A stretch of DNA of 64,000 nt, from contig DYFA01000046.1 of assembly GCA_020725425.1 (NCBI GenBank), positions 1 to 64,000 of the forward strand. The letters are read 5' to 3'. Within the stretch, counting starts at the first letter, position 1. Each line of letters starts with the position of its first letter. Below the pieces are notes generated by a model. It was given only the letters and a program-made list of their open reading frames with translations, was not told the origin of the DNA and did no database searches. Shown here piece after piece: positions 1 to 64,000 of this stretch. A program made the position numbers and the translations under genes. The DNA is from Aneurinibacillus sp. GTDB lineage: Bacteria > Bacillota > UBA5301 > DYFA01.

Positions 1-2
1 TG

Positions 3-377
3 AAGCCGACCTGCGCCCCGCAGTTCATGCGGATCGCCCGGATGAAGAACATCCCGATGCGGTTCACCCGGGGGTGCCTGGCCGGGACCAACTACTGCGT
101 CATCATCCCCAACGGAGACGTCAACCCCTGCCCGTACCTCTACCTCAAGGTCGGCAACGTGCGGGAGCAGCCCTTCGACGAGCTGTGGGCCACAAACCCG
201 GTCTTTCTTAAGCTCCGCACGATGGAGTGGGGCGGGCGGTGCGGGACCTGCGACCACAAGGACGTCTGCGGCGGCTGCCGGGCCCGGGCCTTCTACGCCA
301 CCCGAGGCGACTACCTGGCGGAGGACCCGTGGTGTCTCTACCGCAAGGGGAGTGCCGTGAAGGAGGCTGCCGGATGA
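3..377 (+). CDS. Ahb-type heme biosynthesis radical SAM protein, C-terminal part (SPASM domain)
   Basis: Only the last 124 residues are in the window; the frame is open to the left edge. The visible part is a SPASM-type auxiliary cluster region: an early KPTCAPQFMR stretch, then GCLAGTNYC, NPCPY, and a final CGTCDHKDVCGGCRAR ending in DPWCLY, which give the Cys spacing of a domain holding extra [4Fe-4S] clusters. The next gene is the fused siroheme decarboxylase and then hemL. By context this is AhbC (12,18-didecarboxysiroheme deacetylation) or AhbD (coproheme decarboxylation); the fragment alone does not separate the two. Its stop overlaps the next start (ATGA), so translation is probably coupled. 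Confidence 0.85.
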   Translation, partial: KPTCAPQFMRIARMKNIPMRFTRGCLAGTNYCVIIPNGDVNPCPYLYLKVGNVREQPFDELWATNPVFLKLRTMEWGGRCGTCDHKDVCGGCRARAFYATRGDYLAEDPWCLYRKGSAVKEAAG

Positions 378-1413
378 TCAAAGCCGGAGCGGGGGCGGCA
401 CCGGTCAACCTCCCGCCGGAGGAGCGGCGGCTCCTGAGCCTTGCCCAGAGCCGCTTCCCGCTGGTGGCCGAGCCCTATGCCGCCCTGGCCCGGGAGGCGG
501 GCTGGGCGGAGGACGAGGTGCGCGCTCGCCTCCAGGAGTGGTTGTCGAACGGCTTGATCCGGCGTCTGGGGGCGGTCTTCGACTCCCGGCGCCTCGGATA
601 CAAGAGCACCCTGCTGGCGGCGGGCGTCCCGGCCGCGGAAGTGGAGGCGGTGGCCGCCGAGATCAACGCCTGGCCGGGGGTGACTCACAACTATCTGCGG
701 GATGACGCCGGGACCGGCTACAACCTGTGGTTCACGCTTACGGTGGGGCCAGGGCAGACCCTGGCCGAGGAGGTGGGGGCGATCGCCTGCCGGGTTGGCC
801 TCGCCAACCTGATTGTCCTCCCGGCCACCCGGATGTTCAAGATCAAGGTCGAATTCCCCCTGGATGAGGAAGCGGCGACGGCGTCGCCCGCCGCCGCCGA
901 CGTCGACCAGTCCTGCGCGGAGGCTGAAGCTGTCCCCCTGACGGAGGAGGAGTGGCGGGTGGTCCGGACCTTCACGGTCGATCTCCCGGTGATCCCGCGC
1001 CCCTTCGCTTCCCTCGGGCGGCAGGCCGGTGTCTCGGAGGAACGGGCGCTGACAATCCTCTCGGCGCTGCGCCGCAAGGGCGTGATCCGGCGTTTCGGCG
1101 CCACCCTGAAACACTTCGCCGTCGGCTACCCGGCCAACGCCATGAGCGTCTGGCAGGTGGAGCCGGAGGACGAAGAGCGGGTCGGCCGCATCCTCGCCGG
1201 CTCACCCTGGGTCACTCACTGCTACGCCCGGTCCACCCGGGCCGAGTGGCCGTACAACCTCTTCGCCATGCTGCACGCGCCGAGCCGGGAGGCCTGCCGG
1301 GAGGAGGCGGCGCGGCTCGGGGCGGAGGCCCGGGTGCCGGAGGAGCGTTACCGCCTGCTCTTCACGGAGCGGGAGTTCAAAAAGGAGCGCATGTGGTACG
1401 GAGGGGAGAGGGA

Positions 1414-1417
<4 letters not shown>
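374..1417 (+). CDS. ahbAB: siroheme decarboxylase, fused AhbA-AhbB (two Lrp/AsnC-like modules)
   Basis: The 347-residue product holds two similar halves. Each starts with a winged-helix Lrp/AsnC-like segment (about residues 12-80 and 185-255; both contain an IRRLG or IRRFG turn) and ends with an AsnC ligand-binding-like core. The cores carry the matching motifs HNYLRDD..YNLWF in the first half and HCYARS..YNLFAML in the second. In the Ahb pathway AhbA and AhbB form a heterodimer that decarboxylates the C12 and C18 acetates of siroheme; here they are one polypeptide. ATG at 374 overlaps the upstream stop, and the next gene overlaps this one by four bases. The role is enzymatic rather than DNA binding, from family and neighbours. 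Confidence 0.88.
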
Positions 1418-2732
<1,315 letters not shown>

Positions 2733-2736
<4 letters not shown>

Positions 2737-3140
2737 AGCGCCCGGGCCTGCTAACGCCGCTGGACGGTCTGCTCATCCTGGCTCTCCTGGCAGCGGGCGC
2801 GGCCGGTCTGTGGCTGGTGCGGGGAGTCCCCGGCAATGCGGCGGCCGCCGGCCGGTGGGCCAGGGTGGAGGTGGACGGCCGGACGGTGGCCCGGGTGCCC
2901 CTCGACGGGCCGCGCCAGGAGTGGGTGCAGGGGCGCTGGGGCAAGGTGCTCCTCGAGGCTGACACCGGCCGTATCCGGGTCAAGGACGAGCAGCCGCTCT
3001 GCCCCCGGCGCATCTGCCTCTCCACCGGCTGGGTGAGCCGGCCGGGGCAGCCCATCGTCTGCGTCCCCAACCACCTGGTGGTCCGGGTGGAAGGGGGTTC
3101 TCCGGCGGGAGAGGGCAGTTACGATGCGGTCACCTGGTGA
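2733..3140 (+). CDS. NusG domain II-containing membrane-anchored protein
   Basis: The 135-residue product has a single N-terminal hydrophobic segment (about residues 9-30, [20 protein letters not shown]) followed by a soluble beta-rich domain. That domain matches the NusG_II type found in small Bacillota proteins, with Cys residues in [26 protein letters not shown]. Such proteins commonly sit next to a Gx transporter gene, as here. No enzymatic role is established; extracytoplasmic placement is inferred from the signal anchor. The start overlaps the hemL stop and the end overlaps the following gene. Confidence 0.75.
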
Positions 3141-3654
3141 GCCGGCGCGGCGCCCGTCGCTGCCTCGCCTCGCCCTGCTCCTGGCCCTCGGCATCGTCCT
3201 CCACCTGGTGGAAGGAGCCTTCCTCGGGCCGCTGCCGGTGCCGGGGGCCAAGATGGGGCTGGCCAACATCGTCACCCTGTTGACCCTCCTGGCCTACGGC
3301 CTGCGCTGGGCCCTGCTCGTCGGTGTCCTCCGGGTGGCGCTGGCCAGCCTGCTTTCTGGAACCTTTCTCTCTCTCGGGTTCATGCTGGCCGTTTCCGGGG
3401 CGGTGGTCTCGGCGCTCGTTATGGCGGGAGGTCGGAGGCTGGGCGGCGAACACCTCAGCCCGGTGGGGACGAGCGTCCTGGGGGCGCTCAGCCACAACCT
3501 GGCGCAGCTCGCCGCCTTCGCCCTCTGGGCCCGCCACACCGGCGTCTTCTACTACCTCCCCCCGCTGCTCCTGCTTGCCGGGCCGACCGGCCTCTTCACC
3601 GGTCTAGCCGCAGCCTACCTGTGGCAGCGGTGGACAGCGATCTCGAGACTGTGA
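3124..3654 (+). CDS. Gx transporter family membrane protein (heptaprenyl diphosphate synthase component I-like)
   Basis: The 176-residue product is strongly hydrophobic with about five membrane spans. It has the family hallmark PVPGAKMGLANIVTLL near residues 40-55 and VLRVALASLLSGTF further on. The family (PF07456-type) was once named heptaprenyl diphosphate synthase component I but now looks like an ECF-S-like substrate-binding membrane component. Pairing with a NusG-II protein is typical. The first 17 bases overlap the end of that gene. The substrate cannot be told from sequence. Confidence 0.8.
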   Translation: MRSPGEPARRPSLPRLALLLALGIVLHLVEGAFLGPLPVPGAKMGLANIVTLLTLLAYGLRWALLVGVLRVALASLLSGTFLSLGFMLAVSGAVVSALVMAGGRRLGGEHLSPVGTSVLGALSHNLAQLAAFALWARHTGVFYYLPPLLLLAGPTGLFTGLAAAYLWQRWTAISRL

Positions 3655-3655
3655 C

Positions 3656-4444
3656 CTAACCGAGATGGGCGCGCCCCTTTCCCTTCTTCCCGCTGTCCGG
3701 TTCCAAGGCGAGCAGGCCAGCGATCAGGAAGCGCGACTTGGCCGGCTCGAGCCAGAGTTCCACGTGCTCGACCGGTTCCTGGCCCTCCCACTGGCACAGG
3801 GACACGTGGAGACCCTCGGAATGACGTGGCAGCCCCAGAAGGTCCGCCTGGTAGTCGGGAAGCTCCGCCAACTCCATACTGTGGTCAAGGCGGGTCAATG
3901 TGACCCCGAACTGTTGGCTCAGCACGTCCATTAGAGCGGTACTGGCCAGATTCATTCCGATTATGGCTGCAAACCGGTCCGCCGGAAGATACGAGTCGGC
4001 GTAGGCGACCGGGGTGTCGTTGCCCAGGAAAACCCGCTCAAATCGCACGGACAGGTGGCCCGGGGGGGTCCCCCATCGGGCGGCTACCTGCCTGGGGGTG
4101 GAAACGACCCGGAGCATGAGAATTCTGGCGGTGGCTTTCAGCCCCGCCGTTTGGATAGCGGTGAACGGAGTCACCAGGATGAGTCCCCGGGAGTCAATGC
4201 CTCTGACCACCCGCGTCCCATTCCGGCGCTCCCGCTTGATAATCCCCGCTGACACCAGCTTGGCCAAAGCCTGCCGCACCGGCCCCCGGCTGACCCCAAA
4301 GGCCCGACACATCTCCTCCTCGGTGGGAAGTAGGTCGCCCACGCGCCAAGCTCCCTGAGCGATGCCCCGGCGGATGCGCTCTTCGATTTGCAGATACAGG
4401 GGGAATCCCCCGTCCTTGTCTATCGGCTCAAGCCCCACTCCCAT
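3656..4444 (-). CDS. GntR-family transcriptional regulator, HutC/UTRA subfamily
   Basis: The 262-residue reading from ATG 4444 has an N-terminal winged helix (YLQIEERIRRGIAQGAWRVGDLLPTEEEMCRAFGVSRGPVRQAL, about residues 15-65) and a C-terminal UTRA effector domain (RFERVFLGNDTPVAYADSYLP, then a C-terminal WLEPAKSRF). An in-frame GTG at 4453 is also possible because a GAGGG lies close upstream of both. It is convergent with the Gx transporter gene and divergent from the dehydrogenase at 4.6 kb. It probably controls that gene and the LarA/CHR block, sensing a hydroxy-acid or sugar-acid effector (inference). Confidence 0.88.
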   Translation of the reverse strand: MGVGLEPIDKDGGFPLYLQIEERIRRGIAQGAWRVGDLLPTEEEMCRAFGVSRGPVRQALAKLVSAGIIKRERRNGTRVVRGIDSRGLILVTPFTAIQTAGLKATARILMLRVVSTPRQVAARWGTPPGHLSVRFERVFLGNDTPVAYADSYLPADRFAAIIGMNLASTALMDVLSQQFGVTLTRLDHSMELAELPDYQADLLGLPRHSEGLHVSLCQWEGQEPVEHVELWLEPAKSRFLIAGLLALEPDSGKKGKGRAHLG

Positions 4445-4515
4445 GTGCGTCACTCGTCCCTCGAACGATTTACCATATCTATTCGCTGGCAGGAGCAGCA
4501 AACCTGCGTCTTCGG

Positions 4516-4528
4516 GACAATTATTGTC
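4516..4528. promoter_or_regulatory. candidate GntR operator (perfect 6-1-6 palindrome)
   Basis: GACAAT-T-ATTGTC is an exact odd-length palindrome in the divergent intergenic region between the GntR gene and the dehydrogenase gene. GntR-family dimers bind such short palindromes, usually next to their own gene. Assignment is by position and symmetry only. Confidence 0.4.
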
Positions 4529-4606
4529 ATTTGTATGAAGGAATTCACAAAAAGGGTGTCAAATGACTCCACCGAGAGCGGACTAACAAATCGGGCAATA
4601 GGCGCG

Positions 4607-5524
4607 ATGTCCGGGGTTATCGGTTGGGAGGTGTTATCCATTACTAAGGTAGGACTGATTGGGATTGGCACCATGGGCAGCAACATGGCTCGCACTCTGA
4701 TCGCCGCTGACTACCCGGTGGTGGGGAGGGACATCGACCCAGGTGCTGAGGCCAGAGCCCGGGAGATGGGTGTCGAAATGGTGGATTCCCCGGCCGAGGT
4801 GTCCAGGCGTGCCGACATCGTGTTGCTGTCGCTGCCACTGCCGTCCGACGTGGACGCTGTCGTCGTCGGCCCGGATGGAATCCTCTCCGTACCCAAAGCC
4901 GGTGGGGTGATTGTGGACCTCAGTACAGTCGACCCGTTCACGACTCAGCGGAACGCGGCCAAGGCTGCGGAAAAGGGCATGGCCTATCTGGACGCCCCGG
5001 TGTTGGGGCGTCCGCCTAAGTGCGGCAACTGGACGCTACCGGTCGGGGGTCCCGAAGAGACGCTCGAGAAGTGGCGGAGCGTCCTCGAAGTCCTGGCAAA
5101 GAAGGTCATCCGCGTGGGCCCGTCTGGTCACGGGAACATCGTCAAGATTCTGAACAACATGATGTTCGGCGCCATCAACGCAGTGACCGCCGAAATCATG
5201 GCGCTCAGCGCAAAGTTCGGCCTGAGTCCGGCGATCCTCTTCAATACCATCTGCGACAGCGGAGCGGCTTCAGTCAGTGGGCTCTTCAAGGAACTGGGCC
5301 CCAAAATGTTGTCGCGTGACTTTTCACCGCTCTTCTCGATCAATCTGCTCCACAAGGACATGCAGTTGGGGATCGACATGGCGCGCAAGGCGGGCGCCCC
5401 GCTGTTCGTCGGGGCAGCGAACCAGCTCCTCAATGACCTGGCCAGGTCCCGAGGGTTGGGCGCCGAGGACACCAGCGCCGTGGTCAAGGTGTACGAGGAG
5501 ATCTTGAACGTAACAGTCTGCTGA
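4607..5524 (+). CDS. NAD(P)-dependent oxidoreductase, 3-hydroxyisobutyrate dehydrogenase family
   Basis: The product has an N-terminal Rossmann domain with KVGLIGIGTMGSNMA, a DAPVLGRPPKCGNWTLPVGG substrate-loop region, and a C-terminal all-alpha domain with the catalytic-lysine helix GHGNIVKILNNMMFGAINAVTAE. Family members reduce or oxidise beta-hydroxy acids (hydroxyisobutyrate, tartronate semialdehyde, sulfolactaldehyde and others). The coordinates use ATG 4607, which has no Shine-Dalgarno. A strong GGGAGGTG at 4626-4633 sits six bases before an ATT codon at 4640, exactly where the family N-terminus (M-T-K-V-G-L-I-G) would begin, so the true start may be ATT. It is probably co-transcribed with the LarA-like gene. 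Substrate unknown. Confidence 0.9.
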   Translation: MSGVIGWEVLSITKVGLIGIGTMGSNMARTLIAADYPVVGRDIDPGAEARAREMGVEMVDSPAEVSRRADIVLLSLPLPSDVDAVVVGPDGILSVPKAGGVIVDLSTVDPFTTQRNAAKAAEKGMAYLDAPVLGRPPKCGNWTLPVGGPEETLEKWRSVLEVLAKKVIRVGPSGHGNIVKILNNMMFGAINAVTAEIMALSAKFGLSPAILFNTICDSGAASVSGLFKELGPKMLSRDFSPLFSINLLHKDMQLGIDMARKAGAPLFVGAANQLLNDLARSRGLGAEDTSAVVKVYEEILNVTVC

Positions 5525-5674
5525 TTGCGGCGCTCGAGGCTGGAGGGACCTGCGGAGATGGTGGTCTACAAGAGGCCGGTCTTCCGCCACGGAGCCACCT
5601 TCATCTTTGCCGCCAAGATCAGGGGGGTATGAAACCTCAACAGGTGGGACCACAGATACAGGGAGGAATTCTCG

Positions 5675-7096
5675 GTGAAAACAGTCTTGCTGGAGTATGG
5701 CGACGGGCATCTGCCCATCGAGGTGCCGGACCACGCAACCGTGCTCACGCCGGCTGATATGAACCAGGACCCTCCGGCGGTTGATCCATACGAGGCGACC
5801 CGGCAGGCTATCCGGAACCCGCTGGGTATGGTGCCCTTGAAAGAGCTGGCCAAGCCGGGCATGAAAGTGGTCATCTCCTTTCCGGACCGGGTGAAGGGCG
5901 GGGCACACGCGACCGCCCACCGGCGCGTCTCCATTCCGATCATCGTCGAGGAACTGCTTGCAGCCGGGGTCCGGGAGAAGGACATCACCCTTCTGTGCGC
6001 CATCGGGCTGCACCGGAAGAACACCAAAGGGGAACTCGAGTGGTATCTGGGATCGGAGATCGTCGACCGGTTCTGGCCGGACCGGTTGGTGATGCACGAC
6101 GCCGAAGACCCGGAGGCGATCGTGGAGTTAGGCTGCGATGAAATGGGCAACTTCGTGGCGGTCAACCGTCTCGTTGCCGAATGCGACCTCGCCATCAACA
6201 TCGGCCACATCCAGGGCAATCCCTACGGCGGTTACAGCGGCGGCTACAAGATGGTGTCCACGGGCCTGACCACCTGGAAGTCGATCAGAAGCCATCACAC
6301 CCCCTTGACGATGCACAGGCCGGACTTCATTCCGGTGAACGTGGAACACAGCACGATGCGCAGGCAGTTCGACTCTATCGGCCGGGCCATCGAACGAGGT
6401 ATGGGGAAGAGGTTCTTCACGGTCGACGCCGTGACGGGCACCGATTCCCAGGTCCTGGCGGTCTTCGCAGGCGCTGCCGAGGAAGTGCAGAAGGCGGGCT
6501 GGGAGGTGGCGCGCCGGAGAACCGAGGTCTACCTCGACCTCAAGGGCAAGTTCGACGTCATGGTCTTCGGAGAACCGAGGACGTTTCATTACGGACCTGG
6601 CATGGGAACCAACCCCATCCTGATGCTACAAGCGATCGGCTCCCAGGTCACACGGCACTTCGATGTATTTCGGGATAACGGGGTGGTCATCTGCGCGGCG
6701 CTCTGTGACGGCTGGTTCAACGACGAGTGGTTCCCTTCTTACCGCAAACTCTATCACAAACTACATGGATTGGCAGACTTCAGCGAGGCAACCAGGTTCG
6801 AGGACGAGATCGCCAACGACCCCCAGGATGTCTACAAGTACCGGTACGCCTATGCCTATCACCCGTTCCATGCCTTGTCCATGGTCTCGATGGGCGGAGT
6901 CGCACTGAACCACACTAGCGCCATCTTCATCGCTGGTGCCCGGGAACCGGGCTACGCCAGGGGCATGGGCTGCATTCCCACCAACAATGCTCAGACCGCA
7001 CTCAAGCTTGCTGAGAAGTACGTGGGTAAGAACCCGAGGATACTGGTGCTACCGCAGACGTTTCTCAAAGTTGCGCACCACCTGAAGAGGAAGTAA
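5675..7096 (+). CDS. LarA-family (nickel-pincer nucleotide dependent) racemase/epimerase homologue
   Basis: The 473-residue product starts at GTG 5675 behind GGGAGGAA. The DUF2088/LarA fold is visible: GLHR with His113 (LarA His108), SGGYK with Lys192 (the pincer-linked lysine, LarA Lys184) and RSHH with His208 (LarA nickel ligand His200). The spacing matches the lactate racemase exactly. At the position of the second catalytic histidine of LarA (His174) this protein has Asn182 (GNPYGGYSGG). LarA needs the nickel-pincer cofactor made by LarB/C/E, which are not in this window. Members racemise or epimerise alpha-hydroxy acids; the neighbouring dehydrogenase suggests a hydroxy-acid substrate. 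The 150-bp gap upstream holds only a 24-codon ORF that I do not trust. Confidence 0.85.
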   Translation: MKTVLLEYGDGHLPIEVPDHATVLTPADMNQDPPAVDPYEATRQAIRNPLGMVPLKELAKPGMKVVISFPDRVKGGAHATAHRRVSIPIIVEELLAAGVREKDITLLCAIGLHRKNTKGELEWYLGSEIVDRFWPDRLVMHDAEDPEAIVELGCDEMGNFVAVNRLVAECDLAINIGHIQGNPYGGYSGGYKMVSTGLTTWKSIRSHHTPLTMHRPDFIPVNVEHSTMRRQFDSIGRAIERGMGKRFFTVDAVTGTDSQVLAVFAGAAEEVQKAGWEVARRRTEVYLDLKGKFDVMVFGEPRTFHYGPGMGTNPILMLQAIGSQVTRHFDVFRDNGVVICAALCDGWFNDEWFPSYRKLYHKLHGLADFSEATRFEDEIANDPQDVYKYRYAYAYHPFHALSMVSMGGVALNHTSAIFIAGAREPGYARGMGCIPTNNAQTALKLAEKYVGKNPRILVLPQTFLKVAHHLKRK

Positions 7097-7104
7097 AGCA
7101 GGGA

Positions 7105-7716
7105 ATGAGCACAAGCCACTATCCGGAACACGATCTCAAGAACCTGACCGGCGCCCTATTTCGAACCTTCCTGACCATCGGCGCGTTCACCTTCGGTGGG
7201 GGATGGGCGATGATTCCCCTGATCCGGACGGAAGTACTGGAGAAGCGGAGGTGGGTCACCTTCACCGAATTCGTGGATTCGCTGGCGGTGGCCCAGTCGG
7301 CGCCGGGGTCAATCGCCGTCAACATTGCGGCTTTCATGGGGTACCGCATCGCCGGGTTGGCCGGGATGATCGCGGCCACGCTGGGGGCGGTCCTGCCTTC
7401 GTTCCTCGTGATCCTGGCCTTGGCCTCAGCCTTTACCCGCGTTGAAGCTAACGAGTGGGTGATGCGGTTCTTCTCCGGCGTGAGGCCGGCGGTTTTCGCC
7501 CTCATCGCGCTCTCGGCGTGGGAGTTGGGGGTCAGTGTCCTGCGCGAATGGCGCTCGATCGCCTTGGCTGTGGCAGCTCTCATCCTTGTCCTGGTGCTGC
7601 ACGTTCATCCGAGTCTGGTGCTGCTGGGCGGCGTGGTGGCCGGTGTGCTCCTCTTCCGAGGCCAGGTAAAGTGGCAGGTGGCGGAGGCAGCCGCTGCGCG
7701 AGGAGACCAGGAATGA
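7105..7716 (+). CDS. chromate transporter (CHR family), subunit 1
   Basis: The 203-residue product has about six membrane segments and the CHR signature FGGGWAMIPLIRTEVLEKRRWVTFTEFVDSLAVAQSAPGSIAVNIAAFMGYR near the N-terminus. Short-chain CHR proteins work as heteromeric pairs, and the next gene is the partner, overlapping by four bases. CHR proteins export chromate, but placement next to a hydroxy-acid enzyme pair raises the possibility that they carry a different anion here (inference). Confidence 0.9.
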   Translation: MSTSHYPEHDLKNLTGALFRTFLTIGAFTFGGGWAMIPLIRTEVLEKRRWVTFTEFVDSLAVAQSAPGSIAVNIAAFMGYRIAGLAGMIAATLGAVLPSFLVILALASAFTRVEANEWVMRFFSGVRPAVFALIALSAWELGVSVLREWRSIALAVAALILVLVLHVHPSLVLLGGVVAGVLLFRGQVKWQVAEAAAARGDQE

Positions 7717-8228
7717 TCGCAAAGCTGGTAGTCAGTTTTCTGAAGATCGGCCTGTTCGCCTTCGGCGGGGGGTACGCTATGATACCCTTGATGCAGCGGG
7801 AGCTGGTCTCCGAACGGGGCTGGCTGACGGTGGACCGCTTCATGGATGTCATGGCGTTGTCTGAAATGACACCGGGACCGGTCGCCATCAACGCAGCCAC
7901 GCTCATCGGCTTCCGCCAGGCAGGGGTCTGGGGAGCGGCGGCGGCCACCGCAGCAGTGGTCGCACCTTCTGTAGTGATCGTGTGGACCTTGGCCAGGATC
8001 GTCAAGCACCGGGTTGATTCGGCTTGGCTGCAGGCCGTGCTTAAGGGCCTTCGACCCTTGGTGGTAGGCTTGGTCTCCTTAGCTGCCCTGACGGTGGGCC
8101 GGGTTTCCTTGGTGGACTGGCCGAGCGTAGGTTTGGCCGTAGCGACCCTGGGCGTGGTCCGGTTCCTTCGGCTTCATCCTGTAATCGCCATTCTTGGAGC
8201 CGGGGTGGTGCGCACCATCCTGCCCTGA
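7713..8228 (+). CDS. chromate transporter (CHR family), subunit 2
   Basis: The 171-residue product carries the same CHR signature as its partner (FAFGGGYAMIPLMQRELVSERGWLTVDRFMDVMALSEMTPGPVAINAATLIGFR) and several membrane spans. ATG at 7713 overlaps the first subunit's stop, so the two are translationally coupled. It is the last gene of the block that starts at 4.6 kb; no terminator with a T-tract follows. Confidence 0.9.
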   Translation: MIAKLVVSFLKIGLFAFGGGYAMIPLMQRELVSERGWLTVDRFMDVMALSEMTPGPVAINAATLIGFRQAGVWGAAAATAAVVAPSVVIVWTLARIVKHRVDSAWLQAVLKGLRPLVVGLVSLAALTVGRVSLVDWPSVGLAVATLGVVRFLRLHPVIAILGAGVVRTILP

Positions 8229-8291
8229 ACTGACCCATTGTACTTTGGCAGAAGTGGTCAGACCCGGCGGGGTAACCCACAGGTACCTGGT

Positions 8292-8321
8292 TTGACACGT
8301 ATATCCAGCGGCATATATAAT
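8292..8321 (+). promoter_or_regulatory. sigma-A-type promoter of the mazEF-like operon
   Basis: Exact consensus hexamers TTGACA (8292-8297) and TATAAT (8316-8321) with an 18-bp spacer lie about 50 bp before the antitoxin start. This is the best consensus promoter in the window. Confidence 0.75.
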
Positions 8322-8371
8322 TAAGCTATGTTCGGGCCGGCAGGCCCACAGCCTTGTCCGGAGGGTGTTCC

Positions 8372-8656
8372 ATGAGCGAGCTCCGAAGGATCAACGTCTG
8401 CCTGCCCGGGCCGATGTTGCAGCTGGTGGACGCGGCCGTCCAGCGGGAGAAGCGGAACCGCTCCGCGTGGATCCGGGCGGCAGTCCGCCTCTACCTGCGA
8501 GTGAAGCGGCAACAGGAGCTCGCCGCGGCGATGCGGCGGGGCTACCAGGAGATGGGGGAGGAGAACCTGGCGCTGGCGGCGATCGGGCCGGAGGAGGCGG
8601 CCGACTGGGCCGCGTATGAAGCTTTTCTAGAGGGTGACACCGGTGAGGGTGCGTAG
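8372..8656 (+). CDS. ribbon-helix-helix antitoxin (MazE/CopG-like)
   Basis: The 94-residue product starts at ATG 8372 behind GGAGGGTG. An N-terminal RHH DNA-binding segment ([38 protein letters not shown]) is followed by an acidic, flexible C-terminal tail ([21 protein letters not shown]) of the kind that neutralises MazF toxins. The toxin gene starts inside the 3' end of this gene. Autoregulation at the upstream consensus promoter is expected from the family. Confidence 0.85.
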
Positions 8657-8993
8657 GGGAGAGATCTACTACGCTGACCTGAACCCCGTGACCGGCTCGG
8701 AACAGGGAGGGCTCCGGCCGGTGCTGGTGCTCCAGAACGACCTCGGCAACCAGCACAGCCCGACGACGATCGTGGCTGCCATCACCTCCCGCATCCACAA
8801 GGCCCGCCTGCCGACCCACGTCTGCGTGCCCAAGGGCGACAAAGGGGGCCTGACGAAAGATTCGGTGATCCTGTTGGAGCAACTGCGCACGGTAGACAAG
8901 CAGCGCTTGCGCCGGAAAGTGGCGACGCTCGACCGGCTGCACATGGAGGAGGTCAACGAGGCCCTGGGGATAAGCCTGGGGCTCGTGTTCTAG
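8643..8993 (+). CDS. type II toxin, MazF/PemK-family mRNA interferase
   Basis: The 116-residue product (GTG 8643, six bases after AGGGTG) begins [23 protein letters not shown], the MazF N-terminus with the catalytic Arg in the [11 protein letters not shown] segment. It then has [10 protein letters not shown] and LPTHVCV, both typical of EndoA-type MazF, and ends with the [19 protein letters not shown] helix. Full length. Other in-frame GTG codons lie at 8634 and 8649. It cleaves cellular mRNA unless bound by the antitoxin encoded just upstream. Confidence 0.93.
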
Positions 8994-9029
8994 CGCCTGA
9001 CCGGAGGGGCCCGGGAAGGCGCTCTTTTT
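8992..9029 (+). terminator. Rho-independent terminator after mazF
   Basis: A 7-bp stem AGCGCCT/AGGCGCT (8992-8998 with 9017-9023) encloses a GC-rich inner hairpin and is followed by CTTTTT. Confidence 0.75.
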
Positions 9030-9047
9030 CTGCCAAGGGGGAGGAGC

Positions 9048-9962
9048 ATGCGCTATCGGATCGTGGTGAACCCGGTGGCGGGGCGGGGCAGGGGAGCGCG
9101 TCTGTGGCCCGAGGTGGCCGCGGAGCTGGAACGGTTGGGTGTGACTTTCGAGGCGCACTTCACCGCAGGGCCGGGGGATGCCACCGCGGCGGCGCGGCGG
9201 GCGGCCGGCGAGGGATTCGAGGCGGTCGTCGCCGCCGGGGGAGACGGCACCCTGACCGAGGTGGTCAACGGACTGGCCGGGACCGGCCTTCCCCTGGGGG
9301 TCCTGCCGATGGGTTCGGGGAACGACTTCGCCCGCACTGCCGGCATCGACCTCAACCCCGTAGCCGCGGCCCGCCTGCTGGCCCGCCCCTTCCCGCACCC
9401 GATCGACCTGGGGCGGGCGGACGGGCGGCTCTTCATCAACGTCGCCTCCGCCGGGATGGACGCCGAGATCGCCCGGGTGATGAACGAGGACCTGCGCTGC
9501 CTGCGGGGGGCGCCCGCCTACGTCGTGGCCACCTTCGCCACCCTGCTCAGATTCCGTCCCGCCGCGATCGTGTTGGAGCTGGACGGGGTGGCCCACGAGC
9601 TCCGGGCCGTGCTGGTGGCGGTGGGCAACGGGCGGTTCTACGGCGGGGGGATGATGATCACTCCCCAGGCGGAGCTGGACGACGGGTTGTTCGACGTGTG
9701 CGTGTTGGGGCCGCTCGGGCGGATCGAGTTCGGGCGCGCCTTCCCCTCCGTCTACCGGGGGGCGCACCTCTCCCATCCCAAGATCACCAGCTACCGGGCT
9801 CGGCGGGTGGTGCTCCGGGCGGCGGGGGACGAGTCGTTTCTGGCCCAGGCGGACGGGGAGATCATCGGACGCCTGCCCCTGGAGTTCGTGGTGGAGCCGG
9901 CCGCCCTTACGCTCCTCGGCCCGGAGGGAGGGGAAGGCAGTGTGGGAAGTCACGGCGGGTGA
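9048..9962 (+). CDS. diacylglycerol/lipid kinase family protein (YegS/DagK-like)
   Basis: The 304-residue product has the DAGK catalytic domain: [13 protein letters not shown] at the start, the [13 protein letters not shown] nucleotide loop, [12 protein letters not shown], and a C-terminal [20 protein letters not shown] segment typical of YegS/DgkB-like kinases. It phosphorylates diacylglycerol or a related lipid, returning it to the phosphatidic acid pool at the membrane. The start follows GGGGGAGG. It overlaps tsaE by 23 bases, so it is the first gene of the t6A operon. Confidence 0.9.
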
Positions 9963-10452
9963 CGCCGCCGGGACGGAGCGCCTCGGGGAGCTCCTGGGCG
10001 GGCTGGTCCGCCCGGGCGACGTGATCCTGCTCTCCGGCGACCTGGGCGCGGGCAAGACGACCTTCACCCGGGGGCTGGCCCGCGGCGCCGGGGTGGCGGA
10101 GCCGGTCACCAGCCCCACCTTCACGCTGCTCCACGAGTACGCCGGCCGGCTGCCGGTCTACCACTTCGACCTGTACCGCTGGCCGCCCGGGGAAGACCCG
10201 GCGGAGCTGGGCCTGCCGGAATACCTTTATGGCGACGGGGTGACGGTGGTGGAGTGGCCGGCCCTCCTCGGCCGCTGGACACCCGAAGCCTACCTGGGGA
10301 TCGACCTCCGGTTCGCCCCCGCCGGCCGCCTTCTTGCCGTCCGCGGGGTGGGGGAGCGGGGGAGCATCCTGGAGGAGGCGTTCCGGGAAGCGGCTGGCGC
10401 CGCCGGGACCCCGGCCGGGACGGTGCGCCGGGGAGGCGGAGCGGGATGTTGA
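9940..10452 (+). CDS. tsaE: tRNA threonylcarbamoyladenosine biosynthesis ATPase TsaE
   Basis: The 170-residue product starts at GTG 9940 behind GGAGGGAGGGG. It has the Walker A segment [20 protein letters not shown], then [10 protein letters not shown] and VYHFDLYR, which mark TsaE (YjeE). TsaE supports the TsaB-TsaD complex that makes t6A37 on ANN-decoding tRNAs, and tsaB, rimI and tsaD follow directly. The stop overlaps the tsaB start by seven bases. Confidence 0.95.
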
Positions 10453-11180
10453 TCCTGGCCCTGGATAGTTCGACCCGGCTGGGCAGCGTGGCGCTGGTGC
10501 GCCAGAGGGCGCCGGTGGCGGAGTACACGCTCTCGGTGCAGCGGACCCACGCCGAGCGGTTGTTGCCCGCAGTGGCCCAGGTGCTGCGGGGTGCCGGATG
10601 CACCCCGGCCGACCTGGAGGCCCTGGCGGTGACCCGGGGGCCGGGTTCCTTCACCGGGCTCCGGATCGCTCTGGCCACGGCGAAGGGCCTGGCTTACGCC
10701 CTGAACCGGCCGGTGGTGGGGGTGAGCACCCTGGAAGCCCTGGCCTACGGGGTCTCCGGGTGGGCCGGTTTCGTCTGCCCGCTGCTGGACGCCCGGCGGG
10801 GGGAGGCGTACGCCGCCGTTTATCGAACGCTGCCCGGAGGAGGGGTTGAACGCTCCTCCGACTACCTGGCCCTGCCGGTGCCGGCCATTCTCGACCGCCT
10901 GGACGAGGTGGCGCCGGAGGGGAGGGTGGCTTTCGTCGGGGACGCCGTGCCGCTCCACCGGCAACTCCTGCAGGGACGGCTGGGGGAGCGGGCGATCTTT
11001 CCCGGCGAGGCGGTGGCGGCGCTGCGGGCCTCCTGGGTCGGGGCCCTGGCGGCGGAGCGCCTGGAGCGCGGCGAGTCCGACCCGTTGGACAGACTGGTTC
11101 CCCTGTACGTCCGGCCGCCCGAGGCGGAGGTGCGGTGGGCGGAGCGGCAGGGGAAGGAGGGCGAACCGGTGTGCTCCTGA
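10446..11180 (+). CDS. tsaB: tRNA threonylcarbamoyladenosine biosynthesis protein TsaB
   Basis: The 244-residue product is an ASKHA-fold protein starting [17 protein letters not shown], with VTRGPGSFTGLRIALATAKGLAYA typical of TsaB. TsaB is the non-catalytic partner that binds TsaD. The start ATG overlaps the tsaE stop; the end overlaps the rimI start. Confidence 0.95.
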   Translation: MLILALDSSTRLGSVALVRQRAPVAEYTLSVQRTHAERLLPAVAQVLRGAGCTPADLEALAVTRGPGSFTGLRIALATAKGLAYALNRPVVGVSTLEALAYGVSGWAGFVCPLLDARRGEAYAAVYRTLPGGGVERSSDYLALPVPAILDRLDEVAPEGRVAFVGDAVPLHRQLLQGRLGERAIFPGEAVAALRASWVGALAAERLERGESDPLDRLVPLYVRPPEAEVRWAERQGKEGEPVCS

Positions 11181-11671
11181 TTGAGCCGATGCAGGTGGAG
11201 GACGTGGAAGAGGTGCTCGCCATCGAGCGGGCTTCCTTCGCCGCGCCCTGGTCCCGCCTGGCCTTTCTCTCCGAGCTCTTGGAGAATGAGCGGGCGGTCT
11301 ACCTGGTCGCCCGGGAGGAGGGTGCGGTGATCGGCTACGTCGGGATGTGGCGTATCCTCGACGAGGGGCACATCACCAACCTGGCCGTCCACCCCGACGC
11401 CCGGCGGAGGGGAGTGGGGCGCCGGCTGCTCGAAGCCCTCTGCAACCTCGCCATCGCCCGCGGCCTGCGCCGGCTGACCCTGGAGGTGCGGGTCTCCAAC
11501 TCGGTCGCCCAGCACCTCTACGAATCCTTGGGCTTTTCCGTCGCGGGAATCCGCCCCGGCTACTATCAGGACAATCAAGAGGACGCCCTGATCATGTGGC
11601 GGGATCTGCCGACCCCTGGGCCCCGGGCGGGCCACGAAGCCGCCGGCTCCTGGGAGGGGGCGGGAGCGTGA
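11171..11671 (+). CDS. rimI: ribosomal protein S18-alanine N-acetyltransferase
   Basis: The 166-residue GNAT acetyltransferase has the acetyl-CoA loop VHPDARRRGVGRRLLEAL and the RimI-type end RLTLEVRVSNSVAQHLYESLGF..GIRPGYYQDNQEDALIMWRDL. GTG 11171, about 10 bases after GGAGG, overlaps the tsaB stop. The roughly 20 residues after the domain are extra, Gly/Ala-rich, and probably exist because tsaD starts inside the stop. It acetylates the S18 N-terminus in E. coli; in Bacillota the target is less certain. Confidence 0.92.
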   Translation: MLLIEPMQVEDVEEVLAIERASFAAPWSRLAFLSELLENERAVYLVAREEGAVIGYVGMWRILDEGHITNLAVHPDARRRGVGRRLLEALCNLAIARGLRRLTLEVRVSNSVAQHLYESLGFSVAGIRPGYYQDNQEDALIMWRDLPTPGPRAGHEAAGSWEGAGA

Positions 11672-12738
11672 GCGTCGGAGCGGCTGCAGGTGCCGGGGAC
11701 CGGTTTCCGGCCGGGGGGCTGGTCCTCGGGATCGAAACCAGTTGCGACGAGTCGGCGGCGGCGGTGGTGGCGGGCGGCCGGGAGCTCCGGAGCAACGTCA
11801 TCGCCTCGCAGGTCGCCGCCCACCGGAAGTTCGGCGGGGTCGTCCCGGAGGTCGCCTCCCGCAAGCACCTGGAGACGATCGTCGGGGTGGTCGACGCCGC
11901 CCTGGCGGAGGCCGGCGTGAGGCTCACCGACCTGTCAGGGGTGGCGGTGACCTACGGGCCCGGCCTGGTGGGGAGCCTTCTGGTCGGCGTCTCGACCGCC
12001 AAGGCGCTGGCGTTGGCCAAGGATCTGCCGCTGGTCGGGGTCCACCACGTGGAGGCCCACATCTACGCCAACTTCCTCGACGAGCCGGGACTGGAGCCGC
12101 CCCTGGTCTGCCTCACCGTCTCGGGCGGGCACACCGCCCTCTTCCACCTTCCCGAGTACGGCCGGTACGTCCTGTTGGGGCAGACGCGGGACGACGCGGC
12201 CGGCGAGGCGCTGGACAAGGTGGCCCGGGTCCTGGGGCTGGGCTATCCCGGCGGGCCGGCCCTGGAGAAGCTGGCCGAGGAGGGGGACCCCGGCGCAGTC
12301 CCGCTGCCCCGAGGCCTGGCGGGCGAGGAGACGCTCGACTTCAGCTTCAGCGGTCTCAAGACAGCCGCGCTGAGCTTCCTGAACAGCGTCCGGCAGCGCG
12401 AGGGCGCCATCCCGCCGGAGGTCGCTCGCGATCTGGCGGCCAGCCTCCAGTGGGCGGTGGTGGACGTCCTGGCAGGGCGGGCCGTGGCCGCCGCGGCGCG
12501 CGCCGGGGTGCGGACCCTGATCGTCTCGGGCGGTGTAGCGGCCAACCGGTCTCTGCGGGCGGAGATCCGGCGCCGGGGCGGGGAGGCCGGCCTCTCGGTC
12601 CACTTCCCCCCGGCGTCCCTGTGCACCGACAACGCCGCCATGGTGGCCTGTGCCGGGTATTACCGGCTGAGGCGGGGCGAGCGGGCCGGGCTGGACTTGA
12701 ATGCGGTTCCAAATCTTCCCTTGGCGGCAGAGGAATGA
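11668..12738 (+). CDS. tsaD: tRNA N6-adenosine threonylcarbamoyltransferase TsaD
   Basis: The 356-residue product is the catalytic subunit that transfers the threonylcarbamoyl group to A37. After a Gly/Ala-rich 16-residue lead it has LGIETSCDESAAAVV, FGGVVPEVASRKHLE, the metal-binding HHVEAHIYANF (His127 and His131) and LIVSGGVAANRSLR. The GTG start overlaps the rimI stop. It completes the tsaE-tsaB-rimI-tsaD operon; TsaC/Sua5 is not in this window. Confidence 0.96.
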   Translation: MSVGAAAGAGDRFPAGGLVLGIETSCDESAAAVVAGGRELRSNVIASQVAAHRKFGGVVPEVASRKHLETIVGVVDAALAEAGVRLTDLSGVAVTYGPGLVGSLLVGVSTAKALALAKDLPLVGVHHVEAHIYANFLDEPGLEPPLVCLTVSGGHTALFHLPEYGRYVLLGQTRDDAAGEALDKVARVLGLGYPGGPALEKLAEEGDPGAVPLPRGLAGEETLDFSFSGLKTAALSFLNSVRQREGAIPPEVARDLAASLQWAVVDVLAGRAVAAAARAGVRTLIVSGGVAANRSLRAEIRRRGGEAGLSVHFPPASLCTDNAAMVACAGYYRLRRGERAGLDLNAVPNLPLAAEE

Positions 12739-12823
12739 CTACCCATCCGTCGAATTGGTTCAGGAAGGATCTCATTTTGACGGAACAACCTCACTGAAAG
12801 ACGTTTCTAAGGAGGGAGCATCG

Positions 12824-13849
12824 ATGGCGGAGCGGAGGAAGCTGACAGCAACCCTGGTCCTTCTGCTGATCTTGGCGGCCGTCCCGGCGCAGGCGGCCGA
12901 TCTGGGAGCGCGGGCGATGGGCATGGGCGGGGCGTACGTGGCCCTGGCCAACGACGCCAGCGCGGTCTACTGGAACCCGGCGGGGTTGAGCGAGGTCTCC
13001 TGGGTTTCGCTGACCCCGGTGGTGGCGATCGAGACCTCGGGCGTCAAGTCGCTGCAGAGCTTCATGGAGGCGGTCGACCCGGAGCGGGGCTCGCTCCCCA
13101 CGGAGAACTTCTCCCTCACGGCCAGCGGCAGCGGCCTGGCCGGGATCGTGACCAAGCGGTTCGGCGTCTCCTACTTGCCCTCCGCCCGGGTGACGGCGGA
13201 GTATACCTACAACGAAAGCTCGACCAGCGCCAAAATGACGGCCAGGGCGACGGTGTACAACGACACCGTTCTGTCCGCGGCGGTTCCCCTCGCCAGAGCA
13301 CCGTTCAACCTGGCGGCGGTCAGCGTAGGCGGCAATTTCAAGTTCATTCAAGGGAAGTACTACTATTCCTCCGACGCCACCATCGAGGAGAGCACCCCGC
13401 CCGAACTGACGGCCACCGGCAACGGCTGGGCCCTGGACCTCGGAGCGCAGGCCAAGGTGAGCGAGCGGCTCCGGCTGGGAGTCGCGGCGCGGGATCTGGT
13501 GCGGAACGTGAGCTGGAGCGGGACGAGCACCCCGGCGGAGGCCAACCGACCCACCCTGGCGGCGGGAGCGGCCTTCAAGGCGCCGCTGGGCTTCACCATC
13601 GCGGCCGATGTGGAGAACACCCGGGAGGACGGCCGGGACTTCACCCGCCTGCGGGCCGGCTTTGAGCAGTCGCTCTTCGGTCTGGTGGCTCTGCGGGGCG
13701 GGGTCCGGACCAACCCGGACAACCAGAAGCCGACCTTCTCGCTCGGCTTCGGGGCGGGCCTCTTCAAGTTCCTCCGGCTGGAGCTGGCGGTGGCCAGCGA
13801 CCTGCAGGACCGGCTGGAGGGGTGTCTGACCGGGATCCTCCAGTTCTGA
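12824..13849 (+). CDS. PorV/PorQ (UPF0164)-like outer-membrane beta-barrel family protein
   Basis: The 341-residue product has a clear signal peptide (KLTATLVLLLILAAVPAQA-A) and then ADLGARAMGMGGAYVALANDASAVYWNPAGLSEV, the N-terminal plug-like motif of the FadL-related PorV/PorQ/UPF0164 family. The rest is alternating beta-strand sequence ending in an aromatic residue (GCLTGILQF), as in outer-membrane barrels. ATG 12824 follows AAGGAGGGAG. Such proteins are normal in bacteria with outer membranes and unexpected in a monoderm. It may alternatively be surface-associated. It stands alone between tsaD and comB. Confidence 0.72.
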   Translation: MAERRKLTATLVLLLILAAVPAQAADLGARAMGMGGAYVALANDASAVYWNPAGLSEVSWVSLTPVVAIETSGVKSLQSFMEAVDPERGSLPTENFSLTASGSGLAGIVTKRFGVSYLPSARVTAEYTYNESSTSAKMTARATVYNDTVLSAAVPLARAPFNLAAVSVGGNFKFIQGKYYYSSDATIEESTPPELTATGNGWALDLGAQAKVSERLRLGVAARDLVRNVSWSGTSTPAEANRPTLAAGAAFKAPLGFTIAADVENTREDGRDFTRLRAGFEQSLFGLVALRGGVRTNPDNQKPTFSLGFGAGLFKFLRLELAVASDLQDRLEGCLTGILQF

Positions 13850-13854
13850 CGGCG

Positions 13855-14565
13855 ATGCCTTACGTCGAGGCGGCCTTCATCCCCGGCCAAGTCGGGGAAG
13901 AGCAGGTATCGGAGGCGGTCGTGGTGGCGATCGACGTGTTGCGGGCCACCACCACCGCCGTCACCGCCCTGGCCAACGGGGCGCGGGCGATCCTGCCGGT
14001 GGCGGAGCCGGAAGACGGCCGGCAGACTATGGCAACCTTTCCGCCGGGGGAGGCTCTGCTCTGTGGGGAACGCTACGGGAAGCCGCTCCCCGGTTTCCAC
14101 CTGGGGAACTCGCCCGCGGAATACCGGCCGGAGGTGGTCCGGGGGAAAACGATCATCCTCACCACCACCAACGGCACCCTGCTTCTGGCCAAGTGCGCCA
14201 AAGCGCCGGAGGTTCTGCTCGGGGCGCTGGTCAACGCCGCGGCGGTGGTGGAGTGGCTGGAGGCCTGGAAAGGGGATGTCCTGCTGGCCTGCGCCGGGCG
14301 GCACGGCGGGTTCTCCCTGGAGGACACGGTCTGCGCCGGCCTGATCGTCAGCCGCCTCGGCGGAGAGTGGCGGAAGGGGCCGGGCGCGGCGGAGGCGCTC
14401 GGCCTGTACGGCGTCTACCGCCGGGACCTGCGGCGGGCGCTGTGGGAGAGCCCCCATGGCCGCTATCTGTGCGATATCGGCCTGGGAGACGACTTGGTGG
14501 ACTGCGCCGCGGTGGACCGCTACCACCTGGTGCCGCGGCGGCAGGGAGAGGTATTCGGAGTGTGA
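13855..14565 (+). CDS. comB: 2-phosphosulfolactate phosphatase (ComB family)
   Basis: The 236-residue product shows the ComB pattern: VVVAIDVLRATTTAVTALANGA, LLCGERYGKPLPGFHLGNSPAEY, TTTNGTLLLA, and ACAGRHGGFSLEDTVCAGLI. ComB hydrolyses 2-phospho-3-sulfolactate to sulfolactate, an intermediate of coenzyme M synthesis in archaea and a source of sulfolactate in spores of some Bacilli. No comA or comC neighbour is present. ATG 13855 is chosen on family alignment; an upstream in-frame GTG (13822) touches its Shine-Dalgarno and is less likely. Confidence 0.9.
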   Translation: MPYVEAAFIPGQVGEEQVSEAVVVAIDVLRATTTAVTALANGARAILPVAEPEDGRQTMATFPPGEALLCGERYGKPLPGFHLGNSPAEYRPEVVRGKTIILTTTNGTLLLAKCAKAPEVLLGALVNAAAVVEWLEAWKGDVLLACAGRHGGFSLEDTVCAGLIVSRLGGEWRKGPGAAEALGLYGVYRRDLRRALWESPHGRYLCDIGLGDDLVDCAAVDRYHLVPRRQGEVFGV

Positions 14566-14571
14566 GCGAGG

Positions 14572-14778
14572 ATGGTTGAGCGGACAGAGCGGGAGGGCCC
14601 GCCGCCTGTACGGGAGATCGAGACGGCTGTCCGGGAGCGCGCCAAAGACGGCCGCCTGGCCTGCCGGGAGGCCTTCGCCCTCGCGGACGAGCTGGGGGTG
14701 GCGCCCGGGCGCATCGGGGAGGCGGCCAACGCGATCGGCGTGAAGATCTGCGGCTGCCAGTTGGGGTGCTTCAAGTGA
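14572..14778 (+). CDS. small conserved protein with CGCQLGCFK terminus
   Basis: The 68-residue product is mostly helical. The pattern LACREAFALADELGVAPGRIGEAANAIGVKICGCQLGCFK resembles a helix-turn-helix followed by a three-Cys tail. Small proteins of this look occur beside molybdopterin (moeA) and formate dehydrogenase genes in anaerobic Bacillota, and moeA follows 25 bases later. A metal- or sulfur-handling role is only a guess from the Cys cluster. Confidence 0.7.
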   Translation: MVERTEREGPPPVREIETAVRERAKDGRLACREAFALADELGVAPGRIGEAANAIGVKICGCQLGCFK

Positions 14779-14803
14779 GCCTGGGCGCCCGGGGAAAGAT
14801 GCC

Positions 14804-16039
14804 GTGAGCGGCTTCCAGGAGTTTTACGAGCTGCTGCCGCGGGAAAAGGCCCTAGCGCTGCTGGAACCGTACCTGCGCCCCGTGGACGGAGCCGAGGAGG
14901 TTCCCCTGGAGGCGGCGCTCGGCCGCGTGCTGGCGGCGGAGGTGGCGGCCCCGGAGCCCCTGCCGGCCTTCGCCCGGAGCACAGTCGACGGCTACGCCGT
15001 GCGGGCCCGGGACACCTTCGGGGCGAGCGAAGGCCAGCCGGCCCTGTTGACCCTTGCCGGACAGGTGAACATGGGCGAGGTGGTGGAGCGGTCCCTGGGG
15101 GCGGGAGAGGCAGTCCAGGTGTTCACCGGAGGCGCCTTGCCGCCGGGCGCCGACGCGGTGGTGATGTTCGAGCATACCGGGGAGGGAGGCAGCCTCCTCG
15201 AAGTCTTTCACCCGGTGGCGCCGGGAGAGAACGCTGTGCGGCCCGGGGAAGACTTCGCCGCGGGGAACGCGCTCCTGCCCGGCGGCCGCCGGCTCCGCCC
15301 GGCCGACCTGGGGGCCCTGGCGGCGCTGGGCCTGACGCGGGTGACGGTGCGCCGGCGCCCCCGGGTGGGGATCCTCTCCACCGGCGACGAGGTGGTGCCG
15401 GCAACGGAGCGGCCCCGGCCCGGGCAGGTCCGGGACGTCAACAGCCACGTCCTGGCCGGATTCGTCCGGGAGGCGGGCGGCGAGCCGGAGCTGGGGGGGA
15501 TCGTCCCTGACGACCGGGAGGCGCTGGCCGGGCGGGTGGCGGCGTTGCTCCCCCGGGTCGACCTTTTGCTTCTCTCCGGCGGGAGCTCGACGGGGGCGCG
15601 GGACCATACGCTGGCCGTGATCAACAGCCTCGGCCCGCCGGGAGTGGTCGTGCACGGGCTGGCGCTCAAGCCGGGGAAGCCCACCGTGATCGGGGTCGCC
15701 GGGCGGAAGCTGATCTTCGGTCTGCCGGGCCACCCGGCGGCGGCCGCGGTGGCTTTCCGGGCGGTGGTCCGCCCGGCCCTCCTGGCGCTGGGGGGGGCGC
15801 CCTCTCAGGCCGGGCTGCAGGTGAGCGCCCGTCTGGCGGTCAACCTGCCCTCGGCCTCCGGGCGGGAGGAGTTCGTCCGGGTGCGGCTGGTCTCCCGTCC
15901 CGACGGGTGGTGGGCCGAGCCGGTGGAGGGGCCGTCCGGCTTTCTCTCGACCTTTGTCCGGAGCGACGGCTTTGTGGTCATACCGCTCGAGGCAACGGGG
16001 CTTGAGGCCGGCGCCGAGGTGGCGGTGGAACTGGATTAG
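14804..16039 (+). CDS. moeA: molybdopterin molybdenumtransferase MoeA (copy 1)
   Basis: The 411-residue product shows all MoeA domains: LPAFARSTVDGYAVRA, FTGGALPPGADAVVMFEHT, VGILSTGDEVV, LLSGGSSTGARDHT, HGLALKPGKPTVIG and GLPGHPAAAAVAF, then a C-terminal beta-barrel. MoeA inserts molybdate (or tungstate) into adenylylated molybdopterin. GTG 14804 has GGGGAAAG upstream. Copy 2 follows after 35 bases. Paired MoeA paralogues can split Mo and W or different steps; sequence does not decide. Confidence 0.95.
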   Translation: MSGFQEFYELLPREKALALLEPYLRPVDGAEEVPLEAALGRVLAAEVAAPEPLPAFARSTVDGYAVRARDTFGASEGQPALLTLAGQVNMGEVVERSLGAGEAVQVFTGGALPPGADAVVMFEHTGEGGSLLEVFHPVAPGENAVRPGEDFAAGNALLPGGRRLRPADLGALAALGLTRVTVRRRPRVGILSTGDEVVPATERPRPGQVRDVNSHVLAGFVREAGGEPELGGIVPDDREALAGRVAALLPRVDLLLLSGGSSTGARDHTLAVINSLGPPGVVVHGLALKPGKPTVIGVAGRKLIFGLPGHPAAAAVAFRAVVRPALLALGGAPSQAGLQVSARLAVNLPSASGREEFVRVRLVSRPDGWWAEPVEGPSGFLSTFVRSDGFVVIPLEATGLEAGAEVAVELD

Positions 16040-16074
16040 CCGGGCTCCCCGCCCGGCTCTTAGGCGGAGGGACC

Positions 16075-18000
16075 GTGGAGCGGCGAATCTACCTGACTGA
16101 AACCCCGCATGAGGAAGCGCTGGCGTCGTGGCTGGCGGCTCTGGAGGAAGGGCGCGGCCCGGAAGGCTTGCGCCTGCCGGCGGAAGAGGTGGAACTCGAC
16201 GCCTGCCTGGGCCGGGTCACAGCCGGGCCGGTCCTGGCCCGGCGCTCCTCGCCCCACTACCCGGCGGCGGCGATGGACGGGATCGCCGTCCGGGCGGCGG
16301 AGACGGCCGGGGCTGGAGAGACGACCCCGGTAGTCCTGCCGGAGGAGCGGGCGGTGCCGGTGAACACCGGTGAAGCGCTGCCGGCCGGGTGCGACGCCGT
16401 GGTGATGATCGAGCACGTCCGCCAGGTGCCCGGCGGGTTCGAGCTGCGGGCGGCGGTGACGCCGTGGGAGAACGTCCGCCCGGTCGGGGAGGACCTCGTG
16501 GTCAGCGAGGTGATTCTGCCCGAGGGGCACCGCCTCCGCCCAGTGGACCTGGGGGCGCTGTTGGCCGGCGGGGTGAGCCGGGTGAGCGTCCGGCGGCGGC
16601 CTCGGGTGGCCGTTTTGCCTACCGGAACAGAGCTCGTGGACCTGGCGGCCGATCCGGACCGGGACCTGCAGCCGGGCCAGATCGTGGAGTACAACTCCCG
16701 GGTCATCGCGGGGCTGGTGGCAGAGTGGGGTGGGGAACCCCAGCGCCTGGCCCCGGTCCCCGACCGCCCCGGAGAACTGCGCCGAATGATCAGGCAGGCG
16801 CTGGCCGGGGCGGACGTCCTCGTGGTCAACGCCGGCTCCTCCGCCGGGACGCGGGACTATACCGCACCCCTCCTGGAAGAGTTGGGCCGGGTGGTCGTCC
16901 ACGGGGTGGCCCTCAAGCCCGGGCGCCCCACCATCCTGGCAGTGGTCGACGGCAAGCCGGTGCTTGGCCTCCCCGGCTACCCGGTCACGGCGGTGCTGGT
17001 CGCCGAGACGTTCCTCGCCCCGCTGCTGGCGCGTTTTTTAGGCACGGCCCCCCCGGCGCCGCCCACCGTCACGGCCAAGCTGACCCGCCGCGTGACGTCG
17101 CCCCCGGGCGTGGAGGAGTTTCTCCGGGTCCGGCTGGGGGAAGTGGACGGCGAGCTCATCTGCAGTCCCATCGCCCGCGGTGCCGGGCTCATCACCACGC
17201 TGGTGAAGGCCGACGGCGCCGTGCGGGTCCCCCGCCTGTCGCAGGGCTTCCCTGCTGGAGCACAGGTCCAAGTGGAGTTGAGGCGGGACCTCGCCGCGAT
17301 CCGGCAGACGATCCTCTTGGCCGGAAGCCACGATCCGCTGCTGGACCTGCTCGGCAGCCTCCTGGCCCGGGCCTACCCCGGCCGGGGGCTGGCGGTCGCC
17401 CCCCTGGGGAGCCTGGGAGGGCTTTTGGCCCTCGCCCGGCGCGAGGCCCATCTCGCCGGTTCCCACCTGCTCGACGAGGCCACCGGGGAGTACAACCTGC
17501 CCTTCCTCGCCCAGTACCTGCCCGAACCGGCGGCCGCCATCAATCTGGTCTATCGCCAGCAGGGCTTCCTCGTCCCGCCCGGCAACCCCAAGTCCATCCG
17601 GGACTGGCCTGACCTGACCCGGCCGGACGTCTCCTTCATCAACCGGCAGCGGGGCTCCGGCACCCGCCTCCTTGTCGACCAGGAACTGAAGAAGCGCGGG
17701 ATCGACCCGGCGGCGGTCCACGGGTACGACCGGGAGGAGTACACCCACACGGGGGTGGCCGCGGCGATCAGAGCCGGGACAGCCGACGTGGGGCTCGGCC
17801 TCTACTCGGCCGCCCGGGCGCTGGACCTGGAGTTCATCCCGGTGGCCGAGGAGCGCTACGACCTCATCATCCTCGAGCGGGAGCTGGCCACGGAGCGCAT
17901 CGCCTGTCTATTGGACATTGTCCGCTCGGCCGACTTCCGCGAGGCGGCCGCCCGGCTGGGGGGCTACGACACCCGCCGGAGCGGCGAACGCGTGAATTGA
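16075..18000 (+). CDS. MoeA paralogue fused to a periplasmic-binding-protein-like domain
   Basis: The 641-residue product has a MoeA module (about 1-400: SSPHYPAAAMDGIAVRA, NTGEALPAGCDAVVMIEHV, VAVLPTGTEL, NAGSSAGTRDYTAPL, GLPGYPVTA) followed by a PBP-like/LysR-substrate-like domain (about 405-635: ILLAGSHDPLLDLL, FINRQRGSGTRLLVD, TADVGLGLYSAARALDLEFIPV). This fusion is known in anaerobic Bacillota and archaea. The C-terminal domain resembles oxyanion- or cofactor-binding proteins and may sense or deliver molybdate, tungstate or molybdopterin inside the cell (inference; there is no signal peptide). GTG start after GGCGGAGGGACC. Confidence 0.92.
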   Translation: MERRIYLTETPHEEALASWLAALEEGRGPEGLRLPAEEVELDACLGRVTAGPVLARRSSPHYPAAAMDGIAVRAAETAGAGETTPVVLPEERAVPVNTGEALPAGCDAVVMIEHVRQVPGGFELRAAVTPWENVRPVGEDLVVSEVILPEGHRLRPVDLGALLAGGVSRVSVRRRPRVAVLPTGTELVDLAADPDRDLQPGQIVEYNSRVIAGLVAEWGGEPQRLAPVPDRPGELRRMIRQALAGADVLVVNAGSSAGTRDYTAPLLEELGRVVVHGVALKPGRPTILAVVDGKPVLGLPGYPVTAVLVAETFLAPLLARFLGTAPPAPPTVTAKLTRRVTSPPGVEEFLRVRLGEVDGELICSPIARGAGLITTLVKADGAVRVPRLSQGFPAGAQVQVELRRDLAAIRQTILLAGSHDPLLDLLGSLLARAYPGRGLAVAPLGSLGGLLALARREAHLAGSHLLDEATGEYNLPFLAQYLPEPAAAINLVYRQQGFLVPPGNPKSIRDWPDLTRPDVSFINRQRGSGTRLLVDQELKKRGIDPAAVHGYDREEYTHTGVAAAIRAGTADVGLGLYSAARALDLEFIPVAEERYDLIILERELATERIACLLDIVRSADFREAAARLGGYDTRRSGERVN

Positions 18001-18070
18001 ACCCCTGGTAGGAGAATCCCTGGTCTTTGTGGTATGTATTGTACATTCAGGGTCGGTGGGAGGAACGTCG

Positions 18071-18619
18071 ATGGCGCAGTGGAACATGGGGGACGACCTG
18101 AGCGAGATCCTGCTGAGACCGGAAGACCTCGGACCCAAGATCAAGGAACTGGGAGCGGCCATCTCGCGCGACTATCAAGGCAAGGACCTGTTGCTGGTGG
18201 GAGTGCTTAAAGGGGCGGTCATCTTCCTGTCCGACCTCCTGCGGGAAATCACCATCCCGGTGTCGATCGATTTCATGGCAGTGTCGAGCTACGGTGCGGC
18301 GACCAAGACCTCCGGCATCGTGCGCATCCTGAAGGACCTGGACGAGAGCATCGAGGGGCGCCACGTCCTCGTGGTGGAGGACATCGTCGACACCGGTCTG
18401 ACCCTCCACTACATGCTGGACAACCTGGCCTCCCGGCGCCCGGCCAGCGTCAAGGTCTGCGCCCTTCTGGACAAGCCGGACCGGCGTCAGGTGGCTGTCC
18501 CCGTCGACTACATCGGGTTCCACATCCCCGACCGGTTCGTCGTTGGCTACGGACTGGACTACGCTGAGAAGTACCGGAACCTGCCGTACATCGGGGTATT
18601 GCGCCCCGACCGGATTTGA
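18071..18619 (+). CDS. hpt: hypoxanthine phosphoribosyltransferase
   Basis: The 182-residue product has the PRTase catalytic loop VLVVEDIVDTGLTLHYML, the LLLVGVLKGAVIFLSDLLREI segment, and the C-terminal VDYIGFHIPDRFVVGYGLDYAEKYRNLPYIGVL typical of bacterial HPRT. It salvages hypoxanthine or guanine to IMP or GMP. ATG 18071 follows GGGAGGAA. guaA and a purine permease follow, so this is a purine salvage group. Confidence 0.95.
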   Translation: MAQWNMGDDLSEILLRPEDLGPKIKELGAAISRDYQGKDLLLVGVLKGAVIFLSDLLREITIPVSIDFMAVSSYGAATKTSGIVRILKDLDESIEGRHVLVVEDIVDTGLTLHYMLDNLASRRPASVKVCALLDKPDRRQVAVPVDYIGFHIPDRFVVGYGLDYAEKYRNLPYIGVLRPDRI

Positions 18620-18685
18620 GGCGCGGGGGCCGTTCCGGCCCCGGCGTTTTGCCCTGTACCAGACTCTGAGGTGGAGGAGCGGTTC

Positions 18686-20224
18686 ATGCCCGAGACGGTC
18701 CTGGTGCTGGACTTCGGCGCCCAGTACGCGCAGCTCATCGCCCGGCGGGTGCGCGAGGCCAACGTCTACTGCGAGATCATCCCCTACGACACGCCGCTTG
18801 AGGAGATCGCCGCCCGCCGCCCCAAGGCGCTGGTCTTCTCGGGCGGGCCCTGCTCGGTCTACGGCGGGGGAGCGCCGCACCCGGACCCCGGGATCTACGA
18901 GCTGGGCCTGCCGATCCTCGGCATCTGCTACGGCATGCAGCTCATGGCGGAGCAGCTCGGCGGGCGGGTGGAGCCGGCGGAGAGCCGGGAGTACGGCCGC
19001 ACCGAGGTGAGGGTGAGCGACCGGAGCGACCTCTTCCGGGGCTTCGGACCGGTCGGCGAGCCGGTCATCGCCTGGATGTCCCACGGCGACCGGGTGGTGG
19101 CCCCGCCCCCCGGCTTCCGGGTGCTGGCGGCGAGCGAGCACTCCCCGGTGGCGGCGATGGGAGACCCCGAGCGCAAGTTCTACGCCGTGCAGTTCCACCC
19201 CGAGGTGGCCCACACGCCCCGCGGCAAGGAAGTCCTCCGCAACTTCCTCTTCGGTGTGGCGGGCTGCGCCGGCGACTGGACGATGGGCTCCTTCATCCAC
19301 CAGGCGGTGGAGGAGATCCGGCGTCAGGTCGGGGGAGGTCGGGCAGTCTGCGCCCTCTCCGGCGGCGTCGACTCCTCGGTGGCGGCGGCGCTCGTCCACC
19401 GCGCCATCGGCGACCAGCTCACCTGCATCTTCGTGGACCACGGCCTGCTGCGCAAGGGCGAGCCCGAACAGGTCGTGGAGACCTTCCGCGACCACTTCCA
19501 CCTGAAGCTGGTCCACGTCGACGCCCGCAAGCGCTTCCTTCACGCCCTGGCGGGGGTGACCGAGCCGGAGAAGAAGCGCAAGCTCATCGGGCGGGAGTTC
19601 ATCGCCGTCTTCGAGGAGGAGGCGGCGAAGCTCGGCGAGATCGATTTCCTGGTCCAGGGGACACTATACCCGGACGTGATCGAGAGCGGGACGAAGACCG
19701 CGGCGGTGATCAAGTCCCACCACAACGTGGGTGGGCTGCCCGAGGAGATGCGCCTTCAGCTCGTCGAGCCGCTGCGCAACCTCTTCAAGGACGAGGTGCG
19801 GGCGGTCGGCGAGGAGTTGGGGCTGCCGGAGGCGGTGGTCTGGCGGCAGCCGTTCCCCGGGCCGGGGCTGGCGATTCGCATCATCGGCGAGGTGACCGAG
19901 GAGAAGCTGGCGATCCTCCGGGAGGTGGACGCCGTGTTTCTGGAGGAGATCCGGCGGGCCGGACTGTACCGGCAGATCTGGCAGTCCTTCGCGGTGCTCA
20001 CCGACTCCCGGACGGTGGGGGTGATGGGGGACGAGCGGACCTACGCCTACGTCGTCGCCCTCCGCGCCGTGACCAGCGAGGACGGGATGACCGCCGACTG
20101 GTTCCGGATTCCCCACGAGGTCCTGGGGACGGTGGCCAACCGGGTGTTGAACGAAGTCAAGGGCGTGAACCGGGTGGTGTACGACATCACCTCGAAGCCG
20201 CCGGCGACGATCGAGTGGGAGTAA
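18686..20224 (+). CDS. guaA: GMP synthase (glutamine-hydrolysing)
   Basis: The 512-residue product has a class I glutamine amidotransferase domain (GICYGMQ with Cys81; FHPEV), an ATP-pyrophosphatase domain ([18 protein letters not shown]) and the GuaA dimerisation domain ending [11 protein letters not shown]. It converts XMP to GMP. ATG 18686 is preferred over GTG 18671 because GGAGGAG sits at the right distance. Confidence 0.97.
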
Positions 20225-20328
20225 GGGAGGAGAGAGACCCGGAGGAAAGGCCTTGGGGGAGGCCGCAGGCCCGGCGCGCCAGACCGGGCGGGTGGGTTTG
20301 TGAGGGATTCGGGACAAGGAGGATGAAC

Positions 20329-21627
20329 ATGCTCGAGCAGATGTTCAAGCTGAAAGAGAACGGCACGGACGTCCGGACGGAAGTCATCGCCGGCATCACC
20401 ACCTTCATGACGATGGCCTATATCATCTTCGTGAACCCGGGGATTCTCTCGGCAGCCGGGGTGCCCTTCTCGGGCGCGATGGTGGCGACCGCCCTGGCGG
20501 CCGGCTTGATCACGATCGTGATGGGCCTGGCGACCAACTACCCGTTTGCGCTCGCTTCCGGCATGGGCCTGAACGCCTTCGTCGCCTTCGGCCTGGTCAA
20601 GGGGATGGGGCTCACCTGGCAGACGGCGATGGGCATGGTCTTCCTCGAGGGCGTGGTCATCACCCTCCTGGTGCTGACCAACTTCCGGGAAGCGGTCATG
20701 AACGCCATCCCGATCACCCTGAAGCGGGCCATCGGCGTCGGCATCGGCCTGTTCATCGCCTTCATCGGGCTCCAGTCGGCCAAGTTCGTCGTGGCCAGCC
20801 CGGCCACGCTGGTCCAGCTCGGCAGCTTCCACAAGCCGGAGACCCTGGTGGCGGCGGTCGGTCTCGTCATCACCGCCTTCCTCGTGGCCCGGCGGGTTAA
20901 GGGCGGTATCCTCCTGGGGATCCTGATCACCACGGTGATCGCCCTGTTCGCCGGGGTGACCAAGCTCCCCACCGGGGCCTGGGTCAGCGCCAAGCTTGAC
21001 ACCAGCACGATCATGGCCCTGGACGTCCGGTCGGCGCTCAACATCGGCCTCTGGACCACCATCTTCGCCCTGATGATCACCGACTTCTTCGACACGATGG
21101 GCACAGTGATCGCCATCGGCGGCGAGGCCGGCTTCCTGGACAAGGAGGGGCGGCTGCCGAGGCTCAAGAACGTGCTGCTGGTCGACTCCATGGCGGCGGT
21201 GCTGGGCGGCGTCTTCGGCGCCTCTTCGGTCACGACCTACATCGAGTCGGCGGCCGGCGTGGGCGAGGGCGGCCGCACCGGGCTCACGGCGGTGGTCACG
21301 GGGATCCTGTTCCTTCTGGCGGTCTTCCTGGCGCCCGTCGCCGGGATCGTCCCGGCGGCGGCCACCGCCCCGGCCCTGATCATCGTCGGGTTTCTCATGA
21401 TGACCGTGGTCAAGGACATCCGGTTCGACGAGTACGACGAGGCCATCCCGGCCTTCCTCATCCTGCTCGGCATCCCGCTGACCTACAACATCTCCTACGG
21501 CATCGGGCTCGGCTTCGTCAGCTACGTCGTGATCAAGGCGCTCCGGGGCAAGTTCGACGAGATCCACCCGCTGATGTGGATCGTCGCCCTGGCCTTCGCC
21601 GTGAACTTCTTCTTCCAGGGCCGGTAG
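20329..21627 (+). CDS. NCS2-family purine permease (AzgA/PbuG-like)
   Basis: The 432-residue product has about 12 or more membrane spans. Motifs are TEVIAGITTFMTMAYIIFVNPGIL near the N-terminus, GMGLNAFVAF, DFFDTMGTVIAIGGEAG and GASSVTTYIESAAGVGEGGRTGLTAVV, which mark the adenine/guanine/hypoxanthine branch of NCS2. ATG 20329 lies six bases after AAGGAGG; ATG 20323 is too close. The 104 bp between guaA and this gene show no purine riboswitch. Confidence 0.93.
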   Translation: MLEQMFKLKENGTDVRTEVIAGITTFMTMAYIIFVNPGILSAAGVPFSGAMVATALAAGLITIVMGLATNYPFALASGMGLNAFVAFGLVKGMGLTWQTAMGMVFLEGVVITLLVLTNFREAVMNAIPITLKRAIGVGIGLFIAFIGLQSAKFVVASPATLVQLGSFHKPETLVAAVGLVITAFLVARRVKGGILLGILITTVIALFAGVTKLPTGAWVSAKLDTSTIMALDVRSALNIGLWTTIFALMITDFFDTMGTVIAIGGEAGFLDKEGRLPRLKNVLLVDSMAAVLGGVFGASSVTTYIESAAGVGEGGRTGLTAVVTGILFLLAVFLAPVAGIVPAAATAPALIIVGFLMMTVVKDIRFDEYDEAIPAFLILLGIPLTYNISYGIGLGFVSYVVIKALRGKFDEIHPLMWIVALAFAVNFFFQGR

Positions 21628-21653
21628 GCGGTTCCCTGGCAGACAGTGACAGT

Positions 21654-21693
21654 GCAGGAGGCGGGCGGGCCCGGGGCCCGGCCCGCCTCCTGC
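21654..21693 (+). terminator. GC-rich hairpin after the purine permease, terminator-like without T-tract
   Basis: A perfect 13-bp inverted repeat (21654-21666 with 21681-21693; arm GCAGGAGGCGGGC) with a 14-nt loop lies 27 bases after the permease stop. No U-tract follows, so it may be a Rho-assisted end or an mRNA-stabilising structure. Confidence 0.5.
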
Positions 21694-21724
21694 ATCGAGG
21701 GCGCGCCCAGACGTCACCGCCCAC

Positions 21725-21754
21725 TTGCCCCTCCCGCCGGCGCACCGGTATAAT
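21725..21754 (+). promoter_or_regulatory. candidate promoter of the MntA/HepT-type pair
   Basis: TTGCCC (21725-21730), an 18-bp spacer, and a perfect TATAAT (21749-21754) lie about 20 bp before the nucleotidyltransferase start. Confidence 0.55.
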
Positions 21755-21774
21755 GCAACCAGGAGTTGATGAGC

Positions 21775-22230
21775 ATGGGTAGCCGCGACCCCAAGCGGGT
21801 GGCCGAGCTGGCTGAGACTCTGGAGCCGGTGTTCGCCGGGCGGGCGGACGTCGTGGCGGCCTATCTCTTCGGCTCGTATGCCTCGCTGAACGAGACTGAG
21901 CGCAGCGACATCGATCTCGGGGTCATCTTTCGCTCCCGTCCGACCCTGACCGACGAGTTGGGTCTGGAGGTAGCGGTCTGCGCGGCGCTGGGCACCGACC
22001 GGGTCGACCTGGTGAACCTCAACCAGGCCGGAGTGGATTTGCAGTTCCGGGCCTTGCAGGAGGGGGCCATCCTGTTCTGTGCCGACGACAAGGCGCGGGC
22101 GGACTTCGTGGAAGAGGTCCTGGACCGCCGGGGGGACTTCGGGCTGACCATGTACAAGTTCCACCAGGATTTCCTGGCGGGGTTGCGGGAGGTGCAGGCC
22201 GGTGATCGATCGGCAAAAGGTCTAGAGTAA
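21775..22230 (+). CDS. mntA: MntA-type minimal nucleotidyltransferase (type VII antitoxin)
   Basis: The 151-residue product carries the exact minimal nucleotidyltransferase motif GS-X10-DXD (in LFGSYASLNETERSDIDLGV), then VDLVNLN and a C-terminal helix. In the MntA/HepT system this enzyme AMPylates the HEPN ribonuclease on its tyrosine and so silences it. Starts at ATG 21775 or 21769 are both possible behind AGGAG. Its last 29 bases overlap the partner hepT, which is interrupted (see next entry). The antitoxin itself looks intact. Confidence 0.85.
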   Translation: MGSRDPKRVAELAETLEPVFAGRADVVAAYLFGSYASLNETERSDIDLGVIFRSRPTLTDELGLEVAVCAALGTDRVDLVNLNQAGVDLQFRALQEGAILFCADDKARADFVEEVLDRRGDFGLTMYKFHQDFLAGLREVQAGDRSAKGLE

Positions 22231-22531
22231 ACTGGAGACGGTCAGCCTCTGCCTCGACCGGCTGACCAAGCTGCAGAAGGCGAGCCGGGACGAGTTCCTC
22301 GGGGACTTCCGCTACGCTGACGCCGCCAAACGCAATTTGCAGGTCGGCATTGAGGCGATGATCGACCTCGCCAATCACCTCATCGCCCGGGAGGGCTGGA
22401 TCAGCGCTTCCGACGCGGCGCGCTTCGCCCTCATGGCCCGTTTCCGCAACCGGCTGGTACACCTTTATGAAGAGGTCAGCGACGAGGAGGTATACCGCAT
22501 CCTCCACGAAGACCTGGGCGATTTCCGTTGA
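22202..22531 (+). pseudogene. hepT: HepT-type HEPN ribonuclease toxin, interrupted by an in-frame TAG and shortened
   Basis: Reading from GTG 22202 gives VIDRQKV, then TAG at 22223-22225, then SKLETVSLCLDRLTKLQK and on without another stop to 22531. The residue at the stop is normally Leu (KVLSKLE); TTG to TAG is one change. The HEPN catalytic motif RX4HXY is intact (RNRLVHLY). The stretch between HLIAREGW and ISASDAARFALMARF is about 20-25 residues shorter than in typical HepT, which fits an in-frame deletion. Translation could only restart downstream or read through the amber codon. I call it a pseudogene, with readthrough as the alternative. Confidence 0.75.
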
Positions 22532-22580
22532 CCGGGTTCTGGCAACCGGGGTCTTTTCCGCCAACCTGGTGACCGTGCCC

Positions 22581-23102
22581 ATGCTCGAGTGCGCCGATTA
22601 CTGTGGAGTGACGTCCGGTTACCACACAAACAAATGCGCCGACGCCGGCATCGCGTGGAGCAGAGGGGCGGTCCTCGACGTCCCGGTTCTGGACGATTCG
22701 CCGTATTGCATGGAGGACATCACGGTGCCCGTGAGTAGGACCGCGGACATTCTTGATGAGATCGAGTCGATCGCCCGGCGCCACGGCGTGAAGATCCCTT
22801 GTTTCGGACATGCCGGTGACGGGAACGTCCATGCCACCCTCCTGAGGGAGGATTTCGACGAAGATGCCTGGCGGGAGGCAAGGCACCGGGTGCTCGAGGA
22901 ACTCTACCAGGCGACCTACCGGGTGGGTGGTAACCTCACCGGAGAGCATGGGATCGGGGCGAAGCGGATCGGCTACTTACCACAATTCGTTGACCGCGGC
23001 CAAATCGAGGTCATGAAGGCCATCAAGCGCGCCCTTGACCCGGACCTCATACTGAACCCCGGCAAGGTGATCGACCCGGGGAATAGCGAATCGGCTTCCT
23101 AA
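22581..23102 (+). pseudogene. C-terminal fragment of a GlcD-like FAD-linked oxidase
   Basis: The last ~155 residues of the FAD-oxidase C-terminal domain are present: MEDITVPVSRTADILDEI, CFGHAGDGNVHATLL, and YRVGGNLTGEHGIGAKR, with RALDPDLILNPGKVI at the end. Glycolate/D-lactate oxidase subunits of this family are about 460 residues and begin with an FAD-binding domain, which is absent here: upstream sequence is the hepT remnant. No ribosome-binding site fits. This is a truncated relic left next to another decaying gene. Confidence 0.8.
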
Positions 23103-23192
23103 GCTGCCCCTCCAACTTGGCAGGTTACCTTGGCGCTGGCGCCTCCGGGTCGGCCGAAGGTGATACCATGCTCGAAAAACAGCTCATTCGCC

Positions 23193-23232
23193 TTTACATT
23201 CTGCCAGTAGTATGTTAGCATGTTAACATACT
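23193..23232 (+). promoter_or_regulatory. his operon promoter with overlapping inverted-repeat operator
   Basis: TTTACA (23193-23198), a 17-bp spacer, and an extended -10 TGT-TAGCAT (23213-23221). A perfect 9-bp inverted repeat, AGTATGTTA/TAACATACT (23209-23217 with 23224-23232), covers the -10. The first gene behind it encodes a TrpR-like regulator. TrpR-type repressors bind such symmetrical sites over promoters, so self-control of the whole his operon is likely (inference from position). Confidence 0.6.
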
Positions 23233-23279
23233 AAATCAGCTTCGGCAGCTGGCTTTCTGATTGGTCAGGAGGGGACGAC

Positions 23280-23591
23280 GTGGTCAACGAGAAACTGCGC
23301 AGCTCGGAAACCGACCGCCTGTTCGAAGCCGTGCTCTCCCTGCGCGACCGGGAGGAGTGCTACCGGTTCTTCGAGGACCTGTGCACGGTCGCCGAACTGA
23401 GGGAGCTGAGCCAGCGGTTCGAAGTGGCTTGCCTGCTCTCTGAAGGCGGCACCTACCACGAGATCGTGGCCCGCACGGGAGCGAGCACGGCCACGGTCAG
23501 CCGGGTCAAGCGGGCGCTGGAGTACGGGGCGGACGGGTACAAGCTCGTCCTGGCCCGGATGGCGGCAGGGAAGGCGAGGCGGCAGGCGTGA
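23280..23591 (+). CDS. TrpR-like regulator of the YerC/YecD family (HisR-like)
   Basis: The 103-residue product aligns with the TrpR/YerC fold: LFEAVLSLRDREECYRFFEDLCTVAELRELSQRFEVACLLSEGGTYHEIVARTGASTATVSRVKRALEYGADGYKLVL, a helix bundle with the HTH at GTYHEIVARTGASTATVSRVKR. YerC proteins head histidine operons in many Bacillota and act as histidine-responsive repressors (HisR). GTG start behind AGGAGGGG. Its stop overlaps the hisZ start, so it is cotranscribed with and probably controls the operon. Confidence 0.88.
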   Translation: MVNEKLRSSETDRLFEAVLSLRDREECYRFFEDLCTVAELRELSQRFEVACLLSEGGTYHEIVARTGASTATVSRVKRALEYGADGYKLVLARMAAGKARRQA

Positions 23592-24748
23592 GCATCGGCG
23601 GATACACCACCGGCTGGGGTTCCAGCAACGGTAGCGGCGGCGGGGCGGCCTTCGGGACGCCGCGGGGGACGCGGGACCTCCTGCCGGCCGAGGCGGCGCT
23701 GCGCCACGCGGTGGAGGAGCGGGTCCGGCGGGTCTTCACTGCCTTCGGTTACCGGGAGGTGAGAACGCCGGTCTTCGAGCGCGAAGCGGTCGTAGCCCAG
23801 GGGGCAGCCCCTGGACAGCAGGCCAACGTCTTCCGCTTCTTCAGCCCGGACGGGGAGGTGCTGGCCCTCCGGTCCGACCTCACCACGCCCATCGCCCGCC
23901 TGGTGACGCAGCGCCTGAGCGGGGAGCGCCGGCCGCTGCGGCTGTTCTACGTGGCGGACGTCTTCCGCTGGGCGGAGCCGGGCGGGGGGCGGCAGCGGCA
24001 GTTCGGGCAGGCCGGGGTGGAGCTGGTGGGAGCCGGGGGGCCGGCGGCCGACGCCGAGGTGGTCCTGTTGGCCATCCGGGCGCTGGAGGCGGCCGGGGTG
24101 GCCGACTTCCGCCTCGACCTGGGGCAGGTGGCGTTCTTCACGGGACTTCTGGCCGAGTCCGGGCTGGGCCGGGCGGAGCAGGAGGCGGTCCACGAGGCCT
24201 TCCTGGCCAAGGACTGGGTAGGCCTGGAGGCGACGCTGGCGCGGGTCTGTCCCGAGCCGGAGAGACGCCGGCGGATCTTTGCCTTGACGGACCTGCGGGG
24301 CGGGCGGGAGGTCCTGGACCGGGCCGCGGAGTTGGTCGAGCTCGAGGAGGGGGAGGCCCGGCGGGCGCTGGAGAACCTGGCGTCCGTCTGGTCGATCCTC
24401 GAGGGCTTCGGCGTGGCCGGGCGGCTGGCGATCGACCTGGGGCTGGTCAAGGATCTGGCTTACTACACCGGGCTGGTGGTGGAGGGGTACGTCCCGCGGC
24501 TCGGCTACACCTTGTGCACCGGCGGCCGCTACGACGGACTGTACGCCCAGTTCGGGGCGGCCGAACCGGCGACCGGTTTCGCCCTGGGGCTGGAGCGGGT
24601 GACTGAGGCACTGGCCCGCCAGGACGAGGCCGGCGGCGCGGCGGGGGGGCGCGAGGAGGGTTTCGCGTCCACGCCGGCACCCGGAGATGAGGCCTGGGTG
24701 GCCTGGGTCGCCGAGCGGCTCGCCGACCCGGCGGGGAAGGGGCGATGA
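23588..24748 (+). CDS. hisZ: ATP phosphoribosyltransferase regulatory subunit
   Basis: The 386-residue product is a class II aaRS-like (HisRS paralogue) protein: TPRGTRDLLPAEAALRHAVEERVRRVFTAFGYREVRTPVFE, FYVADVFRWAEPGGGRQRQFGQAGVELVG, and a C-terminal LGYTLCTGGRYDGLYAQFG. It lacks an anticodon-binding domain, as HisZ does. It forms the octamer with the short HisG encoded next and confers histidine feedback. A Gly/Ser-rich lead of about 20 residues precedes the domain. GTG 23588 overlaps the regulator stop; it overlaps hisG by four bases. Confidence 0.94.
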   Translation: MSIGGYTTGWGSSNGSGGGAAFGTPRGTRDLLPAEAALRHAVEERVRRVFTAFGYREVRTPVFEREAVVAQGAAPGQQANVFRFFSPDGEVLALRSDLTTPIARLVTQRLSGERRPLRLFYVADVFRWAEPGGGRQRQFGQAGVELVGAGGPAADAEVVLLAIRALEAAGVADFRLDLGQVAFFTGLLAESGLGRAEQEAVHEAFLAKDWVGLEATLARVCPEPERRRRIFALTDLRGGREVLDRAAELVELEEGEARRALENLASVWSILEGFGVAGRLAIDLGLVKDLAYYTGLVVEGYVPRLGYTLCTGGRYDGLYAQFGAAEPATGFALGLERVTEALARQDEAGGAAGGREEGFASTPAPGDEAWVAWVAERLADPAGKGR

Positions 24749-25440
24749 ACGGCGTGCGGGTGGCGGTGGCGAAGGGAAGGCTTTTGGAGCCGCTGGTGGC
24801 GCTCTTCCGCGCCGCCGGGCTGGTCAGCCCCGGGTTCGACCTGCGGGACGACTCGCGGCGGCTGTTGGTCGAGGATTCCGGCTCCGGGCTGAGCTTCCTC
24901 CTGGTGAAGCCGGCGGACGTGCCCACCTATGTGGAGTACGGCGCTGCCGACCTCGGCGTGGTGGGGAAGGACGTGCTCTGGGAGGCGGGGCGGCAAGTCT
25001 GCGAGCTGCTGGACCTGGGCTTCGGCTTCTGTCGCCTGGTGGTGGCGGCGCCGCGCCAGGCCGGCCGGAACGACCTGCGCGACCTGCGAGCGCTGCCTTA
25101 CGCCCCCCGCATCGCCACCAAGTACCCCAGAATCGCGGAAGAATACTTCACCCGCCAGGGAATTCAGGTGGAAATCGTGAAGCTTAACGGCGCCATCGAG
25201 CTGGCCCCGGCGGCGGGGCTGGCGGAGGCCATCGTGGACCTGGTGGCCACCGGGCGGACGCTGGCTGAGAACGATCTGGTGCCGGTGGGGGAGATCGGCC
25301 AGGCGACCGCCCGGCTGATTGCCAACCGGATCAGCTACAAGGTCGAGTACGAGCGGGTCCGGGAGATGACGGAGAGGCTCCGCCGCACGCTGGCGGAACA
25401 GGGTGGCGGCGGCGAGGCAGGACAGGGTGGGGGAGGCTGA
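24745..25440 (+). CDS. hisG: ATP phosphoribosyltransferase, short form
   Basis: The 231-residue product lacks the C-terminal regulatory domain of long HisG and so needs HisZ, which is encoded just upstream. Motifs: VAVAKGRLLEPLV, FLLVKPADVPTYVEYGAADLGVVGKDVL, RIATKYPRIAEEYF, and the PRPP loop EAIVDLVATGRTLAENDL. First step of histidine synthesis (PRPP + ATP). Ends with a Gly-rich tail. Confidence 0.96.
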   Translation: MNGVRVAVAKGRLLEPLVALFRAAGLVSPGFDLRDDSRRLLVEDSGSGLSFLLVKPADVPTYVEYGAADLGVVGKDVLWEAGRQVCELLDLGFGFCRLVVAAPRQAGRNDLRDLRALPYAPRIATKYPRIAEEYFTRQGIQVEIVKLNGAIELAPAAGLAEAIVDLVATGRTLAENDLVPVGEIGQATARLIANRISYKVEYERVREMTERLRRTLAEQGGGGEAGQGGGG

Positions 25441-25443
25441 ACC

Positions 25444-26766
25444 ATGAGCGAGATGGTGGAGGCCGTCCGGCTGCGCCGGCTGGTCGTGACGGACCTGGGG
25501 GAGGGCGGGGTCGTGCGCATCCTCCGCCGTCCCCTCGACCTCGCGGCGCCCGAGATGGAGGCCGTGACGGAGATCGTGGCGGCGGTGGCGAAGGAAGGCG
25601 ACGCGGCGGTGCTCCGGTACACGGCGCTGTTCGACGGGGTGGAGCTGACGCCGGAGCGGCTGCGGGTCGCCCCGGAGGAGTTCAAGGCGGCCCGGGCGGA
25701 AGTGCCGCCGGCGTTTGTGGCCGCGGTGCGCCAGGCCCGGGAGCGGATCGCCGCCTACCACGAGCGGCAGAAGCACGGGAGCTGGGTCATGGCTCCGGGC
25801 GACGGGAGCCAGTTGGGGCAGCAGGTCACGCCGCTCTCCCGGGTGGGTGTCTACGTCCCCGGCGGGACGGCTCCCCTGGCTTCCTCGGTCCTGATGAACG
25901 CCGTGCCGGCCAGAGTGGCGGGAGTGGAGAGCGTCGCCCTGGCCACGCCGCCGGACCGGGAAGGGAGGGTCAACCCGTACATCCTGGTGGCGGCGGAGGA
26001 GGCGGGGGTGAACGAGGTATACCGGGTCGGCGGGGCACAGGCAGTCGCCGCCCTGGCCTTCGGCACGCGGACCATCCCCCGGGTGGACAAGATCACCGGG
26101 CCGGGGAACATCTACGTCACCCTCGCCAAGAAGCTGGTCTACGGCCAGGTCGGGATCGACCTGCTGGCCGGGCCGAGCGAGGTGGCGGTGGTGGCCGACG
26201 CCACGGCCAACCCGCGCCTCGTGGCGGCCGATCTCCTCTCCCAGGCGGAGCACGATCTCCGCTCCGTGGCCGTCCTCTTCACGCCGGAGCTGGGCCTGGT
26301 GGAGCGAGTCGAGGCCGAACTGGCCACACAACTGGCCGAACTGCCGCGGGCCGGGACGGCTGCCCGGGCACTGGCCGCCCAGGGGGCGGTGGTGGTGACG
26401 CCCGACCTGGAGACGGCGGTCCGCTTGGCCGACGCCTTCGCCCCGGAACACCTGGAACTCCTGGTGGCCGAGCCCGGCCGGTGGCTGCCCGAGGTGAAGC
26501 ACGCCGGCACGGTCTTCCTCGGCGCCTATGCCCCGGAGCCGGTCGGGGATTATCTCGCCGGGACGAACCACATCCTGCCCACCGGCGGGACGGCCCGCTT
26601 CGCCTCGGGCCTGTCCGTGGACGACTTCATGCGCAAGACGAGCTTCGTCTCTCTGACCCCGGAGGCGCTGGCCCGCCTCGCCCCGGCCATCGAGACCCTG
26701 GCCGAGGTCGAGGGGCTGACAGCCCACGCCCGGGCGGTCCGGATCAGGCTCGAAGGGGGGAAGTGA
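25444..26766 (+). CDS. hisD: histidinol dehydrogenase
   Basis: The 440-residue product catalyses the last two oxidations to histidine. Motifs: [84 protein letters not shown], the Zn region [29 protein letters not shown] and [14 protein letters not shown] three bases after the hisG stop. Confidence 0.97.
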
Positions 26767-26767
26767 G

Positions 26768-27349
26768 ATGCGGCGCGGACGCGTCGAGCGGGTGACCAAC
26801 GAGACGCAGATCGTGGTCGAGCTGGCCCTGGACGGGACGGGACAGGCGGAGATCGCCACGGGGCTGGCCTTCTTCGACCACCTGCTGAACCAAGTGGCCC
26901 GCCACGGGCTCTTGGACCTTAAGCTCTCGGCTAAGGGCGACCTAGCGGTGGACGGGCACCACACCGTGGAGGACACTGGGCTCGCCCTCGGCCAAGCCCT
27001 GGCGCAGGCGCTGGGGGACAAGGCGGGGGTGCGGCGGTACGGCGAGGCGGCCGTGCCGCTCGACGAGGCGCTGGCCCGGGTGGCGCTCGACCTCTCCGGC
27101 CGACCGTTCCTAGCGCTGAAAGCCGACTTCCCCCAGCACCAGGTGGGCGACTTCGACGTGTTCCTGATCCCCGAATTCCTGCGGGCGCTGGTCACGACCG
27201 CCGGACTGACCCTCCACGCCGAGGTGACGGGCGCCAACAGCCACCACATGGCGGAGGCGCTCTTCAAGGCAGTGGGGCGGGCGGTGGACGCGGCGACGCA
27301 GATCGACCCCCGGGTAGCCGGGATCCCCTCGACGAAGGGCACATTGTAG
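26768..27349 (+). CDS. hisB: imidazoleglycerol-phosphate dehydratase
   Basis: The 193-residue single-domain HisB (no phosphatase fusion) has [34 protein letters not shown], and the second His cluster [16 protein letters not shown], which bind the two Mn ions. Since the phosphatase half is absent, histidinol-phosphatase must be encoded elsewhere; hisC is also missing from this operon. Confidence 0.97.
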
Positions 27350-27371
27350 AAACGAAGGGCAGGTTGCAGCA

Positions 27372-28061
27372 GTGCGGAAACGGCCGGTGGCCATCGTGGA
27401 CTACGGGATGGGGAATCTGCGGAGCGTGGTTAAGGCGTGCGCGCGGGCCGGCTTCGCCGCAGAGTCGACCGACTCGCCGGAAGCCGTACGACAAGCCCCG
27501 GGAGTGATCCTGCCGGGGGTGGGCGCCTTCGGGGCAGCCATGGAGAACCTGGAGCGGGCGGGGCTTCGGGACCCGGTCCGGGAGGCGGCGGCGGAGGCGC
27601 TGGCCGGCGGCCGACCCTTCCTCGGGCTCTGCCTCGGCCTCCACCTCCTCTTCGAGGAAAGCGAAGAGAGTTTCGGCGGCGAGAACCCGCGGGGGCTCGG
27701 CGTCTTCCCCGGCCGGGTGGTGCGCTTCAAGCGGGAGGGGCTGAAAGTGCCGCAGATCGGGTGGAACACGGTCGTCTTCCGCCAGCGCCACCCGATCCTC
27801 ACCGGCCTCGCGGACGGGAGCTACTTTTACTTCGTCCACTCCTACTACGCGGTTCCGGCTGACCCGGCCGCAGTCTTGCTGGCCACCGAGTACGGCGCAA
27901 CCTTCGCCAGCGGCGTGGCCCGGGGGAGCCTAGTGGCTTTTCAGTTTCATCCAGAGAAGAGCAGCACCACCGGCTTGGCGCTGCTCGCCAACTTCGGGTG
28001 CTTGGTTTACGGCAAGATAAGGACAGAGGGAACGGAGCAAGAGGGGGAGAGGGGACAGTGA
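27372..28061 (+). CDS. hisH: imidazole glycerol phosphate synthase, glutaminase subunit
   Basis: The 229-residue class I amidotransferase starts at GTG 27372 (VAIVDYGMGNLRSVVKACARAGF), with the oxyanion/nucleophile segment PFLGLCLGLHLLFEESEE and the His-Glu pair in FQFHPEKSSTTGLALLANF. It supplies ammonia to HisF. A charged 16-residue tail follows the usual end. It overlaps hisA by four bases. Confidence 0.96.
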   Translation: MRKRPVAIVDYGMGNLRSVVKACARAGFAAESTDSPEAVRQAPGVILPGVGAFGAAMENLERAGLRDPVREAAAEALAGGRPFLGLCLGLHLLFEESEESFGGENPRGLGVFPGRVVRFKREGLKVPQIGWNTVVFRQRHPILTGLADGSYFYFVHSYYAVPADPAAVLLATEYGATFASGVARGSLVAFQFHPEKSSTTGLALLANFGCLVYGKIRTEGTEQEGERGQ

Positions 28062-28777
28062 TCATCATCCCGGCAATCGACGTGCGGGACGGCCGGTGCG
28101 TCCGCCTGTACCAGGGGCGGCCGGAGGCTGAGACAGTCTACGCCGACGACCCGGTGGAGGTGGCGGCCCGGTGGAAGAAGGAGGGGGCGACCCGGCTCCA
28201 CCTGGTCGACCTGGACGGCGCCTTCCGGGGCTGCCCGCAGGCCCTGGACATCCTGACCGCCGTGGCGGCGGTGGGAGTGCCCGTGGAGTTCGGCGGGGGC
28301 CTCCGGACCCTGGCCCAGATCGAAGCGGCCCTGGAGGCCGGCGCCTGGTGGGTGATCCTGGGGACGGTGGCGGTGACCAACCCGGCGCTCGTGGCCGAGG
28401 CCTGCGCCAACTGGCCCGGCCGGGTCATGGCGGCGCTGGACGCCCGGGACGGCCAGGTGACCATCGCCGGCTGGGAGAAAGACGCCGGGCTGCCGGCGGC
28501 GGAGGTGGGGCGGCGGGTCAAGGAGGCCGGGGTGGCGGAGGTCATCTATACCGACATCTGCCGCGACGGAACGCTCTCCGGGCCGAACGTGGCCGCCACC
28601 CGCGCGCTGGCGAAGGAAACCGGGCTGTCCGTGATCGCCTCCGGCGGGGTGGCGACGATGGCCGACCTCCGTCATCTCAAAGAAGCCGAGGCGGACGGCG
28701 TGAGCGGGGCAGTCGTGGGCAAGGCGCTCTACGAGGGGACGATCAAGCTGGCTGCAGCCCTGCGGGAGGTGTCGTGA
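28058..28777 (+). CDS. hisA: ProFAR isomerase
   Basis: The 239-residue (beta/alpha)8 barrel starts at GTG 28058: [18 protein letters not shown] (catalytic Asp in AIDV), [36 protein letters not shown] (second catalytic Asp) and [13 protein letters not shown]. The TGATG junction couples it to hisF. Confidence 0.96.
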
Positions 28778-29565
28778 TGCTCGCCAAGCGGGTCATCCCC
28801 TGCCTGGACGTCCGGGACGGACGGGTGGTGAAGGGCGTCAACTTCGTGAACCTGAAGGACGCCGGCGACCCGGTGGAGCTGGCCGCCTTCTACGACCGGG
28901 AGGGGGCCGATGAGGTGGTCTTCCTCGACATCACCGCCTCCCACGAGCGGCGCCGCACGGTGGTCGACCTGGCCGCCCGTACCGCCGAGCAGGTCTTCAT
29001 CCCCTTCACCGTGGGCGGAGGCATCTCCGACCTGGACACGATCCGGGACATCCTCAAGGCCGGGGCGGACAAGATCTCCCTGAACACCGCCGCCGTCGCC
29101 GATCCCTCGCTCATCACCCGGGCCGCCGCCCGGTTCGGTTCCCAGTGCGTGGTGGTGGCGATCGACGCCCGCCACGTCATGCCCTCCAGTCCCGAGAGCG
29201 AAGCGGCCCCGTCCTGGGAGGTCTACGTCCACGGCGGGCGGACCCCCACCGGCAGGGACGTCCTGGAGTGGGCCAAGGAAGCCGAGCGGCGGGGCGCCGG
29301 GGAGATCCTCCTCACCAGCATGGACACGGACGGCACCCAGGGCGGCTACGACCTGCCCCTGCTCCGGGCCGTCTCCGAGGCGGTCAGCATCCCGGTGATC
29401 GCCTCGGGCGGCGCCGGTTCCCCGGCTGACCTGGCCGCCGCCATCACCGAAGGCGGGGCCGACGCAGTGCTGGCCGCCTCGATCTTCCACTACGGGACCT
29501 ACACCGTGCGCCAGGTCAAGGAGTACCTGCGGTCACAGGGCATTCCCGTGCGGCTGACGTCGTAG
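28777..29565 (+). CDS. hisF: imidazole glycerol phosphate synthase, cyclase subunit
   Basis: The 262-residue barrel has [58 protein letters not shown] and [20 protein letters not shown] with both catalytic aspartates, then [18 protein letters not shown]. With HisH it makes IGP and AICAR. Confidence 0.97.
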
Positions 29566-29610
29566 CGGTCGGCATGGTGCTCATGGTGCTTGGCGATGGA
29601 GGCGACGGTC

Positions 29611-29904
29611 ATGGACATGAAGGAGCTGGCAGAATTCATCGTGGAGGCCAACCGGGCGACCTACGCCGGAGACGGGCCGAGGTCCAAGCCCCTTCTCCCA
29701 GGCAGCAGGCAGCTTGAGTTCGGGCGCGGCGGCTACCTGTACCGCGATGTGTACTTCGGGTCGGGACGGTTTCAAGGCCAATCCGTGGTGCATTTCGAGG
29801 GCCGTCCGGTCTGGGGCATGGTTTACAGCGGCGGAGTCACGAACGGTCGGCTCTCCACCGAAATGGACTTATACACAACAGTCTTTTCTGCTTGCAGGGA
29901 GTGA
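29611..29904 (+). CDS. DUF5680 domain protein inside the his operon
   Basis: The 97-residue product begins [22 protein letters not shown] and contains [36 protein letters not shown]. That pattern resembles the DUF5680 domain, often found attached to XRE-type regulators; no DNA-binding part is present here. ATG 29611 lies eight bases after GGAGG. It separates hisF from hisIE, where gene order is otherwise tight. No function is known; it may be a late insertion. Confidence 0.7.
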
Positions 29905-29909
29905 CGAAG

Positions 29910-30671
29910 ATGGAGTTTGACGCCCAGGTCCTGGCCAAGCTCAACTTTGACGAGCACGGGCTCATCCCCGCCGTGGTCCAGGAGGCTTCGACGGGCGAGG
30001 TCCTGATGGTCGCCTATATGAACCGCGAGTCGCTCCAGAAGTCCCTCGCCACAGGCCAGACCTGGTTTTGGTCCCGCAGCCGCCAGGAGCTTTGGTGGAA
30101 GGGAGCCACCTCCGGCCACTTCCAGGAGGTCCAAGAGATTCTCGCCGACTGCGACTACGACACCCTCCTCGTCCGGGTAGACCAGGTGGGCGGCATCGCC
30201 TGCCACGAGGGCCTCCCGAGTTGTTTCCACCACCCCCTAACCGAGCCCCTGCCGGAAATCCTCCGTCGGGCGGAGGCCCGCCTCGCCGCCAAGCCTTCCG
30301 CCGCGTCGAGCGAGCCCCACCCTGCCACTTCCCACACGCCTTCGGAGGTTCTCGACGAACTCTGCCGCCTGATCGAGGACCGGAAGGCTGTGCCCGACCC
30401 CAATTCCTACACCTGCCGCCTGCTCAACGCCGGCGTCGACCGCATCTGCCGCAAGGTGGGCGAGGAAGCCACCGAGGTCGTCGTCGCCGCCAAGAACGGC
30501 TCCAGGGACGAGCTCACCGCGGAGGCGGCGGACCTGATCTATCACCTGCTTGTGCTGCTTGCCGCCAACGACGTGGCGTGGGAGAACGTGCTGGAGGAGC
30601 TCGACCGGCGGCGACGGGCTGGCCACGGCGGCGACGGGTACGGAGGCGAGCGATTGAAAAATGCACCTTGA
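29910..30671 (+). CDS. hisIE: phosphoribosyl-AMP cyclohydrolase / phosphoribosyl-ATP pyrophosphatase, fused
   Basis: The 253-residue product is a HisI-HisE fusion. HisI (about 1-125) has [33 protein letters not shown] and [22 protein letters not shown] with the Zn cysteines. HisE (about 148-245) has [40 protein letters not shown] and [10 protein letters not shown]. These are steps 2 and 3 of histidine synthesis and the last gene of the operon. ATG 29910 is preferred to an upstream in-frame start. Confidence 0.95.
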
Positions 30672-30870
30672 CCGGGCTGCTCCCGGCGGTGGCTGCGGTA
30701 CGATGGAGAGTCAGGGGAACCGCATATGCAGACAAAGAGCACTGCTTGAGAAGGGCGGAGAGAAATTTTGTAAGAGCATGGAGGAATGAGGTGATTTGTT
30801 GAAGAATAACACCACAGACTGGCTATGATCGATGCTTGTCGGTGGAGACTCATCGGAAAGGAGTCTTGGT

Positions 30871-31635
30871 TTGACTCTGCAAGCTGAGCGACAACTGATC
30901 ATTACCAGCCTGATCAGGGCAAACAAGACAGTGAGCGTTGACGACCTGAGCAAGCGGTTCAATGTTTCGTTCAACACGATTCGCCGAGACCTCGATGCTT
31001 TAGAGCGTCAGGGTATCCTGCGCCGGACGCAGGGAGGCGCCATACTGGTGGAATTCGGCCAGTTTGCCCAGCCTTTTCACGTGCGCAAGGCTGAGTACTC
31101 AGAGGAGAAGGCGGCCATCGGCCGCGTGGCTGCCAGGCTGGTAACAGAAAACGACATCATCATCATTGACGCCGGTACAACTGCCCAGCAAGTAGCGAAG
31201 AACCTGGGCCACCTTCAGCATGTCACCATCCTCACCAATTCGCTCGAGGTGGCCAACGATTTGCTTGTCCACGCAAATATCACGGTCATCCCATGTGGGG
31301 GGGTACTCCGTCCTACCTCGCGTTCCATGGTCGGCATCCCGGCCGAGCAGTTCTTTTCGCAGTTTCATGCAGACAAGGCCTTTATCGGAGTAGGTGGAAT
31401 TTCGCTCGAGACAGGTCTCACCAATCCCAACATTCACGAGACCGCGGTCAAGAAGAAGATGATTGAGGCCGCCAAGGAAGTGATTGTGGTAGCAGACCAC
31501 CACAAGTTTGAACGAGTCTCGTTGAGTCCAATTGCCCCAATTACCGCAGTACACAAGATAGTCACCGATAATAAGACCCCAGCGGTCATAATCAAAAACC
31601 TTGAGAATCTGGGAATCGAAGTCATCGTAGCCTGA
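30871..31635 (+). CDS. DeoR-family transcriptional regulator
   Basis: The 254-residue product starts at TTG 30871, seven bases after AAAGGAG. The N-terminal DeoR HTH is ERQLIITSLIRANKTVSVDDLSKRFNVSFNTIRRDLDALERQGILRRTQGGAI; the C-terminal sugar-phosphate sensor domain (DeoRC) has IIIIDAGTTAQQVAKNL, VTILTNSLEVANDLL, DKAFIGVGGISLETGLTNPN and EVIVVADHHKF. DeoR-type repressors respond to sugar phosphates and sit at the head of sugar catabolic loci, which fits the kinase and aldolase downstream. Base composition drops clearly from here to about 42.4 kb. Confidence 0.93.
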   Translation: MTLQAERQLIITSLIRANKTVSVDDLSKRFNVSFNTIRRDLDALERQGILRRTQGGAILVEFGQFAQPFHVRKAEYSEEKAAIGRVAARLVTENDIIIIDAGTTAQQVAKNLGHLQHVTILTNSLEVANDLLVHANITVIPCGGVLRPTSRSMVGIPAEQFFSQFHADKAFIGVGGISLETGLTNPNIHETAVKKKMIEAAKEVIVVADHHKFERVSLSPIAPITAVHKIVTDNKTPAVIIKNLENLGIEVIVA

Positions 31636-31845
31636 TCCGCTTCGCCCTATTTTATCTCAGCATCCACCATTACCGCATCGTACTGCGAGAAGCTGGCAAT
31701 TTGGGAGACTTAGACGCTGGGAAGCGCTCCTAAGCCAGTTGCAAGTTGCGTGGCGATGGCACATGTTGAATATTTCCTTTTGATGTTTTTGTCATGTGGA
31801 GGAATTTGAGAGAGTACGACTAATACATACCACAGGCGGTTGGCA

Positions 31846-32027
31846 CCGGTCAACGGGGGTCTCCACGTGCTCCTTTGTGTGGGTGAAACGACTGCGGAGC
31901 GCGGGGAAGGTGGTCTTTCCACCCAGCAACAGAGGGGGATCATCGCCCCCTACCGCACGGCGCATGGGGTAGTCTCCGGTGGAGCGGGATGCTCTCGCTG
32001 AAACGCCCCGGTGTGTCAGTTGACTGG
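31846..32027 (+). ncRNA. candidate structured RNA upstream of the ABC transporter operon
   Basis: The 500-bp gap between the DeoR gene and the binding-protein gene holds no credible ORF. It can fold as a closed structure. A 9-bp closing helix pairs CCGGTCAAC (31846-31854) with GTTGACTGG (32019-32027, one G-U). Inside are GGGG/CCCC (31855-31858 with 32006-32009) and several short hairpins: GGTGG-TCTTT-CCACC (31909-31923), AGGGGG/CCCCCT (31933-31951) and CTCC/GGAG (31974-31984). GAAACG occurs twice, at 31885 and 32000. The shape is that of a 180-nt multi-stem RNA such as a riboswitch-like leader or a stand-alone HEARO/omega-type transposon RNA; I could not match it to a family. The flanks (31636-31845, 32028-32136) show nothing else recognisable. 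Confidence 0.4.
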
Positions 32028-32136
32028 GGGTGATATCGACAGCTTCATGCAGCGTGTCCACGGTTGCGCGGGGCGTTTGAGGTTCGCCGCGGGTCAAGTC
32101 GTTTTCCTCAATATCTAGTCAAGGAGGTCACCCCCT

Positions 32137-33192
32137 ATGCATGCAAAGATGGTACATGCTTTAACTACCTTGGTGATCGCTGTATTTCTCATGGCGATCG
32201 CCCTTTCTGCTGGTGCGGCTGCTCCCATGGTGGTGCGGGTGGGAATAGTCGGTCCAGTGCCCGACTTCTTCCATGAGCAGGTAGCAACTCCCTTGAACAT
32301 GTGGGACGACGCAGGTATCAAAATCAAATACATCGAGTTCAGTTCGGGTGCGCCCATGATTGAAGCCTTCGCTGCTGGGGAACTGGATATGGGCGTGATT
32401 GGTGGGCCCCCCGTGGTGTTCGCCAATACGCGGTTCTTCCTGCCAGTTGTAGCAGCCTGGGACGCCTCCGGAATCATCGAGATGTGGGTCAGACCCGAAG
32501 ATGCCCAACGAATCCAGGCAGTAGGCGAGGCAGCTTGGTTCAAAGGCAAGTCTATCGGGTACACACAGGGTACCACTGGTCACTTCATGCTGCAAGGATA
32601 TCTCAGGAACATCGGGTTGTCTCCGAAGGACGTCAAGCTAGTACACCTGGAACCGGGTGACCGCGAACAAGCGTTCTTGAGAGGTGACGTCAACGCGGTG
32701 CAGTCTTGGTTCCCTCCGAACAAGCTGCTCAAGAGCGCGGGAATGTCCCTGTTGACGACCGGGCGCAAGCAGAACATAACCATCCCTTCTGCGGTAGTGG
32801 CGCGGGCGGCTTTTCTCGAACGTCATCCTGACGTCGTGGTCAAGTTCTTGGACGTTCACTTCCGGCTGATTGACCTCCTGCAAAAAGACCGCGACCGGTT
32901 CCTCGACACCCAGGCCAAGTGGTTCAACACCCATGGCATAAAACTCTCGCGGGATGAACTCGCCCAGGTCCACGGCAATGTGGTGTATTACGATCTCGAA
33001 TCACAGATCGACAGCTTCAGTCCCAAGTCCGGAGAACGGCTGTCATACTTCGGCCAGGCTTTCCAGGACATGGCGGCTTTCTTCAAGGAGAACGGCGCCA
33101 TCAAAGGGAACTTGCCCGACTTTCGTCAAATCGTTGACGCCCAGCTGAAGTACCTCAAGATGCTCAAGGACGCTCGGACCAAGAACAAGTAG
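32137..33192 (+). CDS. ABC transporter substrate-binding protein, SsuA/TauA/NMT1-like
   Basis: The 351-residue product has a signal peptide (ALTTLVIAVFLMAIALSAGAAA) without a lipobox cysteine. The mature protein has the aliphatic-sulfonate/taurine/thiamin-precursor binding fold: VRVGIVGPVPDFF, AFAAGELDMGVIGGPPVVFA, FKGKSIGYTQGTTGHFMLQGYLRNIGLSPKDVKLVHLEP, and GDVNAVQSWFPP. Relatives bind sulfonates, nitrate or pyrimidine precursors; the ligand here is not predictable. ATG 32137 follows AAGGAGG. It heads the operon with the permease and ATPase. A non-lipidated binding protein is unusual in a monoderm. Confidence 0.88.
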   Translation: MHAKMVHALTTLVIAVFLMAIALSAGAAAPMVVRVGIVGPVPDFFHEQVATPLNMWDDAGIKIKYIEFSSGAPMIEAFAAGELDMGVIGGPPVVFANTRFFLPVVAAWDASGIIEMWVRPEDAQRIQAVGEAAWFKGKSIGYTQGTTGHFMLQGYLRNIGLSPKDVKLVHLEPGDREQAFLRGDVNAVQSWFPPNKLLKSAGMSLLTTGRKQNITIPSAVVARAAFLERHPDVVVKFLDVHFRLIDLLQKDRDRFLDTQAKWFNTHGIKLSRDELAQVHGNVVYYDLESQIDSFSPKSGERLSYFGQAFQDMAAFFKENGAIKGNLPDFRQIVDAQLKYLKMLKDARTKNK

Positions 33193-33298
33193 GCCCTGCC
33201 ATGCTAGTGTGCGGTGCCTGGCGGGGCGGCGGTCCCACCCGCCGCCCCGCTGGGCTTCGGCCATGAGACATCTTCGACAAAGGGAGGAGTTCCTCTCC

Positions 33299-34093
33299 GT
33301 GTTACGTGCACATGGACAGGCTCGTAGGCTGTGGCTTATCAGGATTGGCTCCCTAGTCCTGTTCTTTGGACTTTGGCAACTAATTGCCATGGCGAAGCTG
33401 GTGCCGGAATACTTTCTTCCTGCGCCGAGCCAGATCTTTGCCCGCTACGCAACTTTACTGCGAGAGCCGATCTACGGTGAGAATACACTGCTGCAGCACT
33501 TTCTCGTCAGCTTGCGCCGGGTGATGATGGGGTTTGCGCTGGGCGTCGTAACCGGCGTTCCCCTCGGTATTCTGATGGGCTGGAACAAGAGAGTGGAGGC
33601 GGCGGTTGACCCTCTGTTCGAGCTTTTCAGGCCGATTCCACCGATTGCCTGGATACCCCTGGTGATTCTGTGGCTCGGCATTGGGGAGACGCCGAAGATC
33701 TTCCTCATCTGGATCGGCGCCTTCATCCCGTTGGTCATCAACTCCTACACCGGAGTCAAGCAGACACCGGAGATTCTGCTCAGGGCCGCACGGACGATGG
33801 GAGCCAAGGACAAAGACTTGCTCCTCGAAGTCGCTATTCCCTCGAGCGTACCTTACCTGTTGGCAGGACTGCGCGTGGCCCTCGGCAACTGCTGGGCGAT
33901 TCTGGTTGCTTCTGAACTCGTCGCCGCGCAGAGCGGGTTGGGGTACATGATGAATATCGCCCGTCGCTATTTGGATACGACCGGAGTGATTACCGGTATG
34001 CTGACCATCGGTGTTGTAGGATGGCTCCTGGATTCCGTTTTGCGCGTTGTGCAGAGCAAGATTCCCTGGAACGAGGTGGGGTCCAAACGATGA
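33299..34093 (+). CDS. ABC transporter permease, SsuC/TauC-like
   Basis: The 264-residue product (GTG 33299 behind GGGAGGAG; an earlier ATG at 33263 is possible) has about six membrane helices: IGSLVLFFGLWQLIA, FALGVVTGVPLGILMGW, then the EAA loop region ILLRAARTMGAKDKDLLLEVAIPSSVPYLLAGLRVALGNCWAILVASELV. The P-I-P-P-I-A-W-I-P-L segment is typical of sulfonate/nitrate/taurine permeases. It overlaps the ATPase gene by four bases. Confidence 0.92.
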   Translation: MLRAHGQARRLWLIRIGSLVLFFGLWQLIAMAKLVPEYFLPAPSQIFARYATLLREPIYGENTLLQHFLVSLRRVMMGFALGVVTGVPLGILMGWNKRVEAAVDPLFELFRPIPPIAWIPLVILWLGIGETPKIFLIWIGAFIPLVINSYTGVKQTPEILLRAARTMGAKDKDLLLEVAIPSSVPYLLAGLRVALGNCWAILVASELVAAQSGLGYMMNIARRYLDTTGVITGMLTIGVVGWLLDSVLRVVQSKIPWNEVGSKR

Positions 34094-34905
34094 CGCCGAG
34101 GATTTGCTTCGAAACTGTGCACGTTTCCTTCACGACCGCTTCCGGTAGTAGGCTGGAAGCAGTTCATGACGTATCGCTCGACATCGCCGACAAGGAGTTT
34201 ACTGTCCTTGTGGGGCCCTCCGGTTGTGGCAAGAGCACCCTGTTGAATGTTGCCGCAGGGCTTGTAGTCCCGGACTGTGGAAGGGTTCTGATTGATGGTA
34301 GACCTGTAACCGGTCCCGAGGCCAACTGCGGCTATGTTTTTCAGGAGTTTGCCCTGTTCCCCTGGAAAACAGTGCGGGCCAACATCGAGTTTGGCCTGAA
34401 AATGCACGGGGTTCCCAAGGCGGAGCGAGAGAAGATTGCCGACCGGTACATCGAACTGGTTGGTCTTCGTGAGTTTGCCTCCGCCTATCCGGGACAGCTG
34501 TCCGGTGGCATGAAGCAGAGAGTGGCGATCGCCCGGGCCTACGCCTATAACCCTGATATCCTGCTGATGGACGAGCCGTTTGGCGCCCTCGATGCCCTCA
34601 CGCGGACGATTATGCAGGAAGAGCTGATTGATCTCTGGCGAAGAGAGCAAAAGACGGTACTCTTTGTAACTCATGGCGTGGACGAGGCAATTTATCTGGC
34701 GGACAAGGTCGTGGTGCTGACGGCGCGGCCGGCACGCATAAAGGCCGTCTTCGAGCTTACGGCTGATCACTTGCTGCCGGAGGACCGGTATAACCCTCAC
34801 ATCAAGTCTTCCTCGGAGTTCCGTGCTCTCTCGGACCAAATATGGGAGTTGGTCCGGGAAGAGGGAAGGGGAAGCGAGACTCGGGCGGCAGTGCACCGCG
34901 GCTAG
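34090..34905 (+). CDS. ABC transporter ATP-binding protein, SsuB/TauB-like
   Basis: The 271-residue ATPase has Walker A GPSGCGKST, Q-loop FQEFALFPWKTV, signature LSGGMKQRVAIARA, Walker B ILLMDEPFGALD and the H-loop FVTHGVDEAIYLADKVVVLTARPARI, all of the nitrate/sulfonate/taurine importer type. It energises the permease encoded just upstream. Confidence 0.94.
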   Translation: MTPRICFETVHVSFTTASGSRLEAVHDVSLDIADKEFTVLVGPSGCGKSTLLNVAAGLVVPDCGRVLIDGRPVTGPEANCGYVFQEFALFPWKTVRANIEFGLKMHGVPKAEREKIADRYIELVGLREFASAYPGQLSGGMKQRVAIARAYAYNPDILLMDEPFGALDALTRTIMQEELIDLWRREQKTVLFVTHGVDEAIYLADKVVVLTARPARIKAVFELTADHLLPEDRYNPHIKSSSEFRALSDQIWELVREEGRGSETRAAVHRG

Positions 34906-34966
34906 AGGTCGCCGGGTCACCAGCAGCGGAGAAGCCAGACCTGCAGGGATAACGGAGGATACGGAA

Positions 34967-37444
34967 ATGGTGGATGCGCCGATTAGCTTTCCGCAGTTGA
35001 CCAGTCCCCGAACCACGGAGAGGACCCAACGTCTGTTGAACTTCATCAGAAAGAAAGAACCAAGCATCTGCTTTGAACGAATCCGATACGTGACGGAGGC
35101 CTATCGCCGACACGAGGCGCTCCCAAACATTCTGCGGCGGGCGAAAGCCGTCGAACACATATTGGCCAATATGTCTCTCTACCTGTTGGAGGACAGCCTG
35201 TTGGCTGGAAATCAGGCGAGTGAGCCCCGTTCGGCGCCGTTGTTCCCGGAGTTCGACGTCGTGTGGATCGAAGAGGAGATCCTCAACGGGAAGCCGATGC
35301 GCCCGGACGAGCGACCGGCGGACCGTTTTCAAGTCAAGCTGGACGCCGAAACCCGTAAGGAGTTGCGGGAGATCGTCTCCTGGTGGAGGGGGAAGACCCA
35401 TGCTGCCAGGGTGTACAGTTATCTCCCGCCGGAAGCTTTGAAAGCCCAGGAGGAAGTGGGTACCAATAATATCTGGGGCTACATGGAAGGTGGAGTAGGA
35501 CACTACCTTCCGGATCATCCGTGGCTGCTTCGGAACGGTGTCGAACGGGTAATCGAGCTGTGCAACAGGAAACTCGGCGAACTCACGTGGACCGACCCTG
35601 ATTACTTCGATAAACGTTGTTTTTATGAAGCCATTATCATCGGCGCTCAAGCCATGATAGGCTTCGCGGCCAGATACGCCCAGCTGAGTCGGTCTCTGGC
35701 CAAGCAAGAGCGAGACCCGGTGCGACAGCGGGAGCTCTTGGAGCTGGCGAACATCTGCGAAAGAGTACCGGCGAAACCCCCTCGCACATTCCACGAAGCC
35801 CTGCAGTTCATATACTTCGTTCACGTAGTGCTTCACATTGAGGACAGCGGCTATGGCATTTCCGTGGGAAGATTGGATCAGATCTTATGGGATCACTATG
35901 TCAATGACCTTAAGGCTGGGCGTCTTACCTCCAATCGCGCTCTGGAGTTGATTGAACATTTCTACGTTGGCTTGTTCAGCCTGTTGAAGGTTAAGAGCTG
36001 GCGCCAGACGATGTATACGCGTGGCTACCCGATGTTTCAGAACTTGACGATTGGGGGCCAAGACCCGGTTACTAGGACTGATGCAACGAACGACCTCTCC
36101 TACTTGCTCCTCGCAGCCACTGCTGATACGCGATTGGTCCAGCCTTCGCTCACTGCGCGTCTTCACAGCAGATCGCCTGAGGAATACAAACGCAAGGTCG
36201 CGGAGGTGATCCGCCTGGGGATTGGCTTGCCTGCCGTGTTCAACGATGAAGCTTACGTTCCAGCCCTGCTCAATCGGGGTTACGATCTGGTAGACGCCCT
36301 GAACTACGCCATTGTGGGCTGCGCGGAACCTGGAGTCTCCGGCTTGTTGGGTGGCAGAACAGGAGGGTCCTTCTTTAACCAGCCGAAAGTCCTTGAGTTG
36401 GCTCTGTACGGTGGCAGGGATCCCCGGACGGGAGTCTGCCTTCTCGAGAATTCGGGCGGGAGGGATCTTTCGACTTTTTCGTCCTACGCAGAAGTCTGGG
36501 AGGCCTATCTTCATCAGGCGGACTTCTACCTGAAAGTCCATGCGGTATTGGAAAACGCCGTCGACAAGTCATATGCCGAACTCATCTCCAATCCGCTGGA
36601 GACTTTTCTCTCTTGTCCTCAAACAGCGCTTGATCGTGCGCGAACCCCGCGACAGGGAGGGGCCAAGTACGATTTCACTGGCCAGCAGACTCTCGGAACA
36701 GCAAACGTCGGTAACAGTTTGTACGCGGTCAAGAGACTGGTGTTCGACGAGAAGCGATTGACCGGTGCGCAACTGCTCCATGCCCTGAGGACTGATTTTC
36801 GAGATACAAGCACTAACCCTTCTGGCCCTCAGATACGCGAGATGTGCAAGGCGGTTCCCAAGTACGGAAACGACGTAGATGAGGTCGACTTCATCTGTCG
36901 TGATGTGTTGGCCTATACGTGCAACAGGCTGACCAGTTTCAAGAACACGAGATACGGCAAGGGGCCAATCGGCGGGATAATCCAGGCCTCTACTACCTCA
37001 GTGACTGGCAATGTCCCCTTCGGGGAGGTATGTGGTGCTTTGCCTGACGGCCGTTTGGCCGGCATGCCTCTGGCGGATGGTCAGTCGCCAATGCGAGGTA
37101 CAGACGTAAAGGGCCCCACTGCTGCCGTGAAGTCGGTAGCCAGATTGAACAATCTGCTGTTGTCAGGCGGTAGCCTGTACAACCTCAAGTTCCTTCCGGA
37201 ACATCTTCGGAGTGAGGAGGGGCTTCGCCGGTTTCTCGCCCTTATCGAATACTACTTCTCTCTGGGCGGAATGCAAATGCAGTTCAATGTGGTCAGCAAG
37301 GAGACCTTGCGCGAGGCGCAGAAACACCCCGAGGCCTATGCCGACCTCCTCGTAAGAGTGGCCGGCTACGTCGCCTATTTCGTCACACTCGACCGCAAGG
37401 TACAGGAAGATATCATTGAGCGAACGGAGGAGCAACTGGTCTAG
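34967..37444 (+). CDS. glycyl radical enzyme (GCxEP eliminase/dehydratase class)
   Basis: The 825-residue product is a full-length pyruvate-formate-lyase-superfamily protein. The glycyl radical motif RVAGYVAYF puts the radical on Gly800; the thiyl cysteine is Cys452 in ALNYAIVGCAEPG, with the base Glu454 (C-x-E). True PFL has two adjacent cysteines, so this is not PFL. C-x-E enzymes include diol/glycerol dehydratases, choline and sulfonate (isethionate, DHPS) C-N or C-S lyases, and hydroxyproline dehydratase. The substrate cannot be fixed from sequence; the SsuABC-like transporter beside it makes a sulfonate plausible. ATG follows AACGGAGG. Oxygen-sensitive and activated by the next gene product. 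Confidence 0.93.
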   Translation: MVDAPISFPQLTSPRTTERTQRLLNFIRKKEPSICFERIRYVTEAYRRHEALPNILRRAKAVEHILANMSLYLLEDSLLAGNQASEPRSAPLFPEFDVVWIEEEILNGKPMRPDERPADRFQVKLDAETRKELREIVSWWRGKTHAARVYSYLPPEALKAQEEVGTNNIWGYMEGGVGHYLPDHPWLLRNGVERVIELCNRKLGELTWTDPDYFDKRCFYEAIIIGAQAMIGFAARYAQLSRSLAKQERDPVRQRELLELANICERVPAKPPRTFHEALQFIYFVHVVLHIEDSGYGISVGRLDQILWDHYVNDLKAGRLTSNRALELIEHFYVGLFSLLKVKSWRQTMYTRGYPMFQNLTIGGQDPVTRTDATNDLSYLLLAATADTRLVQPSLTARLHSRSPEEYKRKVAEVIRLGIGLPAVFNDEAYVPALLNRGYDLVDALNYAIVGCAEPGVSGLLGGRTGGSFFNQPKVLELALYGGRDPRTGVCLLENSGGRDLSTFSSYAEVWEAYLHQADFYLKVHAVLENAVDKSYAELISNPLETFLSCPQTALDRARTPRQGGAKYDFTGQQTLGTANVGNSLYAVKRLVFDEKRLTGAQLLHALRTDFRDTSTNPSGPQIREMCKAVPKYGNDVDEVDFICRDVLAYTCNRLTSFKNTRYGKGPIGGIIQASTTSVTGNVPFGEVCGALPDGRLAGMPLADGQSPMRGTDVKGPTAAVKSVARLNNLLLSGGSLYNLKFLPEHLRSEEGLRRFLALIEYYFSLGGMQMQFNVVSKETLREAQKHPEAYADLLVRVAGYVAYFVTLDRKVQEDIIERTEEQLV

Positions 37445-38403
37445 TGCTTGTCTGCGATCCCGGTGTGGCCGGAACAGTAGTGGAAATCCAGCGCTTTGCG
37501 GTCCACGATGGCCCAGGCGTCAGGACGCTGGTGTTTCTTAAGGGATGCCCTCTCAGGTGCAAATGGTGCTGTAACCCCGAGACCTGGGAGAGCTTTCCGG
37601 AGATCACCTGTTTCCCTCAACGCTGCATCAGTTGCGGTGAATGCATAAGGAGGTGTCCTCACAAGGCCATCAAGACCGTGGAGGGTTGTCTAAAAACGGA
37701 CAGGGAGCTTTGCCGTGCCAACTGCTATGGGAAGACGTGGCCTTATCCCTGCATATCGGCATGCTATTCCGGCGCTCGTCAAGTCTGCGGCTGCCTCCTG
37801 CGGGTTGAAGACGTAGTCGAAGAAGTTTGTCGAGATCAAGCTCTATACAAGCGAACCGGCGGAGGGGTAACGCTGTCCGGGGGGGAACCAAGCCTTCAGC
37901 CGCAGTTTTGTCTGGCCCTACTGACGGAATTGCGGAGGCGATGGGTCCATGCCGCAATGGAGACGTGCGGAGCGGGGCTATGGCGAGACTATGAGAGCCT
38001 GCTGGAGTTGCTGGATCTGGTTTTCTTAGATTTGAAGCATATAGATTCCACACGGCATCAGTACCTTACCGGGACAGGCAACGAGAGGATCCTGGACAAC
38101 GCAGTCAGAATCGCCGAGCATGCGAAGGACAAGAACATCGAGTTGGTGGTTCGTATCCCGGTGGTTCCCGGGCTGACCGATTCTCCTGCTAATATCAGAG
38201 GGCTTGCCTCCTTCGTAGCGCGAGAGATGAAGGGCGCTGCAGGGATAGAGTTGATGCCATATCACAAGTTGGGCAGGGGCAAGTACCTGAGCCTTGAACG
38301 CGAGTATGAGTTGAGCAACTTGCAGCCGCCCTCCAACGAGCACTTGGACAGTCTCAAAGAGATCGTCAGTTCCTGTGGGGTCAAAGTGATCGAGTACCGG
38401 TGA
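37444..38403 (+). CDS. glycyl radical enzyme activase (radical SAM)
   Basis: The 319-residue product starts at GTG 37444 inside the stop of the enzyme gene (TAGTG), so the pair is translationally coupled. The radical SAM cluster motif is CX3CX2C at Cys35, Cys39 and Cys42 (GCPLRCKWCCNPE). An inserted ferredoxin-like region follows (CISCGECIRRCPHKA, CRANC..PCISAC), as in activases of GCxEP enzymes. TGGGVTLSGGEPSLQP is the usual SAM-binding GGE segment. It makes the glycyl radical on its partner with SAM and an electron. Confidence 0.94.
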   Translation: MLVCDPGVAGTVVEIQRFAVHDGPGVRTLVFLKGCPLRCKWCCNPETWESFPEITCFPQRCISCGECIRRCPHKAIKTVEGCLKTDRELCRANCYGKTWPYPCISACYSGARQVCGCLLRVEDVVEEVCRDQALYKRTGGGVTLSGGEPSLQPQFCLALLTELRRRWVHAAMETCGAGLWRDYESLLELLDLVFLDLKHIDSTRHQYLTGTGNERILDNAVRIAEHAKDKNIELVVRIPVVPGLTDSPANIRGLASFVAREMKGAAGIELMPYHKLGRGKYLSLEREYELSNLQPPSNEHLDSLKEIVSSCGVKVIEYR

Positions 38404-38427
38404 AGCGGCGTCGAGGTCCGCTTTTTT
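38403..38427 (+). terminator. intrinsic-terminator-like hairpin between activase and isomerase genes
   Basis: AAGCGG (38403-38408) pairs with CCGCTT (38418-38423) around a 9-nt loop, and the T-run extends to 38427 (six T in total, the first two in the stem). The stem is short, so partial termination inside the operon is more likely than a full stop; it could set the enzyme/isomerase ratio. Confidence 0.4.
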
Positions 38428-38459
38428 GGGAGACACAATGCGACTGGAGGAAGTTCTCT

Positions 38460-39839
38460 ATGAATACCACTGTCGACAGGGTTAAGGTCGGCTTTGCCAC
38501 CTTGGCGCAACCGACTTTTGATGTAGGCTGGTCCCAAGACATGATGAAGAGATCCATTCGCATCCTGAAGAAGCTCGGGGTGGAAGTAGTAAGTCTGGAT
38601 CGTCCGCTGATGAGCGAAGCTGAAGCATGGGAACTCAGAAGGCAGTTCGAAAAACAGCAGATAGATGTTCTTCTTGTACAAAGCGGGGCGTTTGCCTGGG
38701 GCGGCTTGGTTATGATTCTGGCTGGCGAGGGTCAAATCCCGTGCATCCTGTGGGCTACGCCCGAGCCTCCGTTTGACGGAGGACCAATACGCAGCAACTC
38801 ACTCTGCGCTGTGATCATGAACAACAGCAACTTGCGGAAGGCGGGGAGTAGTCCGGGATTCCTGTTCGGTGCTCCCGAACAGGTCGAAGCAGAGTTGGGC
38901 TCACTGGTTAAGGCTGCTCGGGCAGCCGCACGGTTGAAACGTTCCAAGATAGGAATCGTTGGTCACAGAGTCCCCGGATTCTACAGCTCGGGGTTCAACG
39001 AAATCCGACTACAGGCGTCGTTGGGGCCACAAGCCCACCACCTCGACTTGTCCACCGTGCTCTCGAGAATGCGACGGGTTTCGGAAGACATGGTCAACCA
39101 GGTCGTTGAAAGCGATCTTCCAGTGATCTCCGGCATGATTGCCGGCAAGGAGGACGGTCTCCGGGGAAGCGTACGAGCGTATTTGGCCCTGAAGGAGCTG
39201 GCACGCGAACATAGCCTTGATGCCCTGGCAGTGAAATGCTGGCCTGAGTTCCCCACAGAGAACGGAATGAGCGTCTGTCTGTCTTTGTCTCTGCTCAACG
39301 ACTCAGGGATTCCGACTGCCTGTGAAGCTGACGTTTATGGGGCTACAACTATGCTGGTCTTGCTGGAACTTACGAGCGAGCCGATGTTCTTCAATGACCT
39401 GATACAGGTGGATGAGGAGACGAACCAAGCTTTGTTCTGGCACTGTGGGGCTGCGCCCCGTAAGCTTCGGAGCCCTTCCTCGCTGTGTGAGGTCCGCACT
39501 CACGCCATGAGGGGAACCGCGGCGACGATAGACTTCAGCCTTAAGCCAGGAAGGGTGACGATCGCCAGGATCTCCGAGGATGGTCCCGGCTGGAAGATCC
39601 TGGCCGTCGCAGGTGAGGCAGTGGAAACCCCCCTCTTATTGCGAGGGAACACGCTCTCTGTCAGGATGGACAACCGCGTAAAGGCTCTCGTGCGTACCAT
39701 TCTGGAGGAGGGGATCGAACACCACTTTGTCTTGGCATATGGAGACGTCACCAAGGAAATCCAGTGGCTGAGCAAGCTTATGAACATAAGGAACATTGAA
39801 GTGGCGACACCCAATGTCGATAAGAAGGTGGCAAAATGA
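38460..39839 (+). CDS. L-fucose/L-arabinose isomerase-like protein
   Basis: The 459-residue product shares the FucI/AraA-like architecture (COG2407 type). It has an N-terminal Rossmann-like pair of domains (VQSGAFAWGGLVMILAGEGQIPCILWATPEPP) and then the metal-site region KCWPEFPTENGMSVCLSLSLLNDSGIPTACEADVYGATTMLVLLEL, with FWHCGAAPRKL near the C-terminus. Glu, Asp and His in these segments are the usual Mn ligands. It would interconvert an aldose and a ketose; kinase and aldolase genes follow. ATG 38460, nine bases after GGAGG, is preferred to an upstream in-frame start at 38400. Confidence 0.8.
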   Translation: MNTTVDRVKVGFATLAQPTFDVGWSQDMMKRSIRILKKLGVEVVSLDRPLMSEAEAWELRRQFEKQQIDVLLVQSGAFAWGGLVMILAGEGQIPCILWATPEPPFDGGPIRSNSLCAVIMNNSNLRKAGSSPGFLFGAPEQVEAELGSLVKAARAAARLKRSKIGIVGHRVPGFYSSGFNEIRLQASLGPQAHHLDLSTVLSRMRRVSEDMVNQVVESDLPVISGMIAGKEDGLRGSVRAYLALKELAREHSLDALAVKCWPEFPTENGMSVCLSLSLLNDSGIPTACEADVYGATTMLVLLELTSEPMFFNDLIQVDEETNQALFWHCGAAPRKLRSPSSLCEVRTHAMRGTAATIDFSLKPGRVTIARISEDGPGWKILAVAGEAVETPLLLRGNTLSVRMDNRVKALVRTILEEGIEHHFVLAYGDVTKEIQWLSKLMNIRNIEVATPNVDKKVAK

Positions 39840-40756
39840 TTGTACCCTCCCTGAAAGATCTCTACAACAGTCTTCCTGCGGGCCACTACGCCGTGGGCGC
39901 TTTCAATGTTCATAACATGGAGTATGTGCAGGCGGTGATAAAGGCGGCGGAAGCAGAGAACGCGCCGGTCATCTTAATGATCGGGGAGGCCATGATCCCA
40001 TTTGCTGGTCTGGATATGTTGGCCACGATTTGCCTGTTTGCAGCGGAACAGACCCCTGTGCCGGTGGCCGTCGCTCTGGATCATGGCCACTCCTTCGCCA
40101 ACCTCGAACGCTGCGTAGAACTGGGGATATCGATAATGTTCGATGGTTCCCATCTGCCCCTGGAGGAGAATATCCGACTAACAAGAAAGTTTGCCAGGAT
40201 GGCGCATGCGGCAGGGGTGTCCATCGAAGGTGAGTTAGGCAGTGTCGGTGGCGCCGAGGACGGCGAGGCCGGGAAAGAGGTTAACTTGACCGACCCCCGA
40301 ACTGCGGCGCGTTTCGTCGAGGAGACCGGTGTGGACGCGCTGGCGGTGGCCATCGGGAACTGCCATGGATTTTACTCCGGGACGCCGAGCCTTGACTTGG
40401 TGCGGCTAGAAAGGATCCGAGAGCTGGTCCATATTCCGCTAGTCCTGCATGGCGGTTCGGACTTGCCGGAGGCCCTGTCCCGCGAGGCCATTGCCCGGGG
40501 CATCCGTAAGTTCAATGTGGGGACTGACTTAAAGTACGCCTTCTCCAGTACCCTAAAGCGGCTCCTTACTCAAGAACCCATGCCCTACCAGCCTCCTGCC
40601 TTGTTGGGGCCAGCCCGTGACGCGGTGACTGAGGTGGTGCGCCATAAGATCCGTCTCTTTGGCTCAACCGGCCTGGCTGGGCAGTTTCATGGGCCATTAG
40701 CGCCCGCAGAGGGCGCAGTGCCGTCGAGGACCGTCGGGCGACCCCGGAAATCTTAG
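39836..40756 (+). CDS. class II (Zn) ketose-phosphate/bisphosphate aldolase
   Basis: The 306-residue FbaA/GatY/KbaY-family aldolase has AVGAFNVHNMEYVQAV, the Zn ligand region ALDHGHS (Asp82, His83), GELGSVGG, NCHGFY (His177) and VLHGGSD (His205), then the phosphate loop KFNVGTDL. These enzymes cleave ketose-1-phosphates or 1,6-bisphosphates to DHAP and an aldehyde. HGGSD instead of the usual HGGSG is a small deviation at the active-site loop. Start overlaps the isomerase stop (ATGA). Real substrate unknown. Confidence 0.88.
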   Translation: MIVPSLKDLYNSLPAGHYAVGAFNVHNMEYVQAVIKAAEAENAPVILMIGEAMIPFAGLDMLATICLFAAEQTPVPVAVALDHGHSFANLERCVELGISIMFDGSHLPLEENIRLTRKFARMAHAAGVSIEGELGSVGGAEDGEAGKEVNLTDPRTAARFVEETGVDALAVAIGNCHGFYSGTPSLDLVRLERIRELVHIPLVLHGGSDLPEALSREAIARGIRKFNVGTDLKYAFSSTLKRLLTQEPMPYQPPALLGPARDAVTEVVRHKIRLFGSTGLAGQFHGPLAPAEGAVPSRTVGRPRKS

Positions 40757-40821
40757 GCCGCGGGTCAATCCCGCGAGTTAGGCCAGATGGTCGAGGATTC
40801 GACAGGGATGGGAATGCAACC

Positions 40822-42363
40822 GTGTCGCTTCTAATGGGTGTCGACGTAGGTACAACCAACTGGAAAGCTGCGGTTTTTGACGAAGTCGGGCACCTTGTTG
40901 CGCTGGCCAAGACGAGTGCAGTCACCCACTATGACGAGCGGGGCTGGGCGAGCTATGACCCAGGCGAATTGTGGCGCCTAGTGGCCGACGTGATCGCAGC
41001 CGCGGTGCGTCAAACGGGTTCGGCTGGGGGGATAGCCGCGGTTACAGTGGCGAGCATGGCGGAAAGCGTAGTGCCGCTCGATCGCTCGGGTGAACCCGTC
41101 TCCCAGGTCATCGCCTGGTTCGACACCAGGTCCCTACCTCAGGCACAACAACTCGAGCGCCTCCTGGGGCGTGGGAAACTGTACGCCCTTACCGGTTTGG
41201 ACCCCAACCCCATTTTCTCCGTCCCCAAGATCATGTGGTATCGCGACCATGAACCCGAGGTTTACGCCCACACCAAGAAGTGGCTGAGCATCGCTGATTA
41301 CGTGAACTACAAATTGACTGGAGAAACGGTCACCGACTACTCCCTCGCCTCCCGCACCATGGCCCTGAATCTGGAAACAGGTACCTGGTCGGGGGAGATT
41401 TTATCGGCGGCAGGTCTTCAGGATACGAGCCTTCCCGAGATCCGACCTAGCGGAACATTAGTCGGCACCGTCACAGACGCTGCGGCAGCGGAAACCAGCC
41501 TCTTGCCCGGCACACCCGTCGTCCTTGGCGGGCACGACCATCTCTGCGGCTCATTGGGTGCCGGGGTTTTGCTTGACCACGGTGTCCTAGACTCCTCTGG
41601 CACGGCCGAGAGCCTCATCGCCCTCTCGGAGCCCGGGGCGCCGATCCCGAAGGAATTCAGGGGCTTTCGCCTCGGCCGCTACCTCGACCCGCGCCGCTAC
41701 GTCACCTGGGGGGGCATTATCAGCTCGGGCTCGTCGATCGACTGGGCGCTGAACCAGTTTGCCTCTCTGACTGGATGGGGTATGGCGGGGAACCAGGGGT
41801 GCCCAGACTATTCCGAGGTTATGGCCGCCGCCGCTGAGACGCCTCCCGGCGCCAGGGGGCTCTTATACCTGCCGCATCTGCGCGGGTGTGGCGCTCCCCA
41901 CTGGGAGCCGCGCGCCCGCGGGGCACTCATCGGCCTGCGCTCCACGCATACTCAGCCGGAACTGGTTAGAGCAGTCGTCGAAGGACTCTGTTTTGAGGTC
42001 AAGCTCATCCTTGACCTGATGGAGAGAGTCGCCGGGCGCAAGATCCGAACGCTGAACACGGTCGGGGGTGGGGCGCGAAACGCTTTCTGGCAACAGACCA
42101 AGGCGGACGTCACGGGCCGGACCGTCACGGTTCCCGAGATCGAGGAGGCAACGCCCCTGGGTGCTGCTCTCTTGGCTGGTCTCGGGGCCGGCGTGTATGG
42201 CGACATGGTCGAAGCTTCCAGGTTCACCTACCGGGTTCGACACCGTTTCGAGCCAGTGGCGGAACGGCAGGAGGTTTACAGAGCGCTCTTCCACCTTTAC
42301 AAACAAGCCTACCCGGCGCTTATAGACTTGAACATCGGCTTGCACGACCTAGCGGGCGAGTAG
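40822..42363 (+). CDS. FGGY-family carbohydrate kinase (xylulokinase-like)
   Basis: The 513-residue product has both FGGY ASKHA halves: MGVDVGTTNWKAAVFD, VTVASMAESVVPLD, IAWFDTRS, the GGHDHLCGSLGAGVL loop, GTAESL, and the C-terminal LNTVGGGARNAFWQQTKADVTGRTVTVPEIEEATPLGAALLAG. It phosphorylates a ketose or sugar alcohol and would supply the aldolase. GTG 40822 behind a weak GGGATGGG; ATG 40834 is an alternative. It is the last gene of the island operon. Confidence 0.9.
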   Translation: MSLLMGVDVGTTNWKAAVFDEVGHLVALAKTSAVTHYDERGWASYDPGELWRLVADVIAAAVRQTGSAGGIAAVTVASMAESVVPLDRSGEPVSQVIAWFDTRSLPQAQQLERLLGRGKLYALTGLDPNPIFSVPKIMWYRDHEPEVYAHTKKWLSIADYVNYKLTGETVTDYSLASRTMALNLETGTWSGEILSAAGLQDTSLPEIRPSGTLVGTVTDAAAAETSLLPGTPVVLGGHDHLCGSLGAGVLLDHGVLDSSGTAESLIALSEPGAPIPKEFRGFRLGRYLDPRRYVTWGGIISSGSSIDWALNQFASLTGWGMAGNQGCPDYSEVMAAAAETPPGARGLLYLPHLRGCGAPHWEPRARGALIGLRSTHTQPELVRAVVEGLCFEVKLILDLMERVAGRKIRTLNTVGGGARNAFWQQTKADVTGRTVTVPEIEEATPLGAALLAGLGAGVYGDMVEASRFTYRVRHRFEPVAERQEVYRALFHLYKQAYPALIDLNIGLHDLAGE

Positions 42364-42382
42364 GTGAAGCAGGACTGTCTGT

Positions 42383-42890
42383 TTACTGCTTCTCCCCTGC
42401 TGTTAGCGCTTGCCGCGAGAACACCTCTGCTTCTGTTAGAATCGTCCGGGCCAGCGCGGAATTATGGAACCCGCTGCTGTTCTCGGCGGCCAGCCAGTCG
42501 ACCCGGAGCTGGGCCTGGCGGTGAAGCGAGCGGGCTTCGGCCAAGGCGGAAGTAGTACTCGACGTGGCATTGGGCGCAGACAAGGCTCCGGAGTTTCCAG
42601 AGAGGCAGGTCCTCGGCCGGCTCGCCCCGGCGCTTCAGGGCGTCGACTAAGGCAGGCCGGGAGAGGCGCAGCTTCCAGGTGGCGGGATCGTGGCAGTCGC
42701 TGCACCCGATGGGGTACTTCATTTCACCCTTGAGACTGTCAAAGGGCTTGGCGTAGAAGGCCAGGCCATCCTTGGCGAGCTGGGTCGGAACATTGGTGCT
42801 CTTACAGCTCCAGCAGGAGGCGCTGGGCTTCTTCCGTTTGATCTGGACGACGTCTTCCAGGGAATAGACGTGTCCCCGCTCCTCGTCCTC
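42383..42890 (-). pseudogene. nrfA: remnant of ammonia-forming cytochrome c nitrite reductase
   Basis: Reading the minus strand from 42890 gives ERGHVYSLEDVV, the NrfA first-heme motif CWSCK, then KPFDSLKGEMKYPIGCSDCHD, LRLSRPALVDALKR and VCAQCHVEYYF, all in one frame. In the next frame it goes straight to HRQAQLRVDWLAAENSSGFHN, the NrfA C-terminal helix. The 150 or so residues expected in between are missing and the frame changes at the junction. The N-terminus (before a TAG at 42891-42893) is also missing. The gene is dead by truncation, internal deletion and frameshift. It fills the 600-bp gap after the FGGY kinase; nothing else is seen there. Confidence 0.88.
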
Positions 42891-42973
42891 CTATTGTTGC
42901 TATTTAAATACCCATTATTGTCCGACAGGAATCATTGAGAATATCCGCCGGCGCCGGCACATAACCTCTCGAA

Positions 42974-44005
42974 GTGCGACTTTGGGAGGAGGCGCTGGTC
43001 TTGCCGCTGTTGGTCCTGCTTGTTTCGCTTTGCCTGGCTGCACTGGCACCCGGGAGGGTGTGCGCGGCACCCGGGGAACGGGTCGCCGGAGTGGCCGGAG
43101 CGGCCTACGCTGTACTGGACGTGGACCGCGGGGTGTTCCTCTTCGAGCACCGGGCGGACGAGGTGCGGGAGCCAGCCAGCCTGACCAAGGTCATGACGGC
43201 CCTCGTGGCGGTGGAGGAGGCACCGCTGGCGAAGGTAGGGCGGGTCACGGCGGTGGCAGCCGCGACACCGGGGAACCGGGTAGGGCTGGTCGCGGGGGAG
43301 CGACTCGAAATGTGGGAGCTCCTGTATGGAGCGCTGTTCCGTTCGGGGAACGACGCCGCCCGGGCGCTGGCGGAGACGGTAGCCGGGTCGGAGGAGGCGT
43401 TCGTGGCGAGGATGAACGCCAAGGCCAGATCGCTGGGTCTGCAGAACACTTTCTTCCAGAACCCGCACGGCCTCCCGGCTCCCCGCCACCGCTCCACGGC
43501 CCGGGAGCTGGCCCTCCTCGGCCGTGCGGCGCTGCAGAACCCGGTGGTGGCGAAGATCGTGGGCCGGACCGAACGAGTCCTGCCATGGGGAGGTCGGGGA
43601 CGTCGCCTCCAAAACATCAACCGCTTCCTCCAGCTCTATCCCGGGGCCACCGGGATGAAGACGGGGTACACCTCGAGCGCCGGGTACTGCCTCATGGCGA
43701 GCGCGCGGCGGGGCGGCCGCCACCTCCTGGCGGTGGTCCTGGGTTCCACCTCGAGCTGGCAACGTTACCAGGACGGCATGCGGCTGCTCGACGCCGGTTT
43801 CGCCCGGTGCCAGGCGGTTGCCGCAGCGAACTGCTGGTACGTGGTGCAACCGGGCGACACCCTGTACGACCTGGCCCGGCGGCTGGGACTGACGGTCGAG
43901 GCCCTGGTGAAGGCGAACCCCGGGATCGACCCGGATCGGATCCGGGTGGGAGACCGCCTGCGCCTGCCAAAGGGGAACTGTAAGGAAGCAGGAAATTCCA
44001 AATAA
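42974..44005 (+). CDS. D-alanyl-D-alanine carboxypeptidase (DacF-like) with C-terminal LysM
   Basis: The 343-residue product has a hydrophobic signal segment, a serine D,D-carboxypeptidase domain with SLTK (Ser69/Lys72), SGN (Ser124-Asn126) and KTG (229-231), and a LysM domain at about 288-332 (YVVQPGDTLYDLARRLGLTVEALVKANPGIDPDRIRVGDRLRLP). DacF-type enzymes trim peptidoglycan stem peptides, often in sporulation; LysM replaces the usual C-terminal anchor. GTG 42974 gives a positively charged signal n-region but lacks a ribosome site; TTG 43001 has GGGAGGAGG eight bases upstream and may be the true start. Confidence 0.92.
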   Translation: MRLWEEALVLPLLVLLVSLCLAALAPGRVCAAPGERVAGVAGAAYAVLDVDRGVFLFEHRADEVREPASLTKVMTALVAVEEAPLAKVGRVTAVAAATPGNRVGLVAGERLEMWELLYGALFRSGNDAARALAETVAGSEEAFVARMNAKARSLGLQNTFFQNPHGLPAPRHRSTARELALLGRAALQNPVVAKIVGRTERVLPWGGRGRRLQNINRFLQLYPGATGMKTGYTSSAGYCLMASARRGGRHLLAVVLGSTSSWQRYQDGMRLLDAGFARCQAVAAANCWYVVQPGDTLYDLARRLGLTVEALVKANPGIDPDRIRVGDRLRLPKGNCKEAGNSK

Positions 44006-44161
44006 GGTGTAGAATAACCTAATGTATCATGCGGGAGACGCATGAGCGGTCGTGCCTCCCAGGCTGCTTGAGCGAGCCTGGCTAGCCACGCCGAACTCTG
44101 CGCAGCAGGGGGTGGTGGCGAAGCCAGGTTTCGTTTTGGTCGCTCAACCCGGAGGAAAGAG
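44006..44161 (+). other. leader of the FBP aldolase/phosphatase gene with stable hairpins
   Basis: This 156-bp gap contains a perfect 7-bp hairpin CCAGGCT/AGCCTGG (44059-44065 with 44075-44081), preceded by GGGAG/CTCCC pairing and followed by TGGC-GAA-GCCA. It could be a structured 5' leader; I recognise no riboswitch family. Confidence 0.3.
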
Positions 44162-44179
44162 TTGGGAGGGGAGATAGAC

Positions 44180-45322
44180 GTGTACACGCTCACTGTCATC
44201 AAGGCCGACACCGGCGGTTTCGTCGGCCACTGCACCGTCCATCCCGCCTCCGTCAGGGTGGCGGAGGAGAAGCTGTCGAAGGCCAAAGCCGAGGGGCTTT
44301 TGATCGACTTCTGCGTCGGGAAGGTCGGCGACGACATCGCCCTGATCATGACCCACAACGGGCGGACCGACGAGAAGCAAATCCACGCCTTGGCCTGGGA
44401 GACCTTCCAGGCGACCACTCAGGTGGCCAAGGAGCTGAAGCTCTACGGCGCCGGGCAGGACCTGCTCAAGGACGCCTTCTCCGGCAACATCCGAGGGATG
44501 GGCCCCGGCATCGCCGAGATGTCGTTCGAGGAGCGGGCGAGCGAGCCGCTGATCGTCTTCCTCGCCGACAAGACCGAGCCGGGCGCCTGGAACTGGCCGC
44601 TCTACAAGATGTTCGCCGACCCGTTCAACACCCCGGGCCTGGTCATCGACCCGAAGATGCACGACGGATTCACCTTCGAGGTGCTGGACCTGATCGAACA
44701 TAAGACGGCCCGCTTCAACACTCCGGAGGAGATTTACGACCTGCTCCTGTTCATCGGGGCGCCCGGGCGCTACGCCGTCCGCTACGTCTACAAGAAGGGC
44801 GAGTCGGAGCCGGTGGCGGCCACCTCGACCCAGCGGCTCAACCTCATGGCCGGCCGCTATGTCGGCAAGGACGACCCGGTGATGATCGTGCGTTGCCAGT
44901 CGGGTCTGCCCGCGGTCGGCGAGGCGCTTGAGCCGTTCGGGCAGCCGCACATCGTGGCCGGTTGGATGCGGGGTTCCCACCACGGGCCGCTGATGCCGGT
45001 CGCCTTCGACCAGGACACGCCGAGCCGCTTCGACGGGCCGCCCCGGGTGGTGGCCTACGGGTTCCAGCTGTGCCACGGGAGACTCGTCGGGCCGCGGGAC
45101 ATGTTCGACGACCCGAGCTTCGACACCGCCCGCAAGCAGGCGGTGGAGATCGCCGACTACCTGCGCCGCCTTGGTCCTTTCGAGCCGCACCGCCTGCCGC
45201 TGGACGAGATGGAGTACACCACCATGCCGCAGGTCATGGAGCGGGTCAAGGACCGGTTCATGCCGGTTGAGGAAGACGAGGCGCCGGAGAACGTCCGGCC
45301 GCTCCGGAGCGGCAAGCGGTAG
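44180..45322 (+). CDS. bifunctional fructose-1,6-bisphosphate aldolase/phosphatase (archaeal type)
   Basis: The 380-residue product is the FBPA/P family. MYTLTVIKADTGGFVGHCTVHP at the start, DFCVGKVGDDIALIMTH, SFEERASEPLIVFLADKTEPGAWNWPLYKMFADPFNTPGL, YRFKK-like RYVYKKGES and RCQSGLPAVGEALEPF are family segments holding the Mg-binding aspartates and the catalytic Lys/Tyr. It makes fructose 6-phosphate from triose phosphates in one protein and marks gluconeogenic, often autotrophic, thermophiles. GTG 44180 lies behind GGGAGGGGAG; TTG 44162 is less likely. Confidence 0.95.
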   Translation: MYTLTVIKADTGGFVGHCTVHPASVRVAEEKLSKAKAEGLLIDFCVGKVGDDIALIMTHNGRTDEKQIHALAWETFQATTQVAKELKLYGAGQDLLKDAFSGNIRGMGPGIAEMSFEERASEPLIVFLADKTEPGAWNWPLYKMFADPFNTPGLVIDPKMHDGFTFEVLDLIEHKTARFNTPEEIYDLLLFIGAPGRYAVRYVYKKGESEPVAATSTQRLNLMAGRYVGKDDPVMIVRCQSGLPAVGEALEPFGQPHIVAGWMRGSHHGPLMPVAFDQDTPSRFDGPPRVVAYGFQLCHGRLVGPRDMFDDPSFDTARKQAVEIADYLRRLGPFEPHRLPLDEMEYTTMPQVMERVKDRFMPVEEDEAPENVRPLRSGKR

Positions 45323-45457
45323 GCGCCGGAGCAATCGGCAGTACCCAGGCGAGGGTGCGGAGTCGTTCGACTGCGCGCCCTTGCTCTCTGTAGAAGGAGG
45401 CTTTGAAGAGTTCACGAATCTCCCGTTTGGTCAGAGTCGAAGGAGAGGGTGGGCCGG

Positions 45458-45841
45458 GTGTCTGTGCGATGCGGCGTCGACCTGGTTGAAGTTGAGCGGA
45501 TCGAGCAGGCGTTGGCCAGGGAGGGGGAATCCTTCCGGAAGCGGGTTTACACGCCGGAGGAAGCCCAATATTGCGAGACCCGGGGAAGGGGGAAGTTCCG
45601 GAGCTACGCCGCCCGCTTTGCTGCCAAGGAGGCGGCCGCTAAGGCGTTGGGGATGGGCATCCGGGAGGGGGTCTCCTGGAACGAGATCGAAGTCCGGGTC
45701 GACCACCAGGGCCAACCGGAGCTGCGCTTCTACGGCCAGACCCGGGAGCGCGTCAAGAAGCTCGGGGTTACCGGCTGTTCGGTGAGCCTCTCCCACTGCG
45801 AGCACTACGCCATGGCCATGGTGGTTATGGACTTCAAGTGA
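45458..45841 (+). CDS. acpS: holo-[acyl-carrier-protein] synthase
   Basis: The 127-residue product has the AcpS signatures CGVDLVEVERIEQAL and RFAAKEAAAKALG plus SLSHCEHYAMAMVV. It moves 4'-phosphopantetheine from CoA to apo-ACP. GTG 45458 is placed nine bases after GGAGAGG; 45449 and 45464 are also in frame. Its stop overlaps the ATG of the MATE relic. Confidence 0.95.
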   Translation: MSVRCGVDLVEVERIEQALAREGESFRKRVYTPEEAQYCETRGRGKFRSYAARFAAKEAAAKALGMGIREGVSWNEIEVRVDHQGQPELRFYGQTRERVKKLGVTGCSVSLSHCEHYAMAMVVMDFK

Positions 45842-46163
45842 GCTTTGTTGTGAAGGAGCAGCCCTTGGAGACTCAAGCCAGCCTCCGGCGGTCGATCCTG
45901 CAACTGGTCTGGCCGACTGCCGCCGAGAACCTGCTCCAGTTGATGGTGGGCTTTGTCAACCTGGGGATGGTCGGCCGGCTTGGGGCAGAGGCGCTGGGGG
46001 CGGTCAGTCTCGCCATCGGTAGGGGCCAGGGACGAGCAGGCGGCCCGCCACCGCCGTCGCCTTCCGGGGATGATCCGCTTCCAGTGGACCACCATCCGGG
46101 ACACCTTCCTCCTCGGTCTCCCCAACGCCCTTCTACCGGACCGGGATGCAGGAGGAAGGGATC
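45838..46163 (+). pseudogene. MATE-family efflux transporter relic
   Basis: The first ~58 codons read as a MATE N-terminus (RRSILQLVWPTAAENLLQLMVGFVNLGMVGRLGAEALGAVSLA). The sequence then jumps to another frame with GARDEQAARH and MIRFQWTTIRDTFLLGLPNA, pieces that belong to later parts of MATE proteins. A working MATE is about 450 residues with 12 spans. Large deletions and a frameshift leave only scraps. The ATG overlaps the acpS stop, showing it was once in that operon. Confidence 0.7.
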
Positions 46164-46237
46164 CGAACTTCTTTCCGCCCGACCCGGCGGGAATACTAGG
46201 GTGGGAGTGATGAAACCTGGCACGACGCGGCGGTCTC

Positions 46238-46399
46238 ATGTCCGACCGGTTGAAGCTCGAACTCGCAGACGAGCTGGGATTCGGTGACACGGTCCGCACG
46301 AAGGGTTGGGGTGAAGTCACGACCAGACAGGCCGGGTCGCTGGTCCGGGCGGCGATCAAACGGGCCGAGGAGGACCTGGCCAAGGGGGAGCAGCGCTAG
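46238..46399 (+). CDS. small acid-soluble spore protein, alpha/beta type
   Basis: From ATG 46238 the product is 53 residues: LKLELADELGFGDTVRTKGWGEV and TTRQAGSLVRAAIKRAEEDLA match the DNA-binding helices and GW turn of spore alpha/beta SASPs. Such proteins coat spore DNA. Homologues usually start about seven residues earlier (MARRGG..M). Here that extension (L-A-R-R-G-G-L) is present in frame but its first codon is CTG (46217), nine bases after GGGAG, while ATG 46238 has no good ribosome site. It is probably expressed late in the forespore. Evidence that the host sporulates. Confidence 0.8.
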   Translation: MSDRLKLELADELGFGDTVRTKGWGEVTTRQAGSLVRAAIKRAEEDLAKGEQR

Positions 46400-46444
46400 C
46401 TGCTCTCTCCTTTTAAGGGACACAGAGAAGGTCTGCGCCGGAAC

Positions 46445-46473
46445 TTGGAGGCGGGGCGGCGGTGTGGTACAAT
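46445..46473 (+). promoter_or_regulatory. candidate pcrA promoter
   Basis: TTGGAG (46445-46450), 17-bp spacer, TACAAT (46468-46473), about 60 bp before the pcrA start. Confidence 0.55.
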
Positions 46474-46536
46474 ATCCCCGTGTCTGTGGGTCGTTCGGCG
46501 GGGTCGAGGCCGCGGCGACGGATGGGAGGTTGTTCG

Positions 46537-48714
46537 GTGGACATTCTGGCCGGGCTGAACGAGGAACAGCGGGCGGCGGTGACGCATGGCGACGGTCCGC
46601 TCCTGATCCTGGCGGGGGCCGGCAGCGGCAAGACCCGGGTTCTGACCCACCGGATCGCCTATCTCGTCCGGGAGCAAGGCGTTCCCCCCGAAAACATCCT
46701 GGCGGTGACTTTCACCAACAAGGCAGCCGGGGAGATGAAGCGCCGCGTCGAGCAGCTTCTGGGCTACTCGGCCACCGGGATGTGGGTGATGACCTTCCAT
46801 GCGGCCTGCGGGCGCATTCTGCGCCGCCACGGCGACCGGATCGGCCTCCCCTCCAACTTCGTCATCTTCGACACTTCCGATCAGGTGGCTTGTCTCAAGG
46901 AAGCGCTCCGGGAGTTCAACCTCGATCCGCAGAACTTCGTCCCCCGGGCCGTGCTGGAACACATCTCCCGCGCCAAGAACGAGCTCAAGTCGGCCGAACG
47001 GTACGCCGCCGAGGCCGGGGACTTCTTCGAGCGGACGGTGGCCAAGCTCTTCGTCCGCTACCAGGAGCTGCTCCGGCAGAACAAGGCACTCGACTTCGAC
47101 GACCTGCTGGTCGAGACGGTGCGCCTCTTCCGGGAGGCGCCGGAGGTTCTCGCCCACTACCAGGAGCGTTTCCGCTACCTCCTGATCGACGAGTACCAGG
47201 ACACCAACCACGTCCAGTACGTCCTGGTCACACAGCTCGCCGCTAAGCACCGGAACCTGGCGGTGGTCGGCGATGACAACCAGTCGATCTTCGGCTGGCG
47301 GGGAGCGGACATCCGCAACATCCTGGCCTTCGAGCGGGACTACCCCGAGTGCCGGGTGGTGAAGCTCGAGCGGAACTACCGCTCCACCCAGAACATCCTG
47401 AGCGCGGCCAACAAGGTGATCTCGTACAACCTGGCCCGGACCGACAAGAACCTCTGGACCGACCGGGAGGACGGCGAGCCGCTCACGGTGTACCTCGCCC
47501 AGGACGACCGGGACGAGGCGCGTTTTGTCGCCGAGGAGATCCAGCGGTTGACCCGGGCCGGGTACAGCTACTCCGACGTGGCCCTGCTCTACCGGATCAA
47601 CGCCCAGTCGCGGTCGTTCGAGGAGGTCTTCCTCCACTACGGCCTCCCCTACGCCGTGGTCGGGACGGTGCGCTTCTACGAGCGCAAGGAGGTCAAGGAC
47701 CTCCTCGCCTACCTGCGGGTGCTCTACAACCCCGACGACTCGGTGAGTCTGCGCCGCATCATCAACGTCCCCAAGCGGGGACTCGGGGCGACCAGCCTCA
47801 GCAGGCTTGAGGACTTCGCACTGGAGCAGGGGCTCAGCCTGCACCAGGCGGTCCTGCGGGCGGAGGAGGTGCCGGGGCTGGGGACCAAGGCCGCGGCGGC
47901 GCTGAGAGTCTTCGCCGAGCTTTTGGCAGGGCTGGCGGAGAAGGCGCGGCGCCTGCCGGTCGCGGAGCTGGCGGCGCTGGTGCTGCGGGAGACGGGGTAC
48001 GAAGCGGAGCTCCTGGCGGAGCGAAGCGTAGAGGCCCAGTCCCGGGTCGAGAACCTCGAGGAGTTCGTGAACACCGCCGCTGAGTTCGACGCCCGGACCG
48101 ACGAGCCGTCGCTCGAAGTCTTTCTGGAACAGGTGGCGCTCCTCTCGGACGCGGACACCTACAACCCGTCCGCCGGCGGGGTGACCCTGATGACCCTCCA
48201 CTCCGCCAAGGGACTGGAATTCCCGGTCGTCTTCCTGGTCGGGATGGAGGAGGGGACCTTCCCCCACTCCCGTTCCGCCCTGGAGCCGGAGGAGCTGGAG
48301 GAGGAGCGGCGCCTCTGCTACGTGGGGCTGACGCGGGCGATGGACCGGCTGTACCTGACGGCCGCCCGGCAGCGGTTCGTCCGAGGCCAGATGGACTTCC
48401 GCCTGCCCAGCCGCTTCCTGGAGGAGATTCCGCGGGAGGTGCGGCGGGAACTGGGCCGCCGGGCTGAACCGGCGAGCTGGGCGGCGGCTGCCCGGGCCGA
48501 TTCCCGGAGGGAGGCCGGCGGTGCGGCGGGGGTGCTCGACTTGCGGCCGGGTGAGAAGGTTGTCCACCCGCGCTGGGGGGTGGGGACCGTAGTGACGATC
48601 GAGGGCGAGGGTGCCAACGCCACCCTCACCGTGGCCTTCCCGGGCGAGGGGATCAAGAAGCTCTTGGCCGGTTACGCTCCGCTCACCCGGGCGGCGTCGG
48701 CGGCCGGCGAGTAG
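46537..48714 (+). CDS. pcrA: ATP-dependent DNA helicase PcrA/UvrD
   Basis: The 725-residue SF1A helicase shows all motifs: LNEEQRAAV (Q), GAGSGKTRVL (I), FTNKAAGEMKRRV (Ia), LLIDEYQDTN (II), VVGDDNQSIFGWRGA (III), LERNYRSTQNIL (IV), VTLMTLHSAKGLEFPVVFLVGMEEG (V) and CYVGLTRAMDRLYLT (VI). The C-terminal Tudor-like tail (LRPGEKVVHPRWGVGTVVTIEG) is typical of PcrA. GTG 46537 lies seven bases after GGGAGG. Roles: repair and clearing RNA polymerase or recombinase from DNA. ligA lies downstream past the two signal peptidases, echoing the usual pcrA-ligA pairing. Confidence 0.96.
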   Translation: MDILAGLNEEQRAAVTHGDGPLLILAGAGSGKTRVLTHRIAYLVREQGVPPENILAVTFTNKAAGEMKRRVEQLLGYSATGMWVMTFHAACGRILRRHGDRIGLPSNFVIFDTSDQVACLKEALREFNLDPQNFVPRAVLEHISRAKNELKSAERYAAEAGDFFERTVAKLFVRYQELLRQNKALDFDDLLVETVRLFREAPEVLAHYQERFRYLLIDEYQDTNHVQYVLVTQLAAKHRNLAVVGDDNQSIFGWRGADIRNILAFERDYPECRVVKLERNYRSTQNILSAANKVISYNLARTDKNLWTDREDGEPLTVYLAQDDRDEARFVAEEIQRLTRAGYSYSDVALLYRINAQSRSFEEVFLHYGLPYAVVGTVRFYERKEVKDLLAYLRVLYNPDDSVSLRRIINVPKRGLGATSLSRLEDFALEQGLSLHQAVLRAEEVPGLGTKAAAALRVFAELLAGLAEKARRLPVAELAALVLRETGYEAELLAERSVEAQSRVENLEEFVNTAAEFDARTDEPSLEVFLEQVALLSDADTYNPSAGGVTLMTLHSAKGLEFPVVFLVGMEEGTFPHSRSALEPEELEEERRLCYVGLTRAMDRLYLTAARQRFVRGQMDFRLPSRFLEEIPREVRRELGRRAEPASWAAAARADSRREAGGAAGVLDLRPGEKVVHPRWGVGTVVTIEGEGANATLTVAFPGEGIKKLLAGYAPLTRAASAAGE

Positions 48715-48771
48715 GAGTTTTCGTTCGGGGGGCGAAAAGTGGGGTAGAACTCTAGAAAGAGGATGTGCAGC

Positions 48772-49329
48772 ATGGCACGAGCGACCAACCCTTCCGGCGC
48801 CCGGCCCGCCAAGATCTCGGTCTTCGAGGATTACCTGCGCAGCATCATCGCCTCCGTCATCCTGGCCGCCCTGATCATGATCTTCGTGGGCGGCTCGATC
48901 CGGGTCGACGGCTCCTCCATGGAGCCCAACTTCCACGACGGGGAGCGGCTGATCGTCGACAAGGTGACCTACCGCTTCCGCCCGCCGGCCCGGGGCGAAG
49001 TCGTCGTGCTGCGCTGGGCTCCCCCGGATCCCCGGCTGCCCTATATCAAGCGGATCATCGGCCTCCCCGGAGACCGCCTTGAGCTGCGCGACGGGCAGGT
49101 GATCCTGAACGGCCGGCCCCTGGAGGAGAAGTACATCGCCGAGCCTGCCCGGGGCGAGTTCGGGCCCTACGTAGTGCCGCCGGGCCACTACTTCGTCCTG
49201 GGAGACAACCGCAACCACTCGGAGGACAGCCGGTTCACCGCCGTCGGGTACATCCCGCTCGCCCGGATCTCCGGGCGGGCGGTGGCGCGGTACTGGCCGC
49301 TCACCCGGCTCAGCCTGGTGGGGCGTTGA
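48772..49329 (+). CDS. lepB: signal peptidase I (copy 1)
   Basis: The 185-residue product has one N-terminal membrane anchor (about 23-42), then catalytic Ser49 in GSSMEPN and Lys93 in YIKRIIGLPGD, and the GDNRNHSEDSR box. It cleaves secretory signal peptides. ATG 48772 fits AAAGAGG better than ATG 48763. The second copy follows after 24 bp. Confidence 0.94.
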   Translation: MARATNPSGARPAKISVFEDYLRSIIASVILAALIMIFVGGSIRVDGSSMEPNFHDGERLIVDKVTYRFRPPARGEVVVLRWAPPDPRLPYIKRIIGLPGDRLELRDGQVILNGRPLEEKYIAEPARGEFGPYVVPPGHYFVLGDNRNHSEDSRFTAVGYIPLARISGRAVARYWPLTRLSLVGR

Positions 49330-49353
49330 CGCAGGGCAGGGGGAGGCTTGGGG

Positions 49354-52006
<2,653 letters not shown>

Positions 52007-52167
52007 GGAGGGACAACGCTGACCGACCGCCTGTCAGTTCTCGACCCGCTACCGGAGCGTCCAGGTTTTCGGGAGAGCCAGACTGGTCGAGGAGCCGGGC
52101 GAGAAACTCCGGAAGGGGAGGATCCGCCGCGGCCGCGCTGAAGGCGTTCGATTCCCCGGCGTAGGCG

Positions 52168-52863
52168 CTATTCTTCGGCGACCAGTTCCACGGTGGTGAC
52201 GGGTGTTCCGGGAGGGCCGTTGGCTCCCCGGTACCGCAGATACCGGCCGTCCAGCTTCCTGAACCAGCTATCGGCGGACCAGAAGGCTCCGGCGGCGCCT
52301 GGGAAGGAGATGCGCACGTGTACTGTCTCGACCGCCTTCCCATCGACCGTCAGAGTCACTTGTCCCGTCTTGGTCGCAGAGAACGCAGTGATCTTGAGGT
52401 CTACGGGATTGATGCGCCAGAAGACGGTTCGCTTCTCCTTGGAAAGGATGAAGCCGGTCAATTGCAGCGCATAGCCTTGCATCCATGGGTGGCTGTCGAT
52501 CCGGTACTCCTTCTCGACCCTTTTGCCTCGGAGAGAACCGGAGAGACGGATTACATTCCCCTGACGGACGGCCGTGAGCGCGGTGCCCTCCCTGGGTTCG
52601 CGGTGTTCCCACGTCAGAGTCGAATAAAGTGAGTCCGTGCGGATGATCGAGGTCACCGACGGATCCTGGCCTATCGGCAGCAGCTTGAGTTCATAGCCCG
52701 AGGCGGAGGGGGTCAGGGTATACGCCTCGTAGATGCCCTGGGCCTGCGTAACCTGGTGATACGTTAGCTTGACCGTGCCCTCCGCCGCAACCGAGGTGTC
52801 GGCCGAGATCAACCCGAGCCCAATCAAGACAATGGCGGACAAGCCGAGACGGCAGAACCTCAT
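52168..52863 (-). CDS. exported protein of unknown function
   Basis: The 231-residue product has an N-terminal signal peptide (LGLSAIVLIGLGLISADTSVAA, no lipobox) and then a beta-rich domain starting GTVKLTYHQVTQAQGIYEAYTLTPSASGYELKLLP. Later segments (SLYSTLTWEHREP, VDLKITAFSATKTGQVTLTVDGKAVETVHVRISFPGAAGAFWSADSWFRKLDGRYLRY) recall periplasmic DUF3108/DUF6134-like barrels that bind hydrophobic molecules, but I cannot name it with confidence. ATG lies behind GGGGAGGTGG and overlaps the stop of the flavoprotein gene, so the two are one operon. Confidence 0.6.
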   Translation of the reverse strand: MRFCRLGLSAIVLIGLGLISADTSVAAEGTVKLTYHQVTQAQGIYEAYTLTPSASGYELKLLPIGQDPSVTSIIRTDSLYSTLTWEHREPREGTALTAVRQGNVIRLSGSLRGKRVEKEYRIDSHPWMQGYALQLTGFILSKEKRTVFWRINPVDLKITAFSATKTGQVTLTVDGKAVETVHVRISFPGAAGAFWSADSWFRKLDGRYLRYRGANGPPGTPVTTVELVAEE

Positions 52864-54635
52864 CACCGCCACCTCCCCGTTGATGTTCCGGATTGGGGCT
52901 GAAGGGGGTACCACTTCTGAAACCAGGCGGTGAACACGGCGGCGGGGAGGAGGAGCAGGTGGCGCACCACGGCCCACTGCTGCGCCTGGACGGGGTAGTG
53001 GTGGCCGATCAGCGCCAGCAGCGCTTGAAGCAGGTACACTCCGCCCCAGGAGGCTGTGAGGATGGCGTTGGTGCGGAGGAAAGCGGGAGTCGACCAGATC
53101 TCCGGCGGCCACTGCGTTTTGGAGTACTGGCCGGTCAAAGGCATGGCCGAGGCCAGGCTACCCAGCCACACCCCAGCCAGCACCATCGAGCCGGTCACGT
53201 CGCCGTAAGCCTCGAAGAAGCTACCTCCCACCAGTGAGACCAGCCCGGCCAGCCCAAAATACAGGGCGGTTCCGGTCTCCATCCAGGTGGGCTTGGCGCA
53301 CCGCCAGCGGTATCCCCAGAGCAGCCCCGCCAGGGCCATGGAGGGGACCCATCTCCACCAGGGGTCGGCGCCCGTCAGAGCGCCGATCGACCAGTGCCAG
53401 ATCCAAGGCAGGAAGGCCAGGGCCAGCCAGGCCATCCCGGGGAGCCTGCCGAACTCCGGACGCTCCGCTTTCTGGGTGGAATCTGGCGCAGCAGCGTCGG
53501 GGTCGCTCCCGTCGGCCTGGCGGAACAGCCTACCCATCCGGATCAGCAACCCCAGATCGCCTTCCACCCGGTAGAGGCCTTTCAAGTAGGCGGTCTGTCC
53601 GCTCAGTTCACCCCGGGCGATGCGGAGCCACACCTCGGAGGGGGTGTCTATCGTGAGTCGCGGCTTCGGCACAGTACCCGTGTGAAAGGTGCATCGTCTG
53701 TCGCCGATGCGCAGGACGTAGTCACCCGCTTCTTTCCCGGTGACGTGGAATTGGATGTCGGCGCGCAGGTCGCCCGCGGCCGCCGGATTGAAGGAAGCCG
53801 CCTGCCCGGTGAGGGCGTCGCGGATGGTCTCCGGCTTCTTCCCGGCAATCCCGTCGGTCAAGGGTAGGGAAGGGGAAAGGTCTCCGCTGGGCGCTGAGGG
53901 GGATTCGGGTCCGGGTTCCGGCGAACCACCCAGGCAACTGCGCCAGTAGGTGTTGGCCATGTCACAGTACGCCTCCGGTTCAGCCAAGTCCTGGTCGAGC
54001 ACGGCCTGGGTTTCGGGAGTGATGTGCCCCTGTTCGACGACCTCCCGCCCTGCGTGCTGAACGGCCTCCAGATACCACCGGAGGCTTTCTCCCAGCGCCT
54101 CCTGACCGAGCAACTCTCCCCCGGCGCACAGGATGGTGCCGGCCAACTCCAAGGTGGGACCGGCCGCCAACTGGCGGAAAGTCTCGACCAGCCCGGAGAA
54201 GTCATGCCGTTCTGGAGCGCCGCAGTTCGAGAGAAGGATCACCCTCTTGGGCCACCGGCCGGGGTCGCGCACGGGGTGGGCGTAATGGTGTCCGTGTTTT
54301 TCGAGGTACGGGAGGAGCAGGGGGATGCAGCGGTCCATGAAGTCCTTCATCAGGCCGCTGACGGTGAAGATGTATAGCGGGGAGGCGTATACCACCAAGT
54401 CTGCCTGGCGCACCTTCTCCAAGAGAGCGGGCATGTCGTCCCGGTGGACGCAGACACCCGGCGTCTTTGTCCAGCAGGTGAAGCAGCCGCGGCAGTGGCG
54501 GATCTCGTGGTCCACCAGATAGACGGCTTCGACGTCGGCCCCCGCCTCGCGGGCGCCCGCCAGGAAGGGTTGGAGCAGGCGCTCGGTGTTGCCGCGTCGA
54601 CCGCGCGGGCTGCCGTTAACGGCCAGGATTCTCAT
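52863..54635 (-). CDS. flavodoxin-fold oxidoreductase / SCP2-like / membrane-domain fusion protein
   Basis: The 590-residue product has three parts. Residues 1-190 are an NADPH-dependent FMN-reductase/iron-sulfur-flavoprotein fold (MRILAVNGSPRGRRGNTERLLQPF, then CRGCFTCWTKTPGVCVHRDDM and YASPLYIFTVSGLMKDFMDR). About 275-385 is an SCP2-like lipid-binding domain (IQFHVTGKEAGDYVLRIGDRRCTFHTGTVPKPRLTIDTPSEVWLRIARGEL..AYLKGLYRVEGDLGLLIRMGRLF). About 410-590 contains five or six membrane helices. It suggests reduction of a lipid-soluble substrate at the membrane (inference). The start overlaps the PadR gene, its likely controller. Confidence 0.8.
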   Translation of the reverse strand: MRILAVNGSPRGRRGNTERLLQPFLAGAREAGADVEAVYLVDHEIRHCRGCFTCWTKTPGVCVHRDDMPALLEKVRQADLVVYASPLYIFTVSGLMKDFMDRCIPLLLPYLEKHGHHYAHPVRDPGRWPKRVILLSNCGAPERHDFSGLVETFRQLAAGPTLELAGTILCAGGELLGQEALGESLRWYLEAVQHAGREVVEQGHITPETQAVLDQDLAEPEAYCDMANTYWRSCLGGSPEPGPESPSAPSGDLSPSLPLTDGIAGKKPETIRDALTGQAASFNPAAAGDLRADIQFHVTGKEAGDYVLRIGDRRCTFHTGTVPKPRLTIDTPSEVWLRIARGELSGQTAYLKGLYRVEGDLGLLIRMGRLFRQADGSDPDAAAPDSTQKAERPEFGRLPGMAWLALAFLPWIWHWSIGALTGADPWWRWVPSMALAGLLWGYRWRCAKPTWMETGTALYFGLAGLVSLVGGSFFEAYGDVTGSMVLAGVWLGSLASAMPLTGQYSKTQWPPEIWSTPAFLRTNAILTASWGGVYLLQALLALIGHHYPVQAQQWAVVRHLLLLPAAVFTAWFQKWYPLQPQSGTSTGRWR

Positions 54636-55218
54636 GGGTATCCGCCTCCATCGCCTCGATCCGCTTGATGGCTTCCTCACACCACTCGACCCAGGCCTGT
54701 TCGAACTTGACCCCCGCCTCCAGCGTCAGTTCCCAGTAGAACGCCTCTCTCTGCAGTCCGGTGGCGCTGGCCCAGCGGTCCAGGGCAGCCCGGCCGGGTC
54801 CCCGATAGGCCTCCAGGCGCTCCCGGTGCAGTTCGAGATGGTGGCGCACCACGTCCAGCAACTCTTCCCGGGCGAGGTTCCCCCCGAAAAAGATCTTGAT
54901 CAGGAAAGGCACCCGGTTCGCCGGAAGGTCGTCCGGCGTCCGCAACCACCGGCGCAGCTCCTCGCGCCCGGCGTCGGTGATTCGGCAAACCTTGCGCGGG
55001 GGACGAGCCTCTTGCGGCTCCACCTGGATTGTGATCAAGCCTTCGCGTTCCATTTCCTTGAGAGTGGGGTAGATCTGGCTGAGGTTGGCGTTCCAGAAGT
55101 GACTGATAGAATCGTCGAAGCCCTGCTTCAACTCGTAGCCAGTCAGGGGCCCGTAGTTCAAGAACCCCAACAGCGAGTGTCTAAGCGACGTAGACCCCCA
55201 CCTCCCGGCACCTGACAA
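54616..55218 (-). CDS. PadR-family transcriptional regulator
   Basis: The product has a PadR winged helix (LRHSLLGFLNYGPLTGYELKQGFDDSISHFWNANLSQIYPTLKEMEREGLIT) and a C-terminal dimerisation domain (Vir-like, about 100-190). Coordinates use TTG 55218, which has no ribosome site. GGGAGGT at 55206-55200 lies eight bases before an ACG codon (55191-55189) that would give M-S-L-R-H-S-L-L-G-F, the typical PadR N-terminus. It overlaps the flavoprotein gene and probably represses that operon in response to a small hydrophobic or phenolic ligand (family knowledge). Confidence 0.9.
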   Translation of the reverse strand: MSGAGRWGSTSLRHSLLGFLNYGPLTGYELKQGFDDSISHFWNANLSQIYPTLKEMEREGLITIQVEPQEARPPRKVCRITDAGREELRRWLRTPDDLPANRVPFLIKIFFGGNLAREELLDVVRHHLELHRERLEAYRGPGRAALDRWASATGLQREAFYWELTLEAGVKFEQAWVEWCEEAIKRIEAMEADTHENPGR

Positions 55219-55233
55219 TATACGGTTCGATTA

Positions 55234-55251
55234 ATATATATTCTTATATAT
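55234..55251. promoter_or_regulatory. AT-rich inverted repeat upstream of padR, candidate operator
   Basis: ATATATA-TTCT-TATATAT, two 7-bp arms with a 4-bp spacer, sits just upstream of the PadR gene in a strikingly AT-rich stretch (about 55215-55290) of an otherwise GC-rich region. It probably includes promoter elements and the PadR site. The rest of the 340-bp gap to gatC holds only the promoter and hairpin listed next. Confidence 0.35.
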
Positions 55252-55440
55252 ATCATCTATTACATATCACATCCCTCATATCCTGTCAATACACCGGTCC
55301 GGCCGCGGGTCGACCTGCCGCTGCTCAGATCAAGGACAACGCCCTTGGTGACGGTGGTAAGGGGTCTCGCTCACCTTCAGTCCTCGTGGGTGGCATGACC
55401 GACCACCTTCTGCTTGACACTGACTCCGGCCGTGGCGCTG

Positions 55441-55470
55441 TGGACAAGGCTTGACTAATCGTGGTATGCT
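55441..55470 (+). promoter_or_regulatory. candidate gatCAB promoter
   Basis: TGGACA (55441-55446), 18-bp spacer, and an extended -10 TGG-TATGCT ending at 55470. The hairpin that follows would lie at the very start of the transcript. Confidence 0.4.
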
Positions 55471-55511
55471 AAAACGGAAGCGCAGGCCCATTCAGGGCCG
55501 GCTTCCGTTTT
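55471..55511 (+). terminator. bidirectional terminator-like hairpin before gatC
   Basis: AAAACGGAAGC (55471-55481) pairs perfectly with GCTTCCGTTTT (55501-55511), with an inner GGCCC/GGGCC. A T-run ends the stem on the plus strand and an A-run starts it, so it works in either direction. It could insulate gatCAB from upstream transcription or act as an attenuator. Confidence 0.6.
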
Positions 55512-55561
55512 ATGGTGCGCCCGGCACGGGCGGCGAAAAGGTTTTGGGAGGAGTGAGGCCG

Positions 55562-55852
55562 TTGATTACCCGGGAGCAAGTGGACCACGTGGCTCATCTG
55601 GCCCGCCTGGCGCTCAGCGACGAGGAACGGGAAAGGATGACCAGTCAGCTCAACAAGATCCTGGAGGCCGCGGGGAAACTCCAGAAACTCGATACCACCG
55701 ACGTGCCGCCGACGGCGTTCGCCGTTCCGATCCAGAACGTTTTCCGCCCGGATGAGGTGAGGGAATCGCTCCCCCGGGACCTGGTGCTCGCCAACGCGCC
55801 CGACCCGGAGCGGGGCTTCTTCCGGGTCCCGCGGATCATGGAGGAGGAGTGA
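55562..55852 (+). CDS. gatC: Asp/Glu-tRNA amidotransferase subunit C
   Basis: The 96-residue product begins ITREQVDHVAHLARLALSDEER and contains LDTTDVPPTAFAVPIQNVFRPDEV, as in GatC. It bridges and stabilises GatA and GatB. TTG 55562 lies eight bases after GGGAGGAG and gives the family N-terminus; GTG 55553 would add three residues. Confidence 0.93.
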   Translation: MITREQVDHVAHLARLALSDEERERMTSQLNKILEAAGKLQKLDTTDVPPTAFAVPIQNVFRPDEVRESLPRDLVLANAPDPERGFFRVPRIMEEE

Positions 55853-55858
55853 GCACCG

Positions 55859-57364
55859 GTGGGAACGACTGCTGAACTGACCCGGCTGACCGCCCACGAA
55901 CTCTCGGACCTGCTGCGCCGGCGGGAGGTCTCGGCGGTCGAGGTGACCGAGGCGTACTTGGAGCGGATCCAGGCTGTCGACGGGCAGGTCAAGGCCTTCC
56001 TCACGGTCACCGCCGACCAGGCCCGTAAGGCGGCTCAGGAGGCTGATCGCCGCTTCGCCACGGAGCCGGCGGAGAGCCTGCCCCCGCTATTGGGTGTCCC
56101 GGGCGCACTTAAGGATAACATGTGCACTATCGGGATCAAGACCACCTGTGGCTCGAAGATCCTCCACAACTTCATCCCGCCCTATGATGCCACCGTGGTG
56201 GAGAAGACGAAGGCGGCAGGGGCGCCGATCCTGGGCAAGTGCAACATGGACGAGTTCGCCATGGGCTCCTCCACGGAGAACTCGGGCTTCTTCCCGACGG
56301 CGAACCCTTATGACCTCGAGCGGGTGCCCGGCGGGTCGTCCGGCGGCTCGGCGGCAGCGGTGGCGGCGGACGAGGCGGCCTGGGCCCTCGGCTCGGACAC
56401 CGGCGGCTCGATCCGCCAACCCGCCGCCTTCTGCGGGCTGGTAGGGCTGAAGCCGACTTACGGCGCGGTCTCCCGGTACGGGCTGGTCGCCTTCGCCTCG
56501 TCGTTGGACCAGATCGGGCCGCTCACGAAGGACGTGACCGACGCCGCCCTGGTGATGAACCTGATCGCCGGGAAGGACGAGCGGGACGCCACCTCGGTGG
56601 ACCGCCCGCACCCCGATTACACCAGCTTTCTGGGCCGGGAGATCAAGGGTCTCCGGGTGGGCATCCCCAAGGAGTACTTCGTCGAGGGGCTCGACACGGA
56701 GGTGCGGGAGAAGGTCATGGCAGCCATCGGCGCCCTGGCGAACCTCGGCGCGGAACTGGTGGAAGTCTCCCTGCCGCACACGGAGTACGCCCTGGCCACC
56801 TACTACCTGATCGCCCCGGCGGAGTGTTCCTCCAATCTCGCCCGCTACGACGGAGTGCGCTACGGCCACCGTTCAACCACCGCCCCGGACAGCGTGACGA
56901 TGTTCAAGAAGACCAGGCAGGAGGGGTTCGGGCCGGAGGTCAAGCGGCGCATCATGCTCGGCACCTACGCTCTCTCCGCCGGCTACTACGACGCCTACTA
57001 CCTCAAGGCCCAGAAAGTGCGGACCCTGTTCCGCCGCGATTTCGAGGAAGCCTTCAAGCAGTGCGACGTGATCGCCTCCTCCACTACGCCGACGGTCGCC
57101 TTCAAGCGGGGGGAGAAGGTGGATAACCCGCTTGCCATGTACCTCTCCGACGCCTTTACCATCCCGGCGCCGCTGGCGGCCCTGCCAGCCTTGTCCGTGC
57201 CCTGCGCCTACTCGGCGGAAGGGCTGCCGATCGGCCTTCAGCTCCAGGGCAGGCACTTCGACGAAGGGACACTCTTCCAGGTGGCCTACGCCCTCGAACA
57301 GGCGCTAGGACTGAAGCGGCGCCATCCGGAGATTCCGACGGGCTCTGGCAAGGAGGTGCGGTAG
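55859..57364 (+). CDS. gatA: Asp/Glu-tRNA amidotransferase subunit A
   Basis: The 501-residue amidase-signature protein has [15 protein letters not shown] (catalytic Lys), the Ser-rich [39 protein letters not shown] (Ser-cis-Ser and nucleophile) and [26 protein letters not shown]. It liberates ammonia from Gln for transamidation of mischarged Glu-tRNA(Gln)/Asp-tRNA(Asn). GTG start after GAGGAGGAG. Confidence 0.97.
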
Positions 57365-58813
57365 ATGTCGCGCTACGAAACGGTCATCGGGCTGGAAGTC
57401 CACGCCGAGCTGCTCACCGAGTCGAAGCTCTTCTGCGGGTGCTCCACCGAATTCGGGGCCGAGCCGAACACCCACTGCTGTCCGGTTTGTCTCGGGCTGC
57501 CGGGGGTGCTGCCGGTTCTGAACCGGAAGGCCCTGGACTACGCGATCAAGGCCGCCCTGGCCCTGAACGCCGAGATCGCTTCCTACAGCAAGTTCGACCG
57601 GAAGAACTACTTCTACCCCGACCTGCCCAAGGCGTACCAGATCTCCCAGTACGACCTGCCGCTCGCCAAGAAGGGCTGGCTCGAGCTCAAGGTCGACGGG
57701 CAGCCCCGGAGGATCGGCATCACCCGGATTCACCTGGAGGAGGAGGCCGGGAAATCGGTCCACTCGGGGGAATCGATCATCGGCTCCGAGTTTTCGCTTG
57801 AGGACTACAACCGGGTGGGCATTCCCCTCATCGAGATTGTCTCCGAGCCCGACCTGCGTTCGCCGGCCGAGGCGCACCAGTACCTCGAGCGGCTCAAGGC
57901 CGTCCTCCAGTACGCCGGGGTCTCTGACTGCAAGATGGAGGAGGGGTCGCTCCGCTGCGACGCCAACATCTCCCTGCGCCCGGTGGGCCAGGCGGAGTTC
58001 GGGGTGAAGGTCGAGATCAAGAACATGAACTCCTTCCGGGCGGTCCTGCGGGCTCTGGAGTACGAGGTGGCCCGCCAGACCGAGCTGCTCGACTCCGGGA
58101 CTGCGATCGTCCAGGAGACCCGAGCCTGGGATGAAGGGCGGGGGATCACCGTCTCCATGCGGGGCAAGGAGGAGGCCCACGATTATCGCTACTTCCCCGA
58201 GCCCGACCTGCCGCCGGTGGTCATCGACCGGGAGTGGGTGGAGCGCCTCCGGTCCGAACTCCCTGAACTGCCGGGGCCCCGGGCCGACCGCTTCGTTTCC
58301 CAGTATGGCCTGCCGGCCTACGACGCCGACCTTCTCACCTCCTCCCGGCGTTTGGCCGACTGGTTCGAGGCGGCGGTGCAGGAGTACCACGACGCCAAGG
58401 CCGTCTCCAACTGGGTCATGGGGGACCTCCTGCGCCTGCTGAAGGCGGAGGAGAAGGAGCTGGACGAGCTTCCGCTGACCCCCGGCCACCTGGGGGAGAT
58501 GCTGAAGCTCATAGATGACGGGACCATCTCGGGGAAGATCGCCAAGACGGTCTTCGAGGAGATGTTCCACACCGGCAAGCGGGCGGCCGACGTCGTCAAG
58601 GAGAAGGGCCTCGTCCAGATCAGCGACGAGGCGGAACTCGCCCGGATCGTGGAGACGGTCATCGCCGCCAACCCGAAGTCGGTCGCCGACTTCCGCGGCG
58701 GCAAAGAGGCGGCGCTGGGGTATCTCGTCGGCCAGGTGATGAAGGAGACCAGGGGCAGGGCCAACCCCGGCCTGGTGAACCAGCTCCTGCGGGACCGGTT
58801 GTCCAGGCAGTAG
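57365..58813 (+). CDS. gatB: Asp/Glu-tRNA amidotransferase subunit B
   Basis: The 482-residue product has [49 protein letters not shown] (Zn cysteines), [44 protein letters not shown] and the C-terminal YqeY-like tail. It holds the tRNA-binding kinase-like domain. ATG directly follows the gatA stop. Confidence 0.97.
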
Positions 58814-58901
58814 CGGGAGCCGGATGACAAAATTCCCGACTTTGTTGGTGTTAAAGGGCAGGAATTCGGGTGTCGGAGAGGGAACTAACCGCACAGGTAC
58901 A

Positions 58902-58919
58902 TTGTGAAGGTTATCACAA
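58902..58919. promoter_or_regulatory. Rex-like operator upstream of the NADH dehydrogenase gene
   Basis: TTGTGAAGGTTATCACAA is an 18-bp inverted repeat with the outer hexamers TTGTGA/TCACAA of the Rex site. In Bacillus, ndh is a known Rex target. It lies 52 bp before the ATG, suggesting NADH/NAD+-dependent repression. Confidence 0.65.
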
Positions 58920-58971
58920 TATTCGAAACTCGGGAGGCCAAAGCCTTCCGGGGGGACAGGAGGCGCAATTC

Positions 58972-60258
58972 ATGACTCAGCAGCGAGTGGTGGTGTTGGG
59001 TGCGGGGTACGGCGGGCTGACCTGCCTCCTCGCGCTGGCCAAGCGGTTGAAGCACAGCGGGGTTGAGCTCGTGCTGGTGAACAAGCACGAGTATCACCAG
59101 TTCATCACGGAACTGCACAAGCCGGCGGCGGGGTCGGCGGACTGCGAGTACATCCGGATTCCCCTGGGGCAGATCGTCAGCCGGCGCAGGGTGCGGCTGG
59201 TCAAGGCGACGGTGGACCGGATCGACATAGAGAACAGGAAGCTCATCTTCGAAGACGGCAATGAGCTTGCCTACGACAAGCTGGTGGTGGGGGTCGGGAG
59301 CGTGCCGGAATACTTCGGCATCCCGGGCATGCAGGAACACGCGCTGACCCTGCGGAGCCTGAACTGCGCCCGGACGATCCACGAACACATCGAGTACCAG
59401 TTGGCCAGCTCGAAAGTGGTCAAGACGGAGCAGGAGCGCCAGGCCTGCCGGACCTTTGTGATCGGCGGGGCGGGCCTGACCGGCGTCGAGATGGCGGGCG
59501 AGCTGGCGGAAACGCTGCCCAGGCTCTGCCGGCGGTACGACATCGACCCGGCGGACGTGCAGGTCTATAACGTCGAAGCGGTGCCGGAGATCATGAGGGA
59601 CTTCGAGACGGACCTGGCCCGCAGAGTCGCCCGGGACTTGGAGCGGAAGGGCGTGCAACTCATCACCGGAGTGCCGATCATGGAGGTCACCGCCGACTTC
59701 ATCGCCCTGAAGGATGGGCGGGTGATCCCGACCCGCACGGTGATCTGGTCGGGCGGGGTGCGGGCCAACGACCTGCTCGAGCGGTCCGGCTTCCCGGTCG
59801 GGGCGAGAGGGCGGGCCAAGGTCGACCAGGGGATGCGGTCGCCCGCCAGCCCCGACGTCTACGTGATCGGCGACTGCGCCGAGGCCGTTGACCCGAAGAC
59901 GGGGAAGCCGGCGGCGCCGACCGCCCACAACGCCATCGATCAGGGTTTGGTGGCGGCAAGGAACATCATCTCCGACTTGACCGGCGGGCCGCGGGCGGCG
60001 TTCCACCCGGTCGACCTGGGGGCAGTGGCCTCCCTGGGCGAGTCCTTCGCGGTGGGGTACGTGGGCCGGTTCAAGCTGGTCGGCCGCCCCGCCAGCGTGA
60101 TGAAGGAAATGATCGAGCTGAAGTGGATTTGGAGCCTGGGTGGGATACGGATGGTGCTTCTCCGCCTGCCCCGCCTGTTTCACCTGATCAAGGTGGCCTT
60201 GCGCCGCAAGGCCCCCTACCGGCCGCTGATCGGCCCGGCCTGCCGGTCCGGCGCCTAG
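58972..60258 (+). CDS. ndh: type II NADH dehydrogenase (NDH-2-like FAD oxidoreductase)
   Basis: The 428-residue product has two Rossmann folds: VVVLGAGYGGLTCLLALAKRL (FAD) and FVIGGAGLTGVEMAGELAE (NADH), then SPDVYVIGDCAEAVDPKTGKPAAPTAHNAIDQG. The C-terminal part (LKWIWSLGGIRMVLLRLPRLFHLIKVALRRK) is an amphipathic membrane anchor. It oxidises NADH and reduces quinone without pumping protons. ATG 58972 follows AGGAGG. A strong terminator follows. Confidence 0.88.
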   Translation: MTQQRVVVLGAGYGGLTCLLALAKRLKHSGVELVLVNKHEYHQFITELHKPAAGSADCEYIRIPLGQIVSRRRVRLVKATVDRIDIENRKLIFEDGNELAYDKLVVGVGSVPEYFGIPGMQEHALTLRSLNCARTIHEHIEYQLASSKVVKTEQERQACRTFVIGGAGLTGVEMAGELAETLPRLCRRYDIDPADVQVYNVEAVPEIMRDFETDLARRVARDLERKGVQLITGVPIMEVTADFIALKDGRVIPTRTVIWSGGVRANDLLERSGFPVGARGRAKVDQGMRSPASPDVYVIGDCAEAVDPKTGKPAAPTAHNAIDQGLVAARNIISDLTGGPRAAFHPVDLGAVASLGESFAVGYVGRFKLVGRPASVMKEMIELKWIWSLGGIRMVLLRLPRLFHLIKVALRRKAPYRPLIGPACRSGA

Positions 60259-60312
60259 CCCGGAGGTTCCTTCCGGACCCAGACCTCCTGACAACCTCGA
60301 CCTGAGCCCCCC

Positions 60313-60349
60313 GGGGTGCGGACCACCGCCTGGTTCGCACCCCTTTTTT
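60313..60349 (+). terminator. Rho-independent terminator after ndh
   Basis: GGGGTGCG (60313-60320) pairs with CGCACCCC (60336-60343), with an inner ACCA/TGGT, and six T follow (60344-60349). Confidence 0.85.
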
Positions 60350-60435
60350 GCCTGGGGAGGGGGCTTCACCCTTGAGACGCTGCGGTGGAACTTCGTGAAG
60401 CGAGGCACAAATAGTGGTAATTTTCTCAAAACTTG

Positions 60436-60465
60436 TTGACACCGCAGAAGGGCTCGTGCTAACTT
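60436..60465 (+). promoter_or_regulatory. hydrogenase operon promoter
   Basis: Perfect TTGACA (60436-60441), an 18-bp spacer, and an extended -10 TGC-TAACTT (60457-60465). It lies about 55 bp before the beta-subunit start. Confidence 0.55.
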
Positions 60466-60519
60466 ATACCCAATTATCCTATGGATTTTGTAGAAAATGG
60501 CACGAGAAGGGGTTGGAGT

Positions 60520-61551
60520 ATGAACGCCTACAAACTGCCGGAAGACCACTTGAGCCCGTTCTTGTTGCGCCTCGGAAGTCAGGCCGAGGTCTATGCACCG
60601 GAACGGCAGGCGTCGGGGGAGGTGATATTCGCCCGACTTACCGACCCGGCGCGGGTGGTCACCGAATACACCCGGACGACGCTGCCGCTGAAGAAGTTCT
60701 TCAGCCTGCCGTCGGAGGTGATGTTCCGCTTCTCGGTGGACCGCGGCTATGAGGTGCCGGAGGAGATAGCCTCCGTCCACCGGCGGGTGATCTTCGGTGC
60801 CCACGCCTGCGATCTCCACGCCCTGCAGATCCTGGATCGAACCTTCCTCCACGACCAGCCGGACCCGTACTACGCTCAACGCCGGGAGAGCACCGCCCTC
60901 ATCGGACTCTCCTGCACCCCCGACGAGTTGTGTTTCTGCAACTCCTTCGGGACCGGCTTCGTGAGCGACGGGTACGACCTGTTCTTCGCCGCCGTGCCGG
61001 GGGGCTTCTTCGTCCAGATCGGCACCACCCGCGGCAACGACCTGATCGGAATGGCCAAGGACCTCTTCGCCCCGGCCGACGAAGCCGACCTCCTGGCCTA
61101 CCGTCGCTACCTTAAGGAGCACAACGGCAAGTTCACCCGGGAGGTGACCACTTCGGCCCTCCCCGGTATCCTGGAGTTGGAGACGGGTTCGGCGCTCTGG
61201 GGGGAGGCGGCTGACCGGTGCCTCGGTTGCGGCTCCTGTTCGATGGTCTGTCCCACCTGCTACTGCTTCTCCGTCAGCGACCGGCTGGACCTTAGCCTTA
61301 AGACCGGCGAGCGGAGGCGAACCTGGGACTCCTGCCTCTTCAAGGAGTACGCCACGGTGGCGGGAGGCCACAACTTCCGCCCCGGCCGGGACGCCCGCCT
61401 GCGCCAGCGCCTCTTTCACAAGTTCGTGGACTTTCCGGCCCGGTTCGAGCGCTACGCCTGCGTGGGATGCGGCCGGTGCACCGCCGCCTGCCCGGCGGGG
61501 ATCGACTTTGTGGCTCTCATCAAGGACTTGAGGAGGGAAGCCAGTGCTTGA
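60520..61551 (+). CDS. hydB: group 3b-like [NiFe] hydrogenase, beta subunit (4Fe-4S)
   Basis: The 343-residue product ends with two ferredoxin-type motifs, CLGCGSCSMVCPTCYC (about 236-251) and CVGCGRCTAACPAGIDFVALI (about 316-336), typical of HydB/anaerobic-sulfite-reductase-A-like subunits that relay electrons between the FAD subunit and the hydrogenase core. CDLHALQILDRTFL and IGLSCTPDELCFC also match the family. ATG 60520 is preferred to ATG 60481 because GGGGTTGGAG lies just before it. First gene of the beta-gamma-delta-alpha operon. Confidence 0.9.
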   Translation: MNAYKLPEDHLSPFLLRLGSQAEVYAPERQASGEVIFARLTDPARVVTEYTRTTLPLKKFFSLPSEVMFRFSVDRGYEVPEEIASVHRRVIFGAHACDLHALQILDRTFLHDQPDPYYAQRRESTALIGLSCTPDELCFCNSFGTGFVSDGYDLFFAAVPGGFFVQIGTTRGNDLIGMAKDLFAPADEADLLAYRRYLKEHNGKFTREVTTSALPGILELETGSALWGEAADRCLGCGSCSMVCPTCYCFSVSDRLDLSLKTGERRRTWDSCLFKEYATVAGGHNFRPGRDARLRQRLFHKFVDFPARFERYACVGCGRCTAACPAGIDFVALIKDLRREASA

Positions 61552-62401
61552 GCGGAAACTGCTCCCGATGATGGGTAACGTCTACCAGCCGCGTCTGGCC
61601 CGGCTGGTGCGAAAGCACCAACTGAGCGGGGATACTACCTTGTTCGCCTTCCGCTTCGAGGACCCTGATCAGGCGAGAAGGTTCACCTACCGCCCTGGCC
61701 AGTTTGTGGAGGTCTCTGTCCTCGGGGTGGGGGAGGCGCCGATCTCGATCTCCTCCACGCCTACCCGGCCGGGGCTGATCGAACTCGTCGTCCGGCGGGT
61801 GGGCCGGGTGACCGACGCTCTGCACCGGCTGGAACCGAACGCCGCGGTGGGCCTCCGCGGCCCGTACGGCAACGGCTGGCCGATCGAGAAGCTGCGCCAC
61901 CAGGACCTGGCGATCATCGCCGGCGGGCTGGGGATGGCCCCGCTCCGGTCGCTTCTGAACTACGTTTTGGACAACCGGGCGGAGTTCGGCCGACTGGTGG
62001 TGATGTACGGGGCCCGCACTCCGGACGATTTGCTCTTCAAAGACGAGCTGGCCGACCTCGGCGCACGGTCGGATCTGGATCTCCTCCTGGCGGTGGACCA
62101 GGACCCGACCGGGACGTGGAACGGCCGCGTGGGGGTCGTGACCACTCTGTTCGAGGGGCGGCAGTTCGATCCGCAGCGCACCTACGCCCTGGTGTGCGTG
62201 CCGCCGGTGGCCTTCAAGTACGTGGCGGCGGAGCTTACTCAGCGCGGCTTCCCCGGCGAACGCATCCTCATGTCCCTTGAGCGCAAAATGCAGTGCGGCG
62301 TGGGGAAGTGCGGTTACTGCAACGTGGGCCACAAGTACACGTGCCTGGACGGCCCGGTCTTCAGCTACTGGGACGCCATCAACCTGCCGGGGATGATCTA
62401 G
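61544..62401 (+). CDS. hydG: group 3b-like [NiFe] hydrogenase, gamma subunit (FAD/NAD(P) binding)
   Basis: The 285-residue product has a ferredoxin-reductase-type FAD domain (FTYRPGQFVEVSVLGVGEAPISISSTP), an NAD(P)-binding domain (IAGGLGMAPLRSLL, VMYGARTPDDLLF), and a C-terminal [2Fe-2S] motif CGVGKCGYCNVGHKYTCLDGPVF like PyrK. It exchanges electrons with NAD(P)H. GTG start overlaps the beta stop. Confidence 0.92.
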   Translation: MLERKLLPMMGNVYQPRLARLVRKHQLSGDTTLFAFRFEDPDQARRFTYRPGQFVEVSVLGVGEAPISISSTPTRPGLIELVVRRVGRVTDALHRLEPNAAVGLRGPYGNGWPIEKLRHQDLAIIAGGLGMAPLRSLLNYVLDNRAEFGRLVVMYGARTPDDLLFKDELADLGARSDLDLLLAVDQDPTGTWNGRVGVVTTLFEGRQFDPQRTYALVCVPPVAFKYVAAELTQRGFPGERILMSLERKMQCGVGKCGYCNVGHKYTCLDGPVFSYWDAINLPGMI

Positions 62402-62420
62402 GGATGAAGGGGGAAGACGA

Positions 62421-63179
62421 GTGAAGCCGCGGGTAGGAATCTACGGCCTGACTTCCTGTGCGGGGGACCAACTGGTCCTGCTGAACTGCGAGGATGAACT
62501 CCTGGATATCGTGGCCGCAGTCGACCTGCGCTCCTTCGTGATGGCGCAGAGCGATCCGGCCGAAACCGAGCTGGACGTGGCCTTCGTCGAGGGGGCGGTA
62601 GCGCAGCTCCGGGATCTCCGGATGCTGCAAGACATTCGCCAGCGCGCCGCGCTCCTGGTCGCCATCGGGACCTGCGCCACCTGGGGTGGCATCCCGGCTC
62701 TTACCGGGGAAAACGAGGTGGCCGGGGCCAAGCGGCGGGTCTACGGCAGCGGGATCAAGGCGAAGCCGGGGTTTTTCGAGAACCTGCCGCCGACGCCGCT
62801 CTCCCGCCACGTGAAGGTGGACCTGGCGGTCCCGGGTTGCCCGATTGAGCCCGAGCAACTCCTGACAGGATTGGCGTCGCTGCTCCACGGCGACCTGCCC
62901 CGACTGCCGAAGTATCCAGTCTGCGCCGAGTGCAAGATGAAGGAGAACTCCTGCCTCCTGGTGAGAGACGGGGCCGCCTGCCTCGGACCGCTCACCGTGG
63001 CCGGCTGCGGGGCCCGCTGCCCCAGCTTGAACCGCCCGTGCATGGGTTGCCGGGGACCCATCGAGGAGGCCAACTACTTCGCCGAGTATCGCCGGTTGAT
63101 GGAGCTCGGGCATGACCCGAAAGAGATCCGCCTGCGCCTGCAGACCTTCGCCGCGCCGGCGGCCGCCCTCGAAGCCTGA
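62421..63179 (+). CDS. hydD: group 3b-like [NiFe] hydrogenase, small (delta) subunit
   Basis: The 252-residue product is a soluble small subunit: proximal-cluster cysteines in GLTSCAGDQL, GTCATWGGIPAL and PGCPIEPEQL; further cluster cysteines in CAECKMKENSCLL and ACLGPLTVAGCGARCPSLNRPCMGCRGP. There is no Tat signal, so the enzyme is cytoplasmic. GTG 62421 lies after GGGGGAAG. Confidence 0.93.
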   Translation: MKPRVGIYGLTSCAGDQLVLLNCEDELLDIVAAVDLRSFVMAQSDPAETELDVAFVEGAVAQLRDLRMLQDIRQRAALLVAIGTCATWGGIPALTGENEVAGAKRRVYGSGIKAKPGFFENLPPTPLSRHVKVDLAVPGCPIEPEQLLTGLASLLHGDLPRLPKYPVCAECKMKENSCLLVRDGAACLGPLTVAGCGARCPSLNRPCMGCRGPIEEANYFAEYRRLMELGHDPKEIRLRLQTFAAPAAALEA

Positions 63180-63193
63180 AGGAGGAACGAGAC

Positions 63194-64000
63194 ATGGAAC
63201 GGATCACTGTAGCGCACCTCGCCCGGGTGGAGGGACATGGCGGCATCGACGTGACGCTCGCCGGCGACCGGGTGGCGGACGTGAACTTCGACATTTTCGA
63301 GGGATCCCGCTTCTTCGAGCAACTGTTGGTGGGCCGGACCTGGGACCAGGTCCCGGGGATCGTCTGCCGGGTCTGCGCCATCTGTTCCGCCGGACACTAC
63401 GTCACCGCCCTGAAGGCGGTCGAAGACGCCCTGGGAATCAAGGTTTCCCCGCAAACCGAGGCGTTGCGGGAACTTCTCTTCCTCGGGCAGATGATCGAAT
63501 CCCACGCCCTCCACCTCTTCTGTCTGGCAGTCCCGGACTTCCTGGGTTACGGCGGGGTGATCCCCCTGGCCAACGACCGCCCGGACGAGGTCCGGCTGGG
63601 CCTGTCGCTGAAGAAGCTCGGGAACGAGCTGCAGACGGCGGTGGGTGGACGGCCCGTCCACGCGGTCAACGCGATCGTGGGCGGGTTCGGGAAGCTTCCT
63701 GACCCGGAAGTCCTGCGCAGCCTGGGACGGCGGCTAGGCGAGGCGCTGGAGCAGGCGCCGGCGGTGGTGGCGCTGTTCGCCAGCCTCACCGTGCCGAACC
63801 ACTCCGAGTCCCCGACGATCTACGTCGCCCTCGAACCGGAGGGGGAGGAGTTCTCCTTCTTCGGCCGCCGGATTGTCGCTTCCACCGGGGAGACGTTCGA
63901 AGTCCACGATTACCGGCGGGTCACCAACGAGACGGTGGTCGGCCACTCCCACGCCAAACACTCGCGGCTCGGCGGGCGGCCGTACATGGTCGGATCCCTC
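63194..64000 (+). CDS. hydA: group 3b-like [NiFe] hydrogenase, large (alpha) subunit, cut by window end
   Basis: The frame is open from ATG 63194 (behind GGAGG) to the last base, 269 codons. The N-terminal L1 motif RVCAICSAGH supplies two of the four Ni/Fe cysteine ligands; ITVAHLARVEGHGGIDV is the usual opening. A full subunit is about 430 residues, so the C-terminal DPCxxC ligands lie outside. The enzyme probably couples NAD(P)H and H2. Confidence 0.93.
   Translation, partial: MERITVAHLARVEGHGGIDVTLAGDRVADVNFDIFEGSRFFEQLLVGRTWDQVPGIVCRVCAICSAGHYVTALKAVEDALGIKVSPQTEALRELLFLGQMIESHALHLFCLAVPDFLGYGGVIPLANDRPDEVRLGLSLKKLGNELQTAVGGRPVHAVNAIVGGFGKLPDPEVLRSLGRRLGEALEQAPAVVALFASLTVPNHSESPTIYVALEPEGEEFSFFGRRIVASTGETFEVHDYRRVTNETVVGHSHAKHSRLGGRPYMVGSL

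Follow-up and report, generated by a model that had tools for sequence, protein, structure and literature searches.

Nine co-oriented genes occupy positions 30832–42363 on the plus strand of the window (the whole 64,000-nucleotide stretch of DNA that was analysed). The Pfam domains of their products matched those stated in the initial annotation, which had described a low-GC island on one strand. The genes encode a DeoR regulator, a TauABC/SsuABC-type importer, a glycyl radical enzyme (GRE), its activase, a FucI-like isomerase, a class II aldolase and an FGGY kinase, arranged as follows.

30832..31635, plus strand: DeoR-family repressor, 267 aa (PF00455, PF08220)
31636..32136, no strand: gap of 501 bp between regulator and operon, presumed promoter/operator region; GGAGG precedes the importer gene, and the operator is putative
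32137..33192, plus strand: SsuA/TauA-like periplasmic binding protein, 351 aa (SsuA_fam 144.3 bits, cut-off 163.5; TauA 74.8)
33209..34093, plus strand: TauC/SsuC-like permease, 294 aa as listed (PF00528; TauC 214 bits, below cut-off)
34021..34905, plus strand: TauB/SsuB-like ATPase, 294 aa as listed (PF00005; TauB 242 bits, below cut-off)
34967..37444, plus strand: GRE, fused form, 825 aa (PF02901, PF01228)
37444..38403, plus strand: GRE activase, radical SAM with extra 4Fe-4S, 319 aa (PF04055, PF00037; PFLE_PFLC subfamily 325 bits, above the cut-off of 174)
38400..39839, plus strand: FucI/AraA-like ketol isomerase, 479 aa (PF02952; NF048012 SftI 272 bits, cut-off 700)
39836..40756, plus strand: class II fructose/tagatose-bisphosphate-type aldolase, 306 aa (PF01116; cbbA subfamily 265.7, above the cut-off of 215.6)
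40822..42363, plus strand: FGGY carbohydrate kinase, 513 aa (PF00370, PF02782; XylB 311 bits, below the cut-off of 380)

The GRE most likely starts at the ATG at 34967, behind a GGAGG sequence. The ATPase probably starts at an internal ATG at 34090, and an internal ATG near 38460 is the likely start of the isomerase. From the GRE to the aldolase the listed genes overlap, as noted initially, by 1 base (GRE/activase), 4 bases (activase/isomerase) and 4 bases (isomerase/aldolase). A tRNA called by ARAGORN at 41015 was judged to be a false positive, as it lies inside the kinase gene and its anticodon is not clear.

The GC content of the island was 0.55–0.62, as compared with 0.65–0.73 in the flanks, and the GC3 of its genes was 0.63–0.73, as compared with 0.83–0.94 in the flanking genes. 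The island separates hisIE from dacF, two genes that are neighbours in related genomes. Three genomes of the same class lack the island, and in them hisIE is followed immediately by dacF and/or the FBPase gene; therefore, the island is more than a mere effect of composition. The GC3 contrast and the insertion between hisIE and dacF/FBPase support a foreign origin, and we infer from the sequence that the nine-gene block is a horizontally acquired operon, predicted to serve the catabolism of an imported sugar derivative. Direct repeats of at least 10 bases were not found at the island ends, and a search of viral contigs gave no relative.

The GRE has a PFL-like barrel, an active-site Cys, a C-terminal glycyl-radical motif and a radical-SAM activase, and thus belongs to the GRE superfamily. 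Cys452, Glu454 and Gly800, as named initially, are exact in the 825-aa numbering that begins at the ATG at 34967. In comparisons with the AF2 model (pLDDT 87.9, pTM 0.90), the best structural E-values were obtained for the 1,2-propanediol/glycerol dehydratase (PDH/GDH) GREs (5i2g, 9rco, 1r8w), which have the same fold, while the lowest rmsd among the top PDB matches was that of YbiW with 1,5-anhydroglucitol-6-phosphate (8id7; TMq 0.94, rmsd 1.7 Å). As in the PDH/GDH-type enzymes, the catalytic residues Cys and Glu are retained, as is an active-site His (H179), but H281, S282 and D447 (glycerol dehydratase numbering), which we take to be the diol ligands, are replaced in the alignment by Y296, G297 and G466. 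Arg464, which lies in the loop that follows the active-site motif, aligns with an Arg of the YbiW group. Among the NCBIfam equivalog profiles, HpsG and HpfG scored best (550 and 545 bits), though below the cut-off of 1000 bits; CutC and HypD (507 and 493 bits) also fell short of theirs (1050 and 1100 bits).

In the tree, the GRE and 17 relatives (L004–L020; 49–58% identity) formed a monophyletic 18-member clade with support of 100/100, which falls outside every characterised GRE group and is separate from PDH/GDH, PflD, CutC and HypD. Clustering inside a characterised group with an unrelated substrate, which the initial annotation had raised as an argument against its own reading, was not found. 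The sister of the clade is the YbiW-type 1,5-anhydroglucitol-6-phosphate lyases (99/99); the window enzyme does not lie inside the YbiW clade, and the separation of the two groups is supported by 100/100. YbiW and PflD convert anhydrohexitol phosphates to 1-deoxyfructose-6-phosphate (PMC12441222). These lyases of 1,5-anhydroglucitol- and 1,5-anhydromannitol-6-phosphate, which act in anhydroglycolysis, are the closest characterised enzymes and share the C-x-E motif. However, their E. coli members are 35–38% identical to the window enzyme, most members of its clade are split, and the island pairs a class II aldolase with an isomerase and has neither a fructose-6-phosphate aldolase nor a PTS.

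The split concerns the glycyl-radical domain, which 13 of the 17 relatives encode in a small gene of about 80 codons. This gene usually has a ribosome-binding site to itself and lies directly downstream of a large gene without the radical domain. The fused form is found in the window enzyme, L006, L007, L010 and L014. Reading the in-frame stops as selenocysteine codons was rejected, because all three stop codons (TAA, TAG and TGA) are used, the frame of some small genes differs, and a ribosome-binding site of their own precedes most of them. Assembly error was also rejected, since the split recurs at the same site in different phyla, with the complete Breznakiella genome (L018) among the cases. 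The small gene of about 80 aa is comparable to the “spare part” protein GrcA/YfiD, a stand-alone glycyl-radical domain. GrcA, however, rescues an intact pyruvate formate-lyase, whereas the large gene of the split relatives has no radical domain of its own. The papers searched contained no description of a split GRE, nor of GREs acting on glycosylglycerols.

Clade members were found in Lachnospiraceae, Moorella, termite-gut Breznakiella and anaerobic-digester lineages. Their constant neighbours are a sugar ABC importer and the activase; aldehyde/alcohol enzymes were not among the constant partners near these GREs, and most relatives have no sugar kinase or isomerase nearby. Two Moorella loci (L005 and L013), with GREs 60% identical to each other, have in common DeoR, a glucokinase-type ROK protein, an aldolase, a phosphoglucose/phosphomannose isomerase and PfkB, i.e., a hexose kit. 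The island DeoR is 42% identical to the DeoR of these loci, and the island aldolase 46–48% identical to their aldolases. Conservation of the gene set, proposed as a check in the initial annotation, gave a mixed result: the exact set was looked for in other genomes and not found, the combination of isomerase, aldolase, kinase and GRE being seen only in this island, while the two Moorella have an equivalent one made up of DeoR, a sugar kinase, an aldolase, an isomerase, a second kinase and the GRE. Elsewhere, at L142/L144, two YbiW/PflD-like GREs flank an FGGY kinase 40–41% like that of the island, with an RbsABC importer adjacent, and the YbiW loci L150 and L172 pair the GRE with fructose-6-phosphate aldolase.

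The importer had been called SsuABC-like. Its binding protein indeed scored best against the SsuA family of NCBIfam, but its ATPase and permease did so against the taurine components TauB and TauC, and all missed the curated cut-offs (SsuA_fam, 144 vs 163.5; TauB, 242 vs 357; TauC, 214 vs 342). The best PDB matches of the binding protein were taurine- and sulfonate-binding proteins, and we lean to some degree toward a TauABC/SsuABC-type importer with predicted sulfonate uptake. The FucI/AraA-like assignment of the isomerase stood (PF02952) and could be refined: its sole NCBIfam match was the sulfoquinovose isomerase SftI at 272 bits, a score that does not reach the cut-off of 700 and is exceeded by proteins in unrelated operons (290–444 bits). 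The best PDB match of the aldolase suggested SqiA. This was ruled out by diagnostic columns, defined as the residues common to 8q57 and 8q58, two structures that we believe to be SqiA; 2 of the 23 columns were SqiA-like and 13 FBA/TBP-like. The FGGY kinase exceeded the cut-off of neither the fuculokinase nor the rhamnulokinase profile.

Sulfo-EMP2 (SqvD/SftI isomerase, SF kinase, SqiA class II aldolase) has the same logical order, with a PF02952 isomerase and a sulfonate-type importer. The island differs from it by an isomerase under the SftI cut-off, an aldolase that is not SqiA-like, an FGGY instead of a PfkB-type kinase, the lack of a sulfoquinovosidase, and the GRE within the operon. The L-fucose and L-rhamnose pathways likewise use an isomerase, an FGGY kinase and an aldolase to give DHAP and a short aldehyde, but the island aldolase is of the F_bP_aldolase family (PF01116), not of the FucA/RhaD family. 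As suggested initially, the island is not known to match any described gene set.

These results support the view that one operon serves anaerobic sugar catabolism with DHAP-type aldol cleavage and a C-x-E GRE. The initial annotation had placed the GRE last, after isomerase, kinase and aldolase, to open a C3 product reduced elsewhere; spelled out, the GRE would dehydrate or desulfonate the 1,2-propanediol or DHPS formed by reduction of a C3 aldehyde. The C-x-E type, HpfG/HpsG as the best equivalog profiles, and the presence of HpfG in some sulfo-TAL and sulfo-EMP clusters (PMC9594981) are in keeping with that order. We nevertheless consider it very unlikely, and neither C3 version is supported: the HpfG/HpsG scores are little more than half of the cut-off, the GRE lies outside the PDH/GDH clade with its diol ligands lost, and Pfam detects neither a reductase nor an aldehyde-oxidising enzyme among the operon's products, just as in the relatives. 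An order as in YbiW, in which the FGGY kinase would phosphorylate an imported anhydro-sugar and the GRE would ring-open the phosphorylated 1,5-anhydrohexitol to a 1-deoxyketose phosphate, appears rather unlikely. The sister relationship, the common Arg464 and the FGGY kinase at L142/L144 fit it, but a 1-deoxyketose cannot yield DHAP via a class II FBA-type aldolase, the YbiW loci use fructose-6-phosphate aldolase instead, the aldose-ketose isomerase would have no role, and the clade is set apart from the YbiW group.

The GRE might also free a sulfosugar or its sulfonate, releasing SQ from sulfoquinovosylglycerol or cleaving the C-S bond of SQ (C5-H/C6-SO3) to sulfite and a 6-deoxy-5-ketosugar. 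No GH31 glycosidase was found in the genome, so that a canonical sulfoquinovosidase is lacking, and this agrees with such a role, as do the importer type and the SftI-containing family of the isomerase. However, the SftI and SqiA tests failed, the neutral-sugar importers of the relatives argue against C-S chemistry for the clade, and sulfite respiration was rejected, since no DsrAB and only one small NIR_SIR protein (253 aa) were seen; we regard this role as unlikely. A chance association of three modules (importer, GRE pair, sugar kit) carried on one acquired island would explain why searches elsewhere did not recover the exact set, but seems very unlikely in view of the overlapping reading frames and of the equivalent set that two Moorella species have despite their divergent GREs.

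We tentatively favour, at somewhat less than even confidence, an order in which the GRE acts first and isomerase, kinase and aldolase then act on the freed aldose of an imported sugar derivative. We infer this order because the clade is sister to YbiW, the diol ligands are gone, the HpsG, HpfG, CutC and HypD cut-offs failed, the relatives lie beside sugar importers, and the Moorella loci carry a hexose kit. After activation by the radical-SAM partner, the Cys452 thiyl would abstract hydrogen from a carbon of the CH(OH) type, whereupon the adjacent C-O bond would break, freeing the aldose; the reaction logic would be that of YbiW, but with a sugar or sugar-like alcohol as the leaving group. The FucI-like isomerase would convert the aldose to the ketose, the FGGY kinase would add a phosphate at C1, and cleavage of the product by the class II aldolase would give DHAP and an aldehyde, with DeoR presumably repressing the operon. 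Direct phosphorylation at C1 without a prior C6 kinase suggests a sugar with a blocked C6 (6-deoxy or 6-sulfo). A blocked-C6 sugar would also fit the TauABC-like importer. Of the sulfo-sugar option raised initially, some lean from the importer and isomerase types remains; the sequence points only weakly to a sulfonated substrate, because the isomerase scores below SftI-like proteins of unrelated operons and the aldolase is not SqiA-like. Arg464 of the clade would be equally compatible with a phosphorylated substrate, as in YbiW. The proposal of an aldose product draws chiefly on the window and the two Moorella loci, since most relatives have no sugar kinase or isomerase in their surroundings.

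For the whole clade, we put forward as a speculation, itself unlikely, that its members form a new kind of GRE, radical lyases which break a C-O bond in the polyol portion of glycosyl-polyol conjugates and so release the intact sugar; examples of such substrates would be glycosylglycerols or, in the window, sulfoquinovosylglycerol. With the radical subunit of about 80 residues being separate in most members, the GRE would then consist of two subunits, and its radical carrier could be exchanged. To our knowledge, each GRE clade characterised so far has represented a distinct reaction important in carbon or sulfur flow in the gut or sediment. In the tree, the present clade adjoins enzymes for which radical cleavage of ethers was recently demonstrated, and if its GRE releases a sugar, this would be a non-hydrolytic way of breaking a sugar conjugate. 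A GRE with the radical domain as a separate gene would also permit direct tests of docking, activation and replacement after oxygen damage, which are hard to perform with one-chain GREs.

All nine genes named in the initial annotation, from the DeoR regulator to the FGGY kinase, were found by gene calling and domain search on the plus strand at 30832-42363, with the expected domains, and successive translated frames from the glycyl radical enzyme (GRE) through the aldolase overlap by 1-4 bases. The most plausible GRE start is ATG 34967, which is preceded by GGAGG; numbered from it, Cys452, Glu454 and Gly800 match the residues originally given exactly. The low GC of the island was also confirmed, as GC3 was 0.63-0.73 in its genes and 0.83-0.94 in the flanking genes.

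The window's genome (2.38 Mb, 72 contigs) is the sole representative of its family among the genomes searched, which include just six others of the same class. Only 308 bases separate the end of hisIE from dacF in one of these (G002), another (G005) carries hisIE, a dacF-like piece, FBPase and pcrA in succession, and in a third (G006) FBPase lies about 1.1 kb beyond hisIE. Since the flanks are joined in these relatives, the gene order indicates that the hisIE/dacF junction was the insertion site of the island. A decayed gene occupies the right edge, before dacF (42380-42990, minus strand); its frame-broken fragments contain CxxCH motifs and resemble a multihaem cytochrome of the NrfA type.

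Scanning a single genome for each species yielded 17 GRE relatives at about 50-58% identity, after which identity fell to about 30%. A 399-genome sample of the phylum recovered the same clade, and an intermediate group at 43-46%. In a maximum-likelihood tree of 44 rows, the window GRE and the 17 relatives formed a single clade (support 100/100), whose sister was the group containing E. coli YbiW (99/99); PDH/GDH, PflD, CutC and HypD fell outside this pairing. The window GRE scored far under the NCBIfam equivalog cut-offs of HpsG, HpfG, CutC, HypD and the decarboxylases. By sequence, it is a member of an uncharacterised clade.

The AlphaFold2 model of the window GRE was good (pLDDT 87.9, pTM 0.90), and among the top structure hits its lowest rmsd was to YbiW with 1,5-anhydroglucitol-6-phosphate. 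Both YbiW and PflD open the ring of anhydrohexitol phosphates, giving 1-deoxyfructose-6-phosphate (PMC12441222). This reaction is a C-O cleavage next to CH(OH). In the alignment, the window clade retains the catalytic Cys/Glu, the His of the GxGH motif and Arg464, whose aligned counterpart in the YbiW group is also an Arg, whereas the diol-dehydratase ligands, whose roles we take from glycerol dehydratase, are replaced by Tyr/Ala/Gln-Gly and Gly.

Several other GRE loci were observed. A YbiW-group GRE on a Chloroflexota plasmid (CP069395, 13679-32087) lies within an allose-type operon (alsK, rpiB, alsB, alsC, ROK), a context that suggests anhydro- or allo-sugar substrates for this group. At two further loci (L142, 4127-10540; L144, 6673-13242), an FGGY kinase 40-41% like that of the window lies between PflD-like and YbiW-like GREs; these operons also include an RbsABC importer, a ROK kinase and a gene of the ribulose-phosphate-epimerase type. 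The window's genome has a second, distant GRE (contig 44, 66000-80000; 6258-8474 of that locus, minus strand) adjoining a class III aminotransferase, an activase and a sugar-type ABC importer, possibly an amino-compound GRE operon. A remnant of a GRE C-terminal radical domain without the barrel, in a locus on contig 2 of this genome (L140, about 2588-2992, minus strand), is probably a decayed gene.

In the relatives, the GRE is constantly accompanied by an activase and an RbsABC-type sugar importer, and a two-component system is frequently present as well. Two Moorella loci (L005 and L013; GREs 60% identical) share DeoR, a ROK glucokinase-type kinase, a class II aldolase, a phosphoglucose/phosphomannose isomerase and PfkB, of which DeoR (42%) and the aldolase (46-48%) are homologous to those of the window. 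If the GRE feeds these enzymes, its product must be an aldose in both layouts. In Moorella the aldose would be phosphorylated, isomerised and phosphorylated again, while in the window the free sugar would be isomerised and phosphorylated by a single kinase before aldol cleavage, an order resembling pathways for sugars with a blocked C6. The original proposal is partly supported: anaerobic sugar breakdown encoded by a single operon that includes a GRE holds, but the GRE, which had been placed last, on a reduced C3 aldolase product, most likely stands at the start and acts on the imported compound, mainly because both kits would need an aldose input. The order of steps and the reaction type are inferences.

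A sulfosugar is a possible substrate. The best matches of the importer components were taurine/sulfonate profiles, all under cut-offs, and the sole profile match of the isomerase was sulfoquinovose isomerase (272 bits; cut-off 700), a profile on which its homologues in unrelated operons reach 290-444 bits. The best PDB match of the aldolase was 8q58, which we believe to be SqiA. At 23 columns that separate two sequences believed to be SqiA from FBA/TBP aldolases, however, it was SqiA-like at 2 and FBA/TBP-like at 13, and this identity was rejected. Neither GH31 nor DsrAB was found in the window's genome. The only NIR_SIR-domain protein found there has 253 aa (L174, another locus on contig 44, 5917-6678). 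Elsewhere (L162, 7274-9683), an SftI-like isomerase (444 bits) lies beside, and diverges from, a class II aldolase that shares 44% identity with that of the window; genes of a sugar ABC importer are also present at this locus, but no GRE is.

In 13 of the 17 relatives (L004, L005, L008, L009, L011, L012, L013, L015-L020), including isolates and the complete genome of Breznakiella (L018), the GRE frame ends just ahead of the glycyl-radical domain. This domain is the next gene directly downstream in 12 of them, where its called length is about 66-86 codons; for the remaining relative, L016, the contig runs out within it. TAA, TAG and TGA all occur as stops of the large frame, the gap is 12-153 bases, the small gene is found in any of the three frames, and AGGAGG-like sites precede most of the small genes. 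Gly_radical is the sole Pfam domain of the small L013 protein. On the window model, the split point maps to a loop ahead of the last helical segment (helix 750-765). The split architecture of the clade is evident from these reading frames, and the split relatives are apparently two-subunit GREs. The enzymes of the window, L006, L007, L010 and L014 are fused; L014 nests within a split subclade of the 44-row tree, so fusion or splitting occurred more than once. No description of a split GRE was found in the literature searched, which reached few subscription journals. The gene combination of the pathway is undescribed and has a GRE of an uncharacterised clade at its core; the split architecture of that clade is the more surprising result.
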